The notes beneath the pieces were generated by a model that ran no database searches, was not told the origin of the DNA, and saw nothing but the letters and a program-made list of their open reading frames with translations. Source: Gammaproteobacteria bacterium (GTDB lineage Bacteria; Pseudomonadota; Gammaproteobacteria; Pseudomonadales; Pseudohongiellaceae). From it: a stretch of 54,747 bases of DNA. The position numbers and the translations under genes were made by a program. Within the stretch, counting starts at the first letter, position 1; every line of letters begins with the position of its first letter. Shown here piece by piece: positions 1 through 54,747 of this stretch. The DNA lies in NCBI GenBank assembly GCA_002723195.1, contig PBNR01000029.1, positions 12,870 through 67,616 of the forward strand, in the 5' to 3' direction.

Positions 1-289
1 CGTCAGAAAGCATTCTTGCTTTATCAACTGCAAGGGATTCTGACTCCCTTGGAGTGAGTGGTCTTGGTTCGAAAAAATCAGTACCATCTAAGTTTGGGAG
101 TGTTCCCAAGAATGACTTAGCTTGCTCCAGCTTCTCTTCAACTTCAGCTTGGATTTCTGCAACTGTTTTAGTTGCAGTGGTATCAAACTTTCTCAACAAG
201 TCTATATCATCTGGATTATATGATGGTACATATACCGATTCAAACAAAGAACTTTTTGCTGCAGAGGATTTTTTATTATTTTTACTCAC
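1..289 (-). CDS. Partial CDS, protein of the leftward virion block
   Basis: An open frame runs leftward from a GTG at 289 and leaves the window after 96 codons with no stop. A GGAG sits just upstream on the minus strand, which is why I chose the GTG. The visible part starts with a Lys/Ser-rich stretch, followed by a polar, acidic, probably helical segment with 'ATKTVAEIQAEVEEKLEQA'. I do not recognise the family. Its position at the end of the leftward block that includes the terminase suggests a virion or assembly protein. Confidence 0.65.
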   Translation of the reverse strand, partial: MSKNNKKSSAAKSSLFESVYVPSYNPDDIDLLRKFDTTATKTVAEIQAEVEEKLEQAKSFLGTLPNLDGTDFFEPRPLTPRESESLAVDKARMLSD

Positions 290-304
290 TCAGAACTCCT
301 TTGA

Positions 305-793
305 TCAAGCTTGTCCTGGTTGATCGCTATCAACCTCTTTGGTATAATATGTAATGTGAAGCTGCATGTTTTCTCTGATCTGTGCTGGTTCACCACCAGG
401 GCAAAATATTCTTACCCATACGGGATGATTTGTAAAGGTATCTGCAGCTTCAGAACTACCTATGTTTGGTATTTTGATGCCTGCTCCTGACTTTACCATA
501 TCCCATTCTGCTTCAGTTGGACGCCTCTTGCCGTACAAGAGTTTAATACCCCAACCACTTGTACCAAATTCCCCTTCGGTGTCATCGTATACACCGATGA
601 CAACAGGAGAAAGCACTATGTTTGTATAGTACTTGCTTGGGTTCTGATTTCGAACAAACAGAAGCTGTTCATGTGAACCACCTGTATGACCGTTATGAAA
701 ACTTCTTAACGGATCATTTTCAAATGATTCATAATCAGCATTCAGTATCTGAAGACGAACCTCATTCTGGTTATCTGGTCCTATTAAGGCCAT
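305..793 (-). CDS. Hypothetical virion-block protein, 162 aa
   Basis: A complete frame in the leftward block, ten bases downstream of the next gene and 15 bases before the partial one. The protein is soluble, with no signal or membrane segment. It is rich in beta-prone and Gly/Pro segments ('SPVVIGVYDD', 'GTSGWGIKLLYGKRRP', 'NHPVWVRIFCPGGEP'), a composition common in small tail or head-decoration proteins. I recognise no motif. The virion role is inferred from neighbours only. Confidence 0.75.
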   Translation of the reverse strand: MALIGPDNQNEVRLQILNADYESFENDPLRSFHNGHTGGSHEQLLFVRNQNPSKYYTNIVLSPVVIGVYDDTEGEFGTSGWGIKLLYGKRRPTEAEWDMVKSGAGIKIPNIGSSEAADTFTNHPVWVRIFCPGGEPAQIRENMQLHITYYTKEVDSDQPGQA

Positions 794-802
794 ATAAAAC
801 TC

Positions 803-1840
803 CTAGAAAGTATTTCCTCTGTGCGAATTAAAACCCCTTCTGTGGTTATCGCGGTTACCGCCGCCGATAACACCCATTAACCCTGCACCCATATACATTG
901 ATTTTCTTTGACTCAAAGTGTTGAAGCTAGCAGTATTCTGCATTTGGTGTACTCTGTTTTGCATGAAACTACCCTGTCCTGCGGTATCTCCTACAAAATC
1001 AGAAGCTCTTTTTTGTAAAGTTGCTGCATTCGCACCTAAGCCTCTATGTAGATTCCGTATTGCGAATGATCCCATTCCACCCATAGCCATGCCTTGTCCA
1101 AATTCACCACCAGTTGCATAGGAGGTTATTCCTCCTAAAACAGATCCGCCAATAATGCTACCCATTCCACCTTGAGTTACACCTGAGTAACCACCAAACA
1201 AGCCGTTTGGATCGGCAGTATTAATAGGTTGATTTGTGGGAGGTGATGCAGCGCCTGCACCTGCTGGTGCTGCTGCGTCATCTGCTTGTTTCACAGCTTG
1301 GTCAACAGGACTTCCGCCACCCTGAGTACTGGATTTTGGTTTCATATAGCCACGTGGGTCACCCCCTGCGGCAATAAAGTCCATGTTGGATTTTGGTGTA
1401 CTCCCAAGGTTAATTCTGGGTTTTCCTTCACCCGCAGTCACACCTACAAGTGAGCCGTCCTCATTAAGCTCGACTTTATTCTTAAACTTGCTGTGTGCAT
1501 AGCCAGCGCGATATTCCTTCTTCATGGAACTGGAAAAGTTGTTCCAACTTGCACTTCCCCGCTGCATTGCTCCCTGAACCATATTATTGGCTCCCTGATA
1601 CACTCTCGTGGCCCCGCTAGTAGTGGCATCAATCATTCTTCCCATTTTATTTGGGGTTGTAATGAACTTGTGTATACCCTTCATCATTGACTCCGAAGTA
1701 GAGCCTACGGAGTCGCTGACACTTCGTGACGCTGCATCAATCCCCTCGCCCATGCGAGACATACTTCCCGCGAATTCCCCACTCATTCGGGAGGTTGCAC
1801 CAGCACCCATGCCCATTCTTCTAACTAAATTTTTAATCAT
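803..1840 (-). CDS. Gly/Met/Ser-rich virion-associated protein, 345 aa
   Basis: The start follows an AGGGAGA ribosome site. The N-terminal ~110 residues are amphipathic and repeat Ser/Met/Gly ('MGMGAGATSRMSGEFAGSMSR'-like spacing). The middle is Pro/Ala/Asp-rich and probably disordered ('AAAPAGAGAASPP'). The C-terminal third is strongly glycine- and methionine-rich with small-residue spacing ('GGSVLGGITSYATGGEFGQGMAMGGMGS') that could pack as membrane-active helices. It lies immediately downstream of the terminase gene. Composition recalls the membrane-interacting, DNA-ejection proteins of phage particles, and the 330-aa protein at 4302-5294 has the same style. No family is recognised. Confidence 0.8.
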   Translation of the reverse strand: MIKNLVRRMGMGAGATSRMSGEFAGSMSRMGEGIDAASRSVSDSVGSTSESMMKGIHKFITTPNKMGRMIDATTSGATRVYQGANNMVQGAMQRGSASWNNFSSSMKKEYRAGYAHSKFKNKVELNEDGSLVGVTAGEGKPRINLGSTPKSNMDFIAAGGDPRGYMKPKSSTQGGGSPVDQAVKQADDAAAPAGAGAASPPTNQPINTADPNGLFGGYSGVTQGGMGSIIGGSVLGGITSYATGGEFGQGMAMGGMGSFAIRNLHRGLGANAATLQKRASDFVGDTAGQGSFMQNRVHQMQNTASFNTLSQRKSMYMGAGLMGVIGGGNRDNHRRGFNSHRGNTF

Positions 1841-1849
1841 GACATCTCC

Positions 1850-4093
1850 CTACTTCTTAAATCCTCTTCTTTTTTTAGCTCTATTAAAATTGTTACCTAT
1901 TTTAACTGGATCCCCTATCATATTGCCAGAACTTTTTGTACCTAGATTCTCTTCTAAACCTTCTAAAAGGGAAAACTTTGAGTTTTCTTTACCAAAGATA
2001 CCTCTTTTGCCCCCTTGTTTTCCAGTTATTCCTCTAGTTTGATTTAATTTCTCTTTTATTTCTCTATCTTGTTCTTTTGTACCATTGCCTCTCATTATCC
2101 TTAATACGTTAACTGCTCCAGGCACACTATGATTTTTCATACCCTGCAATATAGCTTCTGCTTCTTCTTGCGGGTGCATATAGTTATCTTCTTTTGACTC
2201 ACCAATTTGCAAGTTTCTTTTCAAAAACATTGGCTTCGAAACAGGTAGCATTCTTCCACTGTAAACAGATTCCTCCAGAGAAAGCGCAGCTAGCGCAAGC
2301 ATCATCGCATCAAGTCGATGATCTCCGATCCTCTCATTATCCATACCATAAACAGGTTTATTCGTAGTTGGGTGTCTTCTCTTTACAATGTAATTTAATA
2401 ACTGCTTCTTGAGCACTTCATCACCTGCGGGGAATTTAAATAAACCATCTTCTAAAGTTCTTACAGCATTTTCTACGAGAAAATGTTTACCAGCTTTTTT
2501 AATGTCTTCTCCAGTAATTGGATCCTTTAATAACACATTACTTGAAAAATTGAAAGCTACAAGTCTTTCATTAAGTTTTGCTGTCTCTCTATCTATTGCG
2601 GTTGGATTTGGTTTCCCTCTCAGTTTATATGATTGAAGTTTGAGGTCTTCAATAATTGTATGACCGTAACCTTCATCAGCGTATATCCAATTAGGCTTCC
2701 ATTTGTAATTCAGCCTAATCAATTCCTGCATCCATCTTTGACCAGAATGTTTTGTTGCGGATATATTTATACTGTCTAAGCCAATCCACTTGCCTGCAGA
2801 AGCAGAATACCCAACAACATAAAATTCGGTTCCAGCATTTTTGTTCCAATCCACTCCAATTGCAATAAGCATATTACTTGAGTCGCTGATACCAGTTGCC
2901 TTTCTAATAACATTTCCATCAACCGTATCGAAGTACTCGTAATCTGCTCGTGCATTTTGTATCCAAGAAGGCCTGAAAACACCAAACGAACCCTCAATAA
3001 ACTCCGCCATATACTCTGCACGGAATGACTCTTCAGTACTTTCCTGTTCAATCTCATCTTTGATTCTATCCCAGTGGGGCAAAACTGTAGATGGATAATA
3101 ATCCTCTTTAAAGTCGTCCCTGTTCACACACCAATTATAGAACTTAGCTCTCTTACCAATTGGTGTTGAGGTAGCAAGAAGAATGGTATCTGGAGTTGTT
3201 GCTAAAATAGGATTAACTACTTTGTCAAGGATATCTTCAGGTATCATATCCATCTCATCCAAATAAATAACATGAGCACTTTGACCACGCATTGTACCAC
3301 CACCAGAACCATCTTCTTTAACCCCAAGTCCAGAAACAAAACCTTGGATGGTTGAACCATTTCTCATTTCCATTTTGTATGTTGGAGTTTTAATGTATAG
3401 ATTGTCTGATGTTCCAGTTGTAACTTGTCGTCTCAACTCTGTATTTCTTTTAATAAGCTTTTCAATTTCTTCAAAAATGTTTGTCAATTGAGCTTGGTAA
3501 GGTGTTACGATCATAATCGCAGGACCCATAACTACTTCATTTCCTTCGGAATCTCTACCTCTAGTCACCTTTAAATTGAAAGCGTAGTATAACAACTTCA
3601 ATGCCATAGCAAATGTTTTACCACTACGACGACCCTCGCGAGCTGCTACACGCAAAGAAGAGCATCTAAGTTGTTCTTTCTGGTAGGAGCGAATTTTCCA
3701 TTTATCATCATCATCACTAAATCCGAACATTAGTTCTGCCCATGCAACAGGGTCAACTGTTGCTAGCATAAGCTTCTTAGCTCGCTCTATTGGTATATCG
3801 CTTTTAGTAGCAATTTCTCTTAACTTGTTTGCCGAACCTCTTGGCAAGCCTTTAGGGATGAAGTTGCACCTGACTTTGAATTCAGATGTATCATCATGTG
3901 TTTCTTTATATTTTGATATTTGCCTGATTTGACAGTTAATACAGCTCCTGTGGACATCTGTTCTTATGTTGTGGTTTTCTTCAAAGTACTTAACAAGCTC
4001 TGGGTCAGGTCTAGCATCTGCATCTTGATGCTCAATACCATATTCGTTTATAACGTATAGCTTTTTGACCATACCTTTTATTTTGTTATCCAT
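1850..4093 (-). CDS. terL: Terminase large subunit (packaging ATPase/nuclease)
   Basis: The motor that pumps genome DNA into the prohead and cuts it. The 747-aa protein has a Walker A of the terminase type (GRRSGKT, residues 154-160), a Walker B (VIYLDE, 275-280) and a coupling motif ATSTP (307-311). The C-terminal RNase H-like nuclease shows acidic motifs: GVDWNKNAG with Asp415, YADEGYG near 473, and DHRLDAMMLAL near 630. The N-terminus carries an extra CINC...C cluster (residues 51-76) that may bind zinc. A Lys/Gly/Asn-rich tail of about 90 residues follows the nuclease. Its stop codon shares one base with the neighbouring 64-aa gene, so the two are translationally coupled. Confidence 0.95.
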   Translation of the reverse strand: MDNKIKGMVKKLYVINEYGIEHQDADARPDPELVKYFEENHNIRTDVHRSCINCQIRQISKYKETHDDTSEFKVRCNFIPKGLPRGSANKLREIATKSDIPIERAKKLMLATVDPVAWAELMFGFSDDDDKWKIRSYQKEQLRCSSLRVAAREGRRSGKTFAMALKLLYYAFNLKVTRGRDSEGNEVVMGPAIMIVTPYQAQLTNIFEEIEKLIKRNTELRRQVTTGTSDNLYIKTPTYKMEMRNGSTIQGFVSGLGVKEDGSGGGTMRGQSAHVIYLDEMDMIPEDILDKVVNPILATTPDTILLATSTPIGKRAKFYNWCVNRDDFKEDYYPSTVLPHWDRIKDEIEQESTEESFRAEYMAEFIEGSFGVFRPSWIQNARADYEYFDTVDGNVIRKATGISDSSNMLIAIGVDWNKNAGTEFYVVGYSASAGKWIGLDSINISATKHSGQRWMQELIRLNYKWKPNWIYADEGYGHTIIEDLKLQSYKLRGKPNPTAIDRETAKLNERLVAFNFSSNVLLKDPITGEDIKKAGKHFLVENAVRTLEDGLFKFPAGDEVLKKQLLNYIVKRRHPTTNKPVYGMDNERIGDHRLDAMMLALAALSLEESVYSGRMLPVSKPMFLKRNLQIGESKEDNYMHPQEEAEAILQGMKNHSVPGAVNVLRIMRGNGTKEQDREIKEKLNQTRGITGKQGGKRGIFGKENSKFSLLEGLEENLGTKSSGNMIGDPVKIGNNFNRAKKRRGFKK

Positions 4094-4287
4094 TAAAATT
4101 CTCTCTTGTCAAAGCATTGATGTGGACCACGATGTCCTCTTTCTTTCACACATACATTAAATCTTCTTTTTTCATTTATAATTACTCTACAATATTTATC
4201 CCCTTTAGGTTTTTTGATTGTAGATAGGATGCCAGCAAGTATAAGGCCTATCGCAATTCCACTAAGAGCTACATATATTACAGACAT
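4093..4287 (-). CDS. Small membrane-anchored Cys/His protein, 64 aa
   Basis: One N-terminal membrane helix (residues ~4-22, 'YVALSGIAIGLILAGIL') is followed by a basic domain with three Cys and two His arranged C-x(14)-C-x(6)-H-x(3)-H-x-C, suggesting a small zinc site. The gene overlaps the terminase start by one base. Function unknown; placement in the packaging block suggests an assembly or membrane role. Confidence 0.7.
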   Translation of the reverse strand: MSVIYVALSGIAIGLILAGILSTIKKPKGDKYCRVIINEKRRFNVCVKERGHRGPHQCFDKREF

Positions 4288-4301
4288 ACTATAATTCCTT
4301 A

Positions 4302-5294
4302 TTACCTGTAAGTGGAGAAATAATTTGTGTTTCTGTGCATGAAGGTAGCTTCCATACCTAAAGCAGATCTAGCATTTAGATGTGATTTATGTATAGCAGA
4401 AACTGCTCTTTGACGCATAGTAGCTGCGTTTCTTGTTTGGAAAGCAGCTAGAGAACCAGCGGTTTCTAATCCTTTTTGCTGTTGTTTTCGTCTATATCCT
4501 GACTTTAAAAGCTGATAACTACCCTTTCCTATCATATATCCACCGCCAAGTACTAGTGCAGATGTTGCCATTGATAAGGGGCTCCTACCCATTCGTCCAC
4601 CAATCAATCCGCCAAATGCTGCACCAACGGGTCCAGCAATATCAGCTCCAAATGCAGCTCCCATATAAGAGCTAATACCAATTACACCAGTAGCCATCAT
4701 ATTGGAACCCATAAATGTTCTATGCACAGGAAGGTTTCCTGTTACTTCTTTGCCTCTATCAAAAAGAAATCGCTTTTTTCTGTTACCGCCAATACCGTCA
4801 GCTACATATTGCTGATTGTAACCAATGTTGCGCATAGCACCAGCACCAGCAGCTATGTCGATATAAGCTGCTCTAAGTGCACCAGCTGCACCATCCTCTT
4901 GGTAGCCCTGATACATGAATAGACCTGTCATACCTATTCCAATAGATGGTCCAAAACCAGCAGCAAGTCCAGTTGCAGGCTTCCAAGCCTGCTTCGTCTG
5001 CGTGTGTACCGCTGCATTTAAAGGATGGACTTTACCATCCTGGGTAAGAACCATTAAATCGCTAGGTTTGACCATCTTTGATGGTGATGGAACTGGTCCT
5101 GTAGATGTGGGTCTCTGCCAGAGCTGACCACCCCACTCCTGCGTAACAACACCCGGAGCATTGAAAACACCCAGTACATTTTGACCACCAACCTGATAAC
5201 CAGGTCCTGGTCCATACCACTGACTTCCACCAAGAGTCCAAAGTAAACCTTGATTGAAGTAACCGCTTGCTTGTCCTATAAATCCTTCACTCAT
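4302..5294 (-). CDS. Glycine-zipper virion protein, 330 aa
   Basis: The N-terminal 90 residues are aromatic and Gly/Pro-rich ('WYGPGPGYQVGGQ'). Two or three hydrophobic small-residue segments follow ('GLAAGFGPSIGIGMTGLFMY', 'GAAFGADIAGPVGAAFGGLIGG', 'ALVLGGGYMIGKG'). The repeating GxxxG/GxxxA spacing is that of glycine-zipper membrane helices. The tail is basic and helical. Proteins of this make-up in virion blocks often form part of the ejected set that helps DNA cross the host envelope; that role is inference. It is separated by two bases from the 1,123-aa nuclease-bearing gene, indicating one transcription unit. Confidence 0.8.
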   Translation of the reverse strand: MSEGFIGQASGYFNQGLLWTLGGSQWYGPGPGYQVGGQNVLGVFNAPGVVTQEWGGQLWQRPTSTGPVPSPSKMVKPSDLMVLTQDGKVHPLNAAVHTQTKQAWKPATGLAAGFGPSIGIGMTGLFMYQGYQEDGAAGALRAAYIDIAAGAGAMRNIGYNQQYVADGIGGNRKKRFLFDRGKEVTGNLPVHRTFMGSNMMATGVIGISSYMGAAFGADIAGPVGAAFGGLIGGRMGRSPLSMATSALVLGGGYMIGKGSYQLLKSGYRRKQQQKGLETAGSLAAFQTRNAATMRQRAVSAIHKSHLNARSALGMEATFMHRNTNYFSTYR

Positions 5295-5296
5295 AA

Positions 5297-8200
5297 TTAC
5301 ATCCTATGATGGCCTATTGGAGAATTAAACATATGGTGATTTAACACCTGCTGCATCTCTGCCATTCGTTCTTTTGTCTCTAATGCTCTATCGTAACCGC
5401 CGTACATTCTGTTTGCGAATAATTTTCTTTTACTCCATATACTTGTAGAAGTAGTAGAATCAAGAGCAAGTCTTTTATCTAACTGGTTCATTCTACTAGT
5501 TTTATACTTCTGAGTATAGTGACCTCCCCTTGTTTTTATCAATCCTGCTGTTTCGCCTAGCATTTGAGACATATAACTCTTGTGTGGAGCGGATCTGGAT
5601 TTAAACATATGCGTTTCTTTCCATTGAGCAGATCTATAGTCTTTTGCAAAGGGAGATTTGTCTCTATTTGAGATCTGCCTCATTCTGCTTCCAATATCAG
5701 CAGCCTCCATTGCCATCGCTGTATCATAGAAGCCCTGTTGCTGTGCATTATGCATAAGGGCCCCAATTGACATTAAGCTGGAGTTTTCAGCCATTTTTGA
5801 TACTTGAGTCAATGTATTAAAGGTAATTGTTTGACCAGAGCTCTTGTTAATATCTGCATATGCTTTGAAAAATGGAAATGCCCACATACCCTTTTCTGCA
5901 GAGCGAGCCATTCCCTGTGCTGCAGAATAAGCATTTTGATCATACATCTCTTTCAAACCCTTCTTCCTGAAGGGTAGGTGTGCTGCTGCACCCTGTCTCA
6001 CCAATTCTAAGTTGATGTTTCTTCCATCACCCATTAGTGTTGCTAATTGTCGACCGTATGTAACTTGATCTATATCAATTAATAGTTCTACGCTCTTTGC
6101 ACCCGATAGCATAGCATTTGCAACTTGTGTTGCCTGATTAGCATATGGCTGAGCCTCGCGGTATCCAGTACCGTGCTTTGTTTCAGGAGCATCCAGCCCT
6201 GCTAAACGGAAGCTATAGCCTTTATTTTGTCCGAAAAAGGATTGAATTGCGCCTACTACACCAGCTCTCTTAACTGTAAGAGTATCAGCATCGGTAAAGT
6301 TCATTGCCCATTTACCGCTAGCTAGATCAATGCTTAAAAGGTTTTTACCTCTTAATCCTGCATACTGAGCGCCATTCACCCAACGTCCATCTCCACTAGT
6401 AATGAAGCCGTGGTTTATACCACTCTGTCTATTATGCTGTATCACCTGTTGAGCAAAAGCAATTGGGTGTATCTGCCCGCTGGCGGTCCATCTATCAAGT
6501 AGCATGCCGATAGCTCCAGCAGGATCATAGTGGGTTGCAGCAAAAGAATTCGTCGTATATTTTTCTCTTTCCTGTAAAAGAGCCATTTGGCTAAATACAG
6601 ATTGACTCATTTGCGGTCCCATATAGGGAGAACCGAAGTCAGTCATTTGGCTTCTGAATTCATTACCCAGTCCAGTCTTGGATAGACCCTCTAATATGTA
6701 CCCCATGTCACCACCAGCACTCATATGCTGTGTGTTCATTCCATACATACCACCCTGTAGGGAGAGCCACCTTTCGTAGTTCATGGTTCTGAGGGACTCA
6801 GGGCCTTGTCTCTGCTGTCTATTGCTCATCCCTCCCGATAGTACTCCCAGTCCAGCAAAAGCTGCTGCAGCCATTCCTATGCGGCCTAGGCTACGTCCTG
6901 ATATCGATGGTAAGGGACTAGCGGGTCTCGCTCGCGATGGATATTTAAATCCACCTTGTTCAAAGCCACGTATTGTATCTTCGGTTATATCTCGAAATAT
7001 ATCTGCCTGGCTTGCACGGTAGCCCTCGTAAAGATCCTTTGCTCTTGATTGGAGTTTTTGGGGATTTAAAATTTCAATATTGTCGCCTTGGGTCGCGATA
7101 ATTTTTTCTTTGGTGAGTAAGTCCCTGATATCATTCCATACTTTTGTATTATCAGCCTGGCTGTAGTCGGGATGTCCTACGAGAAAATCAACAAGCTTGC
7201 CTGCTTCTGTAATATCTACCTTACCGTGTCTAACGCCTTGCCGTCTTTCGACTCCGCCGCCTTTAATAAAGACTTTTCGCGTAATTTGACTTGTTGACTC
7301 TGTTTGAGTGCTAACGGCTTCTGTAGCAAGATCTTCTAAACCACGAGCAATTCTTTCACCCAAGAGACTCGTTTGCAGAGGTGTTGCGTAATGCGATTGT
7401 ATATGTGCATGTTTAATGAAGTCATGGTACGCACCCCTGCCCTCCTCTCTTGCAAGACGGAGTAATTTCTTACCCTCATCCGTCCCTAACAATACTTGAT
7501 CCGCAGCGTAGGCTTGCTCTGCTGCCCATTTGACAGCTTTCTGTTCCGAAACAGCAACATCCATTCTTGCGATGTGAGTTTCAGCTTCTTTTAATCTCGC
7601 TACAGCTGTTGCTTTGTCAGGGGCTGTAGAATACCCATACAGTCTGGTTTGTATATCGACACTTAATGCAAAAGGTTTAGTACCTGGAAGCACACCCAGT
7701 TTTTGAGCCATTGATTGCTGAGATCTAAAGAAATCAAGGATATCAATTGAATCTCCAGGTTTTGCATGTTGTACTATATTGCGGAATACATTACTCCAGT
7801 CACCTGTTACTTGGGCTATTGCTCTAGACTCCAAATAATTTTTCCCGGACAACTGGAATGTATCAGCAACAGTTAAGCTGCTTTCATTAAGTATTGACCT
7901 TAAGTTACTAGACTTTTCTAATTCCTTTTGAAGCTTCTGTCTTGACCAACCCTCTGTAATAGCCTTTTCTCTAATTAGATCTTCGCCTGCAGCATGGTGA
8001 GCTCCAACTATTTTGCTCTCATAATTAGCGTTAGCGATCATTATGACCTTTTCTCTGAGGTTTCTCTTTAGGGATACCTCGCCTTCACCGTGGAGAACTT
8101 GAGCCATAGCCACATTATTATAAGAAGTGAACTTTGAAGCTTTTCCACCTGCAGCTTGAATTTGTCTCAGAGCTTCTTTGTCTGAAAGTTGTTTGCCCTC

Positions 8201-8668
8201 GTTAAAGTACCAGAAAGCAGGGTCTTCAATTGTTCCCTTGAGGAATGGGTGATATTCCAATTCCTTTCGGATGATATCCCAAGGCATAGCTTTAATGCCT
8301 TTGATATCTTTTAAATCGGGTACTGCCATCCCAATTTTCTTAAGATCTGCAGCTAAACGCTTCCTGGGTTGCTCCTCCATGAGGAGCTGGGCTCTAATTA
8401 TGTCTTTCCATTGATCTGTATTACCTGAGATAGGGTGGTACTGATGTATATCGAGGGCATCAGAGACCAATTTCGCAGCATCCTGTTGGGTTGCTGTTTG
8501 ACTCATTAAAAGGTTTGGAGCTAAGTTTAATTCGGTAACGTGTCCACTGCCAAGGTCTATCCAGGACATCTGGTGTATACCGCCTTGGCGAGTAAGGGAA
8601 GTCGTCTCCACATCAAAGATAACACTCTGATGGAACAACCTGTTAACCATGTCCATTGAATAGCTCAT
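5297..8668 (-). CDS. Exonuclease-SNase fusion protein, 1123 aa, virion block
   Basis: The N-terminus has a DnaQ/DEDD-type exonuclease motif I (VIFDVETTSL, residues ~17-26), a plausible motif II around 'SYNNVAMAQVL', and 'GAHHAAGEDLIREK' near 220 as a candidate third motif. The middle is helical and hydrophilic, with a short hydrophobic Gly/Ala patch near residue 615. Residues ~785-930 match the staphylococcal nuclease fold: 'DADTLTV', 'RLAGLDAPE' (~819) with the Arg/Asp/Glu active-site spacing, 'TYGRQLATL' (~868) and 'NLELVRQGAA'. The C-terminal 200 residues are basic and Met/Ser-rich. The size, the position between the glycine-zipper protein and the terminase-side genes, and the two nuclease domains suggest a particle-carried protein acting on DNA at entry or packaging. 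The nuclease domains are seen; the role is inferred. Confidence 0.8.
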   Translation of the reverse strand: MSYSMDMVNRLFHQSVIFDVETTSLTRQGGIHQMSWIDLGSGHVTELNLAPNLLMSQTATQQDAAKLVSDALDIHQYHPISGNTDQWKDIIRAQLLMEEQPRKRLAADLKKIGMAVPDLKDIKGIKAMPWDIIRKELEYHPFLKGTIEDPAFWYFNEGKQLSDKEALRQIQAAGGKASKFTSYNNVAMAQVLHGEGEVSLKRNLREKVIMIANANYESKIVGAHHAAGEDLIREKAITEGWSRQKLQKELEKSSNLRSILNESSLTVADTFQLSGKNYLESRAIAQVTGDWSNVFRNIVQHAKPGDSIDILDFFRSQQSMAQKLGVLPGTKPFALSVDIQTRLYGYSTAPDKATAVARLKEAETHIARMDVAVSEQKAVKWAAEQAYAADQVLLGTDEGKKLLRLAREEGRGAYHDFIKHAHIQSHYATPLQTSLLGERIARGLEDLATEAVSTQTESTSQITRKVFIKGGGVERRQGVRHGKVDITEAGKLVDFLVGHPDYSQADNTKVWNDIRDLLTKEKIIATQGDNIEILNPQKLQSRAKDLYEGYRASQADIFRDITEDTIRGFEQGGFKYPSRARPASPLPSISGRSLGRIGMAAAAFAGLGVLSGGMSNRQQRQGPESLRTMNYERWLSLQGGMYGMNTQHMSAGGDMGYILEGLSKTGLGNEFRSQMTDFGSPYMGPQMSQSVFSQMALLQEREKYTTNSFAATHYDPAGAIGMLLDRWTASGQIHPIAFAQQVIQHNRQSGINHGFITSGDGRWVNGAQYAGLRGKNLLSIDLASGKWAMNFTDADTLTVKRAGVVGAIQSFFGQNKGYSFRLAGLDAPETKHGTGYREAQPYANQATQVANAMLSGAKSVELLIDIDQVTYGRQLATLMGDGRNINLELVRQGAAAHLPFRKKGLKEMYDQNAYSAAQGMARSAEKGMWAFPFFKAYADINKSSGQTITFNTLTQVSKMAENSSLMSIGALMHNAQQQGFYDTAMAMEAADIGSRMRQISNRDKSPFAKDYRSAQWKETHMFKSRSAPHKSYMSQMLGETAGLIKTRGGHYTQKYKTSRMNQLDKRLALDSTTSTSIWSKRKLFANRMYGGYDRALETKERMAEMQQVLNHHMFNSPIGHHRM

Positions 8669-8680
8669 CTACAAACCTCT

Positions 8681-9484
8681 TTAGTCATCTAACAATACTT
8701 CATCTTCATCCGGCATATCCAGTGCTATAGGTTCATTTCCCTCTAATTGCATGATTGCGTCCCGTAATTTTTGAATTTCTCCTAGTATTTTGCTCTCATT
8801 TCCAGTTCCACCAACTTTAGCCATCCAGTCAGCCTTAGACTTACGTGTCTCCATAAGCTTCTCTAACCACTTCTCACGGCGTTTCTCAAGTCGGTCCATC
8901 ATATCTACTGCGGGATGCAGTTTTGAGGTCTCAGCAGCCTCTCCGTTCTCGTTGAAGCCTATAATGTCGACCCTCATGAAGTCTCTTCCCTGTCCAGATT
9001 TGTCACCGCCAGACATAATCATTAGAGCACGGTTCTTATAAAGATCAATTAAAGCTAATTCGTTGACGATTGACATTTCAACAGGATTAGCAGGATCAAC
9101 ATTTAGATGATCAACGTACTCTATTATTTTCTGCTGCATGTAGAACTTCTCTAAAATACATTCTTTACCTATAGGATAATTGCTATCTGGTCCATTAACT
9201 AAAACTCCCTTTTCATTTCTTTCTGGTATTGGGCATTTAGAGACGAAAGGACACTTATCAGGACCTAGACACATGATGGGAGCTACAGCATGTAGTCCTG
9301 TCTGGACACGGTTTATTGAGTTTATGATGCGCCGCTTTTTCTCAGGGTTAAGTTTGGCCAAATAATCTTGATACTCTGGCTCAATCTCGGAAATACTTGC
9401 GATAGCTTGTTCCTTGGAAGGAACAATTGCTAGACCTACGATAGTTTTTTCTTCTGGATCAAGCGTATCATCTTGTTTACTCAT
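8681..9484 (-). CDS. Zinc-cluster protein of the packaging block, 267 aa
   Basis: An acidic N-terminus leads into a Cys cluster (MCLGPDKCPF...KCPI...GKECILE, residues ~72-110) that looks like a four-cysteine metal site. A helical domain and a C-terminal coiled coil ('MDRLEKRREKWLEKLMETRK', ~195-215) follow, then an acidic tail (DMPDEDEVLLDD). It lies upstream of the terminase in the same transcription unit. A small-terminase or adaptor role is possible but I see no diagnostic motif. Confidence 0.8.
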   Translation of the reverse strand: MSKQDDTLDPEEKTIVGLAIVPSKEQAIASISEIEPEYQDYLAKLNPEKKRRIINSINRVQTGLHAVAPIMCLGPDKCPFVSKCPIPERNEKGVLVNGPDSNYPIGKECILEKFYMQQKIIEYVDHLNVDPANPVEMSIVNELALIDLYKNRALMIMSGGDKSGQGRDFMRVDIIGFNENGEAAETSKLHPAVDMMDRLEKRREKWLEKLMETRKSKADWMAKVGGTGNESKILGEIQKLRDAIMQLEGNEPIALDMPDEDEVLLDD

Positions 9485-9492
9485 ATTTACTC

Positions 9493-9762
9493 CTAATCGG
9501 AATCAGCAGATGGGGATAAGGTGACTCCATCTATAAGGATGTCTAATTGTTTTCTAGATTCTAGCAGAATCTTCAGCACTTGTGCTTTCTCAACCTTGCA
9601 AACCTCTTCAAGTTTAGTTTGCATCTCTTCTTTCTTGGGCATTTGCTCGGCTTTTGTATCAACAGCTTTATGGTAGGCGAAAAACCCACTAGTGGTCAAT
9701 AAACTGATGTACTTTAAGTAAGCATTTAAGCCGGAAGAAAGATTGTATAACTCTTGATTCAT
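9493..9762 (-). CDS. First gene of the leftward unit, 89 aa, helical
   Basis: It begins after TAGGAGAG on the minus strand and is the promoter-proximal gene of the virion block. The sequence is mostly helical, with a charged central stretch ('KAEQMPKKEEMQTKLEEVCKV') typical of a coiled coil. No family recognised. Confidence 0.75.
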   Translation of the reverse strand: MNQELYNLSSGLNAYLKYISLLTTSGFFAYHKAVDTKAEQMPKKEEMQTKLEEVCKVEKAQVLKILLESRKQLDILIDGVTLSPSADSD

Positions 9763-10001
9763 TCTTATCTCTCCTAAATGGGTTTGTTGGCGGCGATTTC
9801 TGAACTAAGAAACAGCGACAAACAAGATACTATAACGTTTTAACATGAAAATACAAGGAAAAGAAAGCCTTATTGCTATAACTGATTTTAGAAATATAAA
9901 TTTTATGGGGACCTATATATATATTATATAGTATTTTTAACGGATTGTTTAGAGCCCACCTGGGTAAAGTATGCATCAATCAATAACAAAAGGAGAATAA
10001 G
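9763..10001. promoter_or_regulatory. Divergent control region between leftward and rightward blocks
   Basis: On the minus strand a sigma-70-like pair is visible: TTGTAT (complement of 9851-9856), a 16-base spacer and TATAGT (complement of 9829-9834), reading toward the 89-aa gene. Its leader can form a hairpin whose outer arms are GTTTGT and ACAAAC (about 9782-9822). On the plus strand the run of TA repeats at 9913-9930 leads into TTTTTAACGG (9936-9945). This is the motif repeated at the head of the rightward gene cassettes, here without an upstream terminator. Confidence 0.55.
9936..9945 (+). promoter_or_regulatory. TTTTTAACGG motif, first copy
   Basis: Matches the TTTAAYGG element that recurs downstream. 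Because no terminator precedes it, the T-rich stretch cannot be just a terminator tail, which favours a promoter role. No clear leader hairpin follows; the 189-aa gene starts 57 bases downstream. Confidence 0.5.
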
Positions 10002-10571
10002 ATGCAATTGGTAATCGAGACAAAGAATGAGAGTGTAAAGGCAGGAGATTGGATCATCGAGAATGGTACTAATGCAGGAGAATGTTACGCTACAACTGAT
10101 AAGAATATGAGGAAGAACTATCGAGTAGAGAATGAGAGTGGAAAGAATGAGTATGAGTGGAATGAGTATGAGTGTGTGAGTGGTGTGCGTTTGGGTGTGA
10201 TTGTGGATGAGAATGTTGCTGGGTTGCTGCTGAATTCAGTAGTACATGAGGATGGAAAGAATCTCATGATGAGCCAAGCTGATTTGATCAGTGTTGTACT
10301 CAATGAGAACTGTCCATCTATCAGGATGAGGAAGAAGAAGAGTGTTAAGGCAGTGCGGGTTGAGCATAGTGTAACCATTGTTACCTATGTTGAGGTGAGT
10401 GTATCCGCTAAGGTAGTGGATATAGCAACGCCTTGGGATAGTACACAGAGTATGCCTGTGCATATGGGAGATATACTGTGTATATGTGAGAATGAGGATA
10501 TGAGTGGAGGGTTTGAGTGCTACCGTATAGCACGAGCTGAGTGGAACCAGACCTATGAGCTAGCTGACTAG
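10002..10571 (+). CDS. Hypothetical protein, 189 aa, first rightward gene
   Basis: Starts at an ATG after AAAAGGAGAATAAG, an unambiguous ribosome site. Soluble and polar, with a basic patch (RMRKKKSVKAVRV, ~108-120) and beta-rich flanks. Its DNA is unusually rich in GAATGAG/TGAGTG words, giving a biased Glu/Asn/Val composition. I do not recognise it. As the first gene after the divergent region it is likely expressed very early. Confidence 0.8.
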   Translation: MQLVIETKNESVKAGDWIIENGTNAGECYATTDKNMRKNYRVENESGKNEYEWNEYECVSGVRLGVIVDENVAGLLLNSVVHEDGKNLMMSQADLISVVLNENCPSIRMRKKKSVKAVRVEHSVTIVTYVEVSVSAKVVDIATPWDSTQSMPVHMGDILCICENEDMSGGFECYRIARAEWNQTYELAD

Positions 10572-10589
10572 CAGGGTGGGTAGGAGAGA

Positions 10590-10635
10590 GAGAACACATT
10601 GTGTGTTCTCTTTTTCTTTTTCTTTTCTTTAATGG
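10590..10635 (+). promoter_or_regulatory. Terminator + TTTAATGG cassette 1
   Basis: The terminator stem is GAGAACACA/TGTGTTCTC (10590-10610) with loop TTG and a T/C tract. TTTAATGG follows at 10628-10635. The leader hairpin here is weak (TCTT/AAGA only). Confidence 0.65.
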
Positions 10636-10655
10636 TCTTTAACAAGAGGTGTAAA

Positions 10656-10913
10656 ATGACTATGAAAGATAAGAAAACGATCAGACTTAAGTGGAGTATC
10701 GGTAGAAGGGTGACTGTCGACGGATGGTATGACTATCACTCTACTATCTGGGCTACTGAGGCTATCAACAAGGAAGAACTTGCAAAGTTCCTCTATCTTG
10801 TTGCCACTAGCCCGGACCCCGATGACTACTTAAATCTTGATCGTCGCTATCTACGAGCCAAGCATGCTGGATTCGCCCATTATAAGGGTGAAATCTATGT
10901 TTGGTTTCGTTAG
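10656..10913 (+). CDS. Hypothetical protein, 85 aa
   Basis: I place the start at the ATG at 10656 after AAGAGGTG, because the upstream part of the frame reads through the terminator and T tract. Small basic soluble protein with 'RLKWSIGRRVTVDGWYDYHS' and a C-terminal 'GEIYVWFR'. It makes up a single-gene unit bounded by terminators. Family unknown. Confidence 0.75.
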   Translation: MTMKDKKTIRLKWSIGRRVTVDGWYDYHSTIWATEAINKEELAKFLYLVATSPDPDDYLNLDRRYLRAKHAGFAHYKGEIYVWFR

Positions 10914-10925
10914 ATAGGCAGGATG

Positions 10926-10995
10926 GGGGCAATGTGCCCCTTTTTCTTTTTATTCTTTTTTTCTTTTTAATGGGTACCTTGAGAGACAAGGTATC
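10926..10995 (+). promoter_or_regulatory. Terminator + TTTAATGG + leader hairpin, cassette 2
   Basis: Terminator GGGGCA/TGCCCC (10926-10940). After a pyrimidine tract comes TTTAATGG (10966-10973). The leader hairpin at 10973-10995 pairs GGTACCTTG with CAAGGTATC around loop AGAGA. Confidence 0.7.
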
Positions 10996-11035
10996 GTGTT
11001 TTCTAACCGCGTAACAACACTGTAGGAGGTGAATC

Positions 11036-11650
11036 ATGCGCAATTTAGTAACAATGTCAATCCTAGTAGTAGCTCTAATGCTTAGTGTGGGATGCTCGCA
11101 TCTCAGACCAACGGCAATTGGTACTCCACCATTGACTCAACAAGACCATCCTGAACTGGTTATCGGTGCTCATGTGACAAGTGAGAAGCTGAGAATCCAG
11201 GTCAATGGACATGCCTATGCAGTAAGATGCATGGGTAAGATGGTTGAGGGAGCATTGGTGTGGGACACCAAGTGCCTTGCAGTAAAGCTTGCCGAGGGGA
11301 ACGTTCTCACGAACGAGCTCATCGCTATTGCAGATGTGGATGTGGCCAAGGTAGTGCATAGTAGCACACTGGCTGAAACCACTATTGCAAAAGCAGAGAA
11401 ATGGAGCTTGTGCAAGAAGAAGATCAGAGAGGTGAAAGCCAAGAACAATGATCTTCGACCAACTTGCATGGATCTAGCCTTGGACAAGTCTCTGGAGCAG
11501 TATGTGCTAACTACACTGTTGCCTTATATCAAGGCAGAGTGTGGTACAGGCATTCAGGGATCTGGATACTATTGCCCAGGATTGAAAGGGGCCTTTAAAA
11601 GGGCTGAGCTATCGCTATCGATCAACCCACTGGAAGGATTGGTAGAATAG
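11036..11650 (+). CDS. Phage-encoded lipoprotein, 204 aa
   Basis: The start follows TAGGAGGTGAATC. A classic lipoprotein signal is visible: basic start, hydrophobic core 'MSILVVALMLSVGC' and a lipobox with the lipidated Cys at residue 20. The residue after it is Ser, not Asp, so outer-membrane sorting is plausible. The mature part contains several Cys and a helical central segment ('TTIAKAEKWSLCKKKIREVKAKNNDL'). Single-gene unit. Early phage lipoproteins often alter the envelope or block superinfection; that is inference here. Confidence 0.85.
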   Translation: MRNLVTMSILVVALMLSVGCSHLRPTAIGTPPLTQQDHPELVIGAHVTSEKLRIQVNGHAYAVRCMGKMVEGALVWDTKCLAVKLAEGNVLTNELIAIADVDVAKVVHSSTLAETTIAKAEKWSLCKKKIREVKAKNNDLRPTCMDLALDKSLEQYVLTTLLPYIKAECGTGIQGSGYYCPGLKGAFKRAELSLSINPLEGLVE

Positions 11651-11664
11651 CAAAAAGGAGAAGG

Positions 11665-11730
11665 CGACTGACCGAAAGGTTGGTCGTCTTTTTCTTTTTT
11701 TTAACGGATGTAGAGGAGTGGCCTCTACAT
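11665..11730 (+). promoter_or_regulatory. Terminator + TTTAACGG + leader hairpin, cassette 3
   Basis: Terminator CGACTGACC/GGTTGGTCG with GAAA loop (11665-11686). TTTAACGG at 11700-11707. A perfect 9-bp leader hairpin at 11708-11730 pairs ATGTAGAGG with CCTCTACAT around loop AGTGG. Confidence 0.75.
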
Positions 11731-11856
11731 GAACATTTCGAAGAGGAGAGCGATGGTCTGACATCTTGGTGCTAAGTCCACTCTCATTCGAGGGTGGCAA
11801 TTTCAACAGCCCTTAACTGGGTATAACCGGCTAATTAGCCAAAAGTGAGGTAAATC

Positions 11857-12753
11857 ATGTCGAAAGACAAAACTGTGAATGAAGAAACTGTAACTGTAAA
11901 TGATCAACAACAACAACCTGAGGAGGTAGATATGACAACTGATCAAACTAATAGTGAACAACAACCCTTGGATGAGATGGAACTGGAAGAGGATGTCTTT
12001 GCTCCTTATGACAGTCCTCAAGACCCTACGACAGATGGCTTCGGCAAACACATTGGCGATGTGATCGGAATCATCGGTGTTGCAGGGTTTGCTCTGGCCA
12101 TTGCCTTGCTTGGGCTTTGGATTCTGTTCCTTGCTCTGACTGCATTCATTCCTGCAAAGGGTGGAAGGGTCGCGGCTCGGAAAAGCCTGGAATCGTTCAG
12201 CAGTCTGATCTATCAGATCGTGGACCAGTCTTACGCCTATGGGTGGAATGGTCTCATCGGTCTATTCATGGTTACCATTCACTGGTGGACTGTGAAGCCT
12301 GTAAAGGGTGTGAAGAACTGGTGGACAAATCGACCTGAGAAGGAAGAGGTTGTACCAGAGCTTAGCCTCGAAGAAAGGACTGTTCTTGCACGGGAGATCC
12401 AAGCACAAGCTATTGCTGATATCAAGGCATTGCTTGAGAGTGGTGTTCCAGTGTCAATGAATGGTAGTGGAATCGTCATTGAAGAAGCATTTGCTCCTAC
12501 TCCTGTTCCTGTTGAGGAAGAGGGGATTGACGAGGAAACGGCTGCTCAGGTGATTGAAGCTGCTGAGGAAGAGATTCCTGAAGCTGCTGAGATCGTTGAA
12601 CCTGAAAGCATTGATTACTCAAGCATGAAGCGACAAGATGTATATCAAATCGCTAAAATGAATGGGTATTCTGGTCCGTTCGTAGGTGTTCGACGAGAGG
12701 AGTTTGCTGAATTCATTCGGCAAGCAGAATCTTCCGTTCCTTCCGTGAACTAG
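11857..12753 (+). CDS. Membrane protein with SAP-like C-terminus, 298 aa
   Basis: An acidic, Gln-rich N-terminal 60 residues precede a long hydrophobic helix (~67-98, 'IGIIGVAGFALAIALLGLWILFLALTAFI'-like span). A weaker second membrane segment lies near 130 ('NGLIGLFMVTIHWW'). After a basic stretch comes a Glu/Ala/Pro-rich disordered linker. The last ~35 residues ('YSSMKRQDVYQIAKMNGYSG...RREEFAEFIRQ') resemble a SAP/LEM-type helix-extended-loop-helix. A membrane anchor with a nucleic-acid-binding tail could tether DNA or a polymerase to the envelope; that is speculative. Confidence 0.75.
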   Translation: MSKDKTVNEETVTVNDQQQQPEEVDMTTDQTNSEQQPLDEMELEEDVFAPYDSPQDPTTDGFGKHIGDVIGIIGVAGFALAIALLGLWILFLALTAFIPAKGGRVAARKSLESFSSLIYQIVDQSYAYGWNGLIGLFMVTIHWWTVKPVKGVKNWWTNRPEKEEVVPELSLEERTVLAREIQAQAIADIKALLESGVPVSMNGSGIVIEEAFAPTPVPVEEEGIDEETAAQVIEAAEEEIPEAAEIVEPESIDYSSMKRQDVYQIAKMNGYSGPFVGVRREEFAEFIRQAESSVPSVN

Positions 12754-12772
12754 AGATAGTTCCACATCTAAA

Positions 12773-12827
12773 GGATGGTGGCTCCCTAAGGGGGGTCACC
12801 ATCCTTTTTCTTTCTTTCTCTAATGAG
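12773..12827 (+). terminator. Terminator with degenerate TCTAATGAG, cassette 4
   Basis: Stem GGATGGTG/CACCATCC (12773-12804) with a T/C tract. The downstream motif is degenerate (TCTAATGAG) and I see no leader hairpin before the ribosome site AAAGGAGG. Confidence 0.7.
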
Positions 12828-12842
12828 CGAAAGGAGGCAGAT

Positions 12843-12953
12843 ATGATTGGCGAGAAAATCGAAGAATTCGTTATCACTGTCCTCGGTGTTGTTGTGTTTG
12901 GCTATGGCGGCTATATCCACATCATCGAACCAGTCATTGCACTCTTTGAATAG
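12843..12953 (+). CDS. Single-helix membrane micropeptide, 36 aa
   Basis: A short frame with a strong ribosome site (AAAGGAGGCAGAT) and its own flanking terminators. The peptide is one membrane span ('FVITVLGVVVFGYGGYI') with an acidic start (MIGEKIEE). It is the only gene in its cassette, which argues that it is real. Function unknown. Confidence 0.65.
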   Translation: MIGEKIEEFVITVLGVVVFGYGGYIHIIEPVIALFE

Positions 12954-12966
12954 AGTGTACAAGGAG

Positions 12967-13024
12967 AAGGTAACCCACTGGGGTTACCTTTTTCTTTCTT
13001 TTTTAATGGCCATAGAGTGTGGCT
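12967..13024 (+). promoter_or_regulatory. Terminator + TTTAATGG + leader hairpin, cassette 5
   Basis: Terminator AAGGTAACCC/GGGTTACCTT (12967-12990). TTTAATGG at 13002-13009. Leader hairpin around 13008-13024 pairs GGCCAT with GTGGCT (one U-G at the loop, one G-U at the base), loop AGAGT. Confidence 0.7.
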
Positions 13025-13050
13025 GTCATGTTAAACACAAGGAGAAAAAC

Positions 13051-13401
13051 ATGAAAGAGAAGATGATAGTTGTAGTAGGATTGTGCTTTGCAGCAGGATT
13101 GTCATTCGTACTGATTAAGGGAATGCTTACACCAGATATAGTAAGTGGAACCAACCAATGTAATCACACGTATGAGGTTCGTGAAGCAGAATGTGAATCA
13201 TGGCGAAGTGATAAGAATAAGCATTTCTCAGGATGCATCAAGTATGCTGATAATGCGGAGAATGAGCTACCTGGAGAGTATGACAGGTGCGAAGCGCTTC
13301 TATTCGAAGTGGTAGGTGAAGAACCTTCTTACTGTCAAAACAACGATGCGATAAGAGAAGCATGCCTTAGGCAGATTGAAGAAGTGAACACACTGTTCTA
13401 A
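13051..13401 (+). CDS. Cys-rich exported or membrane-anchored protein, 116 aa
   Basis: Start at 13051 after AAGGAGAAAAAC. An uncleaved or signal-like hydrophobic helix (residues ~5-25, 'IVVVGLCFAAGLSFVLI') precedes a polar domain. That domain has six cysteines (NQC, AEC, SGC, DRC, SYC, EAC) and would suit a disulphide-stabilised periplasmic fold. Family unknown. Alone between two terminators. Confidence 0.75.
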   Translation: MKEKMIVVVGLCFAAGLSFVLIKGMLTPDIVSGTNQCNHTYEVREAECESWRSDKNKHFSGCIKYADNAENELPGEYDRCEALLFEVVGEEPSYCQNNDAIREACLRQIEEVNTLF

Positions 13402-13414
13402 TGGTGGTGTTTTG

Positions 13415-13475
13415 GAGGGCCGGTAGAAATACCGGTCCTCTTTTCTTTTTTCTTTAACGGTCACAATGTTGTGAC
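13415..13475 (+). promoter_or_regulatory. Terminator + TTTAACGG + leader hairpin, cassette 6
   Basis: 11-bp terminator stem GAGGGCCGGTA/TACCGGTCCTC with GAAA loop (13415-13440). TTTAACGG at 13453-13460. Leader palindrome GTCACAATGTTGTGAC (13460-13475), loop ATGT or AATGTT. Confidence 0.75.
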
Positions 13476-13493
13476 TATAACAAAGGAAAGGAC

Positions 13494-13796
13494 ATGACTA
13501 GAGAAGAAAGGAAGAAGAAGCGGCAGGAATTGCAGGACCAAAGGCTCAAGAAGTACGAGAAGCAGAAAGAGAGACAAGACGGTATTGCGCTGACCCTTAC
13601 CCTATGGGCTGCTAAAGCTTGGTATGACCCAAGCGATCCAGAAGGTTTTCAGCGTATGTTCGACACGTTCTCTGAGGTACATCAAGAAATCGATGAGTTT
13701 GTTTGGGAGGAATACTGGCGCTCTGAGTGCTGGAATGCAGGAGAAGAAGAGTTGATTAAGCTTTTCCAACAATTCATGGGAGAGGAGTCCGAATAG
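13494..13796 (+). CDS. Hypothetical helical protein, 100 aa
   Basis: Starts after AAAGGAAAGGAC. The first 30 residues are extremely charged and predicted coiled-coil ('EERKKKRQELQDQRLKKYEK'). The rest is acidic and aromatic ('EIDEFVWEEYWRSECW'). No family recognised. Single-gene cassette. Confidence 0.75.
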   Translation: MTREERKKKRQELQDQRLKKYEKQKERQDGIALTLTLWAAKAWYDPSDPEGFQRMFDTFSEVHQEIDEFVWEEYWRSECWNAGEEELIKLFQQFMGEESE

Positions 13797-13811
13797 ATCT
13801 ATTTCAACACA

Positions 13812-13879
13812 AGAGACCAGTTTTTTACTGGTCTCTTTTTCTTTTTCTTTTGTTTCTTTAATGGTCGTAATGTTGCGAC
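13812..13879 (+). promoter_or_regulatory. Terminator + TTTAATGG + leader hairpin, cassette 7
   Basis: Terminator AGAGACCAGT/ACTGGTCTCT (13812-13836). TTTAATGG at 13857-13864. Leader hairpin GTCGTAATGTTGCGAC (13864-13879). It is the same shape and loop as cassette 6 with two compensated stem changes. Confidence 0.75.
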
Positions 13880-13896
13880 TATTACAGAGGTAAATC

Positions 13897-14322
13897 ATGG
13901 AAGAAATAAATGAAATAGAAGAAATAAATGAAATGGAAACAAGAGAAGTGAGATATATCATTCAATGCTTAAATCCAAAGGGAGATGTGAGGATCCTTAC
14001 GTCTAGCTGGAACTATAAAGAAAAGACTTTGGAATACGGTCGGACATATCAAGAATGTGTAACCGATAACGATGTGATATGTAAGATATCCGCGAAGTAT
14101 GCTTATGAAGCACTTGCTGATATACGCAGAGTACTTGAGTGGGAGTTTAGTTCGCAAAAGAATGACAATCCAAGGGGATGGAGCGCTCCTACTATCAGGC
14201 TACTTCAGGGCTTACATTCCTTCTCTATTACGAAAATTGTAAGAGAGGTAAAGGTGCATACAGGGTTCTTTGAAAGCCCTCACTTGCAACTCGACTGCAG
14301 TAAAGAACGTAAAGTCTCTTGA
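13897..14322 (+). CDS. Hypothetical protein, 141 aa
   Basis: Start after AGAGGTAAATC. The N-terminus contains an imperfect repeat (EEINEIEEINEME) encoded by a GAAATAAATGAAAT DNA repeat, which is a slippage-prone tract. The remainder is a mixed alpha/beta soluble domain with no motif I recognise. Confidence 0.75.
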   Translation: MEEINEIEEINEMETREVRYIIQCLNPKGDVRILTSSWNYKEKTLEYGRTYQECVTDNDVICKISAKYAYEALADIRRVLEWEFSSQKNDNPRGWSAPTIRLLQGLHSFSITKIVREVKVHTGFFESPHLQLDCSKERKVS

Positions 14323-14335
14323 TATCAATGAGACT

Positions 14336-14404
14336 AAAGGGCCTTCGGGCCCTTTTTTCTTTTATTTTTGTTTTCAATGGATTGCCTGACAGGGTGTCAG
14401 GCAA
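14336..14404 (+). promoter_or_regulatory. Terminator + TTCAATGG + leader hairpin, cassette 8
   Basis: Terminator AAAGGGCC-TTCG-GGCCCTTT (14336-14355), a UUCG tetraloop. TTCAATGG at 14373-14380. Leader hairpin 14382-14404 pairs TTGCCTGAC with GTCAGGCAA, loop AGGGT. Confidence 0.75.
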
Positions 14405-14427
14405 CCACCAACCCATGGAGGATACCT

Positions 14428-14577
14428 ATGAAAACAAGAACGAGGATAACAGTCCTTGCATTCGCAGGCAGTAAGAATGAGCTTATTGTCTACTTGTCTT
14501 CTATCGTAGAGAAGTACGGTAAAGACGCAACTGCTAAAACTATCATTAACAAGGAGGTAGAAAGTGTTAAGAAATGA
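14428..14577 (+). CDS. Small hypothetical protein, 49 aa
   Basis: Start at 14428 after TGGAGGATACCT. Basic N-terminus then a short alpha/beta unit with 'ELIVYLSSIVEKYGKDATAKT'. It overlaps the next gene by 14 bases, so the two are co-translated, one of the few two-gene units in this block. Unknown function. Confidence 0.6.
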   Translation: MKTRTRITVLAFAGSKNELIVYLSSIVEKYGKDATAKTIINKEVESVKK

Positions 14578-14881
14578 AGGGATTATGTTCCGGTTATTCG
14601 GAGCGATGTTCTTCTTAGTCATATGCCATGGAGTGTTCAGTGTATTTTGGACCTGGACCTATGGAGATGCAAGTGAGGTCTACAACGAAGCATATATTAT
14701 ATGTGCACATGATGTAGAACGAACGGACTTCAAGGTTCATGGAACGAAATATGACTTACTACCTACTAGATATAGTGGGGTAGGTAATTGGCGGCGTAAC
14801 GATGATTGCAACGATTACGCACATGAACAGTCCTTGCAAATGATGGTTCCGCCTTTTGGCTGGATCTGGAAGAACATGTAA
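14564..14881 (+). CDS. Membrane-anchored protein, 105 aa, GTG start
   Basis: The GTG at 14564 is preceded by AAGGAGG inside the end of the previous gene, which decides the start. A single N-terminal hydrophobic segment (~9-28, 'FRLFGAMFFLVICHGVFSVF') precedes a polar domain with Cys residues ('IICAHDVERTD', 'RRNDDCNDY') that would lie outside the cytoplasm. Family unknown. Confidence 0.7.
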   Translation: MLRNEGIMFRLFGAMFFLVICHGVFSVFWTWTYGDASEVYNEAYIICAHDVERTDFKVHGTKYDLLPTRYSGVGNWRRNDDCNDYAHEQSLQMMVPPFGWIWKNM

Positions 14882-14894
14882 CCTTAACTGAAGG

Positions 14895-14951
14895 AGATGA
14901 CATACGAAAGTGTGTCATCTTTTTCTTTAACGGCTCACAATGGTGTGAGTC
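14895..14951 (+). promoter_or_regulatory. Terminator + TTTAACGG + leader hairpin, cassette 9
   Basis: Terminator AGATGACATAC/GTGTGTCATCT, GAAA loop (14895-14920). TTTAACGG at 14926-14933. Leader hairpin GGCTCAC/GTGAGTC (14932-14951) around AATGGT, close to the cassette 6 and 7 loop. Confidence 0.75.
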
Positions 14952-14976
14952 ATTACCAACATAGGAGGAGGTATCT

Positions 14977-15489
14977 ATGTTATATCCAAGAAAAATTGTC
15001 ATACACAACACCAAGGAGAGCTTTATTGGCAAGAAGCACCCCTGCAGATGCGGAGCCGCAATTGGCAAAAGCATATGTGGAGGCAGGCCTATAGAGTACC
15101 GTGACCGAATTGTTTTGGTTGACTTTAATGGCAGGCGTAACGGCAGGTCTAAAGGTTATGTACTTGAAAGTTGTGTTGATACATTCAACGGATGGAGAAG
15201 CAGTGGGTTGTCTGATGATCAGATAGTCAATAAAGCTGAACAAAATAGTAGTGCACAACAAGCTGCTGGAATTGAAAGGGCTTGCAAAGAAGCCTTTCAG
15301 AAGACAAAGAAGAAGGATCCATACCAAGAATATAATCAAAAGATGATTGACCAAGGTATGGGACATTTAGTTGAGGTTAACGCCTTAACACCCGAGAAAG
15401 GAACAGTCATGGAGAATATTGGAGATATGATGGAAACATTATGTCCTGATGCTCCTGGCTCTATTGGAAGCAAATACTTTAACTGGTAA
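14977..15489 (+). CDS. Hypothetical protein with N-terminal Cys motif, 170 aa
   Basis: Start after AGGAGGAGGTATCT. The N-terminal third has CRCGAAIGKSIC (residues ~23-34), a possible metal or nucleic-acid knuckle, followed by 'GRRNGRSKGYVLES'. The rest is helical and polar. No family recognised. The following 70-aa zinc-ribbon gene starts 13 bases after its stop and shares the unit. Confidence 0.75.
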   Translation: MLYPRKIVIHNTKESFIGKKHPCRCGAAIGKSICGGRPIEYRDRIVLVDFNGRRNGRSKGYVLESCVDTFNGWRSSGLSDDQIVNKAEQNSSAQQAAGIERACKEAFQKTKKKDPYQEYNQKMIDQGMGHLVEVNALTPEKGTVMENIGDMMETLCPDAPGSIGSKYFNW

Positions 15490-15502
15490 GGAGGTGAACA
15501 AC

Positions 15503-15715
15503 ATGGCTTATTGCCTACATGGATCGTACTACTGGAGAACAGATAAGGCAGGACGGAAATTCCGGTACTGTAGAATCTGCGATGCAGTGGTTATGCCAAC
15601 GAAAAAACCCAAGCCTATGCTCTTGAAGTATACGGGTCATCCAAGAGTGAATGCAGGTGCTTGTATTCACTGTGGTTGCGATATACGTCAGTGTGAGTGC
15701 AGAGGTAGGAAGTAA
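15503..15715 (+). CDS. Double zinc-ribbon-like small protein, 70 aa
   Basis: Start at 15503 after AAGGAGGTGAACAAC. Two Cys pairs, YCRICDAVV (~22-28) and CIHCGCDIRQCEC (~54-66), sit on a basic background (RGRK tail). This suggests a structural zinc site and nucleic-acid binding. Co-transcribed with the preceding gene. Confidence 0.7.
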   Translation: MAYCLHGSYYWRTDKAGRKFRYCRICDAVVMPTKKPKPMLLKYTGHPRVNAGACIHCGCDIRQCECRGRK

Positions 15716-15724
15716 GTGAGAACT

Positions 15725-15781
15725 AGAGGACATTCGAAAGAGTGTCCTCTTTTTCTTTTTTTAATGGCACAATAACGTGTC
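15725..15781 (+). promoter_or_regulatory. Terminator + TTTAATGG + leader hairpin, cassette 10
   Basis: Terminator AGAGGACATTC/GAGTGTCCTCT, GAAA loop (15725-15750). TTTAATGG at 15760-15767. Short leader hairpin GGCAC/GTGTC around AATAAC (15766-15781). Confidence 0.7.
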
Positions 15782-15795
15782 AGAAAGAAGGAGAT

Positions 15796-16218
15796 ATGTT
15801 TGAACTGAGAGAACAAAATGGAGAGATAGTTGAATCATTCATAACTATCCGTAAGATAGGAGATGGTGTCTTCAAGCCTATACTCGTAGGGTGGGATAAT
15901 GGAGCGTGGATGTATAAGGAATGTAGAGACAGGTATCCATTTCCAACGAAAGAGAAAGCTATGGCCTGGAATAAGACCTGGGCTATGATTGAAGATGTCC
16001 CATATCTGGATGATGATGGGAAGTTCCAGTGGAGTGTTGTTCAGTTTAACTTGCATAGCGATCCAATGCATGTGGGTTGGGTTGAATCCCAAAGAGAAGC
16101 CAAGGAATACAAGATCTTGGCAGATAGGTATGTGAGGATATTTGATGAGGAAAGTGGTGAATTGATCTCGCTTGATAAAGTAGATGAGAAAGTCTCGTTT
16201 ATTAATAGGCGAGAATAA
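15796..16218 (+). CDS. Hypothetical protein, 140 aa
   Basis: Start at 15796 after AAGGAGAT. Soluble mixed alpha/beta protein with many aromatic residues ('GWDNGAWMYKECRDRYPF', 'AMAWNKTWAMIEDVPYL'). Single-gene cassette. No motif recognised. Confidence 0.75.
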   Translation: MFELREQNGEIVESFITIRKIGDGVFKPILVGWDNGAWMYKECRDRYPFPTKEKAMAWNKTWAMIEDVPYLDDDGKFQWSVVQFNLHSDPMHVGWVESQREAKEYKILADRYVRIFDEESGELISLDKVDEKVSFINRRE

Positions 16219-16224
16219 GAGAAA

Positions 16225-16290
16225 AGGGCCTTCGGGCCCTCTTTTTCTTTTATTTTCTTTTCTTTAATGGTGTCGAGAGTGGCTCGACAC
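16225..16290 (+). promoter_or_regulatory. Terminator + TTTAATGG + leader hairpin, cassette 11
   Basis: Terminator AGGGCC-TTCG-GGCCCT (16225-16240). TTTAATGG at 16263-16270. Perfect 8-bp leader hairpin GTGTCGAG/CTCGACAC around loop AGTGG (16270-16290), the same loop as cassette 3 on an unrelated stem. Confidence 0.75.
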
Positions 16291-16327
16291 TGTATCAACA
16301 ACCATGCAACATCTGTAGGAGGATATA

Positions 16328-16999
16328 ATGCATAACGATACAAAGAAGAATGGTAATGGTAACATGAACTTCAAGGTAGCTTCCATGCTGCTGAAGCAGA
16401 CCAAAGTCTGGCTCTTTCCAACGCTACTGAATGGTAGCTCAATGAGGAAGGAAGCAGATTCTGCTGAACGCAAAGCCAATGGTGCCTTCTGGGTGGAAGT
16501 CCTCAAGTATCAGCTTGAAGACGGGACTTGGAAGGATTCATCGGTTGGTGAAGGTCGTCATGATCTCATCAAGAAGCTGCTGAAAGCTCTTCGTCCTTTC
16601 GAGGGCTTTTCAGTGGCTACAGTGGAGCGAGATGGTCGGAAGTATCTCACTGAAGGTGAGTTGGTTCAAGGCATCTACTTTGAGAATGAAGGCTCTGAGG
16701 GTTTCTTCCGTAATCATACACCTCTTTGCAAGAACTTCTTCGAGCAGCTTCGGCAGCGCGAGGGAATTGACGGCAAGATGGTGAATGTTTGGCGTGGAGA
16801 CAACCACAAGCTTTACATTGTTACCATGAGCAAGGTTGCACAGCCTGTTCAAGAGACTGCAGAAGTTGTAGAACTTCCTGCTGCTCCTGATGTGGTTGAG
16901 TCTACTCCTGCGAAGAAGAAGGTCGTCCGTAAGAAGAAGGCTACTACTCGCAAGAAGAAGACTTCTGTTGCCAAAGCTGCTGCCAAACTCAAGAAGTAA
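16328..16999 (+). CDS. Protein with histone H1-like basic tail, 223 aa
   Basis: Start after GTAGGAGGATATA. Residues 1-~165 form a globular alpha/beta domain ('FWVEVLKYQLEDGTWKD', 'FFEQLRQREGIDGKMVNVW'). A Pro/Ala/Val linker follows, then a tail of about 30 residues of almost only Lys, Arg, Ala and Thr (AKKKVVRKKKATTRKKK...), as in histone H1 C-termini. DNA or RNA binding is likely. The 202-aa protein at 23617 has a shorter basic patch of the same kind. Family unknown. Confidence 0.8.
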   Translation: MHNDTKKNGNGNMNFKVASMLLKQTKVWLFPTLLNGSSMRKEADSAERKANGAFWVEVLKYQLEDGTWKDSSVGEGRHDLIKKLLKALRPFEGFSVATVERDGRKYLTEGELVQGIYFENEGSEGFFRNHTPLCKNFFEQLRQREGIDGKMVNVWRGDNHKLYIVTMSKVAQPVQETAEVVELPAAPDVVESTPAKKKVVRKKKATTRKKKTSVAKAAAKLKK

Positions 17000-17020
17000 T
17001 TTGAGTTAGGCTTCTGCCTG

Positions 17021-17093
17021 AAGGAGGTCCCTGTAAAAGGGGGCCTCCTTTTTCTTTCTCTTATTTTTTAATGGGTCACACTGACGTGGCCCA
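17021..17093 (+). promoter_or_regulatory. Terminator + TTTAATGG + leader hairpin, cassette 12
   Basis: Terminator AAGGAGG.../...CCTCCTT (17021-17050). TTTAATGG at 17067-17074. Leader hairpin TGGGTCAC/GTGGCCCA (one U-G) around ACTGAC (17072-17093). Confidence 0.75.
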
Positions 17094-17115
17094 CTTATAC
17101 CGTAGGAGGTACGAA

Positions 17116-17841
17116 ATGAGTGACTTGAACTTGAGTATTGAATGGAACCTTGATCTTGGGAATTATGCCCGCATAAAGCAGGTAATAGATATTAACGAGA
17201 ATAAAGGACCATTCATCTTCGAGGCCTTTAGAAATAAAAGTCAGAATATGACAATATTTCTTGGCAAAAGAGGAGAAGAGCGTAGGTGGTATACCCATAA
17301 ATACGACTTCCTAAAGGGAAGCGCTGGTGGATATGGTAATGCTAGCTTTGAGCTAATGTTCAAAGATGGCAAAACTGTTACCATTCAGGGTCCATGGAGT
17401 GGAAGTGATAGTTTAATCAACAATCTCCTTTTCGACATGGGTCGAGAAGAAGAGATGGTTGTGGAAACTAGTGGGTCTACTGGAATTAGCAGAAAGGCTG
17501 CTGAAGAGTTTCTCAAAGAGAACAACATCGATTACCATTGGTGTGGACTCTATGAGAAGAATGAGCCGTCTTTGTTCATTCCGAAGGGTCAAAAAGACCT
17601 TAAGTGGGAAGAAGATGACAAGGATATTCTTGCTAAGAGTGTCTTGCATCCTAGGCTCTTTGGAGTAGTGGTAGCTAACGAGATCATTGGTCTTCGTCAC
17701 ACAGTGATGTTTGACACGCCAAGGGTCATGAGCAAGGCTCCTCAAATTGCTGAAGGGCAATGCTTTGCGCTACCTGGTGGTCTGGAAACAGATATCATTC
17801 TGAAGGATCAGATCATACGAAGCGTCAAGAAGATCAGTTAG
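17116..17841 (+). CDS. Hypothetical protein, 241 aa
   Basis: Start at 17116 after TAGGAGGTACGAA. A beta-rich N-terminal half ('GPFIFEAFRNKSQNMTIFLGKRG', 'ASFELMFKDGKTVTIQGPW') precedes a helical segment ('SRKAAEEFLKENNIDYHWCG'). No signal, membrane segment or known motif. It is the largest non-polymerase soluble protein of the block and stands alone between terminators. Confidence 0.75.
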   Translation: MSDLNLSIEWNLDLGNYARIKQVIDINENKGPFIFEAFRNKSQNMTIFLGKRGEERRWYTHKYDFLKGSAGGYGNASFELMFKDGKTVTIQGPWSGSDSLINNLLFDMGREEEMVVETSGSTGISRKAAEEFLKENNIDYHWCGLYEKNEPSLFIPKGQKDLKWEEDDKDILAKSVLHPRLFGVVVANEIIGLRHTVMFDTPRVMSKAPQIAEGQCFALPGGLETDIILKDQIIRSVKKIS

Positions 17842-17853
17842 CTGATTGAGATT

Positions 17854-17929
17854 AAGATAGGGATTGTATATCCCTATCTTTTTCTTTCTCTTTTATTTTT
17901 AATGGGGTCGTCTGCATACAGCAGGTGAC
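17854..17929 (+). promoter_or_regulatory. Terminator + TTTAATGG + leader hairpin, cassette 13
   Basis: Terminator AAGATAGGGAT/ATCCCTATCTT (17854-17880). TTTAATGG at 17898-17905. Leader hairpin GTCGTCTGC/GCAGGTGAC (two G-U pairs) around ATACA (17907-17929). Confidence 0.7.
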
Positions 17930-17959
17930 GCCAGTCATGCTTAGCTGTAGGAGTTACAA

Positions 17960-18250
17960 ATGTCTAAGCGAAGAAAGCAAGAGCGCGTGATGCAACTGTC
18001 ACAAATCCTTAACCACCTTCCAGAATGTGATGGTTGGTTGAAATACCATATAGGTCATTTTGACGGAAATCTGAATCATGCAGTAATGGTAGTTGAGCAT
18101 CCATATAAAGGCTATGTGCTTGTATATACCGAGCAAGGGAGATACAAGCTTGATCCTTGCAAATCAGGACATGGAACGATTTGGAGAAGTACAACTGGAC
18201 CAAAGATGCGCTTCAACAGAAAGAATCTTACGCTCACTTACTGGTGGTAA
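17960..18250 (+). CDS. Small basic hypothetical protein, 96 aa
   Basis: Start after TAGGAGTTACAA. Basic N-terminus (SKRRKQER), a beta-rich core ('HAVMVVEHPYKGYVLVYTEQGRY') and a Trp-rich end. Likely nucleic-acid-binding by charge alone. Unknown family. Confidence 0.7.
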   Translation: MSKRRKQERVMQLSQILNHLPECDGWLKYHIGHFDGNLNHAVMVVEHPYKGYVLVYTEQGRYKLDPCKSGHGTIWRSTTGPKMRFNRKNLTLTYWW

Positions 18251-18267
18251 CCAATGTGAGTGAGACT

Positions 18268-18439
18268 GAGAACCCTTAGGGGTTCTCTTTTCTTTTTCTT
18301 CTCTTTTATTCTTCATTGGTGGCGTGTGAGACTCCGCAGGGATGTCTATGGGATTAGCAGTGACAAACGAGACTCTCGCTAACGCTCGATATAAATGACC
18401 AACTTTTTTATTTTCAATGGGATTACAGAGGGTAATTCC
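18268..18439 (+). promoter_or_regulatory. Terminator, spacer, TTCAATGG + leader hairpin, cassette 14
   Basis: Terminator GAGAACCC/GGGTTCTC (18268-18287). After about 125 bases comes a second T-rich run with TTCAATGG (18413-18420) and a leader hairpin GGGATTAC/GTAATTCC (18419-18439), loop AGAGG. A further stem CCCGAAAT/ATTTCGGG lies at ~18444-18470. This double-structured leader precedes the RNA polymerase gene. The spacer holds an 18-codon frame (18342-18398) I do not call. Confidence 0.65.
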
Positions 18440-18502
18440 ACCTCCCGAAATGTGGTGTTCTGATTTCGGGAGTTCTGCCACTACACCATGGAGGTAAATA
18501 TT

Positions 18503-21364
18503 ATGAGTGAACTAACTCATGATGAACGTCAAGCTCGTAAGCTGGTGAAAGCACAAAGAAGTGCTGTAAGCAAGCAAAGGGGCAAGGCTGCGTATGCGAT
18601 TGTGCCGTTTCTGGATCTATACCATCATCCTGTACTGGATGAGAAGAAGGTTCAGGTTGGTAAGTTTCTGCGGACTCATGTAACCAGATCGGTTGCACCG
18701 CCGTCACTGATCAAATACATCGCTAACCGCTGGTTGAATGAGCAAGGGGAGCACTACTTCCCTGTTCCAGTCATACATATGTCTAACTCTCAGGATAAGG
18801 ATGAACGGAATTTCCGTCCTCCTGTCGGAGAGGGAGTGCTGCAAGCATTCGCAGACAATGGCTGGACGTGCTTCGCTGGGAGGCATCTATACCCTACTGG
18901 GTTGATGAGAGTCTTCAAGCAAATGTTTCCCAAGGCAACGGATGCTGCTTACATTCGTTCTCTTGGAGCTCCTACCATTGGTGATGGTATCTATGTCAAT
19001 CTTCCGGTTGAAATCAGAGATATCACTTCTACCAATGAGAAAGGTGAAACTATCCATGCGGGATGTGATGGTGCGGCAAGATGCCATCCACTTCTCTTCG
19101 AACATGCCACTCAAGGTAGGTGGATAAACCCCTACCGAGGCTTCTTTGCGAAGGGACTCTGGGTACCTGATGATAGGTGCACAGATGAGGATGGTAATCC
19201 CACTATCTGGATTGATCCCTTACAAGTGAAGGGTCGTCAGAAGGAGTGGGCTAAATCGGTAAGCGGTTTCGCAACTGGAGCCTTCAATGAGCAGGGTGTG
19301 CTTGTTGATCCTGATAAACTCGTGATTACACGAATAAATCATGATCCTGAGCAATGCAAACATCCTGTGCTCGACCAATGGTACTTTGGTGTCCTACAAC
19401 AGTGGGACAAACCAGGGTGGATCCGCTGGTGCTTCGAAGTATTGGAGCGCATACGTGATACTGATGAGAATCGGGATCACATTGTGGATTTCCTCGCTGA
19501 AGCTCTTCAAGAGCTGGAGGAAAGAGGTGGTCTTATGGGAATACTGGAGCGTCTTGCTTCGGAGGACCCAAAGATTGCTACTACGGTCGCATTGTGCACT
19601 GCACTATCCAAGAAACTGAATCGTGACATCTCTCCGCTTCGTGTTCCATTTATCTGGGACTACGTACAGGATGAGTTGCAACGAAAGCTATACCATCTCC
19701 GTCAGGGAGCTGGAAAGCGTAGTGAAAGATATGTGTGTGTAATGGATAACGGTGTCCCTCGTGGACATGCAGTTATAGGCCCAGTGAAAGGCAAGGACGG
19801 TAATATCCGGTTCAAGCATGGCGATGAGATCGCGGTAACACGCTTTCCCATGATTGCAGCTCAGTCTCTTAGAGTGCTGAAATGTATCACGCCAAGTAAT
19901 CGGAGAAGTCCTCATCTCTTGGAATCCACTACCATCAAGACCGAATTCGGTCAGAGGGTTCCACAGTACTGCATTTATATGAATCCATTTGATGTGGAGA
20001 TGATGCAGGGAGATGATGATGGTGATACGGTATTAGTTGATTCTGACCCTCGGGTTGTATCAATGTTCAAAGAACGTATCTCGTTCCGTCCTGGCAAGCC
20101 CAACCTGTCATACCTGATTGAGCCAGGTAAGCAGGCGGACTCGTGGTTATCACGGGTTCAACTTTGTGAAGCTGATGGAAACCCATCCAAGGATGCTGTC
20201 AAGATCGTTGGTCTTGATCGTCGTGGACCAGTAGGTGCTCTTACCTACTACCTGTCCGGGTTTATACTTCTCCAAGACAGAGGAGGCTGTGAAGCTACAA
20301 TCGTCTTGGGTCAAGAAGCAATTGACCAGGGCAAACACGTTGTTATTGGCTCTGATCCAGATAAACTTGCTGATGCAAGCAACTGGGTAGAAGTAGCCCC
20401 TAACGTGTTGTCACCCCGTAACTGCAAAGCCAGTGAAGGAAGTGACTGGTACGACGAAAACGGCATGCTCAATATGAAGAAATTCGCTAAGTTCTTCTCG
20501 GATAGATCGGGAGGGCTAAAACTTGCGGATGTACTCACTTGGAGAGCCGAAAAGGGAGATAAGCGTACCCGCGATAAGGAGTGGAGTATGAAAACATCTT
20601 TGGGAGGTGAAAACCTCGTACACTGGTGTGATCGTGCTGCATACTCGCTGTGGAATGCGTGGAAAGAGGATAACGATGAAAGTAGACCTGAACCGGTCCA
20701 CCTAATCAACCTCATCCCTGAAGCTCTGGGTATACCTGTTGCGGAACTGCAAATGACCAAACGTGAATATCACAAGCTCTATAACAAGAGTGGTCTGAGT
20801 AAGTTCCAAGCAATCCTTCGATCCGTGCGCAAGAAGCAAATGGATGTAGAGGAGCGCAATAGACAGGTTGATGCGGGCAATGACACGTTGTCTCACTCAT
20901 TGAGTGGGCTGACACGGTTGGAACTTGCTACCATCTGGTGGCAAGAGTTGAAGAAATGTCCTACCGGAGATAATGCACAGAACAACATGAAGGGTAACGT
21001 AAATCGTGCCTTCCGAGCTGTGTGTTTCGAAGGATCTCCAATTCTTGAAGAATTGGGTGTGGAACATGATACTAAGTGTTCGTTCCTGAAAGGCGAGTGG
21101 TTAGACGATATGTTTGACCATCTGCTTGAACATGTAGGGAGTGATTACTCAGACATATTCTATGCTGTAGAGAACTGGGCAAACCATGCTCTTGATCATA
21201 TTGATCATACTGGCGTGGAGGCTGAAGAGTGTCACGATTGCAAGAAGCTCCTTAGAGCTAAAGCAGTCAACTTCGCTCGGAATGCCAAACAGTCACCGGA
21301 AGAGATGAACAAAATCATCTCAGCCTTGTGCACTCCGGTGAATGAAGCACTGAAACTCCTGTAG
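18503..21364 (+). CDS. Putative single-chain DPBB RNA polymerase (YonO/QDE-1/gp66-like), 953 aa
   Basis: Proposed to transcribe phage genes. Start at 18503: GGAGG (18490-18494) suits this ATG, not the one at 18488. The key motif is GDDDGD at residues 503-508 inside 'MMQGDDDGDTVLV'. It corresponds to the metal-binding DxDGD loop of the second double-psi beta-barrel in QDE-1, YonO and crAss-phage polymerases and to NADFDGD of bacterial beta-prime. About 60 residues before it, 'EIAVTRFPMIAAQSLRVLKCI' matches the 'V.R.P......RVL' strand of eukaryotic RDR and YonO proteins. 'DSDPRVV' follows the Asp loop, as in RDRs. At 953 aa it is a little larger than I recall for YonO. I could not place the first-barrel lysines with certainty. 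The best alternative is another DPBB polymerase subtype. Confidence 0.72.
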   Translation: MSELTHDERQARKLVKAQRSAVSKQRGKAAYAIVPFLDLYHHPVLDEKKVQVGKFLRTHVTRSVAPPSLIKYIANRWLNEQGEHYFPVPVIHMSNSQDKDERNFRPPVGEGVLQAFADNGWTCFAGRHLYPTGLMRVFKQMFPKATDAAYIRSLGAPTIGDGIYVNLPVEIRDITSTNEKGETIHAGCDGAARCHPLLFEHATQGRWINPYRGFFAKGLWVPDDRCTDEDGNPTIWIDPLQVKGRQKEWAKSVSGFATGAFNEQGVLVDPDKLVITRINHDPEQCKHPVLDQWYFGVLQQWDKPGWIRWCFEVLERIRDTDENRDHIVDFLAEALQELEERGGLMGILERLASEDPKIATTVALCTALSKKLNRDISPLRVPFIWDYVQDELQRKLYHLRQGAGKRSERYVCVMDNGVPRGHAVIGPVKGKDGNIRFKHGDEIAVTRFPMIAAQSLRVLKCITPSNRRSPHLLESTTIKTEFGQRVPQYCIYMNPFDVEMMQGDDDGDTVLVDSDPRVVSMFKERISFRPGKPNLSYLIEPGKQADSWLSRVQLCEADGNPSKDAVKIVGLDRRGPVGALTYYLSGFILLQDRGGCEATIVLGQEAIDQGKHVVIGSDPDKLADASNWVEVAPNVLSPRNCKASEGSDWYDENGMLNMKKFAKFFSDRSGGLKLADVLTWRAEKGDKRTRDKEWSMKTSLGGENLVHWCDRAAYSLWNAWKEDNDESRPEPVHLINLIPEALGIPVAELQMTKREYHKLYNKSGLSKFQAILRSVRKKQMDVEERNRQVDAGNDTLSHSLSGLTRLELATIWWQELKKCPTGDNAQNNMKGNVNRAFRAVCFEGSPILEELGVEHDTKCSFLKGEWLDDMFDHLLEHVGSDYSDIFYAVENWANHALDHIDHTGVEAEECHDCKKLLRAKAVNFARNAKQSPEEMNKIISALCTPVNEALKLL

Positions 21365-21377
21365 TACAGTGCACCCT

Positions 21378-21413
21378 AAGGGAGGTGAGTAGCTATTGCT
21401 GCTTGCCTCCCTT
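21378..21413 (+). terminator. Terminator after the RNA polymerase gene
   Basis: AAGGGAGG/CCTCCCTT stem with an inner AGTAGC/GCTGCT arm, then eight T. Confidence 0.8.
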
Positions 21414-21467
21414 TTTTTTCCTCGCTTACGCTCGGCTTTAGCGGTAGCACAAGGGCTACTAAGGGAT

Positions 21468-21656
21468 GTGTTTGATCAACCATCTGTTAGCTGTGGAATA
21501 CAGGTTTCCACATTCTATCGAGCAGCTAACAAGAGAGAAGATAGACCTGGATGGAACTTGAACACGATATACTATGTGAAATCCAAGGAAATAACATACA
21601 ATTTGAGTTTATATCGTCATGTAGGTACGATCATCTTCGGACGCGATTGTGATTAG
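21468..21656 (+). CDS. Possible small protein, 62 aa, GTG start
   Basis: A frame between two terminators. The best start is the GTG at 21468, with a poor, too-close AAGGG; the upstream part of the frame reads back through the polymerase terminator. Polar with 'RPGWNLNTIYYVKSKEITYNLSL'. A different frame starting at 21467 gives only 31 codons. Real but uncertain. Confidence 0.35.
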   Translation: MFDQPSVSCGIQVSTFYRAANKREDRPGWNLNTIYYVKSKEITYNLSLYRHVGTIIFGRDCD

Positions 21657-21667
21657 AAGCCTATACT

Positions 21668-21697
21668 AACTCCACTGCTTGATCAGCAGATGGAGTT
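21668..21697 (+). terminator. Intrinsic terminator
   Basis: AACTCCACTGC/GCAG-A-TGGAGTT stem followed by T6. A GAGCC-TTAC-GGCTC hairpin follows at 21707-21720. Confidence 0.75.
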
Positions 21698-21767
21698 TTT
21701 TATTTCGAGCCTTACGGCTCTGCTTTGCAGGTATGACATTCTAACCCACACACTGTAGGAGGTAATC

Positions 21768-22022
21768 ATGGGACAGAAAATGCTGAGTGCTGCGACACGA
21801 CTCAAAGGTCAGGAAGAGCTTCCCCTCAAGGAGAAGACCAAGCCAAAGTGCATCTTCCACAATACGAGTCAAAACGGTAACCAGACCGCACTCTGGAAAA
21901 TGGAAGGTGGTTTCCGCATCACCACAAAATTCGAAGACGGTACAATCGTTCGGAAAGATATGACTGTGGGTGAAGTTCACCTTATGCTCATTCAGCGAAC
22001 AAAGAAACCGAAGGAGGAGTAG
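21768..22022 (+). CDS. Hypothetical protein, 84 aa
   Basis: Start after TAGGAGGTAATC. Basic soluble protein with a beta-hairpin-like centre ('TALWKMEGGFRITTKFEDGTIVRKD') and a basic end. It is followed one base later by the 44-aa membrane peptide, so they form a pair. Unknown. Confidence 0.75.
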   Translation: MGQKMLSAATRLKGQEELPLKEKTKPKCIFHNTSQNGNQTALWKMEGGFRITTKFEDGTIVRKDMTVGEVHLMLIQRTKKPKEE

Positions 22023-22023
22023 T

Positions 22024-22158
22024 ATGAGTTTGATTGAACTCGCAATTCTCACATGTTGCGCTATCTTTATTTGGGATCGGTGCTCTCCAAAGACACAGAA
22101 CCAAGCGAAAGAAATGGCAACTGATGTGAAGGATCGAATCAAGAGAGTGATCGAATAG
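22024..22158 (+). CDS. Membrane micropeptide, 44 aa
   Basis: ATG at 22024 right after AAGGAGGAGTAGT. N-terminal membrane helix ('LIELAILTCCAIFIW') and a basic, helical cytoplasmic tail ('EMATDVKDRIKRVIE'). Coupled to the preceding gene. Confidence 0.65.
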   Translation: MSLIELAILTCCAIFIWDRCSPKTQNQAKEMATDVKDRIKRVIE

Positions 22159-22175
22159 ATCTACTTCTCACACAA

Positions 22176-22215
22176 TCCACCAAAGTAAGCTCTCTCACGA
22201 GAGCTACTTGGTGGA
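22176..22215 (+). terminator. Intrinsic terminator
   Basis: Long stem TCCACCAA.../...TTGGTGGA with inner GCTCTC/GAGAGC, then T6. A hairpin GGCAC/GTGTC with loop ATGAC (~22234-22248) follows in the leader of the next gene, but without TTTAAYGG. Confidence 0.8.
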
Positions 22216-22273
22216 TTTTTTATTTACCCTCCCAGGCACATGACGTGTCAGGGGGAGACACAAGGAGGTCGAA

Positions 22274-22624
22274 ATGAGTGAATGGGAAAAGGGAGTCGAA
22301 AATAACATTGATAATTCTATCAATGAAAACAGACACAGAATGATGACTTTGTTCATCGGAGCTTTAGTAATTGGACTGATACTGACAGTAAGCTATGCCT
22401 TCATTGGTACCAATAACGATGGTATCCATCCAATTGGAAAGAATGCGGTATACATTGCAGGGGAAGTATGCACTGTAAATGCTGGTATGGAAAGGACTCC
22501 AGAAGAACTCCGCAAGGACTTTGATGTTTGTGAAAAGCTGCATAATGGTTACTATGCCAATGCACAACGAACAGAGGTGACAGAAATCATCTTCACTGAA
22601 GCAGAAGTAGTGAGTGGGAAATAA
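22274..22624 (+). CDS. Single-span membrane protein, 116 aa
   Basis: Start after AAGGAGGTCGAA. Polar 25 residues, then a membrane helix (~25-45, 'TLFIGALVIGLILTVSYAFIG'), then an exported-side domain with two Cys ('GEVCTVNAGMERTPEELRKDFDVCEKL'). Same plan as the 116-aa protein at 13051. Unknown function. Confidence 0.75.
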   Translation: MSEWEKGVENNIDNSINENRHRMMTLFIGALVIGLILTVSYAFIGTNNDGIHPIGKNAVYIAGEVCTVNAGMERTPEELRKDFDVCEKLHNGYYANAQRTEVTEIIFTEAEVVSGK

Positions 22625-22705
22625 CGCTTTACAGCGTTAGTTACCGGTAATCCTCCTATGGAGTAACTCATGCTTGCGACGGTGGCAGAGCAGGAATGAG
22701 CTTTG

Positions 22706-22733
22706 GGGTGGGACAGTGAAAGCTGTTCCACCC
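22706..22733 (+). terminator. Intrinsic terminator
   Basis: GGGTGGGACAGT-GAAA-GCTGTTCCACCC then T6. A TTGCCG-TCAC-CGGCAA hairpin lies just downstream in the next leader. Confidence 0.8.
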
Positions 22734-22782
22734 TTTTTTATGCTTGCCGTCACCGGCAAAGTAACTGGCAAGGAGGTGTAAC

Positions 22783-22869
22783 ATGCATCAAGGTAGAATG
22801 GAATGGTATGGATGGCTGATAGGAGTATTGGTCGCACACTGTATCATAAACTTTTTTGGACTATTTTAG
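22783..22869 (+). CDS. Membrane micropeptide, 28 aa
   Basis: ATG at 22783 after AAGGAGGTGTAAC. The peptide is essentially one membrane helix ('GWLIGVLVAHCIINFFGLF'). Its strong ribosome site and position between a terminator and the next gene support it. Confidence 0.55.
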   Translation: MHQGRMEWYGWLIGVLVAHCIINFFGLF

Positions 22870-22878
22870 GAGGTAATC

Positions 22879-23130
22879 ATGTATACGAATGTACTTCAAT
22901 ATGTGGGGGATGTGCTGCAACAACGCAGCATCGACCCTAAAACCATTACGAGGGAGAACTTTACTCCCACCACTGTAATCGTAAGTGGAAAATCAGTAGT
23001 ACTCGAAACTTTCGAAGGATACGAGCACTATATGAAAGCAATCCAAGCTGATAGTGAATCTGAATATGATGAGAATATGAAGAAAGCTATCGAAGCTGAG
23101 GCTACTACTTTAGATATCTCGCGGGACTAA
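22879..23130 (+). CDS. Hypothetical acidic protein, 83 aa
   Basis: Start after TAGGAGGTAATC, nine bases after the 28-aa peptide. Soluble, acidic, helical at the end ('SESEYDENMKKAIEAEATT'). Unknown. Confidence 0.75.
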   Translation: MYTNVLQYVGDVLQQRSIDPKTITRENFTPTTVIVSGKSVVLETFEGYEHYMKAIQADSESEYDENMKKAIEAEATTLDISRD

Positions 23131-23179
23131 CGTCCCACCTTTCTGGCACTCACACAATGATTTACCTCCTTGTGGCCCT

Positions 23180-23209
23180 GAGAGCATTCCCACACCAGGG
23201 GGTGCTCTC
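23180..23209 (+). terminator. Intrinsic terminator
   Basis: GAGAGCA/TGCTCTC with inner CCC/GGG pairing, then T6. It is followed by CTCGCTTACGCTCG (23217-23230) and a GAGCC-TTAC-GGCTC hairpin (23259-23272). Confidence 0.75.
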
Positions 23210-23315
23210 TTTTTTACTCGCTTACGCTCGCATTTTCTGGAGTTGTGGTAGCTCCGCAGAGCCTTACGGCTCATTTTACTGGACAGCCGTCTATTCACCG
23301 ATAAGGAGGTAACAA

Positions 23316-23603
23316 ATGGCTGATAAGAAAACCGGTGCTTCGGCGCCACCCACGCAAGCGAAGGCAACTTTGCCCTGGTGGGGGAAGATCCTGGCTGGAG
23401 CCCTTGGTGGTTTCTTGCTTGTGAAGTACACTCCGATCATGGAGTGTCTAACTTTGTTCTTCTATGTTTGTATGGTACCTATTCTACTCGCTATGTGTGT
23501 AGGACTTGTATCTGCAGGAACTGTAGAAGCTCTTCAAGATGGATGGCACAATACCGTTGCCGAAATCAACAACCGTGTAAACGCTAAGGTCAAAGCGGCC
23601 TAA
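23316..23603 (+). CDS. Two-span membrane protein, 95 aa
   Basis: Start after AAGGAGGTAACAA. Hydrophobic segments at ~23-40 ('WWGKILAGALGGFLLVKY') and ~45-68 ('LTLFFYVCMVPILLAMCVGLVSAG'), then a short amphipathic tail. Size and topology allow a holin-like role but nothing nearby supports it. Shares a unit with the 202-aa gene 13 bases downstream. Confidence 0.7.
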   Translation: MADKKTGASAPPTQAKATLPWWGKILAGALGGFLLVKYTPIMECLTLFFYVCMVPILLAMCVGLVSAGTVEALQDGWHNTVAEINNRVNAKVKAA

Positions 23604-23616
23604 ATAGGAGGATACT

Positions 23617-24225
23617 ATGGAGAAAGCGTTTGATGAGAATGATGTTGCCAAGATCCTGGACTCTGTAAAGGGACAGGATGGACAACCTCTATTTGCTGGA
23701 AAGTATCAGCTCCGCACTCAAAGCACTGGGAATGTGCAAGTTCAGATCACTGATCTGGGCTCGTACAATGACCGTGCAAAGTGTCGGATCTTGCTTGCTA
23801 TGGCTGATGCTATCTTTGAATCAGGAATCATTCCTGAAACAGAGAAGAATGACAATGAAATCATTCGACTTTCCTGGCCAACAGGTCGTAAAGACCCTGA
23901 AACCAAGAAGGAGATTTGGGTTCCTTATCCGCAGATGTGGATCAATCAACCCAATGAGAGTGATAAGACCGCTGCAGCTAATACGCAAGCAGTGGACCAC
24001 CTGACTCAGAAGGTGGATCAGTTGACCGATGTGGTCCGTATGTTGGCTGAGAACCAACTGGGACAACAGAAGAACATCGCGGCAACTCAGTCAGCTCCAG
24101 CAGCACCAGCCAAGACTCGTAAGAAGAAGGCTGGGACTAAGAAAGTTGCAGAAATGCAACCAGAGCCCGCTCCGATTGAGGAACTCGAAGAGATGGAAGC
24201 TTCCGCAGGGAGCCCTCCATTCTAA
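23617..24225 (+). CDS. Hypothetical protein with coiled coil and basic patch, 202 aa
   Basis: Start after TAGGAGGATACT. A globular N-terminal ~115 residues ('FAGKYQLRTQSTGNVQVQI', 'EIWVPYPQMWI'). A short coiled coil follows ('AVDHLTQKVDQLTDVVRMLAENQL'), then an Ala/Lys-rich basic patch (TRKKKAGTKK) and an acidic tail. The architecture suggests an oligomeric nucleic-acid-binding protein. Unknown family. Confidence 0.75.
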   Translation: MEKAFDENDVAKILDSVKGQDGQPLFAGKYQLRTQSTGNVQVQITDLGSYNDRAKCRILLAMADAIFESGIIPETEKNDNEIIRLSWPTGRKDPETKKEIWVPYPQMWINQPNESDKTAAANTQAVDHLTQKVDQLTDVVRMLAENQLGQQKNIAATQSAPAAPAKTRKKKAGTKKVAEMQPEPAPIEELEEMEASAGSPPF

Positions 24226-24244
24226 GAGAGACTTGATCTCCTCG

Positions 24245-24272
24245 ATAGGTGTCACCGAAAGGTGGCATCTAT
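24245..24272 (+). terminator. Terminator closing the small-gene block
   Basis: ATAGGTGTCACC-GAAA-GGTGGCATCTAT followed by T7. Confidence 0.75.
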
Positions 24273-25355
24273 TTTTTTATCAGATGATATGGAAAAGTGA
24301 TGCTCGCTAACGCTCGCTCTTCATGGCTTCGCCATGAAATATGGATCTACGATCTGAAGAAGGAGTGAAGCAAAGCATTTTCAATAACTGGGTGTGACGT
24401 GACCCTGTAAACCCCCCCGTCAGGGGGGACTCCCCAAGAATGGGGAAGCAAAGGGGTTGAAAAGAAGAAAGAAGAAAAAGAAAACTGGAACAATGACTCC
24501 GTAAGGAGGCCAGAGAACAGTTTTTGAAAATATGGAAAAGTTTTTGAAAATATTGAAGCAATATCTGAAAAATTGGAACAAAATGACTATATATCTTCTA
24601 ACTTCTTGATATATCTACTAAATATCCACTGATATGACTAAATCTTTTACTACAGATACACAAACTCCCCCGATAGGGGGTAAGAGCAAGCTAACGCTTG
24701 CAGCTTCTCGGTACATTTCAATGTATCGTTACGGGAACGGGAGGTGCTTCACTCTCCCATAACGTAAGTCTTGTGTGTTCATCACAGTCAAAAGTGAAGA
24801 AATGAACAAAGGAAAACTCGTATGAGTAAGACGGATAGTTAGACAACAATCTTTATGTCTATAATCGTAGTCCCCCGTAGCTTGATCACTGACTTTTTAC
24901 GTCTGACAAGTTATTCGTTAGTTTGAAGGTGGAACAAAACTTCCGTAAGGAATCAACAAAAGACCTTCTTTTCCTTTCACAGAAAAGAGCTAAAGTGACA
25001 AAAAGTGTGAATTTTTTGGAACCCCAATCTCTATTCTAAAGCACAAAAACTGCGTAAATGAGCGTTATAGGTTTACCATAAAGCCTTGTCGTTTCCTCAT
25101 TATAATCTCACAAAACACGAAAAAATCGGTCGGAATAAGCAACGTTAGAGCCTGCAAACCACCGTGATTACTGGCTTTTTCATAAATATAAGAACCACAG
25201 TATCACAAGTAGAGTCACCTATACCAAGGGGGCTCTACTATTTTTACACTATAAACCCAACCAACATGAAAGTGCGTATTTTATCAGTAAATTTAGTATA
25301 TATACTATCTTGATATGCTATACCCCTACTGGTAATCTTATTACAGGGACTTGAT
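24273..25355. other. 1.08-kb stretch without genes
   Basis: No frame with a ribosome site is visible on either strand. It holds a CTCGCTAACGCTCG copy (24303), hairpins CCCCCC-GT(C)A-GGGGGG (~24411) and CCCCC-GATA-GGGGG (~24667), and a tandem repeat of TTTTTGAAAATAT (about 24520-24553). AT-rich blocks follow (24580-24660 and 25260-25310). Near its right end AGTAGAG/CTCTACT plus a T run (25208-25245) looks like a terminator with no gene before it. That suggests an untranslated RNA or a replication/control region. Confidence 0.5.
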
Positions 25356-25787
25356 ATGGATAACACTAAATGGGAACTACAATTCAGTACTCTCTCTGCA
25401 TGGGTAGAGAAGAAAGGCTATAGGGTTATTGTAAAGAACGCAGTAGCTGACTGTATTGTATTTCAAGACAAGGTTATATATATCAATATGAACTACACCC
25501 CAGAGAATAAATTCTATACACTACTACATGAGTGTGGACACTTACTCTTGGAGAATGGGAAGAAGGTGTTCTTAGATGAACACCCTATCTACCCCTCTGA
25601 TATTCTTGATGGTAGAATTGAAAGAAGCAAAGCATATAAAGTATGTTTACTCTCAGAGGAAACTAATGCATGGAGGAAAGGGTGGCGGCTGGCCCGGCGA
25701 CTTGAACTCTATGTAAACAAAGAGAAATATCACAAGTCTATGGTAGATTCTGTCTGGAGCTACGTAGAAGACATAACTAAGAAGTAA
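25356..25787 (+). CDS. ImmA/IrrE-like zinc metallopeptidase, 143 aa
   Basis: A small protease with the zinc motif HECGH (in 'YTLLHECGHLLLENG', residues ~49-63) and a second motif 'SEETNAWRKGW' (~100) that supplies the third ligand Glu in this family. ImmA/IrrE peptidases cleave DNA-binding repressors. In phages they can act on host regulators or defence repressors, but the substrate here is unknown. The start lies after CAGGGACTTGAT, a weak site. It is followed by a 54-aa basic protein and opens the rightward AT-rich region. Confidence 0.75.
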   Translation: MDNTKWELQFSTLSAWVEKKGYRVIVKNAVADCIVFQDKVIYINMNYTPENKFYTLLHECGHLLLENGKKVFLDEHPIYPSDILDGRIERSKAYKVCLLSEETNAWRKGWRLARRLELYVNKEKYHKSMVDSVWSYVEDITKK

Positions 25788-25803
25788 TACTCCGGGAGGA
25801 ACT

Positions 25804-25968
25804 ATGTCAAAAAAGAAAACTAAAATAAAAGGAAGAAGCATGCCTGCACTCGGTATGATACTGAGAACAGGGAACCATGCTGGTCCCCACCACAACAGAA
25901 ATAAGCGTGTTGTGAAGGATGGCTTAGATCGAAAGGCTAAGCATAAGAAGAAAAGGGAAGAAGAGTAG
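25804..25968 (+). CDS. Very basic micropeptide, 54 aa
   Basis: ATG after GGGAGGAACT, 16 bases after the metallopeptidase. Lys/Arg/His-rich throughout (SKKKTKIKGR start, KAKHKKKREEE end) with a Gly/His centre. Probably binds nucleic acid. Unknown. Confidence 0.6.
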   Translation: MSKKKTKIKGRSMPALGMILRTGNHAGPHHNRNKRVVKDGLDRKAKHKKKREEE

Positions 25969-26030
25969 TAATCCCTTACGGAATTGGGTTTCTGGCATTT
26001 TTGCCAGTCACCCAAACACCCGAGTTCACC

Positions 26031-26357
26031 ATGAGTTCTTATTTCCTCATATATACTGACCCCTACAATGTAGTATATGGGTCTCCAACCAGTTTCTATC
26101 TCCGCTCCTACTCAAATACGACTCAAAGGAACATTGAAGATGCAGTAAGGTTTACATTCCCTTCTGCAGCTGTGATCTATGCTCCTCAAATAACTAAAAA
26201 ATTTGAAGACGAAGATAAGAAGCTGAAATCGAAAAATCGCGCGACCCCAAGGCTCATTGATGGAATATCAGTACTCAATGAAGAAGAGTGGTATACGCGT
26301 AATAAACATTCACAATATGTATCATATGGTGAGTGGCTGCTGAATGGCTTACTATAA
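26031..26357 (+). CDS. Hypothetical protein, 108 aa
   Basis: Start at the ATG at 26031; the upstream TTG in frame lacks a ribosome site. Tyr/Ser-rich N-terminal half ('MSSYFLIYTDPYNVVYGSP') and charged C-terminal half. Unknown. Confidence 0.65.
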   Translation: MSSYFLIYTDPYNVVYGSPTSFYLRSYSNTTQRNIEDAVRFTFPSAAVIYAPQITKKFEDEDKKLKSKNRATPRLIDGISVLNEEEWYTRNKHSQYVSYGEWLLNGLL

Positions 26358-26379
26358 GTCAAATAGCAACGGCACATAT

Positions 26380-26440
26380 CTCCCCCTTACGGGGGAGCCT
26401 CAAGGCTCGGCTTAGTCCTAAGACTAAGAGAGTCTTTTTT
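26380..26440 (+). terminator. Tandem hairpins with terminator tail
   Basis: First hairpin CTCCCCC-TTAC-GGGGGAG (26380-26397). Then CTTAGTC/GACTAAG (26411-26428) competes with GACT/AGTC directly before T6 (26422-26440), so two folds are mutually exclusive. Confidence 0.55.
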
Positions 26441-26457
26441 ATACAGGAGGAACTATT

Positions 26458-26967
26458 ATGAGTGCCAGAACAATTAGAAATGTAATTTACACAGCAGCTT
26501 TCATTGACTTACCTCAATGGGATGAATCTTCACCTATTGATATGAAACGTCTCCTGGATACTACTACAAGTATCCTCGGACCCAAAAATCAAAATCCCAC
26601 AGGGATCCTGAAGAATGTCTATTTGCACCACATGACAATAGCATTCCGACCAACAATCTTTGAATATAATCAGCTTGATTATGGCAAAGAAACAACTCTT
26701 TACCTGGTAGGTATTGCTGGAAACGAAAAGGCTCAAGCCTTTTTAGTTGAAACTGTACTACCGGTGAAAAATAAATACCCTCATATAACTATCTCTACAG
26801 CTGAAGGAGTATCACCTGCATACTCTAATCAGTTGTTTGATGAAGTAGAGTGCGTTCAACTCATGGATCCAATCGAACTAAAAGCACGTATCGGTTGGTT
26901 TGATGGACGCCAACAACAATATAACCGAATTATGACGGAGGTTGAGAGACATGTCAGTCAACGATAA
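26458..26967 (+). CDS. 2H phosphoesterase-like protein, 169 aa
   Basis: Two H-x-[TS] motifs mark the 2H phosphodiesterase fold: 'LHHMTIAFRP' (~residue 59) and 'YPHITISTAEG' (~109), the latter followed by 'PAYSN'. Members hydrolyse or form 2',3'- or 2'-5' phosphodiester bonds. They include LigT, the CPDase domain of tRNA ligases, and the phage anti-CBASS enzyme Acb1. The start follows AGGAGGAACTATT. Its neighbours form a four-gene overlapping operon. Whether it repairs RNA or degrades a signalling nucleotide cannot be told from sequence. Confidence 0.7.
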   Translation: MSARTIRNVIYTAAFIDLPQWDESSPIDMKRLLDTTTSILGPKNQNPTGILKNVYLHHMTIAFRPTIFEYNQLDYGKETTLYLVGIAGNEKAQAFLVETVLPVKNKYPHITISTAEGVSPAYSNQLFDEVECVQLMDPIELKARIGWFDGRQQQYNRIMTEVERHVSQR

Positions 26968-27220
26968 AACTGAACTCTTTTCACTGTATTGGTATGATCC
27001 TGATGGACGACAATACGCTGAAATCAAGCATGTACCTTGTGATGAGAAGTTTGTTAGCGCACTAAAGCGACTCACTCAAGGACCGGCAGCTCAAATTGGA
27101 GCAGTAACTAAAGTTGTAGTTACTGATCAGATGGACTTCACCAATTTCCTTTGGGAAAAAGGTGTTGTTATCTTCCCTACAAAAGAAGATGTAGCTGATG
27201 CTGAGGGTCAGGGTGTATAA
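26951..27220 (+). CDS. Hypothetical protein, 89 aa
   Basis: ATG at 26951 overlapping the end of the 2H gene, with GGAGG 11 bases upstream. Soluble alpha/beta sequence ('ELFSLYWYDPDGRQYAEIK', 'GAVTKVVVTDQMDF'). Its stop overlaps the next start by one base. Confidence 0.7.
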   Translation: MSVNDKTELFSLYWYDPDGRQYAEIKHVPCDEKFVSALKRLTQGPAAQIGAVTKVVVTDQMDFTNFLWEKGVVIFPTKEDVADAEGQGV

Positions 27221-27642
27221 TGCCTGATTATTCAGCATGTTACGGAACAAACTGTGCAATTAGAAACGGGTGTGCACGTTTCCGCATGGTACCCGGAACA
27301 AGACAATCTATTACGCAACCAGAGAACAAAGAAACAGTTACCCATAGGGATCACTGTGAAATATTCTGGGATATTAGAAAAGACGTACCATTTGTTTGTG
27401 GTCCAACTGACTCAAACCTACAAAGACATGAGCTTATCAGACTTATAAAAGTCAGATGGTGTAACCACCACGCTGAATTTTCTGATTGGCTTCTTGAAAG
27501 GTTTACAGATGAACAAATTGGTAAGCTTTTAGAAGAGCTAAGAGATGATGAGCGCTGTGACGAACAGGGAACCACGTCTTGCAGTGGACCACCACCTTCT
27601 GTTTGGGCCGGTGTATTCAAGGAAGGTGAGGAACACGGCTGA
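27220..27642 (+). CDS. Cys-rich hypothetical protein, 140 aa
   Basis: Translationally coupled to the preceding gene. The N-terminus has three spaced Cys (ACYGTNC...GC, residues 7-18), then 'FRMVPGTRQSITQ', more Cys/His (HRDHCEIFW, VRWCNHHAEF) and a Cys pair near the end. It probably binds zinc. I do not recognise the family. Confidence 0.7.
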   Translation: MPDYSACYGTNCAIRNGCARFRMVPGTRQSITQPENKETVTHRDHCEIFWDIRKDVPFVCGPTDSNLQRHELIRLIKVRWCNHHAEFSDWLLERFTDEQIGKLLEELRDDERCDEQGTTSCSGPPPSVWAGVFKEGEEHG

Positions 27643-27674
27643 GGCAGATGCCTGATCTAAAATGGAGAAGAGAT

Positions 27675-27699
27675 CACCCCCGTATGGGGGTGCCTTTTT
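27675..27699 (+). terminator. Intrinsic terminator
   Basis: CACCCCC-GTAT-GGGGGTG then CCTTTTT, ending a few bases before the next start. Confidence 0.75.
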
Positions 27700-27702
27700 G
27701 AA

Positions 27703-27897
27703 ATGACTGATAAAAAGACTGATAAAACGACATACTGGATCATAGATGCAACAATCATTGGGCAATTCAATAGCGAAAAAGAAGCTATAGAAGCGCTTGA
27801 AAAAGAATCAACAATGGTTGAAATAGCCATTGGAGATAAAATAGTACACTTACCTAAAGATAAAATAGGTATCTGTCCAGAAGAACTACTCCCCTAA
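27703..27897 (+). CDS. Small hypothetical protein, 64 aa
   Basis: The ATG lies directly after the terminator T run with no clear ribosome site. The layout 'YWIIDATIIGQFNSEKEAIEAL...VEIAIGDKIVHLPKDKI' matches, segment for segment, the 69-aa protein at 32080 ('WFITIKKMYLAGPFYTQNQA...IEIKGETFTIPRNQI'), so the two look like distant paralogues. The stop codon sits in a CCCTAA repeat. Confidence 0.6.
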   Translation: MTDKKTDKTTYWIIDATIIGQFNSEKEAIEALEKESTMVEIAIGDKIVHLPKDKIGICPEELLP

Positions 27898-27959
27898 CCC
27901 TAACCCTAACCATGCAAGGAGAAGGTAGGGTGTGGAAATGTTCTGTTATACCACATGTA

Positions 27960-27989
27960 GATAGCCCCAATTCTGGGGCTATCTTTTTC
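27960..27989 (+). terminator. Intrinsic terminator
   Basis: GATAGCCCCA-ATTC-TGGGGCTATC followed by T5CTT. Confidence 0.8.
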
Positions 27990-28865
27990 TTACCCCCTTA
28001 CGGGGGTAAATTTCTGGTTGGCGGGACAGGATTGAGCTAAGACTCAATCTTTCGCCCGACGAAACGTAGCAATCGTTAGAGACAGGAACTAGTCAGAAAA
28101 CCCTATCTAATATATATAGAGCGTAGCATGTAGGGATGCCGCATATAACAAAAGCAATATACCCTAATATATTGCCTGAGAACTACAATGGAACAAGAGA
28201 GAAGGAAACTTCGCTCTTATTCTTTTCAAAGAAAAAGCAAGTGGCTGACTGAGCCGAATGTTACAGTAACATCAAAATCTGATCGCATACAACATAGAAG
28301 ATATGTTTCTATCTCAGATTACCATAATACGAGAAGATAGACGTACTATTTATCTCTAAATGGTCCAGTGAAACAACAGGATATAATTATGTCAGCTGAC
28401 GTTTCTATGTTTTAGCGTCAAGAAGAAACATTGTGCCATCCCAGGTAAGGCATGAATCCTGGGAATTACTTTTCTACCCCTTACGGGGTAAATTATTGCC
28501 ATGGTATGGTCAAATTACCAAGTAAATCTTGGGAAAATCCTACTAATACAACTAGCGAACCATGGTTTCATGCTGCTTACGCAGCATAACAAAGGCAGGC
28601 TTACTGCAGAGAACAGGGGTAACATAAGTGTTAACAGCTTAGATACAACTGGTCACTGTACTACTGTCAAAAGTGTATAGATCCAACACAACGACCATTC
28701 ATTGGTTATGAGTGGAGAGAGTGGCTACTAAGCCTGCTTCAGCATGTGGAGCTATGGGATTGTGAGAAACGCTTATTAACCAAAGACACTCAGGACTTTT
28801 AGTAAAAGGCTCTGAGCTCAGAAATGAGTCTCTCAAAAACATAAGTAGCAGGATAAAAGCTTTAT
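27990..28865. other. 0.88-kb stretch without genes
   Basis: No convincing frame. It contains UUAC-capped hairpins at 27990-28009, 28475-28490 and 28570-28587, a stem ATTGAG/CTCAAT near 28031, and a repeated CATCCCAGG/CCTGGG pairing near 28437-28462. It ends at a strong terminator (28866). The density of stems and the terminal position of a terminator suggest one or more untranslated RNAs. Confidence 0.45.
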
Positions 28866-28895
28866 AGACTACCCGTAGTGGTAGTCTTTTTTTTA
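28866..28895 (+). terminator. Intrinsic terminator
   Basis: AGACTACC-CGTAGT-GGTAGTCT then eight T. It ends the gene-free stretch, and the next ribosome site follows directly. Confidence 0.8.
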
Positions 28896-28904
28896 GGAGG
28901 GAAT

Positions 28905-29312
28905 ATGAAAGTAGTGAATTTATATAAAGAAAAATATGACGTATATATTGGAAGAAAAGGTAAGGGTCAGAGCGGTTATTTTGGAAGTCCAATTATAATT
29001 GGTAAACCCTGTCCTCTTTGCAACCAGATACACAATGATAATGGGTCAACTCTTCCTTGTTATACAAAGTATGCAAGGCATAGAGTAACTGTTGATCCTA
29101 AATTCAAAGAAGCAGTCCTTGCCCTTAGGGGCAAAATTTTAGGTTGTTTCTGCAAACCAAAACCATGCCATGGTGATGTATTAGCAGAAATATGCAATGA
29201 GTTGAACAAAGAAAATACTGCTATCTGTGAATTCTGCAACGTGTTGCACACAGAAGGTGAATACCGTTTTGGTAAACACATCTGTAACAAATGCATAAAT
29301 GAGGAGTCTTAA
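28905..29312 (+). CDS. DUF4326-like protein with zinc-finger tail, 135 aa
   Basis: Start at the ATG at 28905 after AGGAGGGAAT. The core shows the DUF4326 pattern: 'YIGRKGKGQSGYFGSPI', 'CYTKYARHRV', 'VLALRGKILGCFCKPKPCHGDVLAE'. The last ~30 residues add a CxxC...CxxC finger (CEFCNVL...HICNKC). The biochemical role of DUF4326 is not established to my knowledge. Its stop overlaps the macro-domain gene region, tying it to the ADP-ribose theme of this cluster. Confidence 0.7.
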   Translation: MKVVNLYKEKYDVYIGRKGKGQSGYFGSPIIIGKPCPLCNQIHNDNGSTLPCYTKYARHRVTVDPKFKEAVLALRGKILGCFCKPKPCHGDVLAEICNELNKENTAICEFCNVLHTEGEYRFGKHICNKCINEES

Positions 29313-29313
29313 A

Positions 29314-29838
29314 TTGATTGAAATAACTGGAAACCTATGGGAATACATAGGAGAAGCAGATTGTATCTGCATTACAACAAATGGCTTTGTTAAAAAGAAT
29401 GGTGAAGCCGTTATGGGGAAAGGTTGTGCAAAGCAAGCACTAACGCGTTACCCCGACATTGGTCTTCGTCTTGGCACTATGCTAAAGAACGAGGGAAATA
29501 AACCCGTAGAATTATATCAAGACAGCGGTACTCGTATCTGGAGTTTTCCTGTAAAACCCAGAACCGTGCCATATCTTCTTGAAGGTCAGAATGTTGTTGA
29601 GCATATGCGAAACAAATTCAAAAAAGATGATATGGTCCCAGGTTGGGCCGCTAAAGCTTGTATTAATTTGATATTGCAAAGTGCAGCCATCTTACAAAAG
29701 TATGCTGACAGCAATAAATGGGAAAGTGTAATTATCCCCAGACCAGGATGTGGAGCTGGGGAGCTGAATTGGGACTATGTTAGTTCTAAGTTACATCCGC
29801 TCCTAGATGATAGGTTCAAAACGATCACTTACAGGTGA
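29314..29838 (+). CDS. Macro-domain protein (ADP-ribose binding), 174 aa
   Basis: I favour the TTG at 29314, since GAGGAG lies seven bases upstream; an ATG at 29299 gives five more residues. The macro fold is seen in 'EADCICITTNGFVKKNGEAVMGKG' (ligand loop 1) and 'IIPRPGCGAGELNW' (loop 2). Phage macro domains remove or bind ADP-ribose species, including Appr-1''-p from tRNA splicing and ADP-ribosyl marks. In this cluster it may erase host ADP-ribosylation or handle NAD-derived signals, which is inference. Confidence 0.8.
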   Translation: MIEITGNLWEYIGEADCICITTNGFVKKNGEAVMGKGCAKQALTRYPDIGLRLGTMLKNEGNKPVELYQDSGTRIWSFPVKPRTVPYLLEGQNVVEHMRNKFKKDDMVPGWAAKACINLILQSAAILQKYADSNKWESVIIPRPGCGAGELNWDYVSSKLHPLLDDRFKTITYR

Positions 29839-29841
29839 CAG

Positions 29842-29885
29842 AATGCCCCCCGTAAGGGGGGCATTTATAGGGCGTTCACACGCCC
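29842..29885 (+). terminator. Two tandem GC hairpins
   Basis: AATGCCCCCC-GTAA-GGGGGGCATT (29842-29865) and GGGCGT-TCAC-ACGCCC (29870-29885). The first has a short T run; the second has none. Confidence 0.6.
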
Positions 29886-29961
29886 CAATTTGCTGGCTGC
29901 AGGGGAGGGGAATCTATCTCTGCAGGTCGATAACCAAAAGATTGACAAGGGAGAAATATTT

Positions 29962-30963
29962 ATGACCGACAACATTGAGTTTATTCTAACCTCCGACCCC
30001 ACCGTCGCAAGGAAGATTATACAATCTGACAACCCACCACTCGTTACAATTGAAGCAGAGTACGGCAGCTATGTTGCAGAAGGAACGCAGTATACTGCTG
30101 CACACCATCAAGCAACTGGACCGTACACCAATGACAATCCATCACCATGCTGTGATATCAATATTCCAACTTTGAATAATGGTACAGTTCTAGTGAGTCA
30201 TGTTGACCTGGATACAGTGGGTGGTTGTCTTCGAACTACTAATGAATGGAAAGAGAAGCTTTTCAATTCAGACACAAATCATTTCTGGCAATTTGCTGGG
30301 TGGGTGGACGTCAAGGGTCCACATATGATGAGAAACTTTCCGACTCAAACGGATAAGGATACCATCATCAACCAGCTGACTGCTTATTGGGCTTGGCACG
30401 ACAAGAATATGGGTTCTCTTCGTACAAACCAAGGAGAAAGCTTGGACATCACCAAAAGTGTAATGTCTGCAGCTAACGCTCTCCAACATATTTTGAATAA
30501 CAACCCAGAATACATCGATCAGGGTATTGAATTTCAGAAGAAGGAGGCTGCACTTGCTGCGGAATCGTTTCGTGATATTCTTTACATTGGAGATGGAAGC
30601 GATAAGATTAAAATCGTCACTCGTAATAGTGATAAGTTTACGAATCATCTTTATGACCTTGGCGAAAACGGTCTTGCAGACATTGTTATTGCGTATAACA
30701 ATAAATATGGATCGATCACTCTTTCTTACGCACAGTGGGAAGATCGATATATGGACCTCCAAATTGCTCCGTGCTTTGAAATCATGCAAAGTATCTGGGG
30801 TAACACCGCAGGTGGACACGCTGGTATTGCAGGCAGTCCCAGAGAGTTGCGTGTAGAAGAATCTATGATTCAAAATGTCTGCGCAAAACTCGTTGATTAT
30901 CGAAACAATTGTTTGTATGAAGATGATCAACTTCAAAAGGAACTAGCAGAAATTCCATTCTAA
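29962..30963 (+). CDS. DHH/DHHA1-like phosphoesterase candidate, 333 aa
   Basis: Start at 29962 after AAGGGAGAAATATTT. 'TVLVSHVDLDTVGG' (~75-88) resembles the metal-binding H-x-D-x-D...G of DHH proteins. 'GGHAGIAGSPRE' near residue 277 resembles the DHHA1 GGGHxxAAG motif. Other conserved-looking blocks are 'AAHHQATGPY' and 'FAGWVDVKGPHMM'. DHH enzymes degrade pApA, cyclic dinucleotides, short RNA or polyphosphate. The spacing is unusual, so it could be an undescribed branch. Located between the macro-domain and MazG-like genes. Confidence 0.55.
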   Translation: MTDNIEFILTSDPTVARKIIQSDNPPLVTIEAEYGSYVAEGTQYTAAHHQATGPYTNDNPSPCCDINIPTLNNGTVLVSHVDLDTVGGCLRTTNEWKEKLFNSDTNHFWQFAGWVDVKGPHMMRNFPTQTDKDTIINQLTAYWAWHDKNMGSLRTNQGESLDITKSVMSAANALQHILNNNPEYIDQGIEFQKKEAALAAESFRDILYIGDGSDKIKIVTRNSDKFTNHLYDLGENGLADIVIAYNNKYGSITLSYAQWEDRYMDLQIAPCFEIMQSIWGNTAGGHAGIAGSPRELRVEESMIQNVCAKLVDYRNNCLYEDDQLQKELAEIPF

Positions 30964-30994
30964 ACCACCCCATGTAGCTCTATATGAGGTACAT

Positions 30995-31023
30995 TTGGTC
31001 CCCCGAAAGGGGGGCCAATTTTA
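30995..31023 (+). terminator. Intrinsic terminator
   Basis: TTGGTCCCCC-GAAA-GGGGGGCCAA followed by TTTTAT. Confidence 0.75.
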
Positions 31024-31046
31024 TAATTCATATCACAAGGAAATAA

Positions 31047-31322
31047 ATGAAATATACTGAAATAGGCCAACAGATAGGTCAACTAGTCCAACAAAAAAAT
31101 GAAGCTTACGGTGATAGCTTCTCTAAATCAGAAGATATTCTAAAAGTTCTCTTCCCTAATGGAGTGCAACCAAACCAATACAGAGACCTTCTGGCAATAA
31201 CACGAATTATTGATAAGCTATTTCGCATCGCCACAAATAAAGATGCTTTAGGTGAAAACCCTTGGTCCGATATATGTGGCTATGCCATTCTAGCAATCTC
31301 AACAACATCAGACAAAAAATAG
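31047..31322 (+). CDS. MazG/Nmad1 (DUF1599)-like nucleotide enzyme, 91 aa
   Basis: The pattern 'QKNEAYGDSFSKSEDILKVLFP', 'YRDLLAITRIIDKLFRIAT' and 'LGENPWSDICGYAIL' is that of small all-helical phage proteins grouped with MazG-like pyrophosphohydrolases or the nucleotide-modification-associated domain 1. The acidic residues that would bind Mg2+ are in the first and third blocks. Likely acts on nucleotides; the exact substrate is unknown. Start after AAGGAAATAA. Confidence 0.6.
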   Translation: MKYTEIGQQIGQLVQQKNEAYGDSFSKSEDILKVLFPNGVQPNQYRDLLAITRIIDKLFRIATNKDALGENPWSDICGYAILAISTTSDKK

Positions 31323-31327
31323 ATAGT

Positions 31328-31343
31328 TGCGGCTTACGCCGCA
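31328..31343 (+). repeat. UUAC-capped hairpin
   Basis: TGCGGC-TTAC-GCCGCA, the same capped-stem design seen at nine other intergenic sites. No T run, so perhaps an RNA-stability element. Confidence 0.5.
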
Positions 31344-31390
31344 TATAGTGGGGTAGCATAAGTTACCTTTTTAACAAAAGGAGAATAACC

Positions 31391-31942
31391 ATGAAACTAA
31401 TGATTACAGGTCATAGGCCAGTAAAATTGGGGGGTTATAGTCCAGAGAACCCTCTAAAACAGAAGCTAATGTGGAAGTTTGGAGAAATTCTCGATAGAGC
31501 TATTATTGCAGCCAATAGAAAAGAGGAGAATTTGGCAGTAATATCTGGTATGGCTCTAGGATGCGACCAGTGGTGGGCTTCTGTTGCTTTAGAAAAAGAA
31601 GTAGAAGTCTACGCTTATATCCCGTTTGAAGGACAAGAAAGCAAGTGGCCGTCTACAGCGCAACAGCTATACAGTGCACTCATTAGCAAGTGCAAAAGGA
31701 TAAAAGTATCCTGTAACGCAGGTTATGCAGCATGGAAAATGCAAAAGAGAAATCGCGATATGGTCGACGATGCTGATTTTTGCATTGCTGTCTGGGACGG
31801 AAGTACAGGCGGCACTGCCAACTGTGTTAACTATATCAAGCTTAAAAGAAAGCCTCTGTTGCTAATTAACCCGAATACCCTAGAAGAAGAATGGTATCAA
31901 TATGATGATAACATTCAATATAGAAACGCACGAGTTGCATAA
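31391..31942 (+). CDS. YpsA/SLOG-type nucleotide-binding protein, 183 aa
   Basis: Start after AAGGAGAATAACC. The Rossmannoid SLOG pattern is clear: 'MITGHRPVKLGGY' at the N-terminus, 'VISGMALGCDQWWA' (~55), 'IPFEGQESKWP' (~82), 'MQKRNRDMVDDADFCIAVWDGSTGGTANCV' split across ~116-145. SLOG proteins bind nucleotide or ADP-ribose derivatives, and relatives act as sensors or hydrolases in defence and signalling. Its company with a macro-domain gene and other nucleotide enzymes supports a nucleotide-metabolite role. Confidence 0.8.
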   Translation: MKLMITGHRPVKLGGYSPENPLKQKLMWKFGEILDRAIIAANRKEENLAVISGMALGCDQWWASVALEKEVEVYAYIPFEGQESKWPSTAQQLYSALISKCKRIKVSCNAGYAAWKMQKRNRDMVDDADFCIAVWDGSTGGTANCVNYIKLKRKPLLLINPNTLEEEWYQYDDNIQYRNARVA

Positions 31943-31964
31943 AAGCATATATATCTTGTGACTA

Positions 31965-32007
31965 AAGTATCAGATCTGGTAATTAATCCAGTCTGGTACT
32001 TTTTTTT
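31965..32007 (+). terminator. Intrinsic terminator
   Basis: Imperfect stem AGTATCAGATCTGG with CCAGTCTGGTACT, then eight T. Confidence 0.65.
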
Positions 32008-32079
32008 AACAGTGGCTTTATGGTAAATTTACCCAATATTCTTCTTTAGAAGAAAGAACTACTCACAAGGTAATATATA

Positions 32080-32289
32080 ATGCAGCTTAGTAATCAAGAA
32101 AAGCCGTGCTGGTTTATAACTATTAAAAAAATGTATTTAGCAGGGCCCTTCTACACTCAGAATCAGGCCCAGTCTCATCTAAATTCTTGTATTGACATTG
32201 ATGGAAATGCCAATATAGAAATAAAAGGTGAGACGTTTACAATACCTAGAAATCAAATTAAGATAATAAAAGACACATATTGGGAATAA
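32080..32289 (+). CDS. Small hypothetical protein, 69 aa
   Basis: Start after ACAAGGTAATATA. Same pattern as the 64-aa protein at 27703: Trp-Ile/Phe strand, 'GPFYTQNQAQSHL' helix start, then 'IEIKGETFTIPRNQIKII'. Possibly paralogous accessory proteins. Unknown function. Confidence 0.65.
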   Translation: MQLSNQEKPCWFITIKKMYLAGPFYTQNQAQSHLNSCIDIDGNANIEIKGETFTIPRNQIKIIKDTYWE

Positions 32290-32305
32290 AAAAGGAATAT
32301 CTAAA

Positions 32306-32866
32306 ATGGATCATAAAATAATCCAGAATGCTATTGATATTGCCAGCAAAGCCCACAAAGATCAATTTAGAAACAACGGATTAGATCCATATATTAAGCA
32401 TTGCTTAAGAACTTCTCATTATATCGAGAAGGTCTATTCCAAATATGCTACAACAGAAGTAATTGCATCTTTTATACTTCACGACACTCTAGAAGATTGT
32501 CCTGAAAAGGAGATGCCTATTTACTATGAACAAATTTATTTAAAATGCGGACTAATTACAGCTGGTTATGTTGATTTGCTAACCAAACCAAGAGATTTTT
32601 CATTTTACAGAAATAAAAGATATAAAGCTCGTCTTTACACCTCCCCAAAAGAAGTAATAATAATAAAACTATCTGATAGAATAGATAACTTATCCGATCT
32701 AGCCCAATCGGGCTGGGACATGAAAAAATTACTTTGGTATATAAAAGATAGTGTTTCTATCTATGAATTAGCATGTAGTCGCGGCCTCATACAAGAGGCT
32801 CGCTATCTATTAAATGCTATTATGGAAGCTGAAACCTATATACATACACTGAATGTACACGTATAA
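32306..32866 (+). CDS. RelA/SpoT-type HD hydrolase (MESH1-like), 186 aa
   Basis: A stand-alone HD domain of the (p)ppGpp-hydrolase family. Signature blocks are 'ASKAHKDQFRNNGLDPYIKH' (with the first His), 'FILHDTLED' (HD pair, residues 59-60) and 'IIIKLSDRIDNLSDL' (~120-134), which matches the KLADRxxN block of RSH proteins. There is no synthetase or TGS/ACT domain, and the length fits small alarmone hydrolases. It would remove alarmones such as ppGpp or ppApp, or related nucleotides, during infection. A DatZ-type dNTPase is less likely because of the RSH blocks. Confidence 0.8.
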   Translation: MDHKIIQNAIDIASKAHKDQFRNNGLDPYIKHCLRTSHYIEKVYSKYATTEVIASFILHDTLEDCPEKEMPIYYEQIYLKCGLITAGYVDLLTKPRDFSFYRNKRYKARLYTSPKEVIIIKLSDRIDNLSDLAQSGWDMKKLLWYIKDSVSIYELACSRGLIQEARYLLNAIMEAETYIHTLNVHV

Positions 32867-32887
32867 TGATATAAGGAACATAATGTA

Positions 32888-33106
32888 ATGACAAAAAATG
32901 CTATAAAAACTATATGTGCTTGGTGTAAAAAACTAATACAAGATGGTGACACACCAGAATTATTTGGTATAAGAAGGATATCCCATGGTATGTGTGCCGA
33001 ATGCTTCGGCAACTGGGATGAAGTTCAAGAAAGAATGTGGAAGCAATCTGAAGCTGAAGAGAGGGAGAACAATGAAAAATATATCCAACCATCTGAAGAC
33101 AAATAA
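32888..33106 (+). CDS. Small zinc-finger-like protein, 72 aa
   Basis: CAWCKKLIQDGD and HGMCAECF give a CxxC plus HxxCxxC site, followed by a charged helix. Phages often carry such short zinc-knuckle proteins of unknown role. Overlaps the next gene by 35 bases. Confidence 0.65.
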   Translation: MTKNAIKTICAWCKKLIQDGDTPELFGIRRISHGMCAECFGNWDEVQERMWKQSEAEERENNEKYIQPSEDK

Positions 33107-33302
33107 TTTAACTTACACAGAGCATTTTCTCGTAGCAATGAAAATATCTTTTTTACTTTTTATTGGTTCTATGGCCTCAGCAACACATGCTGTGTTGCCA
33201 TGGTTCTTTAAAAACACAGCAACTAATTATGCAATAAAAGTTGCTGCAATCCGACTTAAAAGAAGAAACAATGCGAAACTTAGAAACAAGTCTCAAAAAT
33301 AG
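33072..33302 (+). CDS. DUF6356-like membrane protein, 76 aa
   Basis: Start at 33072 after GGGAGAACA. 'HLKTNNLTYTEHFLVAMKISFLLFIGSMASATHAVLPWFF' in pieces matches the His-Tyr-Glu-His plus membrane-helix plan I associate with DUF6356. The C-terminus is strongly basic. Function of the family is unknown. Confidence 0.6.
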   Translation: MKNISNHLKTNNLTYTEHFLVAMKISFLLFIGSMASATHAVLPWFFKNTATNYAIKVAAIRLKRRNNAKLRNKSQK

Positions 33303-33312
33303 GAAAGAAGAA

Positions 33313-33585
33313 ATGGCTAATAATAAGATGTTATATTATAAATCAACCAGACCACCAAAGTGGCCCTTTAACGTTGTAGTCAAGAAGCACGGTAGCCGTA
33401 CTATCTTGTATATTACATACGGAGGAGGAAGAAAAAGTGGTGGTGGCGCTTGGTCTGAAAATCTAAACAATGTTCATCCCAGAACAATGTCTATGATCGA
33501 AGATTATCTTGGAGAGAAGACAGTTAAAGAAATTATGAATCTCCTCAAGCCTAAGCGCAAATCCAATCCCAAGCCAAAGGCTTAA
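33313..33585 (+). CDS. Basic hypothetical protein, 90 aa
   Basis: Start at 33313 after AGGAAAGAAGA. Beta-rich with 'FNVVVKKHGSRTILYITYGGG' and a Gly-rich turn, and a Lys/Pro tail (KPKRKSNPKPKA). Likely nucleic-acid-binding by charge. Confidence 0.65.
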   Translation: MANNKMLYYKSTRPPKWPFNVVVKKHGSRTILYITYGGGRKSGGGAWSENLNNVHPRTMSMIEDYLGEKTVKEIMNLLKPKRKSNPKPKA

Positions 33586-33595
33586 AAGGAAAAAT

Positions 33596-33793
33596 ATGGA
33601 TAAATTAAATTTATTAATACAACTTGGGTTAACTGAAAAAGATATTAGTGCCTTGCTTGAGTGTGTAACTGTTTCTGGATTGCCGGATTCAACAAAAGAA
33701 AATCTAACAACGAAATTAACTAGAATAACGAAGAGTATCAATGTGGAGAACTACAACAATCCAAATCAATTAGATCTCTTCCTCAAAGACTAG
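33596..33793 (+). CDS. Small protein with C-terminal clamp-binding-like motif, 65 aa
   Basis: Helical protein ending in 'NPNQLDLFLKD'. QLDLF is a perfect match to the bacterial sliding-clamp binding pentapeptide (QLxLF) and sits four residues from the C-terminus, where such motifs usually occur. The 103-aa protein at 52190 has QIDLF in a similar place. Start after AAGGAAAAAT. Confidence 0.65.
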   Translation: MDKLNLLIQLGLTEKDISALLECVTVSGLPDSTKENLTTKLTRITKSINVENYNNPNQLDLFLKD

Positions 33794-33801
33794 AGGTGTC
33801 T

Positions 33802-34248
33802 ATGTCAAAGCTAACAGATGTATTAAAGCTCATATTTTGTTCAACTGCTTCTTTAGAAGAATTAAAACTTCAAACCCTTAATAGTTTTGCTCATTCAAGC
33901 AAAATTCTAGAAACGGAAGGTATTCCTAAAGAGCACTCAGACAAAATACAAACCTTTCTGCTTGCTATGAATGGCGAAATGGAAGAGTGCATAATTTTCT
34001 TTCAGCAAATTTTAGATTTGGTAACAAAGGAAAGAAAAAAACAGAGTTTTTATGAAATAAAAGACATGTCTTTAGACCTTAGCCAATTAACTAAAAAAGA
34101 GTACACAGAATATTATGAATATAGAAATACTATAGAAGACCAATATTACTGTTTGGCTCAAATAAAAATTCGAGATGCCGCTGAAAAAGCAGCACTAACT
34201 ACCAATCAGTTTTTTGTCTATCCTATGGATGACAAAACTATACACTAG
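33802..34248 (+). CDS. Helical hypothetical protein, 148 aa
   Basis: Start at 33802 after TAGAGG. Almost entirely alpha-helical, acidic at the centre ('LLAMNGEMEECIIFFQQIL') with a Tyr-rich stretch ('EYTEYYEYRNTIEDQYY'). Unknown. Confidence 0.7.
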   Translation: MSKLTDVLKLIFCSTASLEELKLQTLNSFAHSSKILETEGIPKEHSDKIQTFLLAMNGEMEECIIFFQQILDLVTKERKKQSFYEIKDMSLDLSQLTKKEYTEYYEYRNTIEDQYYCLAQIKIRDAAEKAALTTNQFFVYPMDDKTIH

Positions 34249-34256
34249 GAGGAAAT

Positions 34257-34604
34257 ATGTGGTTTGGACTAACAATATTTACCATTGCTGTATTTGGACT
34301 CTCATTTTTAATTACCCATAGCTTTCTTTTTGAAGCTCCCAGGAACCTATTAGCAGATCTAAATGATAAAACTGCGCATATAAGAGTGCTTGGTACTCTT
34401 ACTACGTATATATCTTATTTGGCAAACTGCATAGTCTGTTCCTCTGTATGGGTCTCTATACTTTTAATGCTTATTTATGATCACTCTATAATACTTTCCA
34501 ATACTCTTCCAGATATGTTAAACCTCGGAGACTTACCAATACTAATTGGATGGTCCGCAGGAACAAGCTGGATTTTAGGTAGAGCTACTGGTATAACTGA
34601 TTAA
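34257..34604 (+). CDS. DUF1360-like membrane protein, 115 aa
   Basis: Start after TAGGAGGAAAT. About three membrane helices, with 'NCIVCSSVWVSILLML' matching the C-x-x-C-x-x-W signature of the small DUF1360 phage/spore membrane family. Role unknown. Confidence 0.6.
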   Translation: MWFGLTIFTIAVFGLSFLITHSFLFEAPRNLLADLNDKTAHIRVLGTLTTYISYLANCIVCSSVWVSILLMLIYDHSIILSNTLPDMLNLGDLPILIGWSAGTSWILGRATGITD

Positions 34605-34630
34605 AGAACCAATATATAAGGAGAATACAA

Positions 34631-34693
34631 ATGTCAGAACGCAAATGTAAATGTTGTAAATGTTGTGAATGTTCATGTGATAACTGTTGTTAA
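34631..34693 (+). CDS. Nine-cysteine micropeptide, 20 aa
   Basis: A 20-codon frame with a good ribosome site (AAGGAGAATACAA). Cys occupies positions 6, 8, 9, 11, 12, 14, 16, 19 and 20, in CxCC, CxC and CC groups with Lys/Glu between. This recalls metallothioneins or a metal-cluster peptide. It ends seven bases before the tmRNA. The encoded composition is far from chance, but no homologue is known to me. Confidence 0.6.
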   Translation: MSERKCKCCKCCECSCDNCC

Positions 34694-34700
34694 ACCCTAA

Positions 34701-35052
<352 letters not shown>

Positions 35053-35064
35053 ATAGGATTAAAA

Positions 35065-35160
35065 ATGAAGTTGGACGTAGACAGAAAATTAAGTATACTA
35101 ATAACATTGTGGATATTAGATAAACTTGTTATGCTGGCTATGTTTTTTCTATTTAATTAG
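35065..35160 (+). CDS. Membrane micropeptide, 31 aa
   Basis: ATG at 35065 just after the tmRNA. One helix ('ILITLWILDKLVMLAMFFLF'). The ribosome site is weak (AGGATTAAA), so modest confidence. Confidence 0.45.
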   Translation: MKLDVDRKLSILITLWILDKLVMLAMFFLFN

Positions 35161-35168
35161 AGGTACTT

Positions 35169-35378
35169 ATGAACACATTATACATGTTCTACTTCATATC
35201 ATTTATCTTTATAGCTTTTTCTATTACAATGTATTATAACGAGAATAAAAGGACTAGTAAGAAGCAAAAAGAAGAAGATAGATTATGTGAAAATGCTGTA
35301 CTTTTGAGAAAGTACATGAAAGAATTATCTGAAGAAGAAAATAAAAACTTCGAAAATAAAGACTGGAGAATAAGATGA
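35169..35378 (+). CDS. Membrane-anchored helical protein, 69 aa
   Basis: N-terminal membrane helix ('MFYFISFIFIAFSITMYY') and a long charged helix ('RTSKKQKEEDRLCENAVLLRKY'). Overlaps the next gene by four bases (ATGA). Start after AGAGGTACTT. Spanin-like plan is possible but unproven. Confidence 0.65.
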   Translation: MNTLYMFYFISFIFIAFSITMYYNENKRTSKKQKEEDRLCENAVLLRKYMKELSEEENKNFENKDWRIR

Positions 35379-35557
35379 ATGACTTAATAGAACTCGCAAC
35401 CGGTCCCGTAGGTGTCTTTGCACTAGGTTTTCTTGCAGGCACCGCTTTCGGTGACTGGGCAGAACCACTAGAGCTAGCAGGCAAACTACTATCTAAAGCT
35501 GCTTCTACACTCAAAACTTTAGCTACTAAAGTCAAAAGTATCTTTGGACCAAAATAA
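35375..35557 (+). CDS. Small Gly/Ala-rich hydrophobic protein, 60 aa
   Basis: Coupled by ATGA to the preceding gene. One hydrophobic segment ('PVGVFALGFLAGTAFGDWA') and an amphipathic Lys-rich tail ('KLLSKAASTLKTLATKVK'). Membrane-active peptide-like. Unknown. Confidence 0.6.
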   Translation: MNDLIELATGPVGVFALGFLAGTAFGDWAEPLELAGKLLSKAASTLKTLATKVKSIFGPK

Positions 35558-35568
35558 CGGACAAAATT

Positions 35569-36567
35569 ATGCTAAAATCTGCTGATGTCGTAGCAGGCTT
35601 GGCTTGGGGAGATGAAGGAAAGGGTAAGATTACCTCTTATCTCGCTTCATCCGGCAAGTACAACTATGTCTGCCGTTGGGCTGGTGGCTCTAATGCTGGC
35701 CATACAGTCTACATTAATGAAAATAAATACAAGACACATGTAATCCCTTCAGGGGTATTCCACGGAATACCAAGCATTATAGGACCCTCATGTGTAATTA
35801 ATAAAACATCCCTCTACTCAGAGCTTGAGTATCTCCATGATAATGGATTTGACATACATTTGGTTAAAATATCACCTAGAGCACACATCGTTACTGATGA
35901 ACACATCCTCTTGGACAGGGAAAGGCTTGCTCCTGCCCTAGGTACAACTGGAAGTGGAATTGCACCTGCATATGCAGATAAAGCAGCACGGTGTGGTGTA
36001 CGAGCCGAAGATTATCTTCCAAAAAGTATGATATGGGATGAGAAACTCGAAGGAAACGTGCTCTGTGAAGGCGCACAAGGCGTCTGGTTGGATTTAGATT
36101 GGGGAAACTATCCTTATGTTACCTCAAGCACAACGCTCCCCTATGGGGCTTGTAGCTTGGGAATTCCGCCTCAAAAAATCAACCGTATATATGGAGTTGC
36201 CAAGATCTATGACACTAGATCTGGAACAGATCCAATATTTCCCGAATCTCTACTAGAAGATCAGATCTTATCAAGACTCGCTGATCTTGGAGAAGAAGTC
36301 GGTGTAACAACTGGACGAAGAAGAAAAGTACAATGGCTAAACCTGGATAAACTAATTCACTCTGTGAATATGACTGGAACAACAGATCTTATCATAAACA
36401 AATGTGATATTTTGGATAAGCTTGGTGTTTACAAAATCATATACAACGGAAGAGTGGCACAATTTAACTCACTCACAGATATGATTGGATTTGTGAAAGC
36501 AAGACTATCTGAGAGGTGTCATCTGTTAAAGAATAAGCTGTTCTCTTCTTCACCGTTAACCCTGTAG
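35569..36567 (+). CDS. purA: Adenylosuccinate synthetase family protein (PurA), 332 aa
   Basis: Makes adenylosuccinate (AMP branch) from IMP, GTP and Asp. Conserved blocks: 'GLAWGDEGKGKI' (P-loop-like with the catalytic Asp, ~15), 'GGSNAGHTVYI' (~40), 'GTTGSGIAPAYADKAARCG' (~125), 'EGAQGVWLDLDWGNYPYVTSS' in parts, and 'GVTTGRRRKVQWL'. It is about 100 residues shorter than cellular PurA and close to the length of phage PurZ and archaeal enzymes. PurZ of diaminopurine phages, as I recall, replaces the catalytic Asp. Here it is kept, which favours normal PurA chemistry. No DatZ or DpoZ is seen in the window. Confidence 0.88.
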   Translation: MLKSADVVAGLAWGDEGKGKITSYLASSGKYNYVCRWAGGSNAGHTVYINENKYKTHVIPSGVFHGIPSIIGPSCVINKTSLYSELEYLHDNGFDIHLVKISPRAHIVTDEHILLDRERLAPALGTTGSGIAPAYADKAARCGVRAEDYLPKSMIWDEKLEGNVLCEGAQGVWLDLDWGNYPYVTSSTTLPYGACSLGIPPQKINRIYGVAKIYDTRSGTDPIFPESLLEDQILSRLADLGEEVGVTTGRRRKVQWLNLDKLIHSVNMTGTTDLIINKCDILDKLGVYKIIYNGRVAQFNSLTDMIGFVKARLSERCHLLKNKLFSSSPLTL

Positions 36568-36588
36568 AATATAACAACCAAAAGGTCA

Positions 36589-36613
36589 CCGCCGCGAATG
36601 CGGCGGGATTTTT
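36589..36613 (+). terminator. Intrinsic terminator
   Basis: CCGCCGC-GAAT-GCGGCGG then GATTTTTC, between purA and the tRNA. Confidence 0.8.
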
Positions 36614-36647
36614 CGGTTTTACTCGGCTAGCGCCGAATTGAATTTGA

Positions 36648-36725
36648 AGGCTGGTAGCTCAATTTGGTTAGAGCGCTTGTCTCATAAACAAGGGGTTACG
36701 GGTTCAAGTCCCGTCCAGCCTACCA
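36648..36725 (+). tRNA. tRNA with CAU anticodon (probable tRNA-Ile2; tRNA-Met possible)
   Basis: Full cloverleaf: acceptor AGGCUGG/CCAGCCU, D-arm GCUC..GAGC, anticodon stem CUUGU/ACAAG with loop CUCAUAA (CAU, A37, A38), T-arm ACGGG-UUCAAGU-CCCGU, encoded CCA. C4-G69 is present. A CAU anticodon fits elongator Met or Ile2; the adjacent tilS gene favours Ile2, which needs lysidine at C34 to read AUA. Confidence 0.93.
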
Positions 36726-36742
36726 TCTTACAAGGAGACATT

Positions 36743-37366
36743 GTGATTAAACTCCTAAACAAAGTACCAAAAAGAATTACAATAGCTGTATCTGGAGGGC
36801 CTGACAGTATGGCAGCTCTGGATTTTCTAACTAAAAGACGTGACGTGACTGCTGCATTCTTTCACCATGGAACTAAAGCCAGTGATAAGGGTGAAAAAGT
36901 AGTCACTAAATATTGTAATGAACGTGACGTGACGCTTGTCACTGAAAAAATTAGCTGCACGAGACGTGGCGGCGAATCTAGAGAAGAATTCTGGAGAAAT
37001 GCCAGATATGAATTCTTCGAAAAACTAAACGGACCTGTAATTACGTGTCACCACCTTGATGATGTCATCGAATGGTGGATTTTCACTAGTTTGCATGGTA
37101 ATCCCAGACTAATTCCTTATAAAAGAGACAAGTATATTAGACCATTTTTACTTAATCGAAAACAAACACTAATAAACTGGTGCAGGAGGAATGATGTCGA
37201 CTACATCACCGATTCAACTAATAGAAACGATCTTTATTCACGCGGTTATATTCGTAACCATATTATTCCTACCATAGGTAGAATTAATCCTGGTATACAT
37301 AAAACCATGAAAAAGAAAATTATAGAAGAATTTACACGAGAAGAAGGATACGACGCAGCTTTATAG
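36743..37366 (+). CDS. tilS: tRNA(Ile)-lysidine synthase TilS, compact, 207 aa
   Basis: Converts C34 of tRNA-Ile2 (CAU) to lysidine so that it reads AUA and is charged with Ile. Start GTG at 36743, chosen because AAGGAGAC lies just upstream and because any earlier start would run into the tRNA. PP-loop 'VSGGPDSMAA' (~16-25), 'FFHHGT', 'ESREEFWRNARYEFF', 'CHHLDDVIEWW' and 'RPFLLNRKQTLINWCRRNDVDYITDSTN...RGYIRNHIIP' in parts are TilS-specific. It keeps only the catalytic domain; bacterial enzymes are usually over 300 aa. It sits 17 bases after its probable substrate tRNA. Confidence 0.9.
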   Translation: MIKLLNKVPKRITIAVSGGPDSMAALDFLTKRRDVTAAFFHHGTKASDKGEKVVTKYCNERDVTLVTEKISCTRRGGESREEFWRNARYEFFEKLNGPVITCHHLDDVIEWWIFTSLHGNPRLIPYKRDKYIRPFLLNRKQTLINWCRRNDVDYITDSTNRNDLYSRGYIRNHIIPTIGRINPGIHKTMKKKIIEEFTREEGYDAAL

Positions 37367-37620
37367 CTGCGTGTTTCTTGAGAATTCTTAAGCTAGCCCG
37401 CAACGCTTTTCACCACAAGATACTTCACCGGGTCGCTCCTGCACTGCAGTCAATCACGTAGAGTGGAGCAACGCTCTTAGGTTGCTGTCTGGTAGGCTTA
37501 TTGCTGAGTCAGACCTTAAGCGTTCTCAGAAACGAAGAGAAAGAGGATTATTATGTTGACACTTATGTCTCCTTATTATACCTTTCTTTCACTAGAAATC
37601 CTATGAAACAGGAGGGTTGT

Positions 37621-37881
37621 ATGGGATATATAAAGGAATCATTCAACATAATGAAATTAATAGGAAATTTATGCTTACGTTGCACAGTCCTTGTTCTTGC
37701 AATATCAGGAGTCGTATTAGGAGCAGTATACTTTGCTTCAGACGACCCAAATACTGCAGGCACATATGTGCAAACTTCTATCGACAGAGCTATAAAAGCA
37801 AAAAATGATTTAGTAAAAGATGTACAAGAATCCGATATTCAAGCTGAATTCGATGCTGGAAGCTTACTAGATAACGATTAG
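37621..37881 (+). CDS. Single-span membrane protein, 86 aa
   Basis: Start at 37621, decided by ACAGGAGGGTTGT. A membrane helix at ~18-40 ('CTVLVLAISGVVLGAVYFA') is followed by a polar acidic helix ('TSIDRAIKAKNDLVKDVQES'). The 250 bases upstream (37367-37620) show no gene, only a GAGAATTCTTAAG-type palindrome. Unknown function. Confidence 0.65.
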   Translation: MGYIKESFNIMKLIGNLCLRCTVLVLAISGVVLGAVYFASDDPNTAGTYVQTSIDRAIKAKNDLVKDVQESDIQAEFDAGSLLDND

Positions 37882-37888
37882 TATATTA

Positions 37889-37911
37889 CGGAGACTTACG
37901 TCTCCGCTTTT
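37889..37911 (+). terminator. Hairpin, weak terminator
   Basis: CGGAGAC-TTAC-GTCTCCG followed by CTTTTAT. Confidence 0.55.
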
Positions 37912-38373
37912 ATGCTACTTTGTTTTTCTTGGTAGCTCCCACCTAGATAAAAATTTGCTTTGTAATGAAGCAAATATGTTACGTGTTATCTGTCTGTTCT
38001 TACCCCCTTAGAGCAGAGAAAACACGGGGACCATAGCAAACTTACCAAATTCATAGCTATGGATGGTCAGCTGGGTTGGTTGTAATGCGGCGGATCACGC
38101 GACACAGTGACGGGTAGGTGTAAGGCCTACAACCTATTCATGAATGTATTTACCCCTAGGTACTTGAAAAAGAAATTTTTTAAGGTATTATAGGGGTATA
38201 CCAATTTTAATCAGTGTATTGCATTGGTTAAGAGGCAATACTCGTGGCGACTTGCTTTTGCAAAGAGCGATATTGTCGTTTCCTGTATATTTATTCTGAA
38301 GGAAACATGCAGCAACTTATAAAACAATGAAGAAAAACTCAGGAGTTCTACATGAACGAAGAGTATAAATACT

Positions 38374-38502
38374 GAATATAAGGATACTAACAGCAAATTT
38401 TATTCTTACCACAATCAAGAACGTAGCTTAATCAGGTAAAGCGCTTAACTTCGGTTAAGAGATGTCGGTTCGAATCCGGTCGAAAATGTATCCTGGATAT
38501 TC
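38374..38502 (+). ncRNA. tRNA-like RNA, candidate Y RNA (YrlA-like)
   Basis: The core looks like a tRNA: U8-A9, D-arm GCUU-AAUCAGGUA-AAGC (38426-38442), and T-arm CGG-UUCGAAU-CCG with flanking G-U pairs (38464-38480). But the anticodon arm is a 6-bp stem CUUAAC/GUUAAG closed by a UUCG tetraloop (38444-38459), so it has no decoding loop, and no acceptor stem pairs. Instead the core is enclosed by AUUUU/AAAAU and then a 13-bp end stem: AGGAUAC/GUAUCCU and GAAUAU/AUAUUC with a small internal loop. A CTTTTTC run follows. Bacterial YrlA RNAs have this plan, a tRNA mimic on a closing stem, and lie beside Ro60-family genes. Alternative: a decayed tRNA. Confidence 0.55.
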
Positions 38503-38634
38503 TTATCCTTTTTCTCTGTATTAAAGGGAGCCAGCAGCAAACTATATAATCAACAAGCAATAGATTAAATGCTCCCTGAATGCTTACCAGCACCGGAGGT
38601 TCCGAGTGACGGCTTATTGATTCCAAGCTTCTAA

Positions 38635-38668
38635 TACTGTTATGCAAGCCCCCTAGGGGCTAACAGTA
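38635..38668 (+). repeat. Compound hairpin
   Basis: Outer stem TACTGTTA/TAACAGTA (8 bp, perfect) encloses GCCCC-CTA-GGGGC. No T run follows, so it is not an ordinary terminator. Confidence 0.55.
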
Positions 38669-38768
38669 GCCTCTGGCTTCATTCCCCAATCCCAACCGTA
38701 AGCGGGTCGCGCTAATGCCGGTGCACCTTTCTGACAAACGATCAATTATTTGATCACTCACAAATGAT

Positions 38769-38790
38769 AATGGATAGATTTATATCCATT
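38769..38790 (+). promoter_or_regulatory. Leader hairpin of the RRM gene
   Basis: AATGGATA/TATCCATT stem just before AAGGAAAATTAA and the ATG. It could be an RNA site for autoregulation; that is inference. Confidence 0.45.
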
Positions 38791-38810
38791 TAAACAATAA
38801 GGAAAATTAA

Positions 38811-39059
38811 ATGAACCTGTATATTGGAAACCTACCCTATAGCCTAACTGAGCAACAGCTCAGTGACCTATTCAGTGCCTTCGGTACCGTTGATAAGGTT
38901 AACATCATCAAGGACCGTGAAACTGGAAATTCAAAGGGCTTTGGATTTGTAGAAATGGCAGACAGTGATCAAGCAACTACTGCTATGAGTGAACTCAATG
39001 GCAATGCCGTTGAAGGTCGTGAGATTAAAATCAGCGAAGCTCGTCCACGAGCTTACTAA
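38811..39059 (+). CDS. RRM RNA-binding protein, 82 aa
   Basis: A single RNA recognition motif covering the whole protein: RNP2 'LYIGNL' (3-8) and RNP1 'KGFGFVEM' (~43-50) with aromatic residues in place, beta1-alpha1-beta2-beta3-alpha2-beta4 order, and a short basic end (EARPRAY). It resembles the small RRM proteins of cyanobacteria and other bacteria. Such proteins are rare in phages in my experience. It likely binds single-stranded RNA, perhaps the structured RNA encoded upstream. Followed 69 bases later by the DUF2828 gene. Confidence 0.9.
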   Translation: MNLYIGNLPYSLTEQQLSDLFSAFGTVDKVNIIKDRETGNSKGFGFVEMADSDQATTAMSELNGNAVEGREIKISEARPRAY

Positions 39060-39128
39060 AAATTTTTTCTCATAAGGGAAAGTCAACATTAAAACTGCCA
39101 AGAAATTGGCCTAACCCTGGAGTCTTTT

Positions 39129-40616
39129 ATGACATATACACCATATGGTCAAACGACCACTACTCTTCTGGGAGCGATGCAAACAGAAGACGAATTCACG
39201 CTTAACGGCTGTGTTACAAACAGCACTGCTGGCAATCCACTTGTAGACATGTTCTTTCAAATTGGATCTATGCGTGGTAAATCAAGACAACCTATAGTTG
39301 ATCTAATGACTGCAGCTTTTGCAGTAGATCAGCTAGACGCCATGAAGTTATTCTTCTGGTCCCGTGATGTACGGGGTGGAGCAGGAGAGAGGCAAAGTTT
39401 CAAGACTTTACTTGAATTCATGTCTCAAACTCCCGAATATCATAATGTTCTCAAGCACAATCTACCACTTATTCCAGTTTATGGAAGGTGGGATGATTTG
39501 TTGGTACTCTTTGATACACCTCTAGAGAACGACACGCTTGAGCTTATAGGAAAAGCTCTCACTAATAGAGAAGGTCTTTGTGCGAAGTGGATGCCTCGCG
39601 AAAAGAGCAGCAAGAAGGAAATTGCTCAAAAGATCAGAAAGTTCATGGGCCTTTCTCCAAGAAAGTACCGTAAACTATTGTCTGAAAGCACAAACGTTGT
39701 TGAGACAGCAATGTGTGCTAAAGACTGGTCTTCAATTTCTTACTCTGCAGTTCCTTCTATTGCAATGAAGAACTATAGAAATTGCTTTGAAAGACAAGAT
39801 ACATCCAGGTGGCACACCTATCTGACCGCATTGGAAAGTGGTGAAGAGAAAGTAAATGCATCTGCTATCTTTCCTCACGATATCGTCAAGTCTGTTCTAG
39901 GTAATCTCGATACAATTAGTTTCCAAGAAAAGCGATTGCTTAATCAGCAGTGGCTTGCCCTTCCAAATTATATGGAGGGGAATACGAAAAGGATTCTTCC
40001 TGTTGTTGATACATCTGGAAGCATGTATAGCGGTTATTTTGAGTCTACGACTCAATTAACACCAATTCATGTGTCCATTTCGCTTGGACTCTATATTGCT
40101 GAAAGAAATGAAGGCCCTTTTAAGGATCACTTCATGACCTTTAGTGAGCAACCAGTGATTCAAAAAGTAGTGGGATCTGATATTCAAGCAAAACTACTCT
40201 CCCTGAAAAATGCAGACTGGGGATATAATACCAATATCCAAGCTGTTTTCGACCGTATTCTTGATACAGCCATTAAATGGCAAGTCAGTGCAGAACAATT
40301 GCCGACAACAGTTCTTATCCTTTCGGATATGGAATTTGATCGGGCTGCTAATCCTAGCGACTCTGCATACCAGTCTATATCCCAGAAATGGGAAGATGCC
40401 GGATATGGCCAGGTTTTACCTGAAATTATTTTCTGGAACCTTGATGCTAAAAGCTCTAACTTTCCTGTAAAGTTTGACCAAAAAGGGACTGCTATGATCT
40501 CTGGGTTTTCCCCTTCGATCCTTAAGCAGGTACTTAATGGTAGCGATATTACGCCTCAAGGGATAATGAGAGCTACTATCGATTCTGATCGATATTCTAT
40601 CATTACACTTCCATAA
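39129..40616 (+). CDS. DUF2828 protein (TROVE-like + vWA), 495 aa
   Basis: The DUF2828 pattern is clear. The N-terminal HEAT/TROVE-like half has 'LNGCVTNSTAGNPLVDMFFQIGSMRG', 'AMKLFFWSRDVRGGAGERQSF', 'IPVYGRWDDLLVLF', 'CAKWMPREKSS' and 'ISYSAVPSIAMKNYRNCF' (in parts). The C-terminal vWA domain has MIDAS 'DTSGSM' (294-299), 'GLYIAERNEGPFKDHFMTFS', 'ILSDMEFD' and 'IIFWNLD'. This is the architecture of Ro60, the Y-RNA-binding ring protein. An RNA-binding or RNA quality-control role is inferred from that likeness and from the neighbouring RRM gene and tRNA-like RNA. Confidence 0.88.
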   Translation: MTYTPYGQTTTTLLGAMQTEDEFTLNGCVTNSTAGNPLVDMFFQIGSMRGKSRQPIVDLMTAAFAVDQLDAMKLFFWSRDVRGGAGERQSFKTLLEFMSQTPEYHNVLKHNLPLIPVYGRWDDLLVLFDTPLENDTLELIGKALTNREGLCAKWMPREKSSKKEIAQKIRKFMGLSPRKYRKLLSESTNVVETAMCAKDWSSISYSAVPSIAMKNYRNCFERQDTSRWHTYLTALESGEEKVNASAIFPHDIVKSVLGNLDTISFQEKRLLNQQWLALPNYMEGNTKRILPVVDTSGSMYSGYFESTTQLTPIHVSISLGLYIAERNEGPFKDHFMTFSEQPVIQKVVGSDIQAKLLSLKNADWGYNTNIQAVFDRILDTAIKWQVSAEQLPTTVLILSDMEFDRAANPSDSAYQSISQKWEDAGYGQVLPEIIFWNLDAKSSNFPVKFDQKGTAMISGFSPSILKQVLNGSDITPQGIMRATIDSDRYSIITLP

Positions 40617-40638
40617 AACATCAAGATGTGGTATTTGT

Positions 40639-40673
40639 AAAGGAGAGGTGTGTAATGCACCTCTCCTTTTTTT
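40639..40673 (+). terminator. Intrinsic terminator after the DUF2828 gene
   Basis: AAAGGAGAGGTG/CACCTCTCCTTT stem then T8. The AAGGAGAGG in the stem mimics a ribosome site and creates a false upstream start for the next gene. Confidence 0.85.
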
Positions 40674-40696
40674 TACCCATAAAAACGAGTCGAAAC

Positions 40697-41194
40697 ATGA
40701 AAATAGTAAAATACCCAAACAACGTATTGGTAAAAAAATCAGAACCCGTTACCACTGTAGACGATGAATTGAGAGAATTCGTTATAGAGCTCTATCAATT
40801 GATGGTTGATAATAATGGTATGGGTATCGCTGCTCCTCAAGTCGGTAAGAATATTAGACTTTTTATATTCCCAGCCAAGAGTATAGGCAATTACCAATGT
40901 GCAATAAACCCAGCTATAACATCTGTCTCAGATAGAAAAATTTTAGCCCCCGAAGGATGTCTTTCTTTTCCAGACCTAAATGTTGATATAAAAAGGCATG
41001 CTTCTATAGAGGTAAGATATGCTGATCTGGACGGAGAGTATATAACAGAAACCCTGCACGGAATAAGAGCTAGATGCTTTCAGCATGAAATGGATCACTT
41101 AAATGGTATCGTTCACCTTGATAGATTGTCAAAGACAAGAAAACGAGTCGCCTTGCGTAAATGGCGTAAGAAGCGTAAGCTAAAAACAAGGTGA
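40697..41194 (+). CDS. def: Peptide deformylase, 165 aa
   Basis: Removes the formyl group from nascent proteins. All three motifs are present: 'GMGIAAPQVG' (41-50), 'EGCLSFP' (86-92, metal ligand Cys88) and 'QHEMDHLNG' (129-137, ligands His130 and His134, catalytic Glu131). Start ATG at 40697; the earlier frame reads through a terminator. The C-terminus is a short, very basic tail (KWRKKRKLKTR), which could bind the ribosome. Confidence 0.95.
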   Translation: MKIVKYPNNVLVKKSEPVTTVDDELREFVIELYQLMVDNNGMGIAAPQVGKNIRLFIFPAKSIGNYQCAINPAITSVSDRKILAPEGCLSFPDLNVDIKRHASIEVRYADLDGEYITETLHGIRARCFQHEMDHLNGIVHLDRLSKTRKRVALRKWRKKRKLKTR

Positions 41195-41517
41195 AAGTTT
41201 TAGAGAAAGCAACTCAAGCAAAATATCTCTTGATGAGTATAGTTTGCTTATGCTTTCTCGATGCTACATTTACAGTTATTTGGATTGAAGCAGGTATTGC
41301 TGAAGAAGCCAATCCAATAATGAGGATTTTTATATCAAGATCCTATCTCTTATTTATGGCTGTAAAGCTTGCCGTTACTTTTGGTGGCGTTCTAATACTT
41401 AGAAAGTATAAAGAAAAAAGAATGACAATCAATGCGGCAACATTTCTAAACTTGGTTTATATATATATTATACTTTACCATGTTGTTGGCTTTACAAGGC
41501 ATATAACAGGAATATAA
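41191..41517 (+). CDS. Membrane protein, 108 aa
   Basis: GTG start overlapping the deformylase stop. Three hydrophobic segments ('YLLMSIVCLCFLDATFTVIW', 'SYLLFMAVKLAVTFGGVLIL', 'ATFLNLVYIYIILYHVVGF') with 'EEANPIMR' between the first two, as in small DUF5658-type membrane proteins. Unknown role. Confidence 0.65.
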   Translation: MKVLEKATQAKYLLMSIVCLCFLDATFTVIWIEAGIAEEANPIMRIFISRSYLLFMAVKLAVTFGGVLILRKYKEKRMTINAATFLNLVYIYIILYHVVGFTRHITGI

Positions 41518-41518
41518 T

Positions 41519-41683
41519 ATGAAAAAAATAACAAGAGAAGAAGCAAAAGAACGCCTTACAATCTGTTCAAAATGTCCAAACTTTAAGCCGAGAATAAAGC
41601 AATGCAGTATATGCCACTGCTTTATGTTAATAAAGATTTGGCTTCCTAACGCAAAATGCCCTGACAAACCACCAAAATGGTAG
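41519..41683 (+). CDS. Small zinc-ribbon protein, 54 aa
   Basis: Cys pattern CSKC...CSICHCFM...KCP with 'IWLPNAKCPDKPPKW', a layout common in T4-like phage micro-proteins. A zinc-binding role is likely. The TAG stop lies four bases before the tRNA-Leu. Confidence 0.7.
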   Translation: MKKITREEAKERLTICSKCPNFKPRIKQCSICHCFMLIKIWLPNAKCPDKPPKW

Positions 41684-41686
41684 TAT

Positions 41687-41773
41687 GGCCGAGTGGCGGA
41701 ATTGGCAGACGCAACGGACTTAAAATCCGTTGTCCGTAAGGACGTGAGGGTTCGAACCCCTCCTCGGCTACCA
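41687..41773 (+). tRNA. tRNA-Leu (UAA)
   Basis: Type II tRNA with a long variable arm (UGUCCGUAAGGACGU). Acceptor GGCCGAG/CUCGGCU, anticodon loop CUUAAAA, T-arm GAGGG-UUCGAAC-CCCUC, encoded CCA. Reads UUA, a frequent codon in the surrounding AT-rich genes. Confidence 0.95.
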
Positions 41774-41799
41774 TCACACTATATCCAATAGGAAAAACG

Positions 41800-42021
41800 A
41801 TGAATACTACCAACCCTGAAAATCTAGCTGGATGGGATACACAAACACTATCAAAATTATATATTAGTATTAGTGAAGCCAAAAAGCAAAATCAAAGCAA
41901 AGTTTATCTCAACGGATTCTCTTTTGATCTGAAAAATGCAGAAGATTTTCTTAAAAAAACTGAAAAGAGGAGATGGGATGAGCAAAGACGACGAAAACTA
42001 CAAACCGTACTACGACAGTAA
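41800..42021 (+). CDS. Hypothetical protein, 73 aa
   Basis: Helical, with a basic end ('KRRWDEQRRRKLQTVLRQ'). Start after ATAGGAAAAACG. Overlaps the next gene by 44 bases. Confidence 0.65.
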   Translation: MNTTNPENLAGWDTQTLSKLYISISEAKKQNQSKVYLNGFSFDLKNAEDFLKKTEKRRWDEQRRRKLQTVLRQ

Positions 42022-42277
42022 AAAAATTAAAGACATAGACCCCTTTGGTGGAATGGACGCTTACACAAACTATGATTGGCAGGATATAAAATATCCACCG
42101 CCGAAAATAGAGTACCCCAAGAATTTTGTTGAAAAAAGAACTCTTAAAGGCTATGTGTTCATCGAACATCTAGTAACAAGAGAAAGAAAATGGGTTGCAA
42201 AGCAAGCTATTTATAAAGATGGAGTTCCAAGTGCATTTTATGATGCAGATCCAAAATTTGCACCAGAGGGGAAATGA
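41978..42277 (+). CDS. Hypothetical protein, 99 aa
   Basis: Start at 41978 after GAGGAGATGGG inside the previous gene. Tyr/Pro-rich N-terminal half ('YDSKKIKDIDPFGGMDAYTNYDW'). Soluble. Unknown. Confidence 0.65.
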   Translation: MSKDDENYKPYYDSKKIKDIDPFGGMDAYTNYDWQDIKYPPPKIEYPKNFVEKRTLKGYVFIEHLVTRERKWVAKQAIYKDGVPSAFYDADPKFAPEGK

Positions 42278-42278
42278 T

Positions 42279-42473
42279 ATGAATGAAAATTTTTACAAAC
42301 TCCTTGCTGCTTGGGCAGGAATTATTGTATTCTTTCTGCTCTTTAGCCGCATTTGGTGGCTAATATTAGGCTTTGCTCTTTACAGAGTCACAATGGAATA
42401 TATAAAAAGCGAAGAAGACTTTGTTCCCAAACTAAAGAGCGCTTTAAGAGGTATACTATGGACAACGAAGTAA
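42279..42473 (+). CDS. Membrane protein, 64 aa
   Basis: Start at 42279. One or two hydrophobic stretches ('LLAAWAGIIVFFLLFSRIWWLILGF') and a short charged tail. Overlaps the next gene by 16 bases. Confidence 0.6.
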   Translation: MNENFYKLLAAWAGIIVFFLLFSRIWWLILGFALYRVTMEYIKSEEDFVPKLKSALRGILWTTK

Positions 42474-42748
42474 AAAATGATTTACAAACCTATTATTTAC
42501 TAGGTGAACCAGTCGTCGACATTATAAGAAAAGAAGGAAAACTGGTTGTAGAAAAATGGTACTCAACCTGGTATGAACTAATTATATTTATGCCAAATGA
42601 ACAATCCCTTTTCACGCATATGGGTGAAGAATGGCATGGCATACAAACCGTAAGTGATCTAAAAATACTCGTATATGGAGAAGATACGTTCACTGTTTCA
42701 GACGAAATGGCTGAAGCAATAAGGAACTATAAAGGAGAATCAAAGTGA
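42458..42748 (+). CDS. Hypothetical protein, 96 aa
   Basis: Start at 42458 after AGAGGTATACT. Compact alpha/beta protein with 'KLVVEKWYSTWYELIIFMPNE'. Its TGA overlaps the GTG of the transglycosylase gene. Confidence 0.65.
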   Translation: MDNEVKNDLQTYYLLGEPVVDIIRKEGKLVVEKWYSTWYELIIFMPNEQSLFTHMGEEWHGIQTVSDLKILVYGEDTFTVSDEMAEAIRNYKGESK

Positions 42749-43305
42749 CACCATTGCTTTTATGCTTTGCCCTGATGACTGCTAATAATGATGGCGCAAT
42801 AAAACTAAAAGAAAAAGACATCCATATGGCTTGTGCACAAACAAGCCATATCGTAGACGCAGCTAAAAAAGAAAATATAGACCCCTATATTTTAACTTCA
42901 ATCATTTACACCGAATCAAGATTCGGGCCGAACGCTGTTTCTTCAGCAGGTGCATGTGGTCTTACACAAGTTATTCCAAAGTACTCAGTAGGAAAATTAA
43001 CCTGCAAACAACTCAAGAACCCAAAAACTTCAATCTACGCGGGAGCGGCATCACTAAATCAGTGGATCAAAAAGAGAGGGAAGAAAAAATACAAAGAAGC
43101 TCTTGCTTGTTACAATGCTGGCAATAAGTGTTTGAAATCTTCCCATGGGAAAAGATATGCTACTATAGTTGTAAATCTGGCTGACAAGCTTAGAAAAATT
43201 GCAGCAACAAAAAAGGAACCTGTACGATTTGAATACTATCCCTTAGATCTGATTCACCCGTTAGAATCAACACATCAAGAATGCTACGCTACCGTAAAGG
43301 ACTAA
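42745..43305 (+). CDS. Lytic transglycosylase (SLT-type), 186 aa
   Basis: Cleaves peptidoglycan. The SLT motifs are 'IIYTESRFGPNAVSSAGACGLTQVIP' in pieces (catalytic Glu in TESRF, ~56) and 'ALACYNAGNKC' (~125). The first ~20 residues are hydrophobic and may export the enzyme (MTPLLLCFALMTANND). GTG start after AAGGAGAATCAAA. It could act at entry or as part of lysis. No holin is clearly paired with it, although membrane proteins precede it. Confidence 0.85.
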   Translation: MTPLLLCFALMTANNDGAIKLKEKDIHMACAQTSHIVDAAKKENIDPYILTSIIYTESRFGPNAVSSAGACGLTQVIPKYSVGKLTCKQLKNPKTSIYAGAASLNQWIKKRGKKKYKEALACYNAGNKCLKSSHGKRYATIVVNLADKLRKIAATKKEPVRFEYYPLDLIHPLESTHQECYATVKD

Positions 43306-43307
43306 TT

Positions 43308-43535
43308 ATGCCCAATAGTTTATCTAAGATAGATAAAATGAACTTTTGTCTTGCAATGCTGGATAATGATCATGGTATAGTAGAGTCAGCTTATAACACT
43401 TTGATTGATACAGGGCTTATGCCATGTGAAATCGTCAAATACGTTGATGCTGTAAACGATAGGTTTTATATTAGTGAAGAAAATGCTAATCTTATCAAGA
43501 GTTTAATATCCGAACTGGGAGAAGAAAATGAATGA
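43308..43535 (+). CDS. Hypothetical protein, 75 aa
   Basis: Start at 43308 after AAGGACTAATT. All-helical, acidic ('CLAMLDNDHGIVESAYNTL'). Overlaps the next gene by eight bases. Confidence 0.65.
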   Translation: MPNSLSKIDKMNFCLAMLDNDHGIVESAYNTLIDTGLMPCEIVKYVDAVNDRFYISEENANLIKSLISELGEENE

Positions 43536-44157
43536 TGGAAACTCAACATCTCACACATGGGAAGAAGGTACGATAAAGATACCAAACCCACAGTGGAAAA
43601 TCTTCAAGGCAAAAATAAATAGAGTCTTCAACCCTATAGTTGAAAAAGATTTCTACTACGCTCTAAAGGTTTATGAACTAGTAATGCGAGAAAGCAAAGG
43701 GAAACGAAAATTTAGCTTTCGCAGAGAAGTGATATTGAGAACATCAGAATTCAACCTAAGAGCAGACTCAGTAGCTAGAATAGAAAACTCAATGTTTCCA
43801 GTAGGATCAGAGAGAAAGCGACCTCTGAAACCCAAAAAGAAAAACTTTCTTCCAGCAACCAACAGAACTTCAATTTTTGAATTAGGCAATTCTATCATTT
43901 TATTGTCTAACAAAAATAAAACATTTGGTTGGGTTGTAAAAGAAGGTGTGCATGCTGTAGAGGAAGCTCATTCTCATCCCGTTGCAGCTGCTGCATTTCA
44001 AGCTTTATCAGATGTTGACTGGAACAGAAATAGTGGTGGAGTTATTTTGTCAAATAAGCCAAAAGAAACCGAAGCCCCTTATAAAAACAGTCCTAATATT
44101 GCTAAAAGGTTCGGCCCATTAGGGGAGAAAGGTGTACTTTTTGGTACAGTTGGATGA
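43528..44157 (+). CDS. Basic hypothetical protein, 209 aa
   Basis: Start in GGGAGAAGAAAATG. Central strongly basic segment ('GSERKRPLKPKKKNF') between two globular parts; 'EGVHAVEEAHSHPVAAAAF' contains a His cluster. Not recognised. Coupled to a small membrane peptide gene at its stop. Confidence 0.7.
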   Translation: MNDGNSTSHTWEEGTIKIPNPQWKIFKAKINRVFNPIVEKDFYYALKVYELVMRESKGKRKFSFRREVILRTSEFNLRADSVARIENSMFPVGSERKRPLKPKKKNFLPATNRTSIFELGNSIILLSNKNKTFGWVVKEGVHAVEEAHSHPVAAAAFQALSDVDWNRNSGGVILSNKPKETEAPYKNSPNIAKRFGPLGEKGVLFGTVG

Positions 44158-44309
44158 CTATACACCCCTTAATATTAATAACTGCTATTATATTAAATCT
44201 ATTTCTATTTGCTTTTGCATTGCAAATAGAAAATAATCTATACGCTGCAATTGCAGTTGTTAGCGCATTTCTTTGTGCTAACGGTTTAAAATTTAACAAC
44301 ACGGAGTAA
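44154..44309 (+). CDS. Membrane micropeptide, 51 aa
   Basis: ATG overlaps the preceding TGA (ATGA). Two hydrophobic stretches ('LILITAIILNLFLFAFAL' and 'AAIAVVSAFLCA') make a hairpin-like membrane protein. Confidence 0.55.
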   Translation: MTIHPLILITAIILNLFLFAFALQIENNLYAAIAVVSAFLCANGLKFNNTE

Positions 44310-44311
44310 GA

Positions 44312-44548
44312 ATGCAAACTCAACTTATAAAGTTGATCTGGGCAATTACAGAGGTGCTTGAAGTAGATGATTATGCAATAGAAGAAATTGCAAACAGATT
44401 AAATGTAAATTCATCAGATATAATTGATCTGATAGATCAAGCTGTCGAAGAATACCAAGAAATCAAAAACGAAGAAGTAGCTTACAATGACTATTGTTCA
44501 TCTGGTAATGATGATGACGATGATGATGATTTGTACTTTATCGAATAA
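44312..44548 (+). CDS. Acidic protein with poly-Asp stretch, 78 aa
   Basis: Start after ACGGAGTAAG. N-terminal helices resemble a small helix-turn-helix ('IEEIANRLNVNSSDIIDLI'). The C-terminus has seven Asp in a row before LYFIE, encoded by a GATGAC/GATGAT repeat. A DNA-mimic-like tail is possible but unproven. Confidence 0.65.
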   Translation: MQTQLIKLIWAITEVLEVDDYAIEEIANRLNVNSSDIIDLIDQAVEEYQEIKNEEVAYNDYCSSGNDDDDDDDLYFIE

Positions 44549-44651
44549 AAAAGAGCTGCTTTCTTGATTAATCGTGTCTGAAACCCTATTATTAAAGAAT
44601 AAGGGTTAAGCCTACCATTGGCTTATCAAGGACAACGATGTAAAAATAAAA

Positions 44652-46754
44652 TTGATAGCGTATACCTTCCTCTGCTTTTTGTTGCTATCCTGTAGTGACA
44701 ATAGAAGCGGTACACCCGATTCCGGGGAACTAGAAGGTATTATCGATTACCCCGATGCTGAAATAAGTGATGTTCCGATAATTGATACTCAGGAACCAGA
44801 TTCAGGCATAGATGACAACTTACCAAGTGTTGAATACCGACTAAGATGCTGGCAAAGACAATATTTCTTTTGCACACCTGACGGCGGTATCCTGCCTGAT
44901 GCAGGAGATGAGTCCTTATATCGCCAGGAAATGACGATAGACATTTGCGATGAAAATGGCGACCCCTGCACTCCAGAAGGCCCAAACGATCCAAACTGTC
45001 AATGGACTATTATCTGGCAGGGTATATGCGAAGATTGGCTAGAGTGCAATCCAGAAGAACACCTTGTTCACGAAGATGTTCTATGTCAAATTATTGACGA
45101 AATAACTGAAGAAACTACAAACGGCCTACAAGACTGGTACTGTGAAAAAGGGCAACTGAAACCAGGCCCTTGTGTACCTTGTGATCCAGAAATTTGCGAT
45201 AGTATTGATAACGACTGTAACGGTATCGTTGATGATCTCCCTGTAAGAGACTGTGAAAACGATTGTGGACCTGGGGACCTCATATGTGTTGAAGGTGTCG
45301 ATATGTGTTTCGGCCCTGAGCCCCAAGAAGAAATCTGTGACTACATCGATAACGATTGCGATGGTGATGTCGATGAAGGACAGCTGAATGCTTGTAATAC
45401 TTGCGGACCTGTTCCTGAAGATATCTGCGATGGCATCGACAACGACTGTGATGGCACAATAGATTTAACTGCACTTGGTGAACCACTAGTAGATGTATGC
45501 GAAACCGCTTGCGGTTTCGGACAAGATGTTTGTATCGAAGGCATATGGTCCTGTAACGCACCACAACCTGAAATAGAAATTTGCGACAATATCGACAACG
45601 ACTGCAATGGCCTTATCGACGATGGAATTGACTGTCAGTGCCCACCAGAATTAATAGGAGCTCTCTTGCCTTGCATGGGAGAACCTTTAGTTTGTGGACA
45701 AGGCTTTCAAACCTGTGAATGCGTAGACCCCCTGTGTGCTCAAACACAATACACACCCTGTGTTGCTTTATGTGTCTATTTCCCTACACCAGGAGTAGAA
45801 TGCGATCCAACAGGAGGGCAAATACTTCCTGAAGTTTGTAATAACTGGGACGACGACTGCAATACTCTTATAGATGATGAAATACCCCCTCAGGGCTGCT
45901 ACACGGGACCACCAGGGACTATGGGGGTTGGAATATGTGTACCAGGTGAACAGACATGCATCCTCGGAGAATGGGGCTCAGTGAGCGAAGATGGCACATT
46001 CTTTGCGAATATATGTGCTGGCGAACAAGTACCCCTAGAAGAAGAACTCTGCAATAATCAAGATGATGATTGCGACGGTCTAGAACCCGAAGAGCTCGAA
46101 CCAACAGATGTTCTATTTATAATAGATACATCTGGTTCCATGGATATGGAAATCAATGCTGTCTTTTCTGCACTAAACCAATTTGCAGCCTTTTACTCAG
46201 ATGCAGAAGTTATACAGTGGGGCTTAATTATTGGGCCAACTGGAAATAGCTTTGGCACAGAAAGACTTGAGCTAAAACACCAACTCTCATCTTTTCAAAA
46301 CTTTATTGCTAATCCATTTGTTATGAATCCTCATGACTACAGCACTAGTTCTGAAATGCTTCTAGATGCCTTATACTTGTCTCTGTCCAACCTTGTTCCG
46401 CAAGGAGTGCCTCTCGAACAACTTGTTTGGGAAGGAGGGGTATCCTCTACCCCCTCGTTGGAGAATTTTCAAATCAACTGGAGGGAGGATACCAACAAAG
46501 TCATAATCATGTTTAGTGATGAAGAAGCTCAATCCTTTGCAGACCCAGAAATAACAGCTAACCATATAAATTTATTGACAAATGAAATAGATGATTTATT
46601 TATATATACATTTAGCCCAGATCAAGCTAATGTAAAGGATACATGGACCCCTTTGATTGTAGGGGGTGCATGGCACGAACTCACAACACTTCCAATAGTG
46701 ATGTTTGAAAAACTAATGGAAATTATAGAGGAGTCGGCTTGTGGAGGTCTCTAA
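44652..46754 (+). CDS. Lipoprotein with MopE repeats and vWA domain, 700 aa
   Basis: The best start is TTG at 44652; the ATG at 44638 is out of frame with it. Signal and lipobox 'FLCFLLLSC' put the lipidated Cys at residue 14. About six 'E-[IV/L]-C-[DN]-x-x-D-[ND]-DC-[DN]-G' repeats between residues ~175 and ~485 match the putative metal-binding MopE motif. A vWA domain follows with MIDAS 'DTSGSM' (492-497). The protein is Cys-, Pro- and acid-rich, clearly extracytoplasmic. MopE-type surface proteins are frequent in Myxococcota. In a phage it could be a surface-remodelling or adhesion protein displayed by the infected cell. Confidence 0.85.
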   Translation: MIAYTFLCFLLLSCSDNRSGTPDSGELEGIIDYPDAEISDVPIIDTQEPDSGIDDNLPSVEYRLRCWQRQYFFCTPDGGILPDAGDESLYRQEMTIDICDENGDPCTPEGPNDPNCQWTIIWQGICEDWLECNPEEHLVHEDVLCQIIDEITEETTNGLQDWYCEKGQLKPGPCVPCDPEICDSIDNDCNGIVDDLPVRDCENDCGPGDLICVEGVDMCFGPEPQEEICDYIDNDCDGDVDEGQLNACNTCGPVPEDICDGIDNDCDGTIDLTALGEPLVDVCETACGFGQDVCIEGIWSCNAPQPEIEICDNIDNDCNGLIDDGIDCQCPPELIGALLPCMGEPLVCGQGFQTCECVDPLCAQTQYTPCVALCVYFPTPGVECDPTGGQILPEVCNNWDDDCNTLIDDEIPPQGCYTGPPGTMGVGICVPGEQTCILGEWGSVSEDGTFFANICAGEQVPLEEELCNNQDDDCDGLEPEELEPTDVLFIIDTSGSMDMEINAVFSALNQFAAFYSDAEVIQWGLIIGPTGNSFGTERLELKHQLSSFQNFIANPFVMNPHDYSTSSEMLLDALYLSLSNLVPQGVPLEQLVWEGGVSSTPSLENFQINWREDTNKVIIMFSDEEAQSFADPEITANHINLLTNEIDDLFIYTFSPDQANVKDTWTPLIVGGAWHELTTLPIVMFEKLMEIIEESACGGL

Positions 46755-47008
46755 TGTTAATAAATATAATCCTATTCCTTCTGCTGCTTACAGTAGCATC
46801 AATGGCTATTTGGATAAGAATATTTACTAGTAAATTAAACAACTATGGCATTGCTAATGCCAGGAATACACAAAAGATAAGAGCAATTGAAGAAGAATTC
46901 GGACGAATAGTACTGGAAAGGCCTTCTGTAATAAAAGGAACTATAGAACTTTCGACAGTAGACGGAAATTCCGTTATACTAAAAGCAATACTTACTGAGG
47001 AAGTATAG
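46754..47008 (+). CDS. Membrane-anchored protein, 84 aa
   Basis: The ATG shares one base with the lipoprotein stop. N-terminal membrane helix ('IILFLLLLTVASMAIWI') and a polar domain with a beta hairpin ('KGTIELSTVDGNSVILKAIL'). Probably works with the lipoprotein or is just co-expressed. Confidence 0.65.
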   Translation: MLINIILFLLLLTVASMAIWIRIFTSKLNNYGIANARNTQKIRAIEEEFGRIVLERPSVIKGTIELSTVDGNSVILKAILTEEV

Positions 47009-47242
47009 ATGCTTGAAGAAGGTGATATTCTCATAAGAAGAGTTTCAAACGGCTTTCTAATAAAAACAAAAACAGATCAAGAAGGCTTTGTCTTCGTTTA
47101 CGAAGACACACAAACCGATTACGGTGAACACCAAGCATTGATTAATTTTCTTTTTGATCATTTTGGCTACCTGTTCCAATCTAAAAAAAGGGGTGGCCTT
47201 GTTCTTAAGATCGATGAAGATGGATATGGAAAGGATTCCTAA
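47009..47242 (+). CDS. Hypothetical protein, 77 aa
   Basis: Begins at the base after the preceding stop. Beta-rich soluble protein ('GDILIRRVSNGFLIKTKTDQEGFVFVYED'). Ends 40 bases before tRNA-Arg. Unknown. Confidence 0.65.
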   Translation: MLEEGDILIRRVSNGFLIKTKTDQEGFVFVYEDTQTDYGEHQALINFLFDHFGYLFQSKKRGGLVLKIDEDGYGKDS

Positions 47243-47282
47243 ATTCCATTTCAAATCCATTTAAAACTCTCTAACAACCTTA

Positions 47283-47359
<77 letters not shown>

Positions 47360-47432
47360 TTTTAAGCTGACACTTAATATACAAAAACTGACAATAACTG
47401 TCTGTGTGAATTTCCACCTATTTGGAGAAATA

Positions 47433-47636
47433 ATGATAACTGAACTAAAGCTCACACAAAAAGAAGCAAACGATTTGCTTAGAGCGTTAGACTTTTTTGT
47501 TTCTGTAAATGCAGACATACATGAAGATGTCAAAAGCGACATGTTGAGCATTTATGACAAAATTTTTGATGCCGGTATTGATGCCGGTTTTGGCCAACAA
47601 ATCGACTTAAAAAAGAAAGGAGGAAAAAATGGATAG
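47433..47636 (+). CDS. Small hypothetical protein, 67 aa
   Basis: Start at 47433 after TTGGAGAAATA. Helical ('LTQKEANDLLRALDFFVSVNADIHEDVK') with a basic end. Overlaps the next frame by eight bases. Confidence 0.6.
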   Translation: MITELKLTQKEANDLLRALDFFVSVNADIHEDVKSDMLSIYDKIFDAGIDAGFGQQIDLKKKGGKNG

Positions 47637-47730
47637 ATACTTCAGTAAAGATGATATAAACTTTATGTGGATAGTTGTTGTATGTGCAATTGGCACATTC
47701 GGCTTCTTGACAGCCATTGGAGCTTTATAA
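47629..47730 (+). CDS. Membrane micropeptide, 33 aa
   Basis: AAAGGAGGAAAAA directly precedes the ATG. One helix ('MWIVVVCAIGTFGFLTAIGAL'). Good ribosome site supports it. Confidence 0.6.
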   Translation: MDRYFSKDDINFMWIVVVCAIGTFGFLTAIGAL

Positions 47731-47731
47731 A

Positions 47732-47947
47732 ATGATAAGGGACATTTACATAAGGGAAGAGGACGGTTCTTCCAATTACACTGATGACGCATTTGATATA
47801 GCTAGAACCTTTCAGGGTCTTGTAGAAGCCTACATAAAAGATGTAGAATCAGATGGTAAGGTAGATTTAAGAGATCTTAATAGCCTACTTACAGGCGTTG
47901 TTACTGATGTAATACTAAGTGAAATAATTAACAGAAGACTAAGTTAG
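47732..47947 (+). CDS. Hypothetical protein, 71 aa
   Basis: Start two bases after the micropeptide. Acidic, helical, with an EF-hand-like loop 'DVESDGKVDLRDL' that has the D-x-D-G-x-[IV] spacing. Possibly Ca2+-binding. Unknown. Confidence 0.6.
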   Translation: MIRDIYIREEDGSSNYTDDAFDIARTFQGLVEAYIKDVESDGKVDLRDLNSLLTGVVTDVILSEIINRRLS

Positions 47948-47955
47948 GAAAATTT

Positions 47956-49086
47956 ATGGACAAATTTCAGAAACTACATGAAGATACGGTTAAGTTTTTA
48001 ATAAGCATTGCACCTGGAGAGGAAAACTCAAGGGTCAAGCTTAGTAAAAATCCATTTCCCCATCCGATCTCATGGTGTAAACCATTCGGAGAATGGGACT
48101 CGGGAAGAATATGGTCTTTAGGAAAATACTGTGCTTTATGGAGATCTGATAAAGTCTTTAAAAATATCCTTGAAGAACTCTTTGTAAGAGAAGACGGTAC
48201 TCCAAAACTCTTTCATGAGATTGGAAGAAATATAGAAGGAAGAAGAGATAAGCAGCTTGCTGTAGGCTTGACGGACTACTCCAATGCAAGAATTGTAATT
48301 GTAACTAATTTCCCTCTTGAGGAAATGAAATACTTTGAGGATCACCCTTTACTCAGGGTTTTTCATTTCTCCAAGTATTTAAAGACCTGGAAACAAATAG
48401 CTGCAACATGTGCAATACCCGCAATCTTTTCAGAAGTATCAGCAATGGAAAATCTTGATTACAATATAAAAGATGATGCACCATTTGGTGATGCTGCGAC
48501 TATGGCATACTTGCCTTCCTCCTATCTCAGAGAGGAGTCAGGAGCTGTCCAAATTGCTTGTAGCTGTACAGACCTTGACCTTCCAAGAACTGAAGCTTAT
48601 ACCGGTAGAGGAAAATACAAATGGAGAGGATTTTACAACATGATAGAAACCATTGGGTATTCTATCGTTGTAAACTCTGCTCATTCTGATATGGCTGCTT
48701 TCTATGAAGGCGGAAACAAATACTGCTATCAATTCTCCTATAATGAAATAGACACGAGAATGAACACAGTTTCATTCGAATTGCTAGATGCTAAAAATAT
48801 AACTAAAGCCTATTACATTGGTGTTGAAAGAGGAAAAAGTAGCATCATGTACCTCACAGATGAAGATAAAATAAGAGCACATGAAAAAGGCATAGTAGTT
48901 GCTCTTAGTGGCGGTGGCACTTTATTCCCTGCTATGTTTGGCTTTTTAGCAGGCATGGCTGAAGAAGCCCAAAGATTACACCACCCTACAACCGGCAAGC
49001 ATATGCCCGCAACACTCAGGGCATTTATTGGTGGCTCTGGAGGTGCTTTAGCATCTGCTTACATGGCGGAGTTTTTACCTGTATAA
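47956..49086 (+). CDS. Large protein ending in a patatin-like motif, 376 aa
   Basis: Residues 1-~310 form an unfamiliar domain ('WCKPFGEWDSGRIWSLGKYCALW', 'GRRDKQLAVGLTDYSNARIVIV'). The last ~65 residues have 'IVVALSGGGTLFPAMFGFLAGM' and 'FIGGSGGALASAYMAEF'. These resemble the oxyanion GGG loop and the GxSxG nucleophile elbow of patatin phospholipases. The protein stops right after the elbow, so the Asp of the usual Ser-Asp dyad is absent or comes from elsewhere. Either a truncated lipase, a split enzyme, or chance resemblance. Confidence 0.6.
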   Translation: MDKFQKLHEDTVKFLISIAPGEENSRVKLSKNPFPHPISWCKPFGEWDSGRIWSLGKYCALWRSDKVFKNILEELFVREDGTPKLFHEIGRNIEGRRDKQLAVGLTDYSNARIVIVTNFPLEEMKYFEDHPLLRVFHFSKYLKTWKQIAATCAIPAIFSEVSAMENLDYNIKDDAPFGDAATMAYLPSSYLREESGAVQIACSCTDLDLPRTEAYTGRGKYKWRGFYNMIETIGYSIVVNSAHSDMAAFYEGGNKYCYQFSYNEIDTRMNTVSFELLDAKNITKAYYIGVERGKSSIMYLTDEDKIRAHEKGIVVALSGGGTLFPAMFGFLAGMAEEAQRLHHPTTGKHMPATLRAFIGGSGGALASAYMAEFLPV

Positions 49087-49147
49087 AGAAGTAGTAATAT
49101 GATTATACTTATGTTAAACAAAATAAAACCCTTATATAGGAGAACTA

Positions 49148-49741
49148 ATGTCTTACCTAATACCAACTGTTATTGAAAAAACATCAAAAGGTGAACGAGC
49201 ATATGATATATATTCTAGGCTTTTAATTGATAGAATTATCTTTCTCGGTACAGCTATTGATGATCGAGTTGCCAATAATATAATTGCTCAGTTACTCTTT
49301 CTTGAGAGTCAGGACCCTGAAAAAGAGATTAAATTTTATATCAATTCACCTGGCGGAGTAGTAACTGCTGGAATGGCGATACTGGACACAATGGAATTTG
49401 TGACACCGGATATATCTACAATTTGCATTGGACAAGCAGCAAGCATGGGTGCAGTCCTTTTATCAAAAGGCACCCCTGGAAAAAGATTTATCCTGCCAAA
49501 TTCAAGAGTCCTGATTCACCAACCGCTTGGAGGCACTCAAGGCCAAGCAAGTGATATAGAAATCCATACAAAAGAAATTCTAAGGATGAAGCACAACTTG
49601 AACGAGATTCTTGCAGAATCTACTGGTCAAGATTATGCTACTATTAAAGAAGATACTGATAGGGACAATATCTTTTCTGCACAAGAGGCTATTGATTATG
49701 GCCTTGTAGATAAAATCGTCAAGAAGAAGGACTTGAAATGA
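49148..49741 (+). CDS. clpP: ClpP protease subunit, 197 aa
   Basis: Self-compartmentalised serine protease subunit that degrades unfolded or tagged proteins when docked to a Clp ATPase. Full-length and intact: 'INSPGG' (66-70), nucleophile Ser99 in 'GQAASMGA', His124 in 'LIHQPLGG', Asp173 in 'DTDRDN', and the N-terminal '[22 protein letters not shown]' in pieces typical of housekeeping ClpP. Start after AGGAGAACTA. No Clp ATPase is visible here, so it may pair with host ClpX or ClpA. Overlaps the next gene by four bases. Confidence 0.95.
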
Positions 49742-49935
49742 AAAGTGATATATTTGGACTGCTAGAAGAAATCAATACACTCGAAAAACGAGAAGAAGAA
49801 GGTCATAACTTTCTTGATAGTATTGGCATACCTAGACAAGATAACAAAGGTAAAAAACTAGAAGCATCGGAAAGATTACTAAAGTATCAAGATGAGATAA
49901 GGAAAAAGATTAAAGAATTGGAAGATAAAGTTTAG
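49738..49935 (+). CDS. Coiled-coil protein, 65 aa
   Basis: Coupled to clpP by ATGA. Highly charged, two coiled-coil helices ('[14 protein letters not shown]', '[19 protein letters not shown]') around a short loop. Coupling to ClpP makes an adaptor or regulator of the protease an attractive guess. Confidence 0.65.
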
Positions 49936-50309
49936 ACTTTATCTGCCATAAACAAAAGGGCTTTTTTAATGCTTCTTGAGTAGTATATAGCCCTCAATTC
50001 TTTAATAAAACCATTCTTAGGTGTGCCCTTACCGTGGACACCTTTAGAACCTAAATGACAACTCTTACATAAAGAAATACCATTTTCTAATAAGAAGGCA
50101 TAACGAGGTACGTAATACTTAGAAACAAGATGATGCGCATGAATCTTTTTACTTGAACGACAAGCTTTGCATCTGTACATATCGCGGCCCCTGACAGCAA
50201 GCGACCACTCTCTCAATCGAGCTGGATCAAGCTTTCTTCTTCTGCGTCTCTTAGACTTGCGTAATTTACCATTTTTAATAATATTTCTTCTTAATCTTAC
50301 GTATTTCAT
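49932..50309 (-). CDS. HNH endonuclease, 125 aa, opposite strand
   Basis: Very basic N-terminus (KLRKSKRRRRRK), then CKAC, 'HAHHLVSKYYVPR', 'ENGISLCKSCH', the Cys4-HNH arrangement. The only minus-strand gene in the right half, inserted between clpP's partner and the next rightward gene. That fits a free-standing mobile endonuclease. Start after GGAAAG on the minus strand. Confidence 0.85.
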   Translation of the reverse strand: MKYVRLRRNIIKNGKLRKSKRRRRRKLDPARLREWSLAVRGRDMYRCKACRSSKKIHAHHLVSKYYVPRYAFLLENGISLCKSCHLGSKGVHGKGTPKNGFIKELRAIYYSRSIKKALLFMADKV

Positions 50310-50332
50310 ATATACTTTCCAAAGGAGATCAA

Positions 50333-50590
50333 ATGCAAAAACAAAATTCCGAAATCAACGGAAATATTATAACAGCTTGTAAAGCTAAATTTGAAGCAGA
50401 ACGCATGGAAGCTTTAGCTAATTTAAGTGTTTATCTAAGTAATTCTGCTGGCATTGGAGAACATCCAAATATTGTTCAAGAATGCACTAAGTTGATCCAG
50501 CAAATATCAGAAGCTGATGAAAATATCAGAACACTCGAAAGTCTTTTCGCACCCCCTAGAGAGGCAGCTGATGATAGTAAAAAAGATTAA
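50333..50590 (+). CDS. Helical hypothetical protein, 85 aa
   Basis: Start after AAAGGAGATCAA. All-helical, acidic end ('APPREAADDSKKD'). Overlaps thyX by 20 bases. Unknown. Confidence 0.65.
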   Translation: MQKQNSEINGNIITACKAKFEAERMEALANLSVYLSNSAGIGEHPNIVQECTKLIQQISEADENIRTLESLFAPPREAADDSKKD

Positions 50591-51311
50591 CATCTTCGAA
50601 GATTTAGAAAGAACTCCGGTGGGTGCTGTTGAATATGTCGACCACATGGGTGAAGATATAACAATTGTAAATGCAGCTAGGGTTTCCTTTGGGAAACACA
50701 AAGAAGCAATAGATGATAAAGATCTTAAACTGATCAATTATCTTGTCAAACACAAACACACATCTGTCTTCGAACACAATACAATTACATTTCGCTTTAC
50801 AGTACCACTCTATATAAGAAGCCAGCATATGCGTCACAGAACTTGGTCTTACAATGAGATAAGTCGCAGATATACTGACTATGATATAAAATTCTATGAG
50901 CCAAATGCTTTTAGAACACAACACAAAAGCAATAGGCAGGCTTCAAATGAACATGAGCTAGTTAATCCAAAACTCTTTGGTTCAACTGCAGCTGATATAA
51001 TTACAGCACACCATTCAACTACTTTAAACATGTATAATCTGCTTATAGAAGCAGGCGTGTGCAAAGAACAAGCAAGAGGGATACTTCCCCAGAACATGTA
51101 TACCCAATATTATGGTACCGTAAATTTAAATAACTTATTAAAATTTATTGAGCTTCGCTTACACGAAGGAGCTCAATTAGAAATACAAAGAGTTGCTCTT
51201 GCTTGCCTTCGTATTGCACTAGAACTCTGGCCAACTACGATTAAAGCTTATATGAATATTAAAGGACTAGATGATATCTTTACTAAAGATAGCAAAGAAA
51301 TCTGCAGTTAG
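50571..51311 (+). CDS. thyX: FAD-dependent thymidylate synthase ThyX, 246 aa
   Basis: Makes dTMP from dUMP using folate and NADPH. The ThyX motif 'RHRTWSYNEISRRY' (residues 88-101) is complete. 'VFEHNTITFRFTVPLYIRSQHM' precedes it and the C-terminal 'EIQRVALACLRIALELWP' follows the family. Start at 50571 gives the usual N-terminus (IVNAARVSFGK). Part of a run of DNA-metabolism genes (RNase H, SSB, UDG). Confidence 0.95.
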   Translation: MIVKKINIFEDLERTPVGAVEYVDHMGEDITIVNAARVSFGKHKEAIDDKDLKLINYLVKHKHTSVFEHNTITFRFTVPLYIRSQHMRHRTWSYNEISRRYTDYDIKFYEPNAFRTQHKSNRQASNEHELVNPKLFGSTAADIITAHHSTTLNMYNLLIEAGVCKEQARGILPQNMYTQYYGTVNLNNLLKFIELRLHEGAQLEIQRVALACLRIALELWPTTIKAYMNIKGLDDIFTKDSKEICS

Positions 51312-51513
51312 TTATATTCTAACGCAGATTCTTACAGCTGTAGAATGTGCAACAGCAATAGTAATATTGTATTTTGTATTTGGCTATAGCATACCTCAAG
51401 CAACAGCAATAGCTGTACCGATATCTTACCCTATTATGGTATTGCAACTAGTAGCAATCTACTATGCATACAGCAGGTATTTAAATGCAAAAGAAGAAAG
51501 AATTACTAGTTAA
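51271..51513 (+). CDS. Two-span membrane protein, 80 aa
   Basis: Overlaps the end of thyX by 41 bases; a later start is possible. Hydrophobic segments 'AVECATAIVILYFVFGYSI' and 'AVPISYPIMVLQLVAIYYAY'. Overlaps the next membrane-protein gene, so the two are probably partners. Confidence 0.55.
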   Translation: MISLLKIAKKSAVSYILTQILTAVECATAIVILYFVFGYSIPQATAIAVPISYPIMVLQLVAIYYAYSRYLNAKEERITS

Positions 51514-51739
51514 AGCACTTATATGGCGCTTTTGTATTGCTATACCATTTGGCATGGGTATAACCTACCTATGGCTAAACGATTTGCAGCAAGTAACAGA
51601 ATTAACTATAACTATAAATATAGTTAGCACTGTACTCTACTATCTATATGATCTAATATGGAGTTATGCACAAGAAAAAAATTATAATAATGGGATGAAT
51701 AGCATCAGCTATGCCACCCCTAAAGAGAGAAGAAAATGA
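51485..51739 (+). CDS. DUF2061-like membrane protein, 84 aa
   Basis: 'KALIWRFCIAIPFGMGITYLWL' and 'TINIVSTVLYYLYDLIW' match the DUF2061 plan (K-x-x-x-W-R ... YY-x-x-[DE]-x-x-W). Two membrane helices. Function of the family unknown. Confidence 0.65.
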   Translation: MQKKKELLVKALIWRFCIAIPFGMGITYLWLNDLQQVTELTITINIVSTVLYYLYDLIWSYAQEKNYNNGMNSISYATPKERRK

Positions 51740-52209
51740 TTAGACTTTACACCGATGGTGCGTGGAGGAAAAAAGAAAAGGCAGCAGGTGCTGCTGCTGT
51801 CATTGTCTCAGACAACGGAAAAATATCAACCTATCACTCTTATTTGGGTGATGTTACAAACAACTGTGCTGAACTAAAAGCTATTAGACTAGGCTTAAAA
51901 TATCTTTTATCAAAAAGAAAAACAAGAGAAGAGATAACTATATTCTCAGACTCAACCTATGCAATAGGCATTTTAACTCAGGACTGGAAAGCAAGAGCTA
52001 ACAAGCAACTGATTACAGAAATCAAAGATATGATATCTAAATTTGATTCTATCAAATTCACATGGGTCAAAGGCCATGGAAAGGATAAGTACAATAGGCT
52101 TGCAGATATATTAGCTAATATTGCTATCGACCAACACTTTGGTAGAGATGTAAAGTATTCCAGACCAGTTGAAAGAGAGGAAACTGAAAATGAGCAAGGA
52201 AGCCAATGA
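51736..52209 (+). CDS. rnhA: Ribonuclease H type 1, 157 aa
   Basis: Degrades RNA in RNA-DNA hybrids, for primer removal. Catalytic set: Asp7 (YTDGAW), Glu46 (NCAELKA), Asp72 (FSDSTYA), His114 (VKGHG) and Asp124 (NRLADILA). Normal length. Overlaps the neighbours on both sides. Confidence 0.93.
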   Translation: MIRLYTDGAWRKKEKAAGAAAVIVSDNGKISTYHSYLGDVTNNCAELKAIRLGLKYLLSKRKTREEITIFSDSTYAIGILTQDWKARANKQLITEIKDMISKFDSIKFTWVKGHGKDKYNRLADILANIAIDQHFGRDVKYSRPVEREETENEQGSQ

Positions 52210-52501
52210 CGCACTTTTCAACGCCATACATAATGAATTCCACAGATGCGTGGACCTGTTGAGAAGTATAAGGGAACACAACTTGAATCTTCCAGATCAA
52301 ATAAAAAACATCTTAGAAAACAACGAATCCCTATGCCTGGATAATGAAAATGATAGAAAAGTATTATATGAGAAACTTATCTCTGTAATGAAACTGGATA
52401 TCATAGACAATGAATTGAGAAGTGATCCAACGGCAAAACATGATCAACAAATCGATCTTTTCGATATTTCATATCTGGACAACAACAAGGACAAGAAATA
52501 G
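52190..52501 (+). CDS. Protein with QIDLF clamp-binding-like motif, 103 aa
   Basis: Start at 52190. Helical protein with 'HDQQIDLFDISYL' near the C-terminus, close to the QLxLF sliding-clamp peptide. It lies between RNase H and SSB, a replication setting. The 65-aa protein at 33596 has QLDLF and a similar helical plan. Confidence 0.65.
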   Translation: MSKEANDALFNAIHNEFHRCVDLLRSIREHNLNLPDQIKNILENNESLCLDNENDRKVLYEKLISVMKLDIIDNELRSDPTAKHDQQIDLFDISYLDNNKDKK

Positions 52502-52517
52502 CAGGCTTACGCCTGCT
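52500..52517 (+). repeat. UUAC-capped hairpin
   Basis: AGCAGGC-TTAC-GCCTGCT directly after the stop of the QIDLF gene. No long T run. Confidence 0.55.
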
Positions 52518-52582
52518 GTTTACAGACCTAGCTTTTTGGTTGGGTTTTATCAACTAAATAGTCCAAATGGAGAGGATAAAAA

Positions 52583-53005
52583 ATGAATACTTTTACTGGT
52601 ATTGGAAATCTCGGTGCTGACCCCGAATTGCGTCAAACCCCTAGTGGTCGCGCAGTAACTAACTTCAATCTAGCGATTGATCGACGTTATTACACTGGTC
52701 AGGGCGAGGATCGCCGTCTTGTGCGTGAAACTGATTGGATTCCTGTGGTAGTGTGGAATGGTCTTGCAGAAACCTGTGCACAGTATCTGCAGAAGGGTTC
52801 CAAGATTTGCGTGGAGGGTTCTATCCGTCCGCGTCAGTATTCCGACAGGAACAATGTTCAGCACAATACGTTTGAAATCGTTGCAAGCAAGATTCACTTC
52901 TTGGATCGAATTCGTTCTACCGACGATACTGTTGGCGAAACTGCAGGAGCTACCTCTATGGAAGCTGCAGAAGCAGAGTTGAGCCAGGCTGTATCCCAGC
53001 TTTAA
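52583..53005 (+). CDS. ssb: Single-stranded DNA-binding protein, 140 aa
   Basis: OB-fold SSB: 'MNTFTGIGNLGADPELRQTPSGRAVTNFNLAID' in parts, 'TDWIPVVVWNGLAETCAQYLQKGSKICVEG' in parts, and 'HNTFEIVASKIHFL'. The C-terminus (AEAELSQAVSQL) lacks the acidic DxDxPF tip that recruits host repair proteins. GC and codon use are higher than in neighbours, suggesting a separate origin. Preceded by TGGAGAGGATAAAA. Confidence 0.93.
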   Translation: MNTFTGIGNLGADPELRQTPSGRAVTNFNLAIDRRYYTGQGEDRRLVRETDWIPVVVWNGLAETCAQYLQKGSKICVEGSIRPRQYSDRNNVQHNTFEIVASKIHFLDRIRSTDDTVGETAGATSMEAAEAELSQAVSQL

Positions 53006-53094
53006 TAACTTCTATGGCTTTTATATAACCTTACTTACAAGTGGCACAGCAAGGTTATAATAAAGAATGGAAGCCTTGAGTAGAAGTTATCCTT

Positions 53095-53134
53095 AAGAGA
53101 CATGAGTACATATGTACTTGTGTCTCTTTTTTTA
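53095..53134 (+). terminator. Strong intrinsic terminator after ssb
   Basis: 15-bp stem AAGAGACATGAGTAC/GTACTTGTGTCTCTT with ATAT loop, then T7. Confidence 0.85.
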
Positions 53135-53141
53135 TTTATAA

Positions 53142-53170
53142 TTGAACACACTGAAGCCAGATGCTAAGAT
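53142..53170 (+). promoter_or_regulatory. Sigma-70-like promoter
   Basis: TTGAAC, 17-base spacer, TAAGAT, directly after the terminator and 28 bases before the next start. It is among the clearest host-type promoters I can see on the plus strand. Confidence 0.55.
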
Positions 53171-53197
53171 AAACCTAACTTGTACCAAGGAGAATCC

Positions 53198-53437
53198 GTG
53201 GATATCAAAGACAAAGTAAAAAAACATCTTCCTGAAGAAGGTTACAAAACCGATAAAAAGGGAAAGTTGGATAAATTGCTAGCTAAAGCAATGAGCAGAA
53301 AGCTTTTTGTATTAGCAGTCGGAACCTTTTTTCTTTACATAGATAAAATCGCTGCAAGTGATTGGACACTACTGGCTCTACTATACATAGGAACTCAAGG
53401 TGCAATCGATATCATTTTCAGAAAACTTGATAAATAA
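53198..53437 (+). CDS. Two-span membrane protein, 79 aa, GTG start
   Basis: GTG at 53198 follows CAAGGAGAATCC. A basic, Lys-rich N-terminus precedes hydrophobic segments ('KLFVLAVGTFFLYIDKIAA', 'WTLLALLYIGTQGAIDIIF'). It resembles small phage holin-like proteins in topology, but no lysis gene adjoins it. Confidence 0.65.
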   Translation: MDIKDKVKKHLPEEGYKTDKKGKLDKLLAKAMSRKLFVLAVGTFFLYIDKIAASDWTLLALLYIGTQGAIDIIFRKLDK

Positions 53438-54041
53438 AGCTTACGCGGATACGTGTCAAAGCTTATCGAGGATAAAATCAAAAGCTAAAAACTGCAAAGA
53501 ATGTAACCTTTGCGAAACCGCATTACAGACAGTTAACTCTGTACATCGTGGTGACATAACAAAAATTGACTACTTCCTTTTAGGTGAGGCTCCTGGAAAA
53601 ACTGAGGACACCATTGGAAAGCCCTTCGTTGGCAAAGCAGGAGTACTACTTCAAGGATTGCTCCAGGAACTAGAAATGACAGACAATTTGTATGTAACAA
53701 ATGTCGTCAAACATAGACCACCACACAACAGGAAACCTACAGCAGAGGAAATGTCAATATGCGGAGATCTCTTTCTTAAAAATGAGATCAATGTAATAAA
53801 ACCTAAAACTATTATATGCCTGGGTAGAACTGCAGCAGAATATCTTATTACTGCTTCTCTTAAAAGCAACGATATTCCAGAAGAACCTTATCTTAAGCGT
53901 AGTCTAAGGGGTAGATCTTTCACTTTTAACCATATACCCGTTCTATGTACTTGGCACCCTGCATATATTCTAAGAAATCCCGAAAAGCTAGAAGAGCTAA
54001 AGGGAGATCTTAATTCAGCAAAAGAGTTTATAAAAAAATAA
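53400..54041 (+). CDS. Uracil-DNA glycosylase, family 4-like (Fe-S), 213 aa
   Basis: Removes uracil from DNA. 'NCKECNLC' (32-38) and later Cys near 126 and 143 would hold the Fe-S cluster. 'LLGEAPGKTEDTIGKPFVGKAG' in pieces gives motif A (GEAPGxxED, 62-70), and 'TWHPAYILRNP' (~190) motif B. The family also includes SPO1-polymerase N-terminal domains. The start is uncertain: GTG at 53400 or TTG at 53427; both overlap the preceding gene. Confidence 0.85.
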   Translation: MQSISFSENLINKAYADTCQSLSRIKSKAKNCKECNLCETALQTVNSVHRGDITKIDYFLLGEAPGKTEDTIGKPFVGKAGVLLQGLLQELEMTDNLYVTNVVKHRPPHNRKPTAEEMSICGDLFLKNEINVIKPKTIICLGRTAAEYLITASLKSNDIPEEPYLKRSLRGRSFTFNHIPVLCTWHPAYILRNPEKLEELKGDLNSAKEFIKK

Positions 54042-54052
54042 GGAGTTTTGAA

Positions 54053-54307
54053 ATGCAAATTTCACCGAGTCTCAACAAACGAGAAGAATATACTACTGAA
54101 GAAATAATTAAATTATATCCTGGGCTATCATCACAATTCGACTATGCAATTGTTGTGATATTGCAAGACATATTAAACGACATGAACGCTGTTACAGAGT
54201 ATGGTCAAAACGGAATACATTTCATAGATAATAAAAATCTAACTTATTCTTTAGCTGAAATACTTATAGAAGCGGAGAAAATTTATTTAGATCAGTTGAA
54301 TATCTAA
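54053..54307 (+). CDS. Hypothetical protein, 84 aa
   Basis: Start after AAGGAGTTTTGAA. Soluble, acidic, helical ('EEIIKLYPGLSSQFDYAIVVILQDIL'). Unknown. Confidence 0.65.
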   Translation: MQISPSLNKREEYTTEEIIKLYPGLSSQFDYAIVVILQDILNDMNAVTEYGQNGIHFIDNKNLTYSLAEILIEAEKIYLDQLNI

Positions 54308-54393
54308 TGGCTGACGTGTAATGATAGTTATAGCGACGTAGTTGAACGTTCTAGTAAATACATAGGGTTTTGCCCGAGTAGAGAGGGAAGTAA

Positions 54394-54747
54394 ATGAAGC
54401 ATAAGCTTTTAGTGCTGTTACTATCATTCGCCACGTTTGGATGTGAAAGCGATTATACTCTCATAAGGGTTGAACCTTATGAGCCTCCAGTGGAGGAGGA
54501 AATACCAACTGTTGTTGAAGATCCACCTATAACCATAGATATAATACCTCTGGAACCCGATATAATCGTTACTCCAACATACTACGATTTTGGTGATCTT
54601 GTATCTGGATGCCCCGAATACACAGAAATACTTATTGAAAATATAGGAACGGCTCCACTAACAGTAGATAGTTTATTATTCTCAACTTCTGGAGACATAA
54701 CATTAGATTATAATGGTAACGGTGCGTTTCCTTGGACAATCCTCCCA
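54394..54747 (+). CDS. Partial lipoprotein with ASH/choice-of-anchor-like domain (118 codons seen)
   Basis: Start after AGAGGGAAGTAA. Signal 'KLLVLLLSFATFGC' with lipidated Cys at residue 17, a Pro/Glu/Val/Ile-rich spacer, then 'VTPTYYDFGDLVSGCPEYTEILIENIGTAPLTVDSL' in parts. That is the start of an immunoglobulin-like ASH/choice-of-anchor-D domain, a module common in surface proteins. Runs off the window. Second large surface lipoprotein besides the MopE/vWA one. Confidence 0.8.
   Translation, partial: MKHKLLVLLLSFATFGCESDYTLIRVEPYEPPVEEEIPTVVEDPPITIDIIPLEPDIIVTPTYYDFGDLVSGCPEYTEILIENIGTAPLTVDSLLFSTSGDITLDYNGNGAFPWTILP

What the first reader, a model, noticed from the sequence alone, without database searches (positions are those of the whole stretch)
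38374..40616. Candidate phage Y-RNA module: tRNA-like RNA, RRM protein and Ro60-like DUF2828
A tRNA mimic with good D- and T-arms, a UUCG-capped stem where an anticodon loop should be, and a 13-bp closing stem in place of an acceptor lies about 300 bases before an RRM gene and a TROVE-like/vWA gene. Bacterial YrlA RNAs have this shape and are encoded beside Ro60 (Rsr) genes. DUF2828 replacing Rsr and an added RRM protein would be a new version of this ribonucleoprotein.
Basis: partly seen in the sequence, partly recalled or inferred. Interest (0 to 1): 0.9.

Follow-up and report, generated by a model that had tools for sequence, protein, structure and literature searches.

The report
Phage Y RNAs beside Ro60-like gene
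Next to a viral gene for a ring-shaped RNA-holding protein lie small RNA genes, one shaped partly like a transfer RNA, that belong to a family seen beside the same gene in many bacterial viruses and that resembles an abundant RNA of slime moulds.

Summary
The tRNA-like RNA is real, and is one of two, probably three, related RNAs before the RRM gene. Its closing stem carries a signature (AG+5-nt stem, then NWWCAGCAA; partner strand + CTG) that recurs beside DUF2828 genes of tailed phages: 63 motif copies on the gene's strand, 2 on the other; 37 of 50 distinct copies have an exactly complementary partner, against a mean of 0.76 with permuted stems. A covariance model of compact units, trained without the tRNA-like element, finds it (31.9 bits, E 0.0013) and nothing in 100 control loci. 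The DUF2828 protein folds like Ro60/Rsr. So this is a Y-RNA/Ro60-type particle. It is not YrlA: YrlA is a circularly permuted tRNA, this is not, and the YrlA model does not match. In relatives the stem carries other bodies: compact loop, permuted tRNA, or a complete tRNA with the stem as an anticodon-arm hairpin. RRM is not a shared part (1 of 182 loci). The signature resembles Dictyostelium Class I RNAs, below Rfam's cut-off. Phage Ro proteins and Y RNAs were known; my searches found no print of the signature, topologies or amoeba link. Nothing was tested experimentally.

The parts
38379..38498 (+). tRNA-like Y-type RNA unit: 5' stem AGGATAC (38381-38387), motif TAACAGCAA (38388-38396), D-arm, UUCG hairpin, T-arm, 3' stem GTATCCT (38488-38494) + GG
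   Evidence: strict motif scan; covariance model R1 31.9 bits E 0.0013, not in its training set; Rfam tRNA 40.2 bits at 38422-38482
38520..38585 (+). compact Y-type RNA unit: AGGGAGC CAGCAGCAA ... GCTCCCT G
   Evidence: 7/7 Watson-Crick pairs; R1 46.5 bits (a training row); the only R1 hit listed at E<=1 in the 3.6 Mb own genome
38278..38315 (+). possible hairpin-form unit: GTTTCCT G ... AGGAAAC ATGCAGCAA (weaker)
   Evidence: 7/7 pairs in the relaxed scan; not met by the strict scan; no T arm found around it
38422..38482 (+). tRNA-like body inside the first unit (D-arm, UUCG-capped stem, T-arm), normal not permuted order
   Evidence: Rfam RF00005, model 6-65 of 71
39129..40616 (+). DUF2828 + DUF7788 (vWA) protein, Ro60-fold ring protein (PHROG 850)
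   Evidence: Pfam and PHROGs; AlphaFold2 pLDDT 84.6, pTM 0.84; Foldseek top 8 all Ro60/Rsr/TROVE
38811..39059 (+). single-RRM protein, 82 aa (Rbp_regulator type); neighbour, not a conserved part of the module
   Evidence: PF00076 4e-26; NF058537 112.7 bits, cut-off 100; 1 of 182 loci

Best explanation
The window, part of a tailed-phage-like contig binned with a bacterial genome, encodes a Ro60-type ribonucleoprotein: a DUF2828 ring protein with a vWA/MIDAS domain and two or three small RNAs encoded just upstream of it. Shown by sequence: the RNAs share a covarying 7-bp closing stem followed on its 5' side by ~NWWCAGCAA, and this unit accompanies DUF2828 genes across phages. Inferred: the protein ring grips the stem and the motif, as Ro60 holds a Y RNA, while the body hanging from the stem is exchangeable. 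In the window one body is a tRNA mimic lacking acceptor end and anticodon, another a short loop. Most likely mechanism (inferred): the Y RNA gates the ring or tethers a nuclease or tRNA-handling protein to it, so that during infection the phage can sort, shelter or decay structured RNAs, especially host or phage tRNAs attacked in defence.
For: Strand and gene linkage: strict units 60 forward (43 of 101 viral loci), 0 reverse, 0.67 per shuffle; 38 of 42 units in 82 loci within 1 kb of the gene, 0 inside it, where 1-kb flanks are 153,710 of 920,685 bases. Stem test without selection on pairing: 47 of 63 motif copies (37 of 50 distinct) have an exact 5-bp+CT partner; permuted stems mean 0.755, maximum 3 in 200 runs; control loci 0 of 15. 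Model R1: 81 hits at E<=1 in 58 of 99 sources, 80 on the + strand; 14 of the 58 sources also gave training rows; 0 hits in 100 of the 120 control loci; 14 of 18 named phage records at E<=0.01, 3 of the 14 having given training rows. Ro60 fold; MIDAS D294, S296, S298 invariant in 34 sequences. Expression elsewhere: in Listeria phage cka15 three highly transcribed noncoding regions lie within 2 kb upstream of the Ro-like gene (PMC12282133); three units lie in that stretch (about 25218-25606).
Against: No RNA, binding or phenotype was measured for this window. 41 of 99 sources gave no R1 hit at E<=1; many positive loci are close relatives, so counts are not independent. In the cka15 paper the most transcribed region (26236-26727) is not one of my units, and the text I saw gives no coordinates for the other two. 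In some phages the R1 hits lie far from the gene (Ochrobactrum OC, Munch) and LeBron has none. The own-genome R1 search listed only 38520-38585, not the tRNA-like unit (150 of 2931 candidates scored). The tRNA arms are weak by thermodynamics. The PDB sequence profile match to TROVE is only E 0.026.
Confidence: 0.8

Rival explanations
1. Decayed phage tRNA gene: the element is a tRNA remnant and the closing stem is chance.
For: The window carries other tRNA genes (36648, 41687, 47283); acceptor and anticodon are gone.
Against: The stem plus motif is the shared, covarying part; R1, built without this element, finds it; a second unit without a tRNA body starts 30 nt on.
Confidence: 0.05
2. Authentic YrlA Y RNA beside Rsr.
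For: D/T arms, end-to-end stem, Ro60-fold gene; some relatives match RF02553 below its cut-off (LeBron 39.8, L006 29.1 bits).
Against: Not permuted; no RF02553 match here; 0 of 25 records over the gathering score.
Confidence: 0.05
3. Cis-acting leader: the hairpins regulate the downstream RRM/DUF2828 mRNA (attenuator or autoregulatory site) rather than act as free RNAs.
For: Units lie 5' of the genes here; a hairpin followed by a T run comes right after the first unit (fold), although the terminator rule does not list it.
Against: In 82 viral loci 35 of 42 strict units lie downstream of the gene; related units sit inside tRNAs with full acceptors and CCA or between tRNA genes.
Confidence: 0.1

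Closest known systems
YrlA (Rfam RF02553), bacterial Y RNA beside Rsr
   Same: End-to-end stem, tRNA D/T mimicry, partner gene with Ro60 fold; permuted YrlA-like units occur in relatives (L006, L007, L215, L225; by eye Whirlwind)
   Different: Window element is not permuted, its stem sits at the acceptor side, it has the ACAGCA motif and no RF02553 match
Dictyostelium Class I RNA (Rfam RF01414)
   Same: AAG start, short covarying end stem, 11-nt motif ending ACAGCAA beside the 5' stem, 42-65 nt, CUG(U) end; RF01414 gives E<=0.01 in 10 of 23 phage records, and in 9 of those 10 the best place is one of these units
   Different: All scores below gathering (best 27.5 vs 41.5 bits) and the search also rings at E<=1 in 7 of 14 control genomes; published direct partner is an RRM protein, Rnp1A; reported as unique to dictyostelids (PMC7919456, passages)
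Ro60 / Rsr (TROVE) proteins incl. Thermus phage phiLo Ro60 (9l5y)
   Same: Whole-length fold match, vWA with MIDAS
   Different: 12-17% identity; Pfam DUF2828/DUF7788 rather than TROVE
Suggested Y RNAs of Listeria phage cka15 (PMC12282133)
   Same: Same Ro-like gene; authors proposed Y RNAs among abundant noncoding transcripts
   Different: No motif, structure or family was given in the sections and passages I saw

Membership tests
YrlA (RF02553) | covariance model over gathering score (69 bits) | tested here: not met
   no match at this place with E<=5; not among own-genome hits
YrlA (RF02553) | circularly permuted tRNA domain (T arm before D arm) | tested here: not met
   D arm precedes T arm, Rfam tRNA alignment collinear 6-65; permutation of YrlA from PMC11472068 (passages) and order of the RF02553 alignment
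YrlA (RF02553) | encoded beside a Ro60-fold protein | tested here: met
YrlA (RF02553) | end stem bound by Ro60/Rsr | not testable with these tools
   stem present; binding needs experiment
DUF2828-linked RNA family (model R1, this work) | AG-stem7, NWWCNGCAA, partner + G; model score above chance | tested here: met
   31.9 bits E 0.0013 for the tRNA-like unit; 0 hits in 100 control loci
Dictyostelium Class I RNA (RF01414) | model over gathering score | tested here: not met
   0 of 23 relatives' records; no match in the window stretch at E<=5
Dictyostelium Class I RNA (RF01414) | motif positions 3 U, 6 C, 9 C, 10 A, 11 A beside the 5' stem | tested here: met
   window unit 1 ACUAACAGCAA has all five; unit 2 GCCAGCAGCAA lacks position 3 (sequence against PMC7919456 passages)
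Dictyostelium Class I RNA (RF01414) | end CUGU | tested here: not met
   window units end CUGG and CUGA; P100 units end CUGU
Ro60/TROVE protein | Ro60 ring fold | tested here: met
   Foldseek top 8, TMq 0.44-0.58
Ro60/TROVE protein | match to Pfam TROVE | tested here: not met
   only DUF7788 and DUF2828 at E<=0.1
tRNA | acceptor stem and anticodon | tested here: not met
   Rfam match lacks both acceptor ends, UUCG loop in place of the anticodon loop; ARAGORN negative

The most novel reading that the evidence does not exclude
A single ancient RNA family, defined by one protein-gripping stem with a UUACAGCAA motif, serves DUF2828/Ro60 ring proteins in phages and in eukaryotes: the abundant Class I RNAs of social amoebas would be its eukaryotic members, i.e. 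Y RNAs of a DUF2828 or TROVE protein. The stem has been moved around tRNA: as a hairpin in the anticodon arm of a complete tRNA, as the ends of a circularly permuted tRNA (YrlA), and, as in the window, in place of the acceptor. The anticodon-hairpin form is the missing non-permuted counterpart of YrlA and suggests how YrlA arose.
Probability: 0.4. Interest if true: 0.95.

Novelty: new variant of a known kind. Interest (0 to 1): 0.85.

Why it matters
It gives a sequence signature for the likely RNA partners of a protein family present in 682 of 50,697 phage records, in the rows I saw named mostly 'RNA-binding', vWA or hypothetical protein. It makes testable how phages use Ro60-type particles, offers a non-permuted layout that could explain the origin of the permuted tRNA mimic YrlA, and points to a possible identity for Dictyostelium Class I RNAs, which were reported to have no relatives outside social amoebas.

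Tried and rejected
Rejected: plain YrlA (no RF02553 match, wrong order); tRNA pseudogene; RRM as module member. A collection pattern for UUCG-capped tRNA mimics was too broad, since ordinary tRNAs can fit it; its 120 stretches served as controls. Nucleotide searches found no close relative of the stretch: 5 phage records matched only 97 nt of the gene, and 2 of 58 genomes matched 38340-38530, one the window's own, the other over 59 nt of the tRNA body. A unit caller without closing rules lost specificity (viral family 141 forward, 45 reverse; bacterial 219 and 95; control 252 and 238) and was dropped. A two-row alignment of the window unit with L238 was useless. Pair counts on A4 (99.5% paired) are partly circular, because its rows were picked for pairing; one search is the fair test. 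Rows dropped before a count: L213, L215, L216 and L218 were not given to (99 of 103 sources given); L110-L129 were not given to (100 of 120); L250 and L271 were dropped from alignment A3; L216 (a near-copy of L213, other strand) was left out. The promoter scan of 37850-38850 was at chance (2 found, 2.8 expected), and the terminator rule listed only 37889-37906. An acceptor check with ranges cut too short gave wrong acceptors for L007 and L225 and was repeated.

Full report
WHAT IS THERE. Rfam finds a tRNA-like core at 38422-38482 (40.2 bits, model positions 6-65, so no acceptor ends); ARAGORN does not call it. It is closed by seven Watson-Crick pairs, AGGATAC with GTATCCT, followed on the 5' side by TAACAGCAA. 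The next genes are an 82-residue RRM protein and a DUF2828+DUF7788 protein, which belongs to PHROG 850.

THE CLUE. In a related viral contig (L006) the stretch before the same gene holds four units that share a closing stem, the text NTTCAGCA/TTACAGCA/GTTCCGCA after the 5' strand, and CTGTTGA at and after the 3' strand. One of the four is a permuted tRNA that Rfam's YrlA model matches weakly (29.1 bits, gathering 69). The window element has the same kind of signature. A strict scan gave 57 forward hits in 39 of 90 DUF2828 sources (window included) and 0 reverse; 120 control contigs of equal total length gave 4 forward and 5 reverse. A second version gave 60 forward in 43 of 101 viral loci, 0 reverse and 0.67 per shuffle; among 80 loci from bacterial genome assemblies (some probably phage or prophage) 17 forward in 11 loci and 2 reverse; in controls 3 and 3. 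Relaxed scanning shows two more window units: 38525-38577 (compact) and a hairpin form at 38278-38315. It gives 93 forward hits in 51 of 90 family sources but also 6 reverse, and 20 forward and 24 reverse in controls, so the hairpin unit is only likely.

IS IT CHANCE? The fair test takes every AGN5NWWCAGCAA in 102 sources without asking for a stem: 63 on the gene strand, 2 on the other. Of the 63, 47 have an exact 5-bp partner ending in CT within 260 nt downstream; of 50 distinct copies 37 do, against a mean of 0.755 (maximum 3 in 200 runs) when stems are permuted among copies; in controls 0 of 15. On 29 compact units, picked for pairing and therefore partly circular, 5 of 7 pairs change on both sides and the other two never vary. 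The covariance model R1 from these gave 81 hits at E<=1 in 58 of 99 sources, 80 on the gene strand (14 of the 58 sources also gave training rows, and several others are near copies of those), and none in 100 of the 120 control contigs. The tRNA-like window unit, not in training although its neighbour 38520-38585 is, scores 31.9 bits (E 0.0013). In 18 named phage records 17 have a match at E<=0.5 and 14 at E<=0.01 (three of the 14 gave training rows); LeBron has none. In 80 bacterial-assembly loci there were 26 matches at E<=1, 24 on the gene strand, six of them training rows. Of 42 strict units in 82 viral loci, 38 lie within 1 kb of the gene and none inside it; 35 are downstream and 7 upstream.

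THE PROTEIN. An AlphaFold2 model from 34 sequences (pLDDT 84.6, pTM 0.84) matches Ro60, Deinococcus Rsr and TROVE structures over its whole length as its eight best PDB hits (E 2e-7 to 2e-5, TMq 0.44-0.58, 12-17% identity), among them Ro60 of Thermus phage phiLo; the next listed hits are vWA-type domains, from E 0.003. By sequence the profile reaches TROVE proteins only at E 0.026, level with an unrelated ribosomal protein at 0.03. MIDAS residues D294, S296, S298 are invariant (that they form a MIDAS is recalled knowledge of vWA domains).

BODIES ON ONE STEM. (a) Compact loops: 51 of the 86 units called, whose rule is slightly looser and whose list includes some likely chance calls. (b) Permuted tRNA (T arm, acceptor hairpin, D arm): L006 from 913, L007 from 6103, L215 from 7362, L225 from 5115, and by eye Mycobacterium phage Whirlwind. 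(c) A tRNA in normal order with a full acceptor whose anticodon loop or arm holds the stem as a hairpin, its two strands in swapped order: Citrobacter phage Ci1 two, Cronobacter S13 one, Aeromonas Ah1 one, an Endomicrobium-binned contig one (acceptors 7 of 7 paired; tails GCCA, ATCA, ACCA, GCCA, AAAA), Aeromonas Ahp1 one (acceptor 7/7, tail GCAG). By eye only: a second in S13 (acceptor GGGGTGA/TCACCCC, tail GCCA, but its T stem needs a bulged U and the script did not confirm it) and two in a Clostridia contig (L239, 117 and 118 nt, Rfam tRNA 49.6 and 48.1 bits). Those in Ci1 (one), Ahp1 and S13 (one) are annotated tRNA-OTHER or tRNA-Pseudo. (d) The window form: tRNA body in normal order with the stem in place of the acceptor; one weaker second example, L238 3832-3925 (tRNA 20.9 bits, model 8-63, below gathering). 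(e) Larger bodies of about 150-230 nt of unknown fold. YrlA is known to be a circular permutation of tRNA (PMC11472068, passages); form (c) is the matching non-permuted layout.

SOCIAL AMOEBAE. Rfam's Dictyostelium Class I model was noticed because it hit L006 (25.4 bits, gathering 41.5). Searched in 23 phage records it gives E<=1 in 17 and E<=0.01 in 10; in 9 of those 10 the best place is one of these units, in the tenth (Lak) it is not (one search compared). None reaches gathering, and the same search rings at E<=1 in 7 of 14 control genomes. The published features (start AAG, short covarying end stem, 11-nt CCUUACAGCAA motif, 42-65 nt, end CUGU) are close to those of the compact phage units. 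The paper reports no Class I RNAs outside dictyostelids (one bacterium was searched), and one RRM protein, Rnp1A, that binds directly (PMC7919456, passages). Common descent and convergence cannot be told apart here. Whether dictyostelids have a DUF2828 or TROVE protein was not tested.

EXPRESSION ELSEWHERE. In Listeria phage cka15, three noncoding regions within 2 kb upstream of the Ro-like gene are among the most transcribed, and the authors suggested Y RNAs as one explanation (PMC12282133: section 8, part 1 of the Discussion, and passages). That stretch holds three units (about 25218-25606) after a TTGACA/TATCAT box read by eye. The most transcribed region, 26236-26727, is not one of them, and coordinates of the other two were not in the text I saw.

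THE RRM GENE. It matches a family of bacterial single-RRM regulators (NF058537 over cut-off). Only the window among 182 DUF2828 loci has one nearby by motif. That a Class I RNA binds an RRM protein makes a link conceivable but it is not supported here.

PRIOR ART. Y RNAs in mycobacteriophages and YrlA in phages are mentioned in citing papers; phage TROVE proteins with a tRNA-like partner in cellular organisms are mentioned in PMC7824862 (passage). Searches 'class I RNA'+'Y RNA'+'Ro60' (0 papers), 'DUF2828' (4 plant papers), 'phage'+'tRNA-like'+'Ro60'+'anticodon' (2 papers), 'Y RNAs'+'phages'+'Rsr' (4 papers, 3 listed), 'Ro60'+'Thermus'+'phage' (1), 'YrlA'+'phage' (5) and 'TROVE'/'phage'/'noncoding RNA'/'Y RNA' (92 holding three, 15 listed) showed, in listings and the passages opened, no description of the signature, of form (c), or of the amoeba link. 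The library holds open-licence papers only; Chen 2014 and the Sim and Wolin reviews were not held, so parts may be in print there.

MECHANISM. Shown: co-occurrence, structure signature, Ro60 fold. Inferred: binding of stem and motif by the ring; exchangeable bodies as gate or tether. In Deinococcus a Y RNA tethers Rsr to PNPase (PMC8058203, PMC7790460, passages; [quoted passage not shown] The window body lacks an anticodon and so fits a tether for elbow-binding tRNA enzymes, or a decoy, better than a decoding role; this is speculation.

Noticed in passing
window 34701-35051: Phage-borne tmRNA with tag GASDRLITQGQTPVQLAV.
   Followed up: no
window 36648-37366: A CAT-anticodon tRNA (called tRNA-Met) directly before a TilS lysidine-synthetase N-domain gene (TIGR02432 over cut-off); the tRNA may be tRNA-Ile2, TilS's substrate (recalled).
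   Followed up: partly
window 35569-36567: Short adenylosuccinate synthetase-like protein (332 aa); PurZ model 95.9 bits, below its cut-off 300, so not PurZ by that rule.
   Followed up: partly
window 37882-38275 and 38589-38729: Further apparently structured noncoding DNA seen by eye: GGTTGTA...TACAACC and GCACCGG...CCGGTGC closing stems; no Rfam family there at E<=5.
   Followed up: no
L216 3237-3728 (OR088597 26236-26727): About 490-nt region of Listeria phage cka15 reported as most transcribed; present in P100 too; no motif unit found in it.
   Followed up: no
L304 3739-3933, L231 3445-3633, L233 1387-1600, L152 7437-7667, L199 7883-8114: Units with large 180-230-nt bodies of unknown fold.
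   Followed up: no
L213 7732-9015 and 10575-11458: Annotated tRNA splicing ligase and RNA ligase genes near the Ro-like gene in Listeria phage P100; RNA ligase genes also lie just before it in GAP32 and Munch.
   Followed up: no
plasmid records NZ_CP076118, NZ_CP106792, CP009417, OY725878: DUF2828 relatives on 4 of 72,556 plasmid records; two Bacillus records (162 and 166 kb) are about the size of the Bacillus phages.
   Followed up: no
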